Source: Bacteroidales bacterium | GTDB taxonomy: Bacteria > Bacteroidota > Bacteroidia > Bacteroidales > VadinHA17 | Length of the DNA stretch: 32,121 bases | NCBI GenBank assembly: GCA_023251395.1 | Contig: JAHEYW010000003.1 | Span: forward strand, 14,527-46,647 | Direction of reading: 5' to 3' | Part shown: positions 1 through 32,121 of the stretch, piece by piece | How positions within the stretch are numbered: position 1 is the stretch's first letter | Layout of the letters: each line of letters starts with the position of its first letter | Notes under the pieces: model-generated | Database searches by the model: none | What the model was told of the DNA's origin: nothing | Seen by the model: only the letters and a program-made list of their open reading frames with translations | Position numbers and translations under genes: made by a program

Positions 1-198
1 GAAAGCCAGGTTCTGGCTGTTTTCAGCGCTGCTGATCAATTGCCTTGTTGCTTCAGCCCAAAGTTCAACTTTCTTTTTTTCTTCAGTCTTGAGGCTGCTT
101 ACAAGGCTTTGGGTATAAAGGAGAGTAAACAGACCGATTATGACTGCAAAAAGAAGAAGCAACAGCTTCCATAGAGTATTTCGGTAATAGATATTCAA
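1..198 (-). CDS. Sensor histidine kinase, N-terminal part (cut by window edge)
   Basis: Only the first 66 codons are present; the gene continues beyond position 1. The peptide starts MNIYYRNTLW, has one hydrophobic segment at residues 11-27 (KLLLLLFAVIIGLFTLL), then a charged stretch with TEEKKKVELWAEATRQL. A Tyr/Arg-rich start, one membrane helix and the phrase EEKKKVELWAEATR is a pattern I know from the N-termini of Bacteroidota sensor histidine kinases. The likely role is a membrane sensor that phosphorylates a response regulator, but the kinase core is outside the window. The start codon is TTG at 198-196, 7 bases after the stop of the AsmA-like gene, so the two are probably co-transcribed. 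No ATG fits. Family assignment is from the N-terminus only and so is moderate. Confidence 0.6.
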   Translation of the reverse strand, partial: MNIYYRNTLWKLLLLLFAVIIGLFTLLYTQSLVSSLKTEEKKKVELWAEATRQLISSAENSQNLAF

Positions 199-205
199 TT
201 TAATT

Positions 206-2836
206 TCAGTTTGCCCCGGAGCCGCTTTTTTTCTTCTTAAAGATAGAGTTTATTCCTTTCTCCTTTTTGACAACAACTGTATCTGTTTTTATCTCTGTAG
301 AATCACTGTCATCCCATTCAATCCTGAATTTTGGCTTTGACGTCGCTGCTTCCTGTTTAAGAGTGGAATCCTTTTTATACCATCCGTATTCCTTGTTCAG
401 TATTGTTTTCAGGCTCTCCTTTTCGGATTTAAAATTCTGCCTTATCTTTCCCCCTGCCGCTTTAAGATCGTAAGCAACCTTCAGATTTTCATCCTTCCCG
501 GTTATTTTCAGAAACACAGAAGTACGGCCAAGTCCGTCATCCTCAACTGCCCCGAATTCTTCATTTGACTTTTTACTCTTTTTGGCTTTTTTGCTCAACA
601 ATACAGACAAATAGGTTTTGACATGGTATTCATAATCATTATCAAACCCATGCTGCCCGCTTACTGTAAAATCGGCTGCGGAGGATTTAATATCCATAAG
701 AGGAACGACCACATATCGGTTCTTAATGTAGAAATCATTTTCAAGCTTTGAAAACCGGATGTTTTCCAGTTCGGAGATCTCAATAAATTGTGAAAGGCTC
801 TTAACGGGCTCAAAATTTGTCAGAGCGCCGTCAGTAATAACATACTTACCCTCAGCTGTTACCCCTTTGGATAAAGGTTCCAGCTTTTGATCAAGCGGGA
901 TAAGGAGGGATAGTTTCCCTGACAGCGAACCAGACAGGTTTTCTGCCTTAATAAAGCTCTGCCCGAAGTTATTGAATGCAGTGAAGGCTTTATATATATC
1001 TATACCATCAAAATCGAAATTACCGTGCGAAATAAAAGTGTCTTTTTCTCCCCGGGCAAGAAAACAATCACCTGAGATATTCCCGTCGAGGGCATTAATA
1101 TCCAAAGATTTAAATGAGAGAAGGCCCGGCCGGTAGAGAACCTTAGCTTTTAAATTATCCGCGAAGATCTTTTCATATCTGAGGTTTTCAACATTCAGAT
1201 TAATATCCAGTTCTGTATTTTCAGGAAACCTGAATGCTTTTTTTTCTGAGGTAGCGGATGACGAATCTCGCAAGAAAAATTCAGGCCGAAGATCTTTTAC
1301 AGCAACATCAGAATAGACCTTCAGAACAACATTCTGACCGGCAATCCATGCCGGAAGATTGATGAAATCTCCATCAATTGTAAAATGTTGATCTTTATTG
1401 AAAAATGAAACATTTTCAGCCCTCACATTCCTTCCGATCTTCATCTTCCCGTTTATATCCTTAAGTAATACCTTGCTTGAATCAAGATCCAGTGTCACAG
1501 AGTTAAAATTAATCTCAGCCTCAGGCCTCAACTTCAGTAAATCGGAAAGGGAATATTTCTCTTTAAATATCAGCGCTCCTGCCAGTTTTATGGTGAAATC
1601 TGCATTACCTCCTGAACCATTAAGCTCTTTAATATTGAAAAATTCTGAAAGCTCTGAAGGGAAGACCTTCCCGGTTAATGATAATGAAATCCGCGGGTTG
1701 ATGAAGTTATCTAATCTGAATGTTCCGGTATTGTCTGCAGACCCCAGGGATGCACCAAATTTCGTTAGTATGAGGCTGCTCGTCCTGGCAGATCTGTATC
1801 TGCCATTGGTATAGCTGCCAGAGAAATAAATATTATCCAGCTTTATTTTTGACTTTTTATATGCCACGTGCCCCTTTTCCAAAGAAAAACTAAGTTTTAT
1901 TGACGGAGTGTGAGTTCTGTCGATAAACCCTGAAAAGACTGCATCAATTCTCAGGATCCCGGAAGGATCATATTCATAAAAGCGCTTCTGGTATTCTGGT
2001 GTAAAGTATTTTTTAATCCTGGAGATATCGATATTTTTCCCGGAGATTTTAAGATTAAGGTTGTTCTCATTTGAGATGTTTCCTGCGATATTGAGATTGA
2101 AATTGTCGATTTTCAGAATCCCTTTTCTGAAGGTGTACCCGCTGTCGGATTTATGCAGATTCAGATCAACAGATGCTGAAACTGCTGTTCTCAGGTATAT
2201 GGGGAAGATCTCGAGCTTCTGGATCTGAAGAGCGGAACTTGCCGAAAGATCCAGGTAGGTGCCTGAAATCCTGCTTTTTAATTTGCCATTCTTTATTATC
2301 CCGCCCACTAAAAGTGAATTGGCTTTATTGCTAAACACGACCCCTATATTGTTAAGGCTTATTTTTTCAAGATTAAGTTCAAAGTTGCTTTCAGAACCAT
2401 AAGAAACTGTCTTAGCAGAAACATCATAATTTATTCCTCCGGAACTGTCTGAAAGCAGATAAAGCCGTCCATTATTAACTGTAATATCTTCAATATTGTA
2501 ATGACTGTTTATTATATCTCTGACACTGAATTCACAAACAGCTGATCTGGCAAACAGAAGCGTATCTGTGCTGATGTTCCCGAACTGTGACTTATCGAAA
2601 TTCTGAGAGGGATGGACAAGCAGATTTTCAAATTTTACCGAAGCCTTAGGGAATCTTGAAATAAGTGAAAAATGTACTTTGCCCGTTTCAATTCTGGTTG
2701 TCAGCGTTTTATTGACCGAGTTGATAAATAATGACACTATCTTATCCTGCAGGAAATAAGATGCGCCGGCAAGAAGTGCAATTAAAATTAAAAGTACAAT
2801 TGCAAACCATTTGATTATTTTCAATGCTGTTTTCAA
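206..2836 (-). CDS. AsmA-like envelope protein
   Basis: An 876-residue protein with an N-terminal membrane anchor (about residues 8-27, IIKWFAIVLLILIALLAG) followed by a long, beta-rich region with no enzyme motifs. The opening pattern (anchor, then a segment on a small folded domain with RIETGKVHFSLISRFPKASV and later repeated 'LSG.LSGKLSL' and 'ITDGAL' phrases in the last third) is that of AsmA/AsmA_2 proteins, long bridge-like or barrel-associated inner-membrane proteins implicated in phospholipid transfer and outer-membrane assembly. The last 80 residues are Lys/Ser/Asp-rich and look disordered (ending KKKKSGSGAN). The start is TTG at 2836-2834; no in-frame ATG lies nearby and a TAnnTTTG box sits about 40 bases upstream. 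The partial kinase gene follows after 7 bases. Family is fairly secure, the exact substrate is unknown. Confidence 0.82.
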   Translation of the reverse strand: MKTALKIIKWFAIVLLILIALLAGASYFLQDKIVSLFINSVNKTLTTRIETGKVHFSLISRFPKASVKFENLLVHPSQNFDKSQFGNISTDTLLFARSAVCEFSVRDIINSHYNIEDITVNNGRLYLLSDSSGGINYDVSAKTVSYGSESNFELNLEKISLNNIGVVFSNKANSLLVGGIIKNGKLKSRISGTYLDLSASSALQIQKLEIFPIYLRTAVSASVDLNLHKSDSGYTFRKGILKIDNFNLNIAGNISNENNLNLKISGKNIDISRIKKYFTPEYQKRFYEYDPSGILRIDAVFSGFIDRTHTPSIKLSFSLEKGHVAYKKSKIKLDNIYFSGSYTNGRYRSARTSSLILTKFGASLGSADNTGTFRLDNFINPRISLSLTGKVFPSELSEFFNIKELNGSGGNADFTIKLAGALIFKEKYSLSDLLKLRPEAEINFNSVTLDLDSSKVLLKDINGKMKIGRNVRAENVSFFNKDQHFTIDGDFINLPAWIAGQNVVLKVYSDVAVKDLRPEFFLRDSSSATSEKKAFRFPENTELDINLNVENLRYEKIFADNLKAKVLYRPGLLSFKSLDINALDGNISGDCFLARGEKDTFISHGNFDFDGIDIYKAFTAFNNFGQSFIKAENLSGSLSGKLSLLIPLDQKLEPLSKGVTAEGKYVITDGALTNFEPVKSLSQFIEISELENIRFSKLENDFYIKNRYVVVPLMDIKSSAADFTVSGQHGFDNDYEYHVKTYLSVLLSKKAKKSKKSNEEFGAVEDDGLGRTSVFLKITGKDENLKVAYDLKAAGGKIRQNFKSEKESLKTILNKEYGWYKKDSTLKQEAATSKPKFRIEWDDSDSTEIKTDTVVVKKEKGINSIFKKKKSGSGAN

Positions 2837-2874
2837 GAAGCCAGTTTTGACCGGTCTGGAAATATTTCCGGGGG

Positions 2875-2882
2875 CAAAATTA
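2875..2882 (-). promoter_or_regulatory. Probable -7 promoter box for the AsmA-like gene
   Basis: On the minus strand the bases read TAATTTTG, a full match to the Bacteroidota -7 consensus TAnnTTTG, about 38 bases before the TTG start. No clear -33 TTG is present at 17-23 bases upstream, so this is suggestive only. Confidence 0.4.
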
Positions 2883-2901
2883 AACTATTTTGAACGTAAA
2901 A

Positions 2902-3609
2902 TTATTTAAGCAGGAAAGAGAGATCCTTTTCCGGATCCAATTCCACAGGGAGTGTTCCCTTACAAAACAACCTGGCCTTATGAGGGCCGACCAGCTTAAC
3001 TGACATATTTTCTATCAGAAGCATTGTGCTTTCTCTTAAGCCGATCACATTTACACCAGGGTTCATTTCTATAAACTCAAGTATCCGCTGCTCTCTTGTT
3101 TCTCCGGCATGGCCAGCCGGATTTGCATCAAGATAATGGGGGTTTATCTGGAATGGGACCAGATTAAAGGAATGAAATGAGTCGGGTTGAATTACAGGCA
3201 TATCATTGGTAGTTCTGATAGTCGGACAGGCAACATTTGAACCAGCACTCCAGCCGATATAGGGAGTCCCCGACAATACTTTCTCACGAACATTTTGGAT
3301 TAGGTTGTTTTCCTGAATCATCTTCAGCAGTTTCCAGGTATTCCCACCTCCAACAACTATTGCTTCAGCGTTTTTAACAGCAGCGACGGGATCATTAAGC
3401 CTGTGAATGGAAATAACATCATGTCCGATCTCACGGAACCTTTCAGCAACCTTTATTTCATATTCATCGTATGAAAATGTCACAGCAGCATATGGTATAA
3501 ATAGTGCTGTCACCGGTTTATCCCCCAGAAATTTCTTGATATTTTCCTTTGGATAATCGAGGTATTTTTCTCCGGGGTTTGTCGAGTTGCTGATAAGAAG
3601 CAGTCGCAT
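2902..3609 (-). CDS. pepE: Dipeptidase E (peptidase family S51)
   Basis: A 235-residue cytoplasmic serine peptidase expected to cleave dipeptides with N-terminal aspartate. The nucleophile elbow GWSAGSN places Ser121. Asp136 (TTNDMP) and His158 (INPHYLD) sit at the positions of the Ser120-Asp135-His157 triad known for Salmonella PepE, and the VVGGGNTWKLL motif (about 86-95) is the glycine-rich strand of the family. Length matches the usual 230-240 residues. The ATG start gives MRLLLISNST, the typical opening. The gene lies 38 bases downstream of the ThiF-like gene on the same strand and has no clear promoter of its own, so it is probably transcribed with it. No signal peptide. Identity is firm. 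Confidence 0.93.
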   Translation of the reverse strand: MRLLLISNSTNPGEKYLDYPKENIKKFLGDKPVTALFIPYAAVTFSYDEYEIKVAERFREIGHDVISIHRLNDPVAAVKNAEAIVVGGGNTWKLLKMIQENNLIQNVREKVLSGTPYIGWSAGSNVACPTIRTTNDMPVIQPDSFHSFNLVPFQINPHYLDANPAGHAGETREQRILEFIEMNPGVNVIGLRESTMLLIENMSVKLVGPHKARLFCKGTLPVELDPEKDLSFLLK

Positions 3610-3647
3610 GATTTTGTGAAATGTTGAGTTCTTAATTTATCCTTTTC

Positions 3648-4397
3648 TTATTTAGTCTCCAGGTCTGTTTCAATTTCAATAATTTTTGAAGAATAATCAT
3701 TGATATTGAAAACCAGAAGTTTTCCCGAGAGTACCTGGCCTGTTCCGGTGATGATTTTAATTACCTCATTTGCCATCATTGTTCCAGTTATCCCGGGAAG
3801 AACACCCATAAGTCCGACATCTGCCGGATTGGGATTTCTGATATTCATTCCGTCTTGTTCCGGGTTATAAAAACTGTATGATGGTCCCCCGTTATAATTG
3901 AATACAGATACCTGGGCTTCAGTTTTATAAATGGCACCATGAACCATCGGCTTTCCGAGGGAAGAGCAGGCTTCATCTATCACATATCTTGCCTCCCAGT
4001 TATCAGTCGCATCTACAACAACATCAAAGTTTTTGATTATGTTATTTGCGTTGGGGCGTTCGATCTTAAGATTAAAGACCTCAAATTGGGTAAATGAATT
4101 AAGATGCTCAAGCCTGTTTTTTGCTATTATCGATTTCAGCTTTCCTACATCCATTGATCCGTATAATACCTGACGCTGCAGATTTGATTCGTTAACCATA
4201 TCAAACTCCGCAATTCCGATGCAGCCTGTCCCGGCGGCTGACAAATATTGCAGAACCGGACAACCGAGACCACCTGCTCCTACAACCAGAATCTTTGATT
4301 TCTTGAGTTTTTCCTGTCCTTCAATACCAATTTCCGGAAGAATGATCTGCTTCTGGTAACGTCTTATTTCCCGTGGTGTCAGGAAGGCTGGTTCCAT
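3648..4397 (-). CDS. ThiF/MoeB/HesA-family adenylyltransferase (E1-like)
   Basis: A 249-residue E1-like enzyme that should use ATP to adenylate the C-terminal Gly-Gly of a ubiquitin-fold sulfur carrier (ThiS or MoaD). Visible motifs are RYQKQIILPEIG (residues 13-24), the nucleotide loop VGAGGLG (39-45), NLQRQ with Arg75, DATDNWEARY (129-138) and the LMGVLPGITG segment (196-205). The zinc-binding CxxC pairs that MoeB and ThiF carry are absent: where MoeB has GPCYRCLFP this protein reads GPSYSFYNP (171-179), and no C-terminal CxxC follows. No carrier protein gene or thi/moa cluster is next to it, so thiamine, molybdopterin or another pathway cannot be chosen. It has its own promoter-like box upstream and pepE follows. 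Confidence 0.85.
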   Translation of the reverse strand: MEPAFLTPREIRRYQKQIILPEIGIEGQEKLKKSKILVVGAGGLGCPVLQYLSAAGTGCIGIAEFDMVNESNLQRQVLYGSMDVGKLKSIIAKNRLEHLNSFTQFEVFNLKIERPNANNIIKNFDVVVDATDNWEARYVIDEACSSLGKPMVHGAIYKTEAQVSVFNYNGGPSYSFYNPEQDGMNIRNPNPADVGLMGVLPGITGTMMANEVIKIITGTGQVLSGKLLVFNINDYSSKIIEIETDLETK

Positions 4398-4419
4398 TGA
4401 TATTACTTTCAGAGTAATG

Positions 4420-4427
4420 CAAATATA
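4420..4427 (-). promoter_or_regulatory. Probable promoter of the thiF-like/pepE unit
   Basis: The minus strand reads TATATTTG, a full match to TAnnTTTG, with a TTTTG 22 bases further upstream (4454-4450), inside the 17-23 base spacing known for Bacteroidota promoters. Between the box and the ATG there is a perfect 6-base inverted repeat, ATTACT-N5-AGTAAT (4402-4418), near the expected transcription start; it could be an operator or a 5' hairpin. Confidence 0.45.
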
Positions 4428-4454
4428 TTATTTTTAATATCAATGAGCACAAAA

Positions 4455-4497
4455 CACAGAGAACACAACCGCCGGATGGCTGGATGTGTTCTCTGTG
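4455..4497 (-). terminator. 13-bp inverted repeat downstream of the porin gene, possible terminator
   Basis: CACAGAGAACACA (4455-4467) and its exact reverse complement (4485-4497) enclose a 17-base loop. On the minus strand it lies 58 bases after the stop of the outer-membrane barrel gene and is followed by TTTTGTG, so it could end that transcript. The word CACAGAGAACACA also belongs to a family of dispersed intergenic repeats, see 30281-30322. Confidence 0.45.
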
Positions 4498-4554
4498 GTC
4501 AAAAACGGCTGATATTACTGTCAGGAAATGGAGGTTCCTTTATTTATTCTTGTA

Positions 4555-5499
4555 TCAATTCCTGAATGTAAGGGAAACCCCTATTTCGAAAGGATACAGG
4601 TCATATCCTCCGGGGCCCATACCCGATTTGAAAAGTGGTGTCATATAATAGGTTCCATAAAGGTGCAGGTTTTCATATCCAATACGTGCAGTGGCTCCAT
4701 ACCTCAGCATATTCAGGCTGAAGTCACTGTAATTTTTAACATCTGGTCCGTTTTCAAAAACCATTCTTGAGTGTGAACTCAATTTTACTGCACCAATTGC
4801 TCCTGCAGCAACATGGATCCTGTTATGATTTGCCGGTATCTGTACCTCAAATAATATTGGCAGGGTAAGATAAATAGTTGCAAGCTTTGATTTTTTAAGT
4901 GTACCCAGGGGAGAGAGAGAATCAATAGTTCCATCATCTAGCTTTTGTATATTGAAATTCCCATCGAACCTGTAATTATTGAAGTTAAGCCCGAGTCCGG
5001 TCACAAACCCTGCATGCCTTGCAATTCCTATGCTTAACTGAGAGAAGTTCAGGTTAAAATTTACAGATTTCGCGGAATGCATGCTCATATAATTGATATC
5101 AGCAGGCATTGTAAGGCTGTTGCTGGCTGTCACTATGTTGTTAAATCCCAGCTCCAATCCAGCCCAGTGACCCGTAAAACGCTGCCTTCTTTCTGCCTTT
5201 TGTTCATCTTTGTCATCTTCATTTCCTTCATTCTTTTTGAGGGAAAAGTTATCGAAAGAAACTTTGTGACCACCTTCAAGTGATTCCAGAATATTAATGC
5301 CCCGGTCCCCGGCTCTTACTTTCAGGGCCTCTTTGCTGTTCTCGATTTTTAACAGGTCGTCCCCGATTATGACTTTTGTATTGTCATTTGTATCTGATGC
5401 AACAGTTGTTTGATTATTGTTTGTCTCCTTCACCTGTCCAAGTGCGGAAAGATTAAACACTATCATTAACATCAGTAGAATTGTTCCAGTCTTTTTCAT
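4555..5499 (-). CDS. PorT-like outer-membrane beta-barrel protein
   Basis: A 314-residue secreted protein. A signal peptide is clear (MKKTGTILLMLMIVFNLSALGQ). Residues 23-105 are polar, rich in Asn/Asp/Lys and probably a periplasmic or flexible segment (NEGNEDDKDEQKAERRQR). From about residue 108 (FTGHWAGLELGFNN) alternating hydrophobic strands run to the aromatic C-terminus SLTFRN, typical of small 8-10 strand barrels of the PorT/outer-membrane-beta-barrel group. It is the third gene of an ECF sigma - anti-sigma - barrel set, 50 bases behind the anti-sigma gene, and has its own ECF-like promoter element. This suggests it is a target of the sigma factor and may also be the stress-sensed product. 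No specific substrate can be inferred. Confidence 0.78.
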   Translation of the reverse strand: MKKTGTILLMLMIVFNLSALGQVKETNNNQTTVASDTNDNTKVIIGDDLLKIENSKEALKVRAGDRGINILESLEGGHKVSFDNFSLKKNEGNEDDKDEQKAERRQRFTGHWAGLELGFNNIVTASNSLTMPADINYMSMHSAKSVNFNLNFSQLSIGIARHAGFVTGLGLNFNNYRFDGNFNIQKLDDGTIDSLSPLGTLKKSKLATIYLTLPILFEVQIPANHNRIHVAAGAIGAVKLSSHSRMVFENGPDVKNYSDFSLNMLRYGATARIGYENLHLYGTYYMTPLFKSGMGPGGYDLYPFEIGVSLTFRN

Positions 5500-5527
5500 G
5501 TGTCAAGAATTATTTATTTAATGCTGG

Positions 5528-5554
5528 GACGGCAATGATAACAGAAAAGTTACA
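5528..5554 (-). promoter_or_regulatory. ECF-type promoter element before the barrel gene
   Basis: On the minus strand TGTAAC (5554-5549) and CGTC (5531-5528) are 17 bases apart, within the last bases of the anti-sigma gene and the 50-base gap to the barrel gene. The AAC and CGTC cores fit the general ECF sigma -35/-10 pattern. A nearly identical element lies before the sigma gene (7152-7177); both share CCCTGTAAC, a T-rich spacer and a CCGTC. Assignment to the sigma factor encoded here is inferred. Confidence 0.55.
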
Positions 5555-6644
5555 GGGAGGCCATAACTTTTTTCACAGGAGTATTGAACTTTATTATTCT
5601 GGAGCTGAAATAAAGGGATTTAAGCTCCCCCTGTTCGTTCCGGTTTTGCTTTAGTGACATATCCCAGCCAAGCAACTTGTTTAATCCTAATATTCCTGTC
5701 TCTGCTACCTCATAACCTTTCAGGTTCCCTGTTTCGGGTGTTTTTGATTTCAGGATCTTTTCCCTCACAAACAGTGCAAAGTACCCGCTGACACCAGGTT
5801 TCTCAAAAGTTACAGGGATTTGTTTCAGAGATATAGACGCCAATTTCAGTCCGGAAGAGATATCTGCAACCGGGATATTGACTTCATGAATAAATTCTGC
5901 TCTGGTCAGCTTCACCCGGTTCATGTCAGGCTGAATTACGACCGAATCGGTAATAGCAGGGAGAAAGATAGTGTCTGACTTTTTTGCGGTGATTTCCTGG
6001 TCCAGAGGATTTTTAATATCTGTTTTTGGACCCAGGTTATTTATGGCTATTTCCTTTCTTATAACTGGTTCTTCTTTTTTAATCCGGACAGGTGTTTCAA
6101 ATTTGCCGGATGAAGAGTTTCGGGCAATCGTTACAGACTGATCATCATTATTAATACCAGAAGTATTAAAGAGGAACATTAAAACAGCGATGCCGGCAGC
6201 AGCACTTCCCACAGCCAGAGAGAGTCTTATGACTTTTTGCTGAAGAGTAAAATGCTTCAGGGAAGCTTTTCGGGGAAATCTGATTGCAGGCGGGACAAGA
6301 CGGATCTTTTCTATTAATTCCAGGTCTCTCTTTTTATCGGGATAAGCGGAAATGATTTCCGCCAGCTCCTCTTTCTGTTCAGAAGTTATATCTCCTTCGG
6401 AAGAAGCGACACAGAGAAGCTCAAACTGCGGGTCTGGAATTTCAGTAACTCTTTTCTTAAGGAGGTTTTTCCCGGAATAGGATATATCTGATGTTAAGAC
6501 AGTATTTTGAAGTTCAGTGAATTCATCCTTCAGATCAGGGTTTTGTTCAAGGAAAATGAAAAGCTCCCTGACATTGTCCTGGTCAAGCTTTCCATCAAGA
6601 TAATCGATGATCCACATTTCGTAATTTGTCCTGTTCGGCTTCAT
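5550..6644 (-). CDS. Probable transmembrane anti-sigma factor
   Basis: A 364-residue protein encoded one base after the ECF sigma gene, so almost certainly translationally coupled to it. Residues 1-135 are cytoplasmic and helical, with a motif YLDGKLDQDNVRELFIFLEQ typical of Bacteroidota anti-sigma proteins but no zinc-binding His/Cys motif. A single membrane helix spans about 139-161 (IRLSLAVGSAAAGIAVLMFLF), and about 200 residues lie in the periplasm. The cytoplasmic part looks duplicated: residues 15-46 and 79-112 share the pattern of an acidic-Gly turn, then EL..FL...P(D)LK.E..L. The expected role is to hold the sigma factor at the inner membrane until an envelope signal releases it. Function rests on gene order and topology, not on a recognised domain. 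Confidence 0.7.
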   Translation of the reverse strand: MKPNRTNYEMWIIDYLDGKLDQDNVRELFIFLEQNPDLKDEFTELQNTVLTSDISYSGKNLLKKRVTEIPDPQFELLCVASSEGDITSEQKEELAEIISAYPDKKRDLELIEKIRLVPPAIRFPRKASLKHFTLQQKVIRLSLAVGSAAAGIAVLMFLFNTSGINNDDQSVTIARNSSSGKFETPVRIKKEEPVIRKEIAINNLGPKTDIKNPLDQEITAKKSDTIFLPAITDSVVIQPDMNRVKLTRAEFIHEVNIPVADISSGLKLASISLKQIPVTFEKPGVSGYFALFVREKILKSKTPETGNLKGYEVAETGILGLNKLLGWDMSLKQNRNEQGELKSLYFSSRIIKFNTPVKKVMASL

Positions 6645-6645
6645 A

Positions 6646-7131
6646 TCAGATCACTGTCTCGACTTTTCCTATATAGTTCTTTAAGGCCAGTCGGCCCCGG
6701 TAAATATTGATTTTAACCTGTGCTTCGGTCTGTCCGGTCATATCTCCAATTTCTTTATAGCTATAACCCTCATAATCACGCAGAAGGACAGATGTTCGCT
6801 GCTGTTCGGGCAGCCTGGATACAGCTTCATGCAGGATCTCATTGAGATCACTGGAAGGATTTTCATATGTGAAGTCCCTGTCTGGCAGTACATCTACATG
6901 TGTTATTCTCTTTTCCTTCCTGATTATATCGATCATGTTGTTATAAGCGGCGGTGAACAGCCATGATTTAACAACTGCATACTCAATTTCTGTAACATGT
7001 CTCCAGAGTTTCTCAAAAGAATCCTGTACAATGTCTCTTGCACGCGATTCATCCTTCAGGTCCGAACGGATAAACCTGTAAACTGCATCTGCAAACTCAT
7101 CGACAGATCTGTTGTATTCTTTTACTGTCAT
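6646..7131 (-). CDS. ECF-family RNA polymerase sigma factor
   Basis: A 161-residue group 4 sigma factor. Region 2 is seen at about residues 10-75 with DIVQDSFEKLWRH (33-45, the region 2.2 core-binding helix) and SWLFTAAYNNMIDIIRKEKR (56-75, region 2.4). Region 4 spans about 100-155 with LPEQQRTSVLLRDYEGYSYK and the helix-turn-helix EIGDMTGQTEAQVKINIYRG (127-146). There is no region 1 or 3, as expected for ECF factors. It directs polymerase to envelope-stress type promoters. The next gene is its probable anti-sigma factor and the third a barrel. A TGTAAC-N16-CGTC element about 20-45 bases before its ATG suggests positive autoregulation. Confidence 0.93.
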   Translation of the reverse strand: MTVKEYNRSVDEFADAVYRFIRSDLKDESRARDIVQDSFEKLWRHVTEIEYAVVKSWLFTAAYNNMIDIIRKEKRITHVDVLPDRDFTYENPSSDLNEILHEAVSRLPEQQRTSVLLRDYEGYSYKEIGDMTGQTEAQVKINIYRGRLALKNYIGKVETVI

Positions 7132-7151
7132 AACCCGGATTACAATGCAAA

Positions 7152-7177
7152 GACGGATGAAAAGGGAAAATGTTACA
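7152..7177 (-). promoter_or_regulatory. ECF-type promoter element before the sigma gene
   Basis: On the minus strand TGTAAC (7177-7172) and CGTC (7155-7152) lie 16 bases apart, 21 bases before the ATG of the sigma gene. It shares CCCTGTAAC, a T-rich spacer and CCGTC with the element at 5528-5554. This is the spacing and core expected for ECF-type promoters and would make the sigma gene autoregulated. Confidence 0.55.
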
Positions 7178-7263
7178 GGGAAGACAGGAAATCTTTAGGT
7201 TGCCAGGCAAGGGCACAGGAACACTATGAAAGGCTGTCTTGCCTGAGGCGCCCCCCCTTTGTC

Positions 7264-7359
7264 CCCACTGGAAGGTGGGATAATGCCTTGTTATTTAAAG
7301 AGACCGTCAAAAAGATAGAGGTATTCTCTCCCCTCTTGGGGGGAGAAACCGCGAAGCGG
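7264..7359. repeat. Cluster of G/C palindromes downstream of the GH16-like gene
   Basis: Three inverted repeats follow each other: CCCAC/GTGGG (7264-7279), TCTCCCC/GGGGAGA with a six-base loop (7327-7346), and CCGC-GAA-GCGG (7349-7359). The second and third form the same two-hairpin arrangement as 21783-21817, so this is one copy of a dispersed palindromic element. The rest of the 277-base gap (7132-7408) holds the ECF promoter and nothing else I can identify. Confidence 0.6.
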
Positions 7360-7408
7360 AGAGGGTGCTGTTACTGTAAAGAGAAATACTACTAATCAGA
7401 AGAGAGTG

Positions 7409-8824
7409 TTAGCTCTTAACCTGATACACCCTAACCCAGTCAATCTCCATTGTGGAAGATCCGGAAATTGGTTTGTCGAGGCCGCCGGCCAGGTTAATAT
7501 ACATAGGTTCCTGAGGAACATTTTCAGTCTGCTGAAACGCAACAACGCCATTAACCTTCCAGATGAGAGAACTTGCTGTCCATTCAAGTGTAAAGATGTA
7601 ATGATCGTTAGCATACCTTGACCCTATGGAAGATTTTGCGGAGTTGCTTACAGAGGAAAATAAGTCGAACCATACTTTTCCTTTGGACGTCCTGCAAATA
7701 TCGATATGTGGTGTGATCTTGTCAGCCAGGAGCCAGAATGCGCTTTTTGCACCAGGGTCACCGAGTTTTATTTTTGCGGAGAAGACTCCGTATTTCTGTC
7801 TGAAACTGATGCTGGAGTTAATAATGCCGGATGTATAGTCAAAATCTTTCTGGTTGAATCCATGAGCAGCTGACCATACTTTACCTTTGATTTTCTGAGC
7901 TTTGGTAACAATTTTAAGATTGCTTCCTCCGAGCTGGAAATTATCTTTTTCTGTATAGAAGTGAAGATCGGATTCAACAGAGTATCTGTCATGAAGAAGC
8001 TTCTCTCCCCAGTAGTAGTTGGTGAGCCATTTTTTTGTATCAAGCTTGTCTGAATCAAATTCCTCACTGAATAAAAGCTCACGGTGCTTCAGAATATCGA
8101 ATTTATTTGAATCCTTAACCTTGAAATACCAGATTATGTCAGGATCTTTTTTAAGCTTTCCGAATTCCTCAAGATCCTTGAACATGTCGGTCTTTTCAAA
8201 TCTTTTCTTGTCGAGGAGATATGCTTTTTTCTCTGCAAATTCTTTTGATTCAGTGTAGGTTTTAAGCTCTGCAAGTTTATCGAGCTTCTTTGATCCGGCA
8301 ACACTTTTATAGTTTGCAAGCTCCCTGGAGGCTTTGAATTTGTAATAATCTTTAATCTCCTGACTGCCTTTCAGCTGTTTATATTCATCGATCTTTTTAA
8401 AATCTTCACTTTCCTTAAATTCTTTTGTCTTGCTTTTTTCCCTGAAATCTGAAGACTGGACAAGTTTTTCAAGCGCCTCAAATTTGCTGATCTTCTCAGA
8501 CCCGTCAAGGGCATTGAATTTCTTCAGTGCTTCGCCTTCGAACGTCTTGAAATAAAGGACAATATCCTTTGACTTTTTCAGGGAAATATATTCTTTTTCC
8601 TTAGCATATTCGTCAGAGCTTTTATACTGAAGACCTTCAATGTCTTTCTTCTTCTGAATAAAATCGGAAGAACTGACCTTCGTATTCAGTTCATTGTATC
8701 TCTTTAACTGATCAGAATCCGAAAAAGCCTGCAGCTTTTCATACTCTGCAACAAGAGCTTTTTCTTCCTGCTCAATTTTAGAAGTAGCGGGGATCATTCC
8801 CAGTAAAAACTTGAGACTTGCCAT
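7409..8824 (-). CDS. GH16-fold protein with lost catalytic residues and repeat-rich N-terminus
   Basis: A 471-residue protein in two parts. Residues 1-255 are Lys/Glu/Ser-rich helical sequence with about three 70-residue repeats starting near 69, 139 and 211; each carries a pattern like EYxxLKxSxDIxxYFK. Residues 256-471 have the beta-jelly-roll of glycoside hydrolase family 16: LLFSEEFDSDKLDTKKW, a SAFWLL strand (361-366), TLEWTASSLIWKVNG and the final EIDWVRVYQ. The catalytic signature E-I-D-I-x-E is replaced by HIDICR (373-378), so both catalytic glutamates are gone and only Asp375 remains. It is therefore probably a glycan-binding or structural protein, not a laminarinase. No signal peptide is seen. 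The ATG at 8824 is chosen because a near-consensus -7 box (8852-8859) falls inside the longer frame, which would start at 8896. Confidence 0.72.
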   Translation of the reverse strand: MASLKFLLGMIPATSKIEQEEKALVAEYEKLQAFSDSDQLKRYNELNTKVSSSDFIQKKKDIEGLQYKSSDEYAKEKEYISLKKSKDIVLYFKTFEGEALKKFNALDGSEKISKFEALEKLVQSSDFREKSKTKEFKESEDFKKIDEYKQLKGSQEIKDYYKFKASRELANYKSVAGSKKLDKLAELKTYTESKEFAEKKAYLLDKKRFEKTDMFKDLEEFGKLKKDPDIIWYFKVKDSNKFDILKHRELLFSEEFDSDKLDTKKWLTNYYWGEKLLHDRYSVESDLHFYTEKDNFQLGGSNLKIVTKAQKIKGKVWSAAHGFNQKDFDYTSGIINSSISFRQKYGVFSAKIKLGDPGAKSAFWLLADKITPHIDICRTSKGKVWFDLFSSVSNSAKSSIGSRYANDHYIFTLEWTASSLIWKVNGVVAFQQTENVPQEPMYINLAGGLDKPISGSSTMEIDWVRVYQVKS

Positions 8825-8851
8825 CGTAGAATTGTTTTTAATACAACCTGT

Positions 8852-8859
8852 TAAAGATA
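8852..8859 (-). promoter_or_regulatory. Candidate -7 box for the GH16-like gene
   Basis: The minus strand reads TATCTTTA, seven of eight bases of TAnnTTTG, 28 bases before the ATG at 8824. No -33 TTG at the right distance. It supports the shorter start but is weak on its own. Confidence 0.3.
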
Positions 8860-8973
8860 GAAAATCTTTTAAGAATAAATCATCTACCACTATCAAATAT
8901 TTGTTTTTTACCGGATAGATGATAATTATAAAACGAAAAATGAATAACTTTATTTGTTGTCAGTTAGTAAATT

Positions 8974-9726
8974 ATGAAAAGCTGGTTAATTACAGGAGTA
9001 TTACTTCTGGTTTCAAGATGGGTTCCTGCCCAGCAGTTGTCTGCCACAGAAATTATTAAGAAAGCAGACGACAGATTCAATGGTGAAAGCTCAGGTATAA
9101 GCACTATGGAAATGACCGTAATCCGTCCCACATGGCAACGGAAAGTGGAATTTAAAAGCTGGTCTCAGGGACGCGAGAATTCGCTTACTCTGATAACTGC
9201 CCCTGCGCGTGATCAAGGGCAGACCTTTCTCAAAAGAGAGCAGGAGATGTGGACCTGGAACCCGGCAATAAACAGACTTATTAAGCTTCCTCCTTCAATG
9301 ATGTCTCAGGGATGGATGGGTTCCGATTATACAAACGATGACATTCTCAAAGAATCATCTGTTGTAAAGGACTATACGCATGAAATTGTGGAAGAAGAAA
9401 CGATCAATGGCAGTTTATGCAATAAGATTAAAATGACTGCAAAACCGGAAGCAAAGGTGGTATGGGGTCACCAGATCTGGTGGGTTGACAAAAAGGATTT
9501 CAATATACTGAAAGCCGAGCTGTATGATGAGGATGGGGCTCTGGTCAGAACAGAGCTGGGCTCTGAGATTAAACTAATGGATGGTCGTTCTATTCCGACC
9601 CGACTTGAGCTGATCCCGGCTGAAGAAAAGGGTAACAAAACAGTTGTGATAATAAAGGAAATCAGGTTTAATGTTCCTGTTGAAGACAGCTTCTTTTCCC
9701 AGCAAAATATGAAAAGGGTGCGATGA
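8974..9726 (+). CDS. LolA-like periplasmic (outer-membrane lipoprotein-sorting type) protein
   Basis: A 250-residue exported protein with a signal peptide (MKSWLITGVLLLVSRWVPAQQ). The mature part, starting with LSATEIIKKADDRFNG, has the layout of the LolA-like family labelled outer-membrane lipoprotein-sorting protein (COG2834/PF17131 type): repeated amphipathic strands such as TMEMTVIRPTWQRKVEFKSW, the phrase FLKREQEMWTWNPAINRLIK and KVVWGHQIWWVDKKDFNILK. Such proteins form a half-barrel that can shield a lipid. Its stop overlaps the start of the first permease gene (ATGA), so it is the lead gene of a five-gene operon. By analogy with LolA it would carry a hydrophobic cargo across the periplasm. 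The cargo is unknown. Confidence 0.8.
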   Translation: MKSWLITGVLLLVSRWVPAQQLSATEIIKKADDRFNGESSGISTMEMTVIRPTWQRKVEFKSWSQGRENSLTLITAPARDQGQTFLKREQEMWTWNPAINRLIKLPPSMMSQGWMGSDYTNDDILKESSVVKDYTHEIVEEETINGSLCNKIKMTAKPEAKVVWGHQIWWVDKKDFNILKAELYDEDGALVRTELGSEIKLMDGRSIPTRLELIPAEEKGNKTVVIIKEIRFNVPVEDSFFSQQNMKRVR

Positions 9727-11144
9727 AAGAGGATCTCAAAATTGCCTGGCGGAATTTGTGGAGAAGCAAAAGAAGAACTCTCATTACATCTTCATCAGTC
9801 TTCTTTGCCGTCTTCTTTGCCGTTGTAATGAGATCATACCAGCTCGGCAGCTATGACAGGATGATTCAGAATTTCATCGAATCATATTCAGGTTATCTTC
9901 AGATCCAGCATAAGGAATTTCAGGACAATCCTTCTTTGGATTATTCGTTTGATTACAGCGATTCTCTTTTTGAAAAGATATTTTCAGTGAAAAACGTTGT
10001 TTCGGCTGCTCCGCATATCGAATCTTTTGCTCTTGCCTCCAGCGGAAACCAGACAAAAGGGGTTATTGTTCTTGCTGTTGATACTGAAAAGGAAAAGAAG
10101 TTTTCTAATCCTGAAAGCAAGCTTGTAAAATATAAAATCACACAAAGGCTTATTAATAAACTCAAGATATCAGGCCAATTCCATGAGTCTGTTCTGAAAA
10201 AGTTAAACCAGGTCTCCGGGAATTCCTATTCTTCGACATCAAGACTAGACCTTGACCTGGATCTTTCGGAAGATGAAAGAAACTCTTATATGTCTGTGAT
10301 ACTTGAAGAAAGCAAAGCGACCAACAGATATCTTTCAAACCCTGATTCCGGTGTCATGGTTTCTGATAAGCTTGCTACATATCTCAAAGTGAATGTCGGT
10401 GATACGGTAATACTTATGGGGCAGGGTTATCATGGGGCCTCAGCCGCGGGGCTGTTTCCTGTCAGGGGGATTATTAAAATGCCTTCTCCTGACATTGATA
10501 ATAAACTTATTATTATGACTATCCCGACTGCCCAGAGGTTCTTTCAGACTGAAGGGAAAATTACCTCTCTGGCAATCAACCTGACCGGAAGGTCTGCCGG
10601 AGTTTTAAAAAGGTCAAGGGAAAATATTTCACAACTTCTTTCCGATAAATCGACCCTGGTAAAGACATGGGAAGATCTTAACCCTGTTCTTGTTCAGCAG
10701 ATACAGGGAGATAGTCAGACCGGCATGGCAACACTGGCCATGCTTTATTTCATCATTTTCTTCGGGATATTCGGCACTGTACTTATGATGATGGCTGAGA
10801 GGAAAAGGGAATTTGGCGTTATGATCTCAATCGGAATGCAGAAAAAAAGACTGAAAAGAATTATTGTCACAGAAATGATAATGATGGGCTTAATTGGTCT
10901 TATTGCAGGACTTTTGGCAAGCGCCCCGTTCATACTTTATTTCTATTACAATCCGATATTGCTAAGGGGTGAACTTGGCAAAATGATGGAGGATTACGGA
11001 TGGGATGCAGTAATGCCAACAGCCTGGTTTGGTCCATATTTCTACTGGCAGGCTGTAATAGTATTTATTATGATTCTGGTTGCTACACTTTATCCGATAA
11101 GGAAGATTTCAAAATTAAAGGAAATTGAGGCTTTACGGAGCTGA
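9723..11144 (+). CDS. ABC transporter permease, FtsX/MacB/LolC type (first)
   Basis: A 473-residue inner-membrane protein. The start IAWRNLWRSKRRTLITSSSV is the usual cytoplasmic amphipathic lead into the first membrane helix (about 19-37). A large periplasmic domain follows (about 40-325), then three helices near 335-355, 382-408 and 435-455, the last ending in YPIRKISKLKEIEALRS, the FtsX-family tail. The loop AERKREFGVMISIGMQKKR between helices 2 and 3 is the segment that contacts the ATPase. It uses no energy itself: it couples ATP hydrolysis to extraction or mechanical work on a periplasmic or outer-leaflet substrate. It overlaps the preceding LolA-like gene by four bases and is followed by a second, related permease. 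Confidence 0.88.
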   Translation: MKEDLKIAWRNLWRSKRRTLITSSSVFFAVFFAVVMRSYQLGSYDRMIQNFIESYSGYLQIQHKEFQDNPSLDYSFDYSDSLFEKIFSVKNVVSAAPHIESFALASSGNQTKGVIVLAVDTEKEKKFSNPESKLVKYKITQRLINKLKISGQFHESVLKKLNQVSGNSYSSTSRLDLDLDLSEDERNSYMSVILEESKATNRYLSNPDSGVMVSDKLATYLKVNVGDTVILMGQGYHGASAAGLFPVRGIIKMPSPDIDNKLIIMTIPTAQRFFQTEGKITSLAINLTGRSAGVLKRSRENISQLLSDKSTLVKTWEDLNPVLVQQIQGDSQTGMATLAMLYFIIFFGIFGTVLMMMAERKREFGVMISIGMQKKRLKRIIVTEMIMMGLIGLIAGLLASAPFILYFYYNPILLRGELGKMMEDYGWDAVMPTAWFGPYFYWQAVIVFIMILVATLYPIRKISKLKEIEALRS

Positions 11145-11157
11145 AAAACTACCGGGT

Positions 11158-12582
11158 ATGACTATATCAATCGCTTGGAAGAACGTGTGGCGGAACAGGA
11201 ACAGAAGCCTGACTGTCATTATCGCTGTTGCTCTGGGCATCATCTCAGGCGTGATGCTGATAGCGATCATGGAGGGCTGGATTGAACAACGGCTGCATGA
11301 TGCAATCTATAATGAGGCATCACATATTCAAATACATAATTCCGATTATCTGAAGAATGAGGAGATACAGCTTACTGTCGATAAAGCTCCGGAAATAATT
11401 TCAGAAGCCGGAAAGATCAATGAAATATCCGGATGGGTCATCAGGTCAAAAGTTGTCGCGATGGCAAACACCTCCTGGGCAAACACAGGGGTTTTCATTT
11501 ATGGTATTGATCCGGAAAAAGAAAAGGATGTAACAGAGATATATAAAAGAATTGTCCGGGGGGGAGGTAAGTATCTGGAAAAGAACGCACCAGGAACCAT
11601 TCTGATAAGCGATAAAACAGCCGAACTACTAAAACTTAAGCAGTACTGTCTCAGAGATGAGGTGCTCAGTAAATTAAAAGAGGTTAATATCCCGGAGAAG
11701 GTAACTATCGCATTAAAAGACATTTATGGTATTAGATTCAGATCCCCAAAGGACTTCAGTAATGCCCTGAAGGAAAAGCTCACTCGTCGACAGCTCGATG
11801 ATTATGGCAAGACAATTATGGACAGTTCGCTCGATTACAGGATCAGGAATAAAATTCAGGTTACCTTATCAGATCTGAATGGCAATCCTGTTCAGGGGAC
11901 CTTCAGGGTTTGCGGGATCTATAAGACCACAAATACAGGATTTGATCAGCAGACAGTCTATATAAATTCTGATGACCTGTTGGAACTATACGGGGGAACT
12001 TCACAACTTATTCATGAGTTTGCATTTCTTCTTTCGGATGTAAAGAAATGTGAAGAAGTGAAGGAAAAGCTGGAGCTTATTTCTGGCAAAAATAAAGTCA
12101 GCACCTGGAAAGAACTTGCTCCTGATGCAGCAATGATGAATGATTTCATGATAATGTATTATGTCATCTTCGTCGGAATAATTATGCTTGCCCTGGCATT
12201 CGGGATAATTAATACAATGATGATGGCAATTCTTGAAAGGACGAAAGAACTTGGAATGCTGATGGCAATCGGGATGAACAGAAAGCGGATTTTCAATATG
12301 ATAATGCTTGAAACAGTATTTCTGACACTGGTTGGTGCAATCGCAGGGATATTTGCGGGCTGGCTTCTTGTGGCCGTTCTGGGCAGAAACGGGATCTATT
12401 TCTCTTCATGGGGAGAAGGTTTTGAGGCAATAGGATTTGCTGCAAGAGTATATCCTGTAATCTCCCCTTCATACTTTGCATTAATAATTGTAATGGTTAT
12501 TATAACTGCAATAATTTCCTCTGTCTGGCCTGCCCGTAAAGCGCTTAATCTTGCTCCGGTTGAGGCAATAAGAACAGAATAA
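11158..12582 (+). CDS. ABC transporter permease, FtsX/MacB/LolE type (second)
   Basis: A 474-residue partner of the preceding permease with the same plan: TISIAWKNVWRNRNRSLTVI at the N-terminus, one helix, a periplasmic domain of about 300 residues, and three C-terminal helices with the ILERTKELGMLMAIGMNRKR coupling loop and the tail WPARKALNLAPVEAIRTE. The two permeases presumably form a heterodimer as LolC and LolE do. The ATG at 11158 is preferred because it starts the conserved lead MTISIAWKNVW and lies 13 bases after the previous stop; the frame stays open further upstream, to a possible earlier start at 11125. The ATPase gene follows after 22 bases. Confidence 0.88.
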   Translation: MTISIAWKNVWRNRNRSLTVIIAVALGIISGVMLIAIMEGWIEQRLHDAIYNEASHIQIHNSDYLKNEEIQLTVDKAPEIISEAGKINEISGWVIRSKVVAMANTSWANTGVFIYGIDPEKEKDVTEIYKRIVRGGGKYLEKNAPGTILISDKTAELLKLKQYCLRDEVLSKLKEVNIPEKVTIALKDIYGIRFRSPKDFSNALKEKLTRRQLDDYGKTIMDSSLDYRIRNKIQVTLSDLNGNPVQGTFRVCGIYKTTNTGFDQQTVYINSDDLLELYGGTSQLIHEFAFLLSDVKKCEEVKEKLELISGKNKVSTWKELAPDAAMMNDFMIMYYVIFVGIIMLALAFGIINTMMMAILERTKELGMLMAIGMNRKRIFNMIMLETVFLTLVGAIAGIFAGWLLVAVLGRNGIYFSSWGEGFEAIGFAARVYPVISPSYFALIIVMVIITAIISSVWPARKALNLAPVEAIRTE

Positions 12583-12604
12583 TTCAGCTTAAAAAAGACC
12601 CAAT

Positions 12605-13291
12605 ATGAAGGTAATAGATATAAAAGAAGTTCACAAAGTATACGATGAAGAAGAAATTGCTGTAAAAGCAGTTGACGGAGTGACATTATCTTTTGATGAG
12701 GCAGAATTTGTGGCAATTGTCGGACCATCCGGCTCTGGTAAAACAACCTTGCTTAACCTGATTGGCGGCCTCGACATGCCAACAGAAGGGGAGATTGTTA
12801 TTGCAGGTACCAACCTCTCGACACTAAAACCCTCTGGGCTCATAGATTTCCGGCTGAATAATATAGGCTTTGTGTTTCAGGCATATAACCTGGTTCCTGT
12901 TCTTACTGCAAAAGAGAACGTGGAATTCATTATGTCGTTGCAGAAATGGTCAAAGCACGACAGGGAGTTAAGATCTGATGAATTACTGAAAGCTGTCGGG
13001 CTTCTTGAAAGGAAGAACAGCAGACCCGGGAAGCTATCGGGAGGCCAGCAGCAGAGAGTTGCGGTTGCCAGGGCACTGGCGTCAAGACCGAAGTTCGTTC
13101 TTGCTGATGAACCAACAGCGAACCTCGATTCAAAATCCGCTGCGACCCTCCTGGAGATTATGGAAAAGCTGAACCATGGAGAAAAGATCACATTTATCTT
13201 TTCAACCCACGATCCGCGTGTCGTCAAAATGGCTCACAGGGTTATTACACTTGAAGATGGCAAAGTCGTTTCGGATGATGTCAGGGAGTAG
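12605..13291 (+). CDS. ABC transporter ATP-binding protein (LolD/MacB type)
   Basis: A 228-residue ATPase with Walker A GPSGSGKTT (40-48), Q-loop at Gln92, signature LSGGQQQR (144-151), Walker B FVLADEP (164-170) and switch His202 (STHDP). Length and the phrase LNLIGGLDMPTEGEI are typical of the LolD/MacB/FtsE clade, which works with FtsX-type permeases for lipoprotein or envelope transport instead of solute uptake. It sits directly behind the two permeases and 19 bases before the barrel gene, so it is the motor of this cassette. Identity as ATPase is certain; the substrate is not. Confidence 0.94.
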   Translation: MKVIDIKEVHKVYDEEEIAVKAVDGVTLSFDEAEFVAIVGPSGSGKTTLLNLIGGLDMPTEGEIVIAGTNLSTLKPSGLIDFRLNNIGFVFQAYNLVPVLTAKENVEFIMSLQKWSKHDRELRSDELLKAVGLLERKNSRPGKLSGGQQQRVAVARALASRPKFVLADEPTANLDSKSAATLLEIMEKLNHGEKITFIFSTHDPRVVKMAHRVITLEDGKVVSDDVRE

Positions 13292-13310
13292 CCATCAATT
13301 CTTCAATCTG

Positions 13311-14459
13311 ATGAAAAAGATTCTGCTTATTTATATTCTTTCTTTTATTTTCCAGATACAATTATTGCCTCAGGACCCAGGTAAGATCACACTTAACGGT
13401 TATATTACCAGTATGCAAAGTGTGATGTTCGACTCGCTAAAAGGGAATTATATCAACCAGAACATGATCCATAACAGATTGAATTTCAAGGCATATTTTA
13501 ACGACAACATTACTTTTGGACTGGAGATACGCAACAGGCTGTTCATGGGTGATATGGTAAAAACCAACCCATGGTTTGCAACAAGCACGGGATTTGATCC
13601 CGGAGTTGCAGATCTTTCATGGAATCTGATAAATGAAAGATCAGTTCTTCTGAACACATCAATTGACAGGTGCTGGCTGGATTTGAATTATGGAAAAGTA
13701 CAGGTGAAGTTAGGCCGGCAGAGGATAAACTGGGGACAAACGCTCGTGTGGAATCCTAATGACATTTTCAATGCCTATTCTGTATTTGACTTTGATTATG
13801 TTGAACGGCCCGGAAGTGATGCGATAAGGATTCAATATTATCCGGGTACAGAATCGACCGCCGAGGTGGCAATTAAATCAGACAGAGATAATAAAATCAC
13901 CGCAGCCGGGTTGTACAGGTTTAACAGGAAGAGCTATGATATTCAGTTTTTTGCGGGATATTTTCAAGGTGAGGATATTGTTGCAGGGACAGGCTGGTCT
14001 GGTTCTTTCGGGGGAATATCTTTCAGGGGAGAGGCAACCTGGTTCCAACCCGCCAGCCATTTTTCAGATACAACCGGGAGAGGGATATTCACAACAGGTT
14101 TTGATAAGGTCTTAAAGGACAATTCTTCAGTGCAGTTACAGATAATGTACTGTAATGATCCGTTAAAACTCACAAATTTTGATTCTCTCTATAAAGGCGA
14201 TCTATCATCCAAAGATCTTGCTTTTTCGAAGTTTTCAGCATACGGGCAATATTCATATCAGGCAATACCCTTGCTGAACATAGGTGTTTCCGGGATGTGG
14301 CTTCCTGATCTGAATGGTTTTTTTGCCGGGGCCTCAGTGGAATATTCAGTAGCTGAAAATCTGGATGTTTCGTTTATCTGGCAGCACTTCAATACTGAGG
14401 TGAAAGCTTCCAGAAGCAGTATTAATATGTGCTTCCTGAGAATGAAATGGAACTTCTAA
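13311..14459 (+). CDS. Outer-membrane beta-barrel protein of the ABC cassette
   Basis: A 382-residue exported protein starting MKKILLIYILSFIFQIQLLPQ (signal peptide), with amphipathic strands throughout and a C-terminus ending FLRMKWNF, as expected for an outer-membrane barrel. The conserved-looking core KLGRQRINWGQTLVWNPND, followed by a FDYVERPGSDA phrase (about residues 134-171), recalls DUF1302/alginate-export-like barrels. The frame is open back to 13176, but that would overlap the ATPase gene by over 100 bases and hide the signal peptide, so the ATG at 13311 is used. It is the last gene of the five-gene operon and may be the outer-membrane end of the pathway. Its pore function is inferred from fold only. 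Confidence 0.72.
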   Translation: MKKILLIYILSFIFQIQLLPQDPGKITLNGYITSMQSVMFDSLKGNYINQNMIHNRLNFKAYFNDNITFGLEIRNRLFMGDMVKTNPWFATSTGFDPGVADLSWNLINERSVLLNTSIDRCWLDLNYGKVQVKLGRQRINWGQTLVWNPNDIFNAYSVFDFDYVERPGSDAIRIQYYPGTESTAEVAIKSDRDNKITAAGLYRFNRKSYDIQFFAGYFQGEDIVAGTGWSGSFGGISFRGEATWFQPASHFSDTTGRGIFTTGFDKVLKDNSSVQLQIMYCNDPLKLTNFDSLYKGDLSSKDLAFSKFSAYGQYSYQAIPLLNIGVSGMWLPDLNGFFAGASVEYSVAENLDVSFIWQHFNTEVKASRSSINMCFLRMKWNF

Positions 14460-14486
14460 ATATTCCGTTTATAATGCCCCTCCTGA

Positions 14487-14569
14487 CCTCCCCAAATGGG
14501 GAGGAAAAAGAATTCTGTTGATAATAATTATTCATATGGCAAAGTCCCCCATTTAGGGGATTTAGGGGG
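14487..14569. repeat. G/C palindromic repeats between convergent genes
   Basis: CCTCCCC-AAAT-GGGGAGG (14487-14504) is a perfect 7-bp hairpin. A second element at 14545-14569 reads TCCCCC, ATTTAGGGGA, then TTTAGGGGG, so the first C-run can pair with either of two G-runs. It lies between the converging barrel and YugP-type genes and could end transcription from either side, though no T-run follows. Confidence 0.6.
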
Positions 14570-14570
14570 C

Positions 14571-14594
14571 AATCCGAAATCCGAAATCCGAAAT
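14571..14594 (+). repeat. Tandem heptamer repeat AATCCGA, 3.4 copies
   Basis: The unit AATCCGA is repeated three times without a mismatch plus AAT, giving 24 bases of exact period 7, three bases before the end of the YugP-type gene. Related period-7 tracts lie at 15383-15397 and, degenerate, 15792-15813. Confidence 0.75.
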
Positions 14595-14596
14595 GT

Positions 14597-15277
14597 TCAC
14601 CGGTTCCTGGCTCCCATGAAGATCGCCAGATAATACAGCAATGTTGCAAGCGAACTGAGAGCGGCTATTACATATGTATACGCTGCCCATTTAAGTGCAT
14701 CCTGGGCTTTGTCATAATTTTGATACACCGTAATTCCGGAGTTTGAAAGCCATGCCAGTGCCCTTTTGCTTGCGTTTATCTCAACCGGTAATGTAATAAA
14801 GCTGAATATTGTGGTAAAAGCAAAAAGTATTATACCAATCAGCAAAATTCCGGGAAATCTCTGAACAAGTAGAATTCCTGCCAGAAGTATCCACTGTACA
14901 TATTTTGAAGCAAAGCTTACTGCCGGTACCAGACTCGACCTGAATCCAAGCCATGCATATGCTTTTGCATGTTGTACTGCATGTCCGGTTTCATGTGCTG
15001 CGACAGCAGCTGAAGAAACACTTCTTCCGGAATAAACATCCTGGCTAAGGTTGATAGTCTTGTTTGCCGGATTATAATGATCTGTCAGCTGACCTTCGAC
15101 ACATTCAACTTTAACATCATAGATACCACTATCCCTGAGCATCTTTTCTGCAACCTCTTTTCCCGACATTCCATTATCGAGAGGGATCTGTGAATATTTT
15201 TTAAATTTTGATTTCAGTGTAAGACTTACAACCAGACTTAATAGCATGAATCCTATAAAAATTACCCATATAAGCAT
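14597..15277 (-). CDS. Membrane zinc metallopeptidase, YugP family
   Basis: A 226-residue membrane protein. An N-terminal helix (residues 2-20) is followed by the zinc site HETGH (95-99) in AAVAAHETGHAVQH, then helices near 115-132, 135-157 and 199-220. This matches the YugP/zinc-metallopeptidase-2 family (PF04298), typical length 225-230. Its substrate is unknown; the topology suggests cleavage in or near the membrane. The ATG at 15277 has a strong Shine-Dalgarno sequence, AAGGAGG, seven bases upstream, unusual in this window where most genes have none. Upstream, 7-of-8 matches to the -7 box (GATATTTG with a TTG 17 bases ahead) are a possible promoter. Confidence 0.9.
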   Translation of the reverse strand: MLIWVIFIGFMLLSLVVSLTLKSKFKKYSQIPLDNGMSGKEVAEKMLRDSGIYDVKVECVEGQLTDHYNPANKTINLSQDVYSGRSVSSAAVAAHETGHAVQHAKAYAWLGFRSSLVPAVSFASKYVQWILLAGILLVQRFPGILLIGIILFAFTTIFSFITLPVEINASKRALAWLSNSGITVYQNYDKAQDALKWAAYTYVIAALSSLATLLYYLAIFMGARNR

Positions 15278-15284
15278 ATGTTTT

Positions 15285-15291
15285 CCTCCTT
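15285..15291 (-). promoter_or_regulatory. Strong Shine-Dalgarno site of the YugP-type gene
   Basis: AAGGAGG on the minus strand, seven bases before the ATG. It fixes the start codon and stands out because most starts here lack such a site. Confidence 0.6.
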
Positions 15292-15382
15292 AGTTTTTAT
15301 TTTCCTAATCTTTCAAATATCCTGCCAAATTCAGAATCCAATTATAAATTGCCAATTTGACAGGCAGCAAAAATAGTACAAT

Positions 15383-15441
15383 TTCCGACTTCCGACTCCC
15401 ATCCTTCGCAATAGCTTCGGATGGCGAAGCGGACTTCCGAC
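15383..15441 (+). repeat. Heptamer repeat TTCCGAC with an inserted hairpin
   Basis: Two exact tandem copies of TTCCGAC (15383-15396) are followed 38 bases later by a third (15435-15441). Between them lies GCTTCG-GATGG-CGAAGC (15414-15430), a 6-bp hairpin. The set ends just before the start of yidD and the frame through it would encode an unlikely leader, which argues against the earlier yidD start at 15421. Confidence 0.6.
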
Positions 15442-15462
15442 TTACTTCGCTATCTTTACAGC

Positions 15463-15771
15463 ATGCTGAAGATTTTAAGTAAGGTCATTTCATTTATTCT
15501 GTCTGTTCCTGTACATATTTACAGGTATATGATAGGTCCTTTCCTGCCAAAGGTATGCCGTCATGAGCCATCCTGCTCACAGTTTGCCCTTGATGCCCTG
15601 AGAATGCACGGCCCTCTTACAGGTCTCCGGATCGGAACCGGAAGGATTCTGAGATGCAGACCAGGAGGTACTCATGGCTTTGACCCTGTTCCAAAATTCC
15701 TGTTTCGCAGATATAAAATCATTTCATCATCATTCAGGCATTACCCCAAATGCAACAGACTTAAACAATAA
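15463..15771 (+). CDS. yidD: Membrane protein insertion efficiency factor YidD
   Basis: A 102-residue protein with the YidD core: YRYMIGPFLPKVCRHEPSCS, FALDALRMHGPLTGL, then RILRCRPGGTHGFDPVP. The cysteine pair in VCRHEPSC and RCRPGG are conserved features. YidD is a small peripheral inner-membrane protein thought to help YidC-dependent insertion. The ATG at 15463 is chosen: it gives the usual short hydrophobic start (MLKILSKVISFILS), whereas the upstream ATG at 15421 lies inside a repeat. TATCTTTA four bases before the ATG is a 7-of-8 match to the -7 box, so the message could be nearly leaderless; that is speculative. The usual neighbours (rnpA, yidC) are not here. The 25 C-terminal residues are not part of the core. 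Confidence 0.87.
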   Translation: MLKILSKVISFILSVPVHIYRYMIGPFLPKVCRHEPSCSQFALDALRMHGPLTGLRIGTGRILRCRPGGTHGFDPVPKFLFRRYKIISSSFRHYPKCNRLKQ

Positions 15772-15791
15772 GTATTTGCTATTTCAAAACT

Positions 15792-15813
15792 TCCAGACTC
15801 CCGGACCCCAGAC
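15792..15813 (+). repeat. Degenerate heptamer repeat of the CCAGAC type
   Basis: TCCAGAC, TCCCGGAC and CCCAGAC follow one another with period 7-8. It lies in the 41-base gap between the convergent yidD and LytTR genes and touches the stop of the latter. Confidence 0.4.
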
Positions 15814-16562
15814 TAAAAATTCAGCTCTTCCTTCAGATGCTTATATCCTGCCCTGCTTACCGGAAGCTTGTCGCCGGAATGAAGGACCGCAACATAATTA
15901 TCCTTTGTATAAGGTTCAAGCCGGTTAATTTCTTCAATTTTAACAATATATGACCTGTGTATCCTGACAAAGCTTTCCTTTGGCAGATTGGCATCATAAA
16001 ATTTCATGGTCTGCTGCTTTAGGGCCTTCCCGGTGGTGTGATATATCATAACATAGTCATCCTGGGCTTCAACATACTTTATCTGTTTGACAGGAATAAT
16101 ATTGATTGAGTTCCCTTTTCTGACCACGATCCTGTTTATGGGCCCCTGAGGTTCGGGAAGCTGCAGTGTTTTCCCCTCCTTTTCTTCAGATCTTGTTTTT
16201 TCCATCGAGAGTCTTGAAACAGCCTTTTTCAAAGCTTCGCCAAATCTTTCCTTATGAAATGGTTTAAGCAGGTAATCGACAGCATTAAGTTCAAAAGCAC
16301 GGATAGCATACTGGTCAAATGCCGTTGTGAAAATGATCTGTGGTTTTTCATCCAGCACTTCCAGTAGTTCGAAACCTGTTAGTTTTGGCATCTGGACATC
16401 AAGGAAGACCAGGTCCGGTTTAATTTCAGATATTGATTTAAGTCCGGAAAATCCATCCTGACACTCTCCGGCAAGTTCAATATTATCGTAATCTTTGAGA
16501 TAATGTTTTATGATCTCCCTTGCAGGAGCCTCATCTTCAATTATTAATGCTTTAATTTTCAT
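15813..16562 (-). CDS. LytTR-family response regulator
   Basis: A 249-residue two-component regulator. The receiver domain (about 1-120) has the acidic pair Glu9-Asp10, phosphoacceptor Asp55 (LVFLDVQMP), Thr80 and Lys100 (YLLKPF). The LytTR DNA-binding domain follows (about 148-246), with the phrases VRKGNSINIIPVKQIKYVEA, FVRIHRSYIV and LPVSRAGYKHLKE. Such regulators bind direct repeats as dimers. The kinase gene ends 8 bases upstream, so the pair is a unit. The ATG at 16562 gives the family's usual opening MKIKALIIEDE; a GTG at 16574 that overlaps the kinase stop is an alternative. Targets probably include the two LiaF-like genes of the same operon, by analogy. Confidence 0.93.
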   Translation of the reverse strand: MKIKALIIEDEAPAREIIKHYLKDYDNIELAGECQDGFSGLKSISEIKPDLVFLDVQMPKLTGFELLEVLDEKPQIIFTTAFDQYAIRAFELNAVDYLLKPFHKERFGEALKKAVSRLSMEKTRSEEKEGKTLQLPEPQGPINRIVVRKGNSINIIPVKQIKYVEAQDDYVMIYHTTGKALKQQTMKFYDANLPKESFVRIHRSYIVKIEEINRLEPYTKDNYVAVLHSGDKLPVSRAGYKHLKEELNF

Positions 16563-16570
16563 CAGATAAT

Positions 16571-17626
16571 TCACTTTATATTTATTGGGATAGAGATATT
16601 GACAGTGAAAATATTGTTCTCTTTTTGAGTATTTATCAGCCCTCTTTTACCGTAAACAAGCTCTATTCTCCTTGCCACATTAATCAATCCCGTACCGGTA
16701 CCTTTATTTGGTATTGATTCGGGGTCAAAATTGTTACTGACTGAAATATTGAGATATCCGTTCAGTATTTCAGCATTGGTGATAATCTTTACCGTTTCAA
16801 GACTTTCATATACCCCATGTTTTATTGCATTTTCGTAGATCGGCTGAAGCAACATAACGGGCAGCATCACGTCATAACAATCATCCCGGATCGTAGCTTC
16901 GGAGACCAGTTTATTTCCGAACCTGACCTTTTCAATATCAAGATAGAGCCCGAGGTTCTCAAGCTCGCTTCTTAGGGTAACCGGTTGTTCGTCTTTACGT
17001 GAGAGTGCATAACGGAGAAATTCTGACAATTTTATAACCATTATCCTTGCCTTATCAGGGTCAGTTATTGTAAGAGAACTGATCGAATTCAGACTGTTGA
17101 AAAGAAAATGAGGATTTATCTGGGATCTCAGCATTTTAAGTTCAGTTTCTTTAACAACTGTTTCCAGTTTTGATTCTCTGGCTTTTTTTTCTGCAAGATC
17201 ATTAAGGCTGATAAAAAGGTAGTATGAAAGTATTGCCATGCCGAAAATAAATACACCGGTACCTATTCTGTAGGGCAATGTTGCATCCCAGTATAAAGGG
17301 AATGACTGGTCTTTCGGAAACAGGTTCGATGTCAGGTAGTAGGTGAGAAGGACCCATAAGGTAATGGAAATAGCAGCTGTAACAAGAAGGTTAAAGATCT
17401 GAACGGCGGGATTTGTTCCGGTGCGGTTAAAGTATCTGAAAGGATACCATAGCATAAGGGCAATCCCCGAATAAATGCAGACAGAAATGATTCCTTCAGG
17501 AATTGTTATAAAAGTGTAACTGCCGTAAGCATAGTAATAAATGAGTGACTGGCCCAGACCCAGCAGGATCCAGACCAGCCACCATAGAAATAGACTTGAT
17601 CCTTTTTCAAGAATCGGATGTTTCAT
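16571..17626 (-). CDS. LytS/YehU-type sensor histidine kinase
   Basis: A 351-residue membrane kinase with four hydrophobic segments (about 12-32, 44-64, 77-99 and 121-140) and a short linker to the His_kinase domain (PF06580): LRSQINPHFLFNSLNS with phospho-His173, and an ATPase part with the N-box LLQPIYENAIKHGV (about 257-270) and GTGTGLINVARRIE. No periplasmic sensor domain is large enough to bind a ligand, so sensing is probably by the membrane helices or by the LiaF-like partners. Its ATG overlaps the preceding stop by one base (TAATG), and the LytTR gene follows. Together with the two LiaF-like genes it looks like a cell-envelope stress module. Confidence 0.92.
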   Translation of the reverse strand: MKHPILEKGSSLFLWWLVWILLGLGQSLIYYYAYGSYTFITIPEGIISVCIYSGIALMLWYPFRYFNRTGTNPAVQIFNLLVTAAISITLWVLLTYYLTSNLFPKDQSFPLYWDATLPYRIGTGVFIFGMAILSYYLFISLNDLAEKKARESKLETVVKETELKMLRSQINPHFLFNSLNSISSLTITDPDKARIMVIKLSEFLRYALSRKDEQPVTLRSELENLGLYLDIEKVRFGNKLVSEATIRDDCYDVMLPVMLLQPIYENAIKHGVYESLETVKIITNAEILNGYLNISVSNNFDPESIPNKGTGTGLINVARRIELVYGKRGLINTQKENNIFTVNISIPINIK

Positions 17627-18390
17627 TATTTATAGCTTTTTATTTCACCGCCACCAAATACAACGGCTCCTTTTATCACCAGCTGTTTTGTCGTGTCAAC
17701 CGGTCTGCCCGGATTGATTTTTCTTGAATCGCTGAATCCACCTAATACAGGAACTACTTCAACAGTAACGTACCAGTCGTCAGGTACAATTAATGTAACA
17801 CCACCGAACACACATGCCAGTTCAATTTCAGATCTCCCGGGTGCAAGCTTAGCCTGTGTCAGATCTATTTCGCTTCCCCCGAAAATTGAGGTTGCTTTTC
17901 CTCCTCTGAAGTTCTGGGAAACGATCTGCCTCTCACCGCCGCTGAATACATGTACATAATCGATATAATCATCCCCAACAACCGGGGCGTTTGATTCAGG
18001 ATTCCACCCTCGTCTCCTTGAGAAGATAAATATTATACCCACTATAATGAAAATTGACGGCCAGAACAGGTTATAAAGGTGAAAGGTCTCCCTGAAGATC
18101 TGAGGTATAAGAAAGAATGCACCAACGGCCATTACGACAATACCCGATGTTTTTCCACCGGATGAACCAACAGTAATTATTAGTCCGATCGTCACCAGAA
18201 GCATTGGCCAGCTGAATATGATATTATCGAGATAGGAAGGCAGAAAATCGGTGTTTCTGATAACCAGGAAAAGTCCAACAATGACGAGAATAACGCCTAT
18301 GATCGCCCTGTTGCCGGAGAGATGATGATGTTGATGATACTCTCTCCTCCAATCATGCTGATCACCCCTGTAGTTTTCATTTGTTTCCAT
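17626..18390 (-). CDS. LiaF-like membrane protein with C-terminal beta domain
   Basis: A 254-residue protein. A His-rich cytosolic start (EYHQHHHLSG, about residues 16-25) is followed by four hydrophobic helices (about 27-45, 55-75, 78-98 and 104-123) of the LiaF/DUF5668 type, each pair starting with a short motif. The C-terminal half (about 140-254) is a beta domain with FSGGERQIVSQNFRGGK, FGGSEIDLTQAKL and VFGGVTLIVPDDW repeats, the LiaF C-terminal pattern, which in Firmicutes inhibits a LiaRS-type kinase. The next gene is a kinase, reached by a one-base overlap, so this may be its inhibitor. That role is inferred. Confidence 0.82.
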   Translation of the reverse strand: METNENYRGDQHDWRREYHQHHHLSGNRAIIGVILVIVGLFLVIRNTDFLPSYLDNIIFSWPMLLVTIGLIITVGSSGGKTSGIVVMAVGAFFLIPQIFRETFHLYNLFWPSIFIIVGIIFIFSRRRGWNPESNAPVVGDDYIDYVHVFSGGERQIVSQNFRGGKATSIFGGSEIDLTQAKLAPGRSEIELACVFGGVTLIVPDDWYVTVEVVPVLGGFSDSRKINPGRPVDTTKQLVIKGAVVFGGGEIKSYK

Positions 18391-18414
18391 AGTTGTAAAT
18401 TTATTTGTTTCAAT

Positions 18415-18840
18415 TTAATTAATATACTTTTTTCTGCAGAACAGCGAGGAGATAATGTAAGATAATCCAATCAGGATAATTACTCCGGGCCAATAGATAG
18501 TTTTAATAAACGGAGGGATAATGTAATAGACTTCATCGATGAAGAACCATGATCCTGCAGCAATCATTAATATACCGCCGGTAAAATGTCTGTTGACCAG
18601 TAGAATGACTCCGACAAAGATCATTGCAGTCTGCCAGGTAAAATAGCGTGAAATGCTCCCAAGATTAAGCATATCGTTTGTTGCAACCAGTAATGCCAGC
18701 CCCAGAATAATCAGAAAAAGACCGATACTTACCATTGGATGATGATGATGCCTTCCAAAATTCCCGTATTTTTCTCTCATTTCTCTTTTTCGGGTTCTTC
18801 TTTCATTTCTTTTTGCCCAGTATTCTTCTGCGTCTTTCAT
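18415..18840 (-). CDS. Small LiaF-type (DUF5668-like) membrane protein
   Basis: A 141-residue protein with a charged start (MKDAEEYWAKRNERRTRKRE), a His run GRHHHHPM, and four hydrophobic segments that resemble the membrane half of the neighbouring LiaF-like protein: ILGLALLVATNDML, FVGVILLVNRHFTGGIL and WPGVIILIGLSYIISSLF. It lacks the C-terminal beta domain. It lies 24 bases before the next gene and is the first gene of the operon. The frame is open to 18900, but a full TAnnTTTG box at 18866-18873 places transcription start downstream of that point, so the ATG at 18840 is used. It may act with the larger LiaF-like protein. Confidence 0.72.
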   Translation of the reverse strand: MKDAEEYWAKRNERRTRKREMREKYGNFGRHHHHPMVSIGLFLIILGLALLVATNDMLNLGSISRYFTWQTAMIFVGVILLVNRHFTGGILMIAAGSWFFIDEVYYIIPPFIKTIYWPGVIILIGLSYIISSLFCRKKYIN

Positions 18841-18865
18841 TTCTTTGTAATTTTGATACCTGATG

Positions 18866-18873
18866 CAAATGTA
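18866..18873 (-). promoter_or_regulatory. Promoter of the LiaF-like/LytTR operon
   Basis: The minus strand reads TACATTTG, a full match to TAnnTTTG, with TTG 24 bases upstream (18900-18898). Transcription would start near 18859, between the two possible ATG codons (18900 and 18840), and so decides for the second. Confidence 0.5.
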
Positions 18874-18996
18874 TTTATCAGGGTTACTTTTGGACATCAA
18901 TATTCGGCAAACAGCTGTTTTATGTCGGTAAACAGTCTTTTTGCAGCTAGTTTGTTACTTTTTTGTTGATAATTTTTTTAATTAGCGAAGGATTTA

Positions 18997-19004
18997 TATT
19001 TTTG
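18997..19004 (+). promoter_or_regulatory. Probable -7 box of the DUF177-rpmF-plsX-fabH operon
   Basis: TATTTTTG matches TAnnTTTG and lies 19 bases before the ATG at 19024. It faces away from the promoter at 18866-18873; the region between is AT-rich. No -33 TTG is at the usual distance. Confidence 0.45.
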
Positions 19005-19023
19005 CAGACCAAAATTTAAAGAG

Positions 19024-19542
19024 ATGTCCGGGTTGTTTACGATACCGCTCAGCGGATTAAAAGAAGGACAGCACCTTTATGATTTTGAGATAGGGGACGA
19101 TTTTTTTGAGGAGTTTGAGGAATCAGAAATTAAAGAGGGTAATCTTTCAGCAAGTATAGTTCTGGATAAACGATCTTCTCATTTTGACCTTATTTTTAAA
19201 ATCAACGGAAGGGTAAAGGTCAGCTGTGACCGATGCCTGGGAATGTTCTTTCAGCCTGTAGAAAGTGAAAACAAACTACTGGTTAAGTTCGGAAAGGAAT
19301 GGGATGATTCGGATCCCGATCTGATTACAATACCTGCCGATGAGAATGAGCTCGATGTAAAGCAGTATTTATACGAATTTATTCAGCTGGCACTTCCGAT
19401 ACAGAAAGTGCATCGGGGGGGTAGTAAGGAGAATGAATGTGACTCTGAAATGATCAAAAAGCTCAGGGAACATATAGTAGGTGAAGAAAAGGAAAGTGAT
19501 CCCAGATGGGATGAACTTAAGAAACTGATTAATAATAATTAA
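19024..19542 (+). CDS. DUF177 (YceD-like) protein
   Basis: A 172-residue protein of the family found directly upstream of rpmF in most bacteria. The signature VSCDRCLGMFFQPV with Cys68 and Cys71 is present, as are the central beta-rich region and an acidic C-terminal part (about 95-172). In other bacteria YceD-like proteins have been linked to 23S rRNA processing or to plsX/fabH-linked lipid synthesis, but the biochemical role is not settled. It starts the operon, 15 bases before rpmF. ATG and length agree with the family. Confidence 0.88.
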   Translation: MSGLFTIPLSGLKEGQHLYDFEIGDDFFEEFEESEIKEGNLSASIVLDKRSSHFDLIFKINGRVKVSCDRCLGMFFQPVESENKLLVKFGKEWDDSDPDLITIPADENELDVKQYLYEFIQLALPIQKVHRGGSKENECDSEMIKKLREHIVGEEKESDPRWDELKKLINNN

Positions 19543-19557
19543 TTAAATAATTTTGAA

Positions 19558-19743
19558 ATGGCACATCCGAAACATAAACATTCGAAGACCAGAAGAGACA
19601 AACGCAGAACACATTATAAGGCAACAGCACCTACAGTAGGTACCTGCTCAAACTGCAACTCCCCGGTACAGTATCACAGAGTTTGCCCGGAGTGTGGTTA
19701 TTACAGGGGGAAACTTGCAGTAGAGAAAAAAGTTTCTGCATAA
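19558..19743 (+). CDS. rpmF: 50S ribosomal protein L32
   Basis: A 61-residue zinc-ribbon ribosomal protein. The basic start (MAHPKHKHSKTRRDKRRTHY) and the four zinc cysteines Cys30, Cys33, Cys43 and Cys46 (CSNC and CPEC) are all present, so this is a zinc-containing copy, not a zinc-independent paralogue. It lies between the DUF177 and plsX genes, the usual order, 21 bases before plsX. Identity is certain. Confidence 0.98.
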   Translation: MAHPKHKHSKTRRDKRRTHYKATAPTVGTCSNCNSPVQYHRVCPECGYYRGKLAVEKKVSA

Positions 19744-19764
19744 GTTCTGCATAACTGAAATACT

Positions 19765-20703
19765 ATGAAAATCGGTGTTGATATCATGGGAGGTGATTTT
19801 GCACCCGATGCTGTTATTGAGGGTGCTTTTGATTGCCTCAGCCATTTATCAATAGATGAAAAACTGGTTCTCATTGGCGATGCTGACAGGATTCATTCAA
19901 AACTGAATGAGTTATCAATAGAGCCATCTTCTTTTGAAATAGTTCCTACCACCCAGGTAATAGAAATGGGTGATCATCCTGCAAAATCTTTTTCTCAGAA
20001 GAAGAATTCGAGCATCGCTGTAGGGTTCGGGATGCTTAAAAGCAGCCTGATAGATGGTTTTTGCAGCGCTGGCAATACAGGAGCTATGCTTGTGGGTGCC
20101 AGCTATACGGTCAATGCAATTCCCGGGGTTCTCAGACCTGCCCTGGTGACTATTATCCCTTGCATAACAGGGAGAAATTCTGTAATACTTGATGTCGGAC
20201 TGAACCCCGATTGCAAACCTGAAGTACTGCTGCAGTACGGACTCTTAGGTTCCCTTTATGCCAAGTATGTGTTTGGTATAGACCACCCTACTGTCGGACT
20301 TCTTAATATCGGGGAAGAGGAATCAAAAGGGACTCCTGCAGTAAAAGCAGCATATGAAATGATGAAAGAGGATCCTTCAATAAATTTTGTCGGAAATATT
20401 GAAGGAAATTCACTTTTTCTGGAATCAATGTCTGATGTGATAGTATGCGACGGATTTGTCGGGAATGTTGTTCTGAAAGAGGCGGAAGCATTTCATTCAT
20501 TATACAAAGCCCGGAATCTTAAAGATGAGTTTTTCGATAACCTGGATTTTGAAACAATCGGAGGAACTCCTATAGTTGGGGTTAATGCCAATGTTGTTAT
20601 CGGCCATGGAATTTCAAAAAGAAAAGCCATCATGAACATGATTCTTCAAACCAGAGATGTTGTAAAGGCAGACCTGGCTCAGAAAATTAAAGAAGCAATT
20701 TAA
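19765..20703 (+). CDS. plsX: Phosphate acyltransferase PlsX
   Basis: A 312-residue enzyme converting acyl-ACP and phosphate to acyl-phosphate, the first step of phospholipid synthesis in the PlsX/PlsY route. The family start [20 protein letters not shown] is exact, and the regions [40 protein letters not shown] and [15 protein letters not shown] are recognisable. Length is slightly short of the usual 320-340 but nothing is missing at the core. It stands two bases before fabH, so the two are co-translated. Confidence 0.97.
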
Positions 20704-20705
20704 TA

Positions 20706-21704
20706 ATGGGAAAAATACGGGCAGCAATCACCGGCATTAATGCATGGGTGCCTGAATACAGACTCGACAACCACGAAATATCAAAATTGGTTGACACCTC
20801 TGATGAATGGATCATGCAGAGGGTCGGAATCAAGGAAAGACGAATACTCAAAGGAGAAGGGCTGGGCACCTCAGATATGGGGGAAAAGGCGGTAAAAGGC
20901 CTTCTCGAAAAAACCGGGACATCTCCGGATGAAATAAGCCTTCTTATATGTGCAACTGTCACCCCTGACATGTTCTTTCCTGCAACAGCAAATATAATCT
21001 GTGATAAGGTCGGAATTAAAAATGCCTTCAGCTTTGACCTTGGTGCGGCCTGTTCCGGCTTTCTTTTTGCACTTCAGACGGCTTCCGCATATATCGAAAC
21101 AGGAAAACATAAGAAAGTGATTGTTGTTGGAGCGGATAAAATGTCATCTATTGTCGATTATTCCGACAGGACGACCTGTCCGCTATTTGGCGATGCTGCA
21201 GGTGCCGTATTGCTTGAACCTACTGAGGAGGAATTTGGAATAATGGATTCAATCCTTAAAACAGACGGATCAGGCAGGAAATTTCTTCACATAAAAGCCG
21301 GAGGTTCAGCCAGACCTGCATCGCACGAAACTGTTGATGCAAAAGAACATTTTATCTACCAGGAAGGACAGAGCGTTTTTAAATTTGCAGTCTCCAATAT
21401 GGCTGATGTTGCTGCCGAGATAATGGAGAAAAACAACCTGAAATCTGAAGATATCGCATGGCTCGTTCCGCATCAGGCTAACCTTAGAATTATAGATGCT
21501 ACCGGGAGACGAATGGGCCTTGCTCCTGAAAAAGTCATGATCAATATAGAGAATTACGGTAATACCACAGCTGCAACTATTCCGCTATGTTTATGGGAGT
21601 ACGAGAAAAGACTCAGAAAAGGAGATATTCTCATTCTTGCAGCATTCGGTGGTGGATTTACCTGGGGCTCTATCTATCTTAAGTGGGCTTACGATTTAAA
21701 GTAG
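20706..21704 (+). CDS. fabH: 3-oxoacyl-ACP synthase III (FabH)
   Basis: A 332-residue thiolase-fold enzyme that condenses an acyl-CoA with malonyl-ACP to begin fatty-acid synthesis. The triad is visible: Cys116 ([12 protein letters not shown]), His256 (VPHQAN) and Asn286 (ENYGNT). The adjacent FGGGFTWGS loop near the C-terminus is typical. It closes the DUF177-rpmF-plsX-fabH operon. A hairpin of six G-C pairs begins 14 bases after its stop and probably marks the transcript end. The bactofilin gene, 214 bases on, has its own promoter-like box. Confidence 0.97.
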
Positions 21705-21718
21705 ACGACCCCCCTGTG

Positions 21719-21736
21719 TCCCCCCTAAAGGGGGGA
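21719..21736 (+). terminator. GC hairpin after fabH
   Basis: TCCCCCC-TAAA-GGGGGGA is a perfect 7-bp stem starting 15 bases behind the fabH stop. No T-run follows, so termination would be imperfect; it is also a member of the dispersed palindrome family. Confidence 0.45.
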
Positions 21737-21782
21737 TAATTCACTTATGGTTAGGAAGATCCTCACAAACGGAGAGGTTTTC

Positions 21783-21817
21783 TCTCCCCCATTTGGGGGA
21801 GATCCTGCGCAGCAGGA
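21783..21817. repeat. Double-hairpin palindromic repeat
   Basis: Two perfect hairpins side by side: TCTCCCCC-ATTT-GGGGGAGA (21783-21802) and TCCTGC-GCA-GCAGGA (21803-21817). The flanking CTCTCC and GGAGAG can also pair with each other, giving an alternative fold. This is the fullest copy of the element also seen at 7327-7359. Confidence 0.65.
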
Positions 21818-21873
21818 GAGGGGGTTTCACTTTATAATTCTTTCCCCGCCTTCTCTTTGTATCTAATAGTTTT

Positions 21874-21881
21874 TATATTTG
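21874..21881 (+). promoter_or_regulatory. Probable -7 box before the bactofilin/ATP synthase run
   Basis: TATATTTG, a full match to TAnnTTTG, 38 bases before the ATG of the bactofilin gene. A TTTG at 21856-21859 is 14 bases ahead, shorter than the usual spacing. The whole ATP synthase run may depend on it, as gaps downstream are short. Confidence 0.45.
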
Positions 21882-21918
21882 TGTTCTGTTAATTTTGTTT
21901 TCATAAACTTCCAGCATT

Positions 21919-22329
21919 ATGGCAAAGACTAATGAACCCGACAACACTACAATAAACCTCATCAGTAATGGAACTGATATAACTGGCGATATTAAATCAA
22001 CCGGTGATATCCGTATTGACGGAACTCTCAAAGGAAACCTCAGTACCAGGGGAAAAGTGGTAATTGGACCGACTGGTAAGGTCAACGGTGAAATTACCTG
22101 TAAAAATTCAGAAGTTTCGGGTTCAATTGAAGGTAAAATAGCCGTCAGCCAGCTTCTTAATCTGAAAGCTTCTTCACGTATACTTGGCGACATAAGCACT
22201 TCAAAACTTGCAATTGAACCAGGAGCAAGGTTTTCCGGCAATTGTAAAATGAGCGATATTGAAGAAAATGGAGGAACAGCCTCAAAAGAAAGACAACCGG
22301 AAAGACCAGGCGAAAAAAACGGGAGATAA
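21919..22329 (+). CDS. Bactofilin-family cytoskeletal protein
   Basis: A 136-residue protein with the bactofilin beta-helix: repeats around ISNGTDITGDIKSTGDIRID, GTLKGNLSTRGKVVIGPTG, VNGEITCKNSEVSGSIEGKI and ISTSKLAIEPGARFSGNCKM, flanked by short polar ends. Bactofilins polymerise into filaments used in shape, stalk or wall-enzyme positioning. The last 20 codons are overlapped in another frame by the next gene's start (22268), an arrangement that couples their translation. Its position just before the ATP synthase genes is not a known functional link. Confidence 0.9.
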   Translation: MAKTNEPDNTTINLISNGTDITGDIKSTGDIRIDGTLKGNLSTRGKVVIGPTGKVNGEITCKNSEVSGSIEGKIAVSQLLNLKASSRILGDISTSKLAIEPGARFSGNCKMSDIEENGGTASKERQPERPGEKNGR

Positions 22330-22519
22330 CCCCGTTAATGCCTATGCAAAATATACCGGACTCGGGATCCAGATGATCGCGATAATTTTGTTATCAGTAT
22401 GGGGCGGTATAAAGCTGGATGAACTCCTTTCATTTAAAACTCCGGTATTTACAATTATCTTTTCTCTCCTTGGCGTATTTGCGGCCATTTATACAGCAGT
22501 CAAAGATTTCATAAAGTAA
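22268..22519 (+). CDS. AtpZ/AtpI-family ATP synthase accessory protein
   Basis: An 83-residue protein with a polar Lys/Gln-rich start and two hydrophobic helices (about 31-47 and 57-77) around the phrase GIQMIAIILLSVWGGIKLDE, which is the signature of the AtpZ/F0F1-associated small membrane family (PF09527). These are placed before atpB in many bacteria and may aid c-ring assembly or Mg2+/Ca2+ traffic. The ATG at 22268 overlaps the bactofilin gene by 62 bases in a different frame; a TTG at 22259 would extend it by three residues. No start lies after the bactofilin stop, so the overlap is real if the gene is. Confidence 0.8.
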   Translation: MEEQPQKKDNRKDQAKKTGDNPVNAYAKYTGLGIQMIAIILLSVWGGIKLDELLSFKTPVFTIIFSLLGVFAAIYTAVKDFIK

Positions 22520-22527
22520 AAGGATTG

Positions 22528-22914
22528 GTGAAACAAATATTCAGATCTTCACTCTGTTTGATCATTATTTCAGTTGTGATAATAGCAGCTTATCTGTTTC
22601 TTGGTAACTGGATAAAAGAGTGGATATCATTTTTCAATATTGTTTTTCTTACACTGGCCTTTTGCATTGTCAACATCACTTTCATTGCAATTTTTTATAT
22701 CGGACAGAAGAAGCATTCCCATATTCAGACTTCTTATACACTTGCAGGCATAACGGCTAAATTCCTGATTGAACTGTTCATAGCTCTTGCATGGTTTTTA
22801 ATTGGTAAAAAAACTTCAATTCCCTCCGTAATATTGTTTTTTATACTATATTTATCGTTCACATTGTTTTCTATATCTATGATATTGAAAACGTTGAGAA
22901 ATAAATCTTTATAA
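22528..22914 (+). CDS. AtpI-like four-helix membrane protein
   Basis: A 129-residue hydrophobic protein with four predicted helices (about 9-26, 32-56, 73-93 and 98-121) and no other motif. Position between the AtpZ-like gene and atpB and the four-helix plan match AtpI-type proteins (ATP synthase I chain), but the sequence is too diverged for certainty. There is no ATG: GTG at 22528 is preceded by AAAAGGA, a fair Shine-Dalgarno, and is the best start; TTG at 22525 is possible. It lies 8 bases after the AtpZ-like stop. The function in assembly is inferred from position. Confidence 0.6.
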   Translation: MKQIFRSSLCLIIISVVIIAAYLFLGNWIKEWISFFNIVFLTLAFCIVNITFIAIFYIGQKKHSHIQTSYTLAGITAKFLIELFIALAWFLIGKKTSIPSVILFFILYLSFTLFSISMILKTLRNKSL

Positions 22915-22926
22915 TTTTCACCAGGG

Positions 22927-23991
22927 TTGAAAACGAAATATAAAATAATTGTTACTGCTCTTCTTCTGATCTTCTCAGCAACAGTTACTGCTTTTTCCCA
23001 GGAAGAAAAATCTGGAGCTCCCGAAAAGAAGGAATTCAATGCCAGCGAATTTATTCTTGAACATGTGACTGATTCGCATGAATGGCATATTCTCACACTT
23101 AAAGATGGGGAAAACATTGCTCTTTACCTTCCGGTGATATTATATACTAAAGAAAAAGGATTCTCCCTTTTCTCATCAAAAAGAATCGCTGAAGGCAGGA
23201 TTTATAATGGTTTTAAGCTTGAAGAAGAAGGAGATCTGAAAGGAAAGATCGTTTGTGTGAATGAAAATAACGAAGCTGATGAGAAAAATCTGCCATTCGA
23301 TTTTTCAATCACCAAGACTGTCTTTGCTATGATGTGTGCAGCCCTTTTAGGACTCATTATTTTTATTTCCATGGCAAGATCTTACAAAAAGACCGGGGTG
23401 AGCGCCCCAAAGGGTATTCAGAGCTTGCTTGAACCTGTGATCCTTTTTGTTCGTGATGATATTGCTATTCCAAATATTGGTCATCATAAATATGAAAAAT
23501 ACATGCCCTATCTTCTTACAGCATTTTTCTTTATCCTGATGAACAATCTAATGGGTCTGATCCCGTTCCCGCCACCCTTTGGCGGAAACGTAACAGGTAA
23601 TATTAATGTGACCTTTGTACTGGCCTTTTGTACATTCCTCATAACCCAGTTCAGCGGGAACAAAAATTACTGGAGGCACATATTTGCAACCCCGGGAGTT
23701 CCTGTCTGGCTCCTGCCGGTAATGATACCTGTCGAACTCATGGGAATCGTTTCAAAACCTTTCGCCCTGATGATCCGTTTGTTTGCGAATATTACAGCAG
23801 GTCATATCATCGTGCTAAGCCTTGTCTGCCTGATCTTTGTTTTTCAGTCTGTAGCTGTGGCACCCGTTTCAATAATATTTGTGATTTTCATGGACTGCCT
23901 CGAACTTCTGGTGGCATTCCTTCAGGCATATGTTTTCACCCTGCTTTCAGCGCTGTTTATCAGCCTGGCGGTACAGGAGGAGCATCATTAG
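22927..23991 (+). CDS. atpB: ATP synthase F0 subunit a
   Basis: A 354-residue a subunit. Residues 1-24 (KYKIIVTALLLIFSATVTAF) look like a signal peptide, followed by a periplasmic extension of about 100 residues, as is usual in Bacteroidota. The conserved core follows: PYLLTAFFFILMNNLMGLIP, the essential Arg284 in MIRLFANITAGH, and the final QAYVFTLLSALFISLAVQEE. Arg284 is the residue that faces the c-ring carboxylate in the proton path. The start is TTG at 22927; no ATG is in frame upstream and the signal peptide begins there. It lies 12 bases after the AtpI-like gene. Confidence 0.95.
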   Translation: MKTKYKIIVTALLLIFSATVTAFSQEEKSGAPEKKEFNASEFILEHVTDSHEWHILTLKDGENIALYLPVILYTKEKGFSLFSSKRIAEGRIYNGFKLEEEGDLKGKIVCVNENNEADEKNLPFDFSITKTVFAMMCAALLGLIIFISMARSYKKTGVSAPKGIQSLLEPVILFVRDDIAIPNIGHHKYEKYMPYLLTAFFFILMNNLMGLIPFPPPFGGNVTGNINVTFVLAFCTFLITQFSGNKNYWRHIFATPGVPVWLLPVMIPVELMGIVSKPFALMIRLFANITAGHIIVLSLVCLIFVFQSVAVAPVSIIFVIFMDCLELLVAFLQAYVFTLLSALFISLAVQEEHH

Positions 23992-24006
23992 TTTTTTAAC
24001 GTTTAA

Positions 24007-24231
<225 letters not shown>

Positions 24232-24238
24232 AGGAACT

Positions 24239-24268
24239 GAAGGCTGCAACGGTTGGTTGCAGCTCTTC
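24239..24268 (+). promoter_or_regulatory. Intercistronic stem-loop between atpE and atpF
   Basis: GAAG-GCTGCAAC, a five-base loop, GTTGCAGC-(T)-CTTC: twelve base pairs with a single bulged T. It follows the atpE stop and precedes the atpF ATG by 26 bases, without a T-run. It may slow 3'-to-5' decay of the atpE end of the message or partly reduce atpF expression, which would help make more c than b subunit. Confidence 0.6.
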
Positions 24269-24294
24269 ATTTTAACAGATCAAAAACAATAAAT

Positions 24295-24807
24295 ATGATA
24301 TTAGCTAATAGTCTGGCAACTCCCGCAATAGGTACAATTTTCTGGACCGTACTTATCTTTGGCCTCTTCTTTCTCCTTCTGGCCAAATTTGCCTGGAAGC
24401 CGATACTTAGTGCCGTAAAAGCAAGGGAAGAAATTATCAAGGGTTCTCTCGAAGCTGCTGAAAGAGCAAGAGAGGATATGAAAAAGCTTCAGACAGACAA
24501 TGAAGCTATTCTCCGTAAAGCGCGTGAAGAGAGAGAGAACATACTCAAAGATGCAAGAGAAATCCGTGACAAAATGATCAATGAGGCGAAGGAGAAAGCA
24601 TCAGAGGAAGGAGAAAGACTCATTGAAAAGGCTCGTCTGGGAATTGAAAATGAGAAAGAGAAAGCTCTTTCCGAAATTCATCAGCAGGTCGCATATCTTT
24701 CAGTGGAGATTGCATCAATGCTGCTTGGGGAGAAACTGAAGGAAAGCGATGAACAGAACAAGCTGATTGACCATTACCTGAAAGATATTGACCTGAATAA
24801 AAACTAG
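24295..24807 (+). CDS. atpF: ATP synthase F0 subunit b
   Basis: A 171-residue stator subunit: one membrane helix near the N-terminus (about 11-31, GTIFWTVLIFGLFFLLLAKF), the short motif AWKPIL, then a long helical, charged region forming the coiled-coil stalk (VKAREEIIKGSLEAAERARE onward). The usual length is 155-175. The frame stays open to 24253, but that would start inside the hairpin with an unlikely leader, so the ATG at 24295 is used. The delta gene follows after 13 bases. No second b subunit is present. Confidence 0.94.
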   Translation: MILANSLATPAIGTIFWTVLIFGLFFLLLAKFAWKPILSAVKAREEIIKGSLEAAERAREDMKKLQTDNEAILRKAREERENILKDAREIRDKMINEAKEKASEEGERLIEKARLGIENEKEKALSEIHQQVAYLSVEIASMLLGEKLKESDEQNKLIDHYLKDIDLNKN

Positions 24808-24820
24808 GTATAAATCCGAA

Positions 24821-25372
24821 ATGAACGACAGCAAGATATCAGTCAGATATTCACGGGCTTTATTTCAGCTTGCAGTTGAGAAGAAGATGCTCGACAAAGT
24901 CAATACTGATATGATCTTTATTTCTGAGATCTGCAGGATTAAGGAAGTAAAGGAAGTGCTCGACAGCCCTATAATTGTACCATCAAAGAAAAAATCAATT
25001 TTAGCTGCTGTACTTAAAGATAATGTTGAGAAAATGACCCTTTCTCTTATTGAACTGCTTGTCAAAAATGGAAGGGAAGGCCACCTTCCTGCTGTTGCAA
25101 GGGTCTTTGTCGATGAAACAAGAAAATACAACGGCGTAACTGAAACTTCACTTATTACTGCAATTCCCGTCAATGACAAGGTAAGAAAGCAGATGACTGA
25201 CCTGATTTCATCGGCATTTAAAACCAAAGTAGAGCTTAAAGAGACTGTAGACAAGGATATCATCGGCGGTTTCATTCTAAAAGTGAATGACAATTTCATT
25301 GACGCCAGTGTAAGGAATAAACTCAGGAAGATCAAAAAGGAACTTTCTTACAATCCTTCCATAAAAGAATAA
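24821..25372 (+). CDS. atpH: ATP synthase F1 subunit delta
   Basis: A 183-residue stator protein joining the b dimer to the top of F1. The family opening is seen in SVRYSRALFQLAVEK, and the C-terminal motif VDKDIIGGFILKVNDNFIDA (about 146-165, with the 'GGxxLxVxDxxID.S' pattern) is clear. Length matches the family (about 175-185). It is between atpF and atpA in the standard order, with a 29-base gap before atpA. Confidence 0.95.
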   Translation: MNDSKISVRYSRALFQLAVEKKMLDKVNTDMIFISEICRIKEVKEVLDSPIIVPSKKKSILAAVLKDNVEKMTLSLIELLVKNGREGHLPAVARVFVDETRKYNGVTETSLITAIPVNDKVRKQMTDLISSAFKTKVELKETVDKDIIGGFILKVNDNFIDASVRNKLRKIKKELSYNPSIKE

Positions 25373-25401
25373 GGAATTTAGCGAATATTAAGTAAATATA
25401 T

Positions 25402-26982
25402 ATGGCAAATATCAAACCAGCAGAAGTATCAAAGATCCTCAAACAACAGCTTGAAGGTGTTCAGACTGGCGTGGAATTGGAAGAAGTCGGTACAGTCCTT
25501 CAGGTGGGAGACGGAATTGCACGTATCTACGGGCTGTCAAATGTACAGTCGAACGAACTCATCGAGTTTGAAAATGGTATCGAAGCAATTGTGCTCAACC
25601 TTGAGGAAGATAATATTGGTGCTGTTCTCCTTGGCCCGACAGAAGAAATAAGCGAAGGAGACATTGTTAAGAGAACAGGCAGAATTGCTTCAATAATGGT
25701 TGGAGAAGGGCTGCTTGGCAGAGTTATTGCACCTACTGGTCAGCCTCTTGATGGTAAAGGGCCGATCACCGGCGAACTTTTTGAGATGCCGTTTGAAAGA
25801 AAAGCTCCCGGTGTTATTTATCGCCAGCCGGTGAAACAACCTGTTCAGACCGGAATAAAAGCCATCGATGCAATGATCCCGATCGGCAGGGGACAGCGTG
25901 AGCTTATTATCGGAGACCGCCAGACAGGAAAGACAGCTATTGCTATTGATACAATTATAAATCAGCGTAGCAATTACGAAAAAGGGAAACCGGTATATTG
26001 TATCTATGTGGCCATTGGCCAGAAAGGTTCAACTGTTGCAAATATTGCAGCCACCCTTGAAACACATGGTGCCCTGAAATATACAACAATAGTTCTTGCA
26101 ACAGCATCAGACCCGGCTGCCTCACAGTTCTATGCCCCGTTTGCCGGTGCTGCAATAGGTGAGTTCTTCCGCGATACTGGCCGCGACGCGCTGATAATAT
26201 ATGACGACCTTTCCAAACAGGCTGTTTCATACAGGGAAGTTTCCCTCCTGCTTCGCCGTCCACCAGGACGTGAAGCATATCCGGGTGACGTATTCTATCT
26301 TCACTCACGCCTGCTGGAAAGAGCAGCCAAGATCATTGAATCTGATGACGTTGCAAAACAGATGAACGACCTTCCTGAATCAATAAGACACATGGTTAAA
26401 GGTGGTGGTTCACTCACAGCTCTTCCAATTATTGAAACACAGGCAGGTGACGTATCAGCGTATATTCCAACAAACGTGATCTCAATAACCGATGGTCAGA
26501 TATTCCTTGAATCAGGCTTGTTCAATGCAGGCGTTCGTCCTGCGATCAACGTTGGTATTTCTGTATCAAGGGTAGGAGGAAATGCACAGATAAAGGCGAT
26601 GAAGAAAATTGCCGGTACCCTGAAGGTTGACCAGGCTCAGTATCGGGAACTGGAAGCATTTTCAAAATTTGGTTCTGACCTCGATGCAACTACACTTGGC
26701 ATCCTTGACAAAGGAGCAAAGAACGTTGAGATACTTAAACAAAAACAGTATTCTCCGGTCCCGGTTGAAAAACAGATTGCAATAATCTACTGTGGTACAA
26801 AAGGGTTGCTGAGAGACGTTCCGATTCATAAGGTTAAGAGTTTTGAAGCAGATTTCATTGAGTTTCTGGAGCTGAAACATAAAAATGTCCTTGACTTACT
26901 TAGGGAAGGTACGCTTAACAACGAGATAACAGATACACTGGAAAAAGTAGCGGCAGAAATTGCTGCAAGATACAGGTATTAA
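25402..26982 (+). CDS. atpA: ATP synthase F1 subunit alpha
   Basis: A 526-residue regulatory nucleotide-binding subunit. Walker A is GDRQTGKT (171-178), the Walker B region is [13 protein letters not shown] (about 262-274), and the catalytic-interface Arg finger is Arg390 ([11 protein letters not shown]). The stretch [20 protein letters not shown] is the family block. The segment between the beta-barrel and the nucleotide domain ([20 protein letters not shown]) is also typical. Alpha forms the F1 hexamer with beta, but in this window the beta gene is 3.4 kb away in another unit. Confidence 0.98.
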
Positions 26983-27013
26983 TTACCGGAATTACTGAAC
27001 AAAAAGCTGGTTA

Positions 27014-27898
27014 ATGGCTAATTTAAAGATAATAAGGACCAGGATAGCGTCTGTAAAATCCACAAGGCAGATTACCTCGGCAATGAAGATGGTTTCTGCA
27101 GCCAAATTACGCAAGGCTCAGGACAAGATCGTCAGGCTGAGACCATATGCCAACAAGCTGCATGAGATACTTGTGGGTGTTTCACAAAGCCTTGTTGATG
27201 TTGAGGAAGATAATATCTATGGAAAAAAGAGAGATCCCGAAAAGGTCCTGATCATTATGATCACTTCGAACAGGGGACTCTGCGGAGGCTTTAATTCGAA
27301 TGTGGTCAAAGAAACGCGAAGAATAGTTGCGGATAAGTATCATAAACAGGCTTCCAAAGGCAATCTATGGTTTATGGCTATCGGGAAGAAAGGATTCGAA
27401 TTCCTTCGCCAGCAAAAGCTTAATATTCTTGAAGAACATAACCAGGTTTTCAATAATCTCACTTTTTCAAATGTATCCGTAATTGCAGAAAAAGTGATGG
27501 AAAATTTTGTTTCAGGTAAATTTGACAGGGTAGATATTGTCTATAACCAGTTCAAAAATGCTGCGGTACAGAATCTGACAAATGAACCATTCCTTCCTGT
27601 TGAAACAGCTCCGGCTGATCAGAAAACTGTGACGGTGGCAGATTACATTTATGAACCCACAAAAGAGGAAATTGTTAAGGAGCTTATTCCCAAATCCATA
27701 AAAATTCAGTTCTATAAAGCAGTTCTTGATTCGTGGGTAGCTGAACACGGAGCAAGGATGACGGCAATGCACAAGGCGACAGACAATGCTACCCAAATGA
27801 TCAAAGAACTCACACTGCAATATAACAAGGCACGGCAGGCCTCAATTACCAACCAGATCCTTGAAGTTGTCAGTGGTGCTGAGGCTCTTAAAGGATAG
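27014..27898 (+). CDS. atpG: ATP synthase F1 subunit gamma
   Basis: A 294-residue rotor shaft. The N-terminal helix has RTRIASVKSTRQITSAMKMV (about 7-26), and the C-terminal helix ALSGATDNA-type pattern appears here as MTAMHKATDNATQMIKELTL. Central TSNRGLCGGFNSNV is the family marker (about 84-97). It closes the first ATP synthase block, and a polyprenyl synthase gene follows after 39 bases on the same strand. The epsilon subunit that binds it is encoded beyond atpD at the window end. Confidence 0.97.
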   Translation: MANLKIIRTRIASVKSTRQITSAMKMVSAAKLRKAQDKIVRLRPYANKLHEILVGVSQSLVDVEEDNIYGKKRDPEKVLIIMITSNRGLCGGFNSNVVKETRRIVADKYHKQASKGNLWFMAIGKKGFEFLRQQKLNILEEHNQVFNNLTFSNVSVIAEKVMENFVSGKFDRVDIVYNQFKNAAVQNLTNEPFLPVETAPADQKTVTVADYIYEPTKEEIVKELIPKSIKIQFYKAVLDSWVAEHGARMTAMHKATDNATQMIKELTLQYNKARQASITNQILEVVSGAEALKG

Positions 27899-27937
27899 CA
27901 GACCGATATAGTCTTTATTCTGAAAAATACCCTCTTT

Positions 27938-28912
27938 ATGTATACTAAACCTGAACTAAAGGAATTGATAGAGAAGGCGTTGGTCAATCTTTCAATTGAT
28001 GATGAGGCTGAGAGACTTACAGCACCAATAAGATATTTCCTTTCAATTGGAGGTAAACGCCTGCGCCCGGTGATCACCCTCTTATCCTGCAATATTTTTT
28101 CCGATAAGGTTGATGGTGCCATTCTTCCTGCATTAGGAGTAGAGGTATTTCATAACTTCACACTTGTACACGATGACATTATGGACAATGCCTCCCTTAG
28201 AAGAAACCTTCCGACAGTTCATACCAAATGGGGAAATAACCAGGCAATTCTTTCCGGAGATGTCATGGCATTTATAGCCAATGACTGTTTCCTTCAGACT
28301 CCTTCCAATGTCCTTTCAAAGGTCTTCACCACATTTAACAGGGCGGCAGTGCAGGTCTGTATCGGACAGCAGCTTGATATGGATTTTGAAAAGAGCCAGG
28401 TGATTTCTCATGAAGAATACCTGCGCATGATTGAACTGAAAACAGCAGTTCTTCTTGCAGCTTCAGCCAAAATAGGCGGTATAATTGGAGGTGCCGGGGA
28501 AAAAGATTGTGATCACCTTTATGAATTCGGCAGGAACCTCGGACTTGCATTCCAGATCCAGGATGATCTTCTGGATGTATACGGGGATGTTAATGTTTTT
28601 GGTAAAATATCCGGAGGTGATATTGTCACAAATAAAAAAACCTTTCTGCTGGTAAAGGCTTTGGAAACAGCAGGCGGCAGCACATTGAAAAAGCTGCAGG
28701 AGACAATTGCTTTAAAGGAATTTGAACCTGCAGAAAAGATCAAAGCAGTTGTTGAGATCTATAACGAGCTGAAAATCAAGTCACATACAGAGATCCTTGC
28801 AGAAGATTATATTTCATCCGCAATAGAAAATCTGGAGAAGGTAAGTGCTGAAAAGGAAAGGAAAAAAGAGTTGCTTCAGGTTGCTACCTCTCTGAGTGGC
28901 AGGAGAAAATAA
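27938..28912 (+). CDS. Polyprenyl diphosphate synthase
   Basis: A 324-residue trans-prenyltransferase that lengthens an allylic diphosphate with isopentenyl diphosphate. The motifs are GGKRLRP (38-44), the first Asp-rich site DDIMD (79-83), GQQLDMDFE (143-151), and the second site DDLLD (209-213) in FQIQDDLLDVYGD. The residue five before the first site is Phe74, which may limit product length, so a short to medium chain (FPP/GGPP range) is possible but a quinone side-chain enzyme cannot be excluded. It follows atpG by 39 bases and may be transcribed with the ATP synthase genes. There is no other isoprenoid gene in the window. Confidence 0.93.
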   Translation: MYTKPELKELIEKALVNLSIDDEAERLTAPIRYFLSIGGKRLRPVITLLSCNIFSDKVDGAILPALGVEVFHNFTLVHDDIMDNASLRRNLPTVHTKWGNNQAILSGDVMAFIANDCFLQTPSNVLSKVFTTFNRAAVQVCIGQQLDMDFEKSQVISHEEYLRMIELKTAVLLAASAKIGGIIGGAGEKDCDHLYEFGRNLGLAFQIQDDLLDVYGDVNVFGKISGGDIVTNKKTFLLVKALETAGGSTLKKLQETIALKEFEPAEKIKAVVEIYNELKIKSHTEILAEDYISSAIENLEKVSAEKERKKELLQVATSLSGRRK

Positions 28913-28916
28913 TTAT

Positions 28917-29120
28917 TCAGAATTTTACATAAAAGCTTAAACTTGTAGTTGGATAAATACTTTTAGTAACATATACATTTTCATGTGAGTCTGTTTCATA
29001 AAACGTTGTTCTCCATTGCATTATTCCGAAGTCAAATTTCTTTCCAGAAAATTGGGACCATGAGACAGTTCTGCCATTCCTATTCCCAGCCGGTGAGCTT
29101 TCCCAAATTTTAGTTTCAAA
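28917..29120 (-). pseudogene. Probable fragment of an outer-membrane protein gene (C-terminus)
   Basis: On the minus strand the frame from 29120 to the TGA at 28917 is open for 67 codons and ends in SLSFYVKF, an aromatic C-terminus like that of an outer-membrane barrel. It contains SWSQFSGKKFDFGIMQWRTT, with alternating strand-like pattern. The frame is closed upstream by TAA at 29121-29123 and no start codon with a leader is visible. I could not name the family. It appears to be the tail of a decayed gene; a chance reading frame is possible. The other two frames over this stretch show no clear protein. Confidence 0.35.
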
Positions 29121-29269
29121 TTAATAAAATCCGTTCAGGACATTTCCACATGAAATTTAGAATATTTCTTTGTAAGAGTCAATATTCCAGGTTGATAGCT
29201 TATAAATCTTATCAGAAAACACACATAGCTTAATCGATGAAGAAGCACTCTACTTTCAAATATCAATTG

Positions 29270-29289
29270 CCGTCGGTTTTAACCGACGG
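29270..29289. repeat. Perfect palindrome, REP-like
   Basis: CCGTCGG-TTTTAA-CCGACGG, a 7-bp stem that extends to 9 pairs at the base of the loop, in the 200-base stretch between the gene fragment and the small barrel gene. It resembles the REP elements that accompany REP-associated transposases in Bacteroidota, though no such transposase is in the window. It could also end the transcript of the barrel gene, 38 bases downstream of its stop. Confidence 0.5.
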
Positions 29290-29326
29290 TTAGAGGAACT
29301 CTGCTCTACCGGACATTAGTCCCTCA

Positions 29327-29908
29327 TTATTGAACAACAATCTTCTTTGGATTAATATCAAACACCGCCCCTGCATTAATTACAAGCTGACGGTATTTCC
29401 CGGCAATAATTTTTGCTTCAGAATTGAGCGTGATTTTATCTGTGATTTTGAAGTTAAGTCCGGCACCGAAATTAAAACCGAGGGCATTATCCACACTCGG
29501 GGAAAATGTCCCGTCTTCCCATTTTATTTTAGCAACAGTTACATTTATACCGGCCAGTCCATACAGATCGAACCACCCGGGAGCGAAAAAGAGATAGTCT
29601 CCATCAATGTTGAACTGATATTCTCCTGTGCGTGTTGATTTATATGTAGACCCGATATCAGGAATCTTATTATCCCTCGGAATATAGAAAATAAAAGAAG
29701 GAGTGATCTGCAATGGTGTTTTGGTTTCAAAACCAGCTTTAAGATAAATTCCCAGCAAAGGAGACCTGTAAAGGTCCCTGTCGGCTGTCTCATTGTTATA
29801 ATGAAATCCTGACCCGGAATTCAAACCTATGCCGATCTTTGGAAACTGGCAAAGAGCGCCGGTAAGACATGTAAATAGAACAAATAATGTCAGGATAATC
29901 TTCTTCAT
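29327..29908 (-). CDS. Small outer-membrane beta-barrel protein
   Basis: A 193-residue exported protein with a signal peptide (MKKIILTLFVLFTCLTGALC) and a mature part of alternating strands: FPKIGIGLNSGSGFHYN, LLGIYLKAGFETKTPLQITP, FNIDGDYLFFAPGWFDLYGL and FGAGLNFKITDKITLNSEAK. This is the plan of an eight-stranded barrel of the OmpA/outer-membrane-beta-barrel group, but the ending NPKKIVVQ lacks the usual terminal aromatic. The ATG at 29908 gives the signal peptide; the frame extends to 29965 without a better start. Alone on the minus strand in a repeat-rich island between the two ATP synthase units. Function unknown. Confidence 0.75.
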   Translation of the reverse strand: MKKIILTLFVLFTCLTGALCQFPKIGIGLNSGSGFHYNNETADRDLYRSPLLGIYLKAGFETKTPLQITPSFIFYIPRDNKIPDIGSTYKSTRTGEYQFNIDGDYLFFAPGWFDLYGLAGINVTVAKIKWEDGTFSPSVDNALGFNFGAGLNFKITDKITLNSEAKIIAGKYRQLVINAGAVFDINPKKIVVQ

Positions 29909-30128
29909 TCCAAATAATTCTTTAACACATTCTTTAGTCCATGTTTGGGTTCCAAAAGATAACACTAATCTCCGTGAAAATATTGTCAGAGGAAGCAGAT
30001 TCTTAATTTAGCTCAATCTATTCAAAATGGAAAATGATTATAGATGTTTTTCAGTCAGGGGAACCAGAATACCTCCGGTGAGCTCGTTGCGACAAATCGG
30101 AACCCGGTTCTTCGCTCCACTACGTTGC

Positions 30129-30174
30129 GCTCAGAATGACTTCCCCTTCAAACCCACAGACTGTCATTCTGAGC
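30129..30174. repeat. Inverted pair of dispersed repeat GTCATTCTGAGC
   Basis: GCTCAGAATGAC (30129-30140) and GTCATTCTGAGC (30163-30174) are exact 12-base inverted repeats with a 22-base loop. Outside them, TTCTTCGCTC and AAAGAAGAATC extend the similarity. This is the widespread intergenic word found in many genomes around 'CTGAGCGAAGCGAAGAATC'. Its role is unknown. Confidence 0.6.
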
Positions 30175-30280
30175 AAAGAAGAATCTGGTAACCAATAATC
30201 TAAAACTTCAAATAGTGGACTGTCATCCGGGGCTCAGCGATAAATCTCTTTGCCATATCCTGATGTTCTAAAAATCAACC

Positions 30281-30322
30281 CTTTGTGTTCTTTGCGTTTT
30301 TCTCTTTGCGCCCTTTGTGGTT
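30281..30322 (+). repeat. Degenerate decamer tract (CTTTGTGTTC type)
   Basis: Four successive ten-base units: CTTTGTGTTC, TTTGCGTTTT, TCTCTTTGCG and CCCTTTGTGG. The same word family occurs in the inverted repeat at 4455-4497. A dispersed repeat with this look is common in Bacteroidota intergenic DNA. Confidence 0.45.
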
Positions 30323-30403
30323 TAAATGGATCTCTTTCGTTAACAATTAAGATATAATAACAATTAAATCAGACTTACTCTCTTCTTCAAATACAAAATT
30401 TAT

Positions 30404-30411
30404 TAAATTTG
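30404..30411 (+). promoter_or_regulatory. Probable promoter of atpD-atpC
   Basis: TAAATTTG matches TAnnTTTG, 32 bases before the atpD ATG in a very AT-rich stretch. No -33 TTG at 17-23 bases. Because atpD and atpC are detached from the other ATP synthase genes they need a promoter of their own, and this is the best candidate. Confidence 0.5.
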
Positions 30412-30437
30412 TATCTTCTGAAAAAAATATAAAATAA

Positions 30438-31952
<1,515 letters not shown>

Positions 31953-31958
31953 ATATTC

Positions 31959-32121
31959 ATGAAAATAGAAATCATAACTCCTGACAAAAAGGTCTTTGAA
32001 GGAGAAATAAAATCCGTCAGAGTACCCGGGAAAAAGGGATCTTTTCAGGTCTTGAAGGACCATGCGCCAATTGTTTCCACGCTGGAGCAGGGTCCGGTTA
32101 TTCTTGTTGATCCTTTCGGAG
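31959..32121 (+). CDS. atpC: ATP synthase F1 subunit epsilon (cut by window edge)
   Basis: The first 54 codons are present, six bases after the atpD stop. MKIEIITPDKKVFEGEIKSV and the VPGKKGSFQVLKDHAPIVST block are the N-terminal beta-sandwich of epsilon, with the conserved 'G.FQVL.DHAP' pattern. The C-terminal helices that regulate hydrolysis are outside the window. Identity is certain from this part and from position. Confidence 0.95.
   Translation, partial: MKIEIITPDKKVFEGEIKSVRVPGKKGSFQVLKDHAPIVSTLEQGPVILVDPFG

Follow-up and report, generated by a model that had tools for sequence, protein, structure and literature searches.

The question raised by this locus is what a protein with the fold of a GH16 enzyme does once both catalytic glutamates have been replaced. 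The locus lies in a Bacteroidales bacterium (VadinHA17; assembly GCA_023251395.1, contig JAHEYW010000003.1, positions 14,527-46,647 of the forward strand), and the whole stretch of DNA that was analysed, 32,121 nt, is called the window here. The gene occupies 7409..8824 on the minus strand and is a real open reading frame of 471 aa plus stop. Its start codon is the ATG at 8824, since the open frame of many relatives extends no farther than about 4 codons upstream of this ATG in the alignment. A first-pass annotation of this DNA described an intact jelly roll from the first strand to the final EIDWVRVYQ. This description is correct only for residues 248-469 (7418..8083, minus strand), where Pfam GH16, the model strands and Foldseek place a GH16 beta-jelly-roll domain; the coordinates of the gene, however, also span a 246-aa all-helical domain.

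The homology of the C-terminal half to GH16 is well above chance. PF00722 (GH16) matched residues 311-464 with 34.4 bits, above its cut-off of 22, and the profile of the family matched the solved laminarinase 4dfs at E 5e-19. In the AlphaFold model of the full protein (mean pLDDT 92, pTM 0.71), helices extend to residue 246 and strands fill 248-469. Laminarinases are the top Foldseek matches of this model, with target TM values of 0.6-0.75, and 4dfs is matched at E 4.9e-16 (target TM 0.70), which agrees with the fold first proposed. The window protein thus belongs to GH16 as a sequence family by homology and, the fold being a prediction, by its jelly roll as well. Membership in KRE6/SKN1 (GH16_2) was considered and rejected, as PF03935 gave only 15.5 bits against a cut-off of 30, over residues 434-470 only.

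As an active enzyme, GH16 is defined by the signature E-x-D-x-x-E (or E-x-D-x-E), and here the window protein reads HIDICR (H373 to R378; 7691..7708, minus strand). The translation includes ADKITPHIDICRTSKGK, which puts H373, D375 and R378 in the columns of E-x-D-x-x-E. In profile alignments with the laminarinases 4dfs, 3azx, 4crq, 6jh5 and 2vy0, the P-h-i-d-x-x-k of the family stands opposite G-E-I-D-I-M-E or its equivalent; therefore, H373 and R378 occupy the nucleophile and acid/base columns. Translation and alignments thus confirm the replacement of both glutamates.

The same loss can be observed throughout the family. Both catalytic glutamates occur together in 0 of 124 distinct members, so the window copy is not a lone mutant among intact orthologues, the case that would have counted against the first-pass annotation. 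The nucleophile column contains His in 94 members, Glu in 14, Gln in 11 and other residues in 5. The acid/base column contains Arg in 71 and Lys in 42 (113 together), with other residues in 11, and the middle Asp is present in 107. Most of the family thus keeps His and Lys/Arg at these two positions. The acid/base Glu was found in one member only (L118), whose nucleophile position is His. Other substrate-site features have also changed. The active-site His on the next strand, present in 83% of active relatives, corresponds to F389 in the window protein, 62% of the family having Phe here; the columns of the GGxW loop are gaps in 124 of 124 members. Members with one catalytic Glu left include L118, L119, L033, L038, L113, L116, L139, L140, L143, L148, L149 and L152. 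Four very divergent members (L167, L168, L169 and L173) retain an alignable jelly-roll frame although their motif has degenerated in part or completely.

Retaining hydrolysis by the GH16 mechanism requires two Glu. Because this mechanism is established, the aligned columns strongly support a loss of hydrolysis in the family. Since Lys or Arg replaces the acid/base Glu in 91% of members, mostly with His at the nucleophile position, the cleft appears to have been re-used rather than to have drifted. Family-specific invariants are W317, G322-F323, F341-R342-Q343, W422 and N425; such invariants suggest a new function, and the conserved aromatics of the family may be core residues rather than ligand-binding ones.

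To trace the evolution of this loss, 91 domains were analysed with IQ-TREE; the alignment did not include the motif columns or three very divergent members. In the resulting tree, the family forms one side of a branch opposite 18 motif-intact GH16 domains (support 90, which is not decisive). On this tree the acid/base Glu shows two changes, read as a single loss and a single reversal, and the nucleophile position shows 16 changes; a FastTree analysis of 142 domains agrees. The acid/base Glu appears to have been lost first, and the members with one Glu left may be useful as intermediates for testing this order. The dN/dS of the GH16 half is 0.03-0.17 in close pairs with usable synonymous divergence. 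This half is under purifying selection; because of these values, the domain is considered maintained and not decaying. By itself the motif could resemble the decay of a lone mutant or pseudogene, but conservation across the genus and in other families of the order, together with a dN/dS well below 1, rules this explanation out, and its probability is practically negligible.

An enzyme with a changed mechanism is another explanation, using either migrated catalytic residues or, in members keeping the nucleophile Glu, activated donors. Strong purifying selection, the conservation of H-x-D-x-x-R/K itself and the 14 members with a nucleophile Glu are in agreement with it. This Glu is patchy, however, and alternates on the tree with Gln and His, and the list of conserved columns of the 124 members shows no other conspicuous acidic pair common to the family; a changed mechanism is thus regarded as very improbable. 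A non-catalytic role, as the first-pass annotation had proposed in general terms, is well supported because both catalytic residues have been lost family-wide while the fold has been kept.

The more distinctive part of the protein is the helical-repeat half, which was absent from the first-pass annotation. Residues 1-247 (8084..8824, minus strand) form an all-alpha repeat domain, for which AlphaFold gave a pLDDT of 92.6 when this part was modelled alone. The first 35 residues are an N-terminal segment (LLGMIPxTxKIE). Three units of about 70 aa, built from short helices, follow in residues 36-246, near 36-108, 108-177 and 177-246, and can be aligned with each other; each pair of units outscores 500 of 500 shuffles. 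The whole of residues 1-247 in the window protein is without a Pfam match; single relatives gave scattered weak matches only. Foldseek found no PDB fold for the helical domain at E<=0.001; a known fold was rejected, the best match (E 0.58) being meaningless. The length of relatives ranges from 328 to 907 aa, and within the genus it increases by steps of about 65-67 aa (471, 538, 602). In a 247-genome sample of the order, matches to the helical half alone came from 62 genomes; almost all lie in an open reading frame that also has a GH16 match or is long enough for a GH16 domain. One candidate repeat domain without GH16 was observed, in a 231-aa frame (G518:C112).

A secreted or lipoprotein leader peptide is usual in bacterial GH16 enzymes. 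No recognisable signal peptide was found in the family by a hydropathy heuristic, in which the N-terminal medians over 12 residues were 1.5 for the family and 2.85 for motif-intact GH16, with overlapping ranges. The first 12 residues of the window protein (MASLKFLLGMIP) are hydrophobic and could act as a membrane anchor. Outside the order, a 295-genome sample of the class contained only two related proteins, both motif-intact GH16 without helical repeats and the closest such relatives of the family; one (L156) has a lipobox-like LACSSC leader and the other (L157) a leader peptide, and both have the motif PPEIDIFE. Compared with these two, the window protein has TP-HIDICR in place of PP-EIDIFE, no member of the family has both Glu, and the helical repeats are present.

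The gene context gives information on the proposed ligand, since the first-pass annotation had suggested a lectin-like sensor of beta-glucan. A Pfam scan of 20 window proteins, which include an ECF sigma factor, an outer membrane protein (OMP), a TcdA-like ThiF protein, LolA-like and FtsX proteins and ATP synthase proteins, found no SusC or SusD. Within the genus, the genes commonly found after this one encode an ECF sigma factor and, farther on, an anti-sigma-like protein, an OMP and the TcdA-like ThiF protein, and the LolA-like/FtsX/ABC group is divergent from it. In the window, this group lies at 8974-14459 on the plus strand and comprises co-directional genes for a LolA-like protein, two FtsX-like permeases, an ABC ATPase and a DUF1302 protein. 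At 22927-31952 the F-type ATP synthase a chain, alpha and a second alpha/beta-type subunit are found, with a polyprenyl synthetase between them. The neighbours of distant relatives were clustered, and for a few the sequence was read to identify the protein; the contexts vary, some relatives lying near ATP synthase and GT9 glycosyltransferase genes (ATP synthase genes, for example, near L102 and L118, neighbour cluster 92). The intergenic DNA just downstream of the gene, at 7260-7370, has runs of C/G and a stretch resembling an inverted repeat (CTCCCCTCTTGGGGGGAG...CCGCGAAGCGGAGAGGG), a core part of which is found once in the own genome with up to 2 mismatches allowed. The downstream sequence GGGGAGAAACCGCGAAGCGGAGAGGG was considered as a genome repeat and rejected, being single-copy in its own genome at <=2 mismatches.

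A lectin of a glycan-utilisation locus was rejected, given the lack of SusC/SusD in the 20 scanned proteins and the varied contexts of distant relatives. A beta-glucan (laminarin) lectin or sensor comparable to insect GNBP/beta-GRP would be consistent with laminarinases as the best structural matches, and metazoan GH16 proteins without catalytic Glu have been described as beta-glucan binders (PMC6403176). Against this, the gene is outside any glycan-utilisation locus, the motif has turned from acidic to basic, the active-site His and the GGxW loop have been lost, and the heuristic, with its overlapping ranges, recognised no signal peptide. Moreover, the window protein is the only GH16 match detected in its own genome, where neither a second copy nor an active GH16 partner was found. 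The beta-glucan part of the earlier proposal is therefore unsupported and considered improbable, and its binding or structural part is retained.

The protein probably binds something rather than cuts it. The explanation we favour, with some confidence, is a non-hydrolytic, probably cytoplasmic pseudoenzyme derived from GH16, in which the jelly roll would bind a ligand on a helical scaffold of variable length. The ancestor of the jelly roll would be a secreted GH16 hydrolase, and both hydrolysis and the export signal would have been lost. The protein most likely stays in the cytoplasm. Short-helix repeats, in an array of variable length that serves as scaffold or arm, would have been fused to the jelly roll. 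Judging from the aligned columns, the basic-motif jelly roll may bind in its cleft without cutting, a plausible ligand being an anionic or phosphorylated glycan, a glycan intermediate or a protein partner.

The main rival to this cytoplasmic binding module is a purely structural module. The jelly roll would then hold no sugar in its cleft and would be structural or act in protein-protein contacts, and the protein would be a scaffold or spacer, with the repeats determining its length. The further-decayed motifs of divergent members (AILIFR, YISIFD, LVNIFH) with an alignable jelly-roll frame, the wide variation in repeat number, reflected in the range of protein lengths, and the window without glycan-utilisation context all point in this direction. 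Most members, however, hold His and Lys/Arg, which is beyond the need of a mere spacer, and a purely structural role is thus considered rather unlikely. A more specific form of the binding explanation, which is more doubtful still, would make these proteins an undescribed family at the level of the order, namely charge-inverted GH16 pseudoenzymes of the cytoplasm carried on a new class of short-helix repeat scaffold. They would act in Bacteroidales envelope biogenesis as intracellular readers or adaptors, recognising either an anionic glycan or a lipid-linked sugar intermediate.

Comparison with known systems indicates which features are particular to the family. The jelly-roll fold and an alignable sequence are shared with GH16 laminarinases (GH16_3; Thermotoga 4dfs/3azx, Zobellia LamA/LamC), whereas both Glu, the active-site His, the GGxW loop and, by the same heuristic, a recognisable signal peptide are missing, and a helical-repeat fusion is present. 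The N-terminal domain of insect GNBP is a carbohydrate-binding CBM39. The N-terminal half of the window protein is all-alpha and without a Pfam match, and thus is not a CBM39. In insect GNBP/beta-GRP/LGBP proteins, an N-terminal region was gained by a GH16 domain without catalytic Glu (PMC6403176), and the likeness consists of these two features; unlike the animal proteins, the family is bacterial, presumably cytoplasmic and basic in its motif. Viborg et al. (2019) reported catalytic residues to be missing in about 9% of GH16_4, 0.7% of GH16_3 and 1% of other members, and those of GH16_4 without catalytic residues are not monophyletic (PMC6827312). These scattered proteins have likewise lost one or both residues, whereas the present case is one bacterial group with a common new architecture. 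In the library of papers searched, none was found on a catalytically inactive bacterial GH16 or on this family, which is not proof of absence.

A Pfam GH16 annotation would label these proteins as glycosyl hydrolases. Because a whole group of Bacteroidales proteins would be unable to use the GH16 mechanism, GH16 counts would be misleading as evidence of beta-glucan degradation in these genomes. A conserved and usually single-copy gene under purifying selection, with an N-terminal half lacking PDB and Pfam matches and with members in cultured strains, makes the family a tractable unknown. Full-length members are present in the cultured Marinifilum flexuosum, M. breve, M. fragile, Thermophagus xiamenensis and Perlabentimonas gracilis.

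The gene was found in 35 of 36 genomes of the same genus, its own included, some copies being partial at contig ends; the sole genome without a match is 78% complete. Beyond the genus, relatives occur in several more families of Bacteroidales. At 1e-5, matches were obtained in 199 genomes of a 393-genome sample of this order, many of the weak matches being ordinary GH16 proteins, and a 396-genome sample of the phylum contained nothing at 1e-10 except the window itself. A contig scan confirmed 335 relatives, of which 80 were kept; judging from their record titles, they belong to Bacteroidales, Bacteroidota or named genera of them, except two MAGs labelled Atribacteria and Chlorobiota, which are likely mislabelled bins. 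Because the distribution was taken from genome samples and the search scored only the best first-look candidates, a restriction of the family to Bacteroidales is likely rather than proven. In two MAGs from fen metagenomes (L071 and L105) the gene lies in two overlapping frames, which reflects a frameshift or an assembly error.
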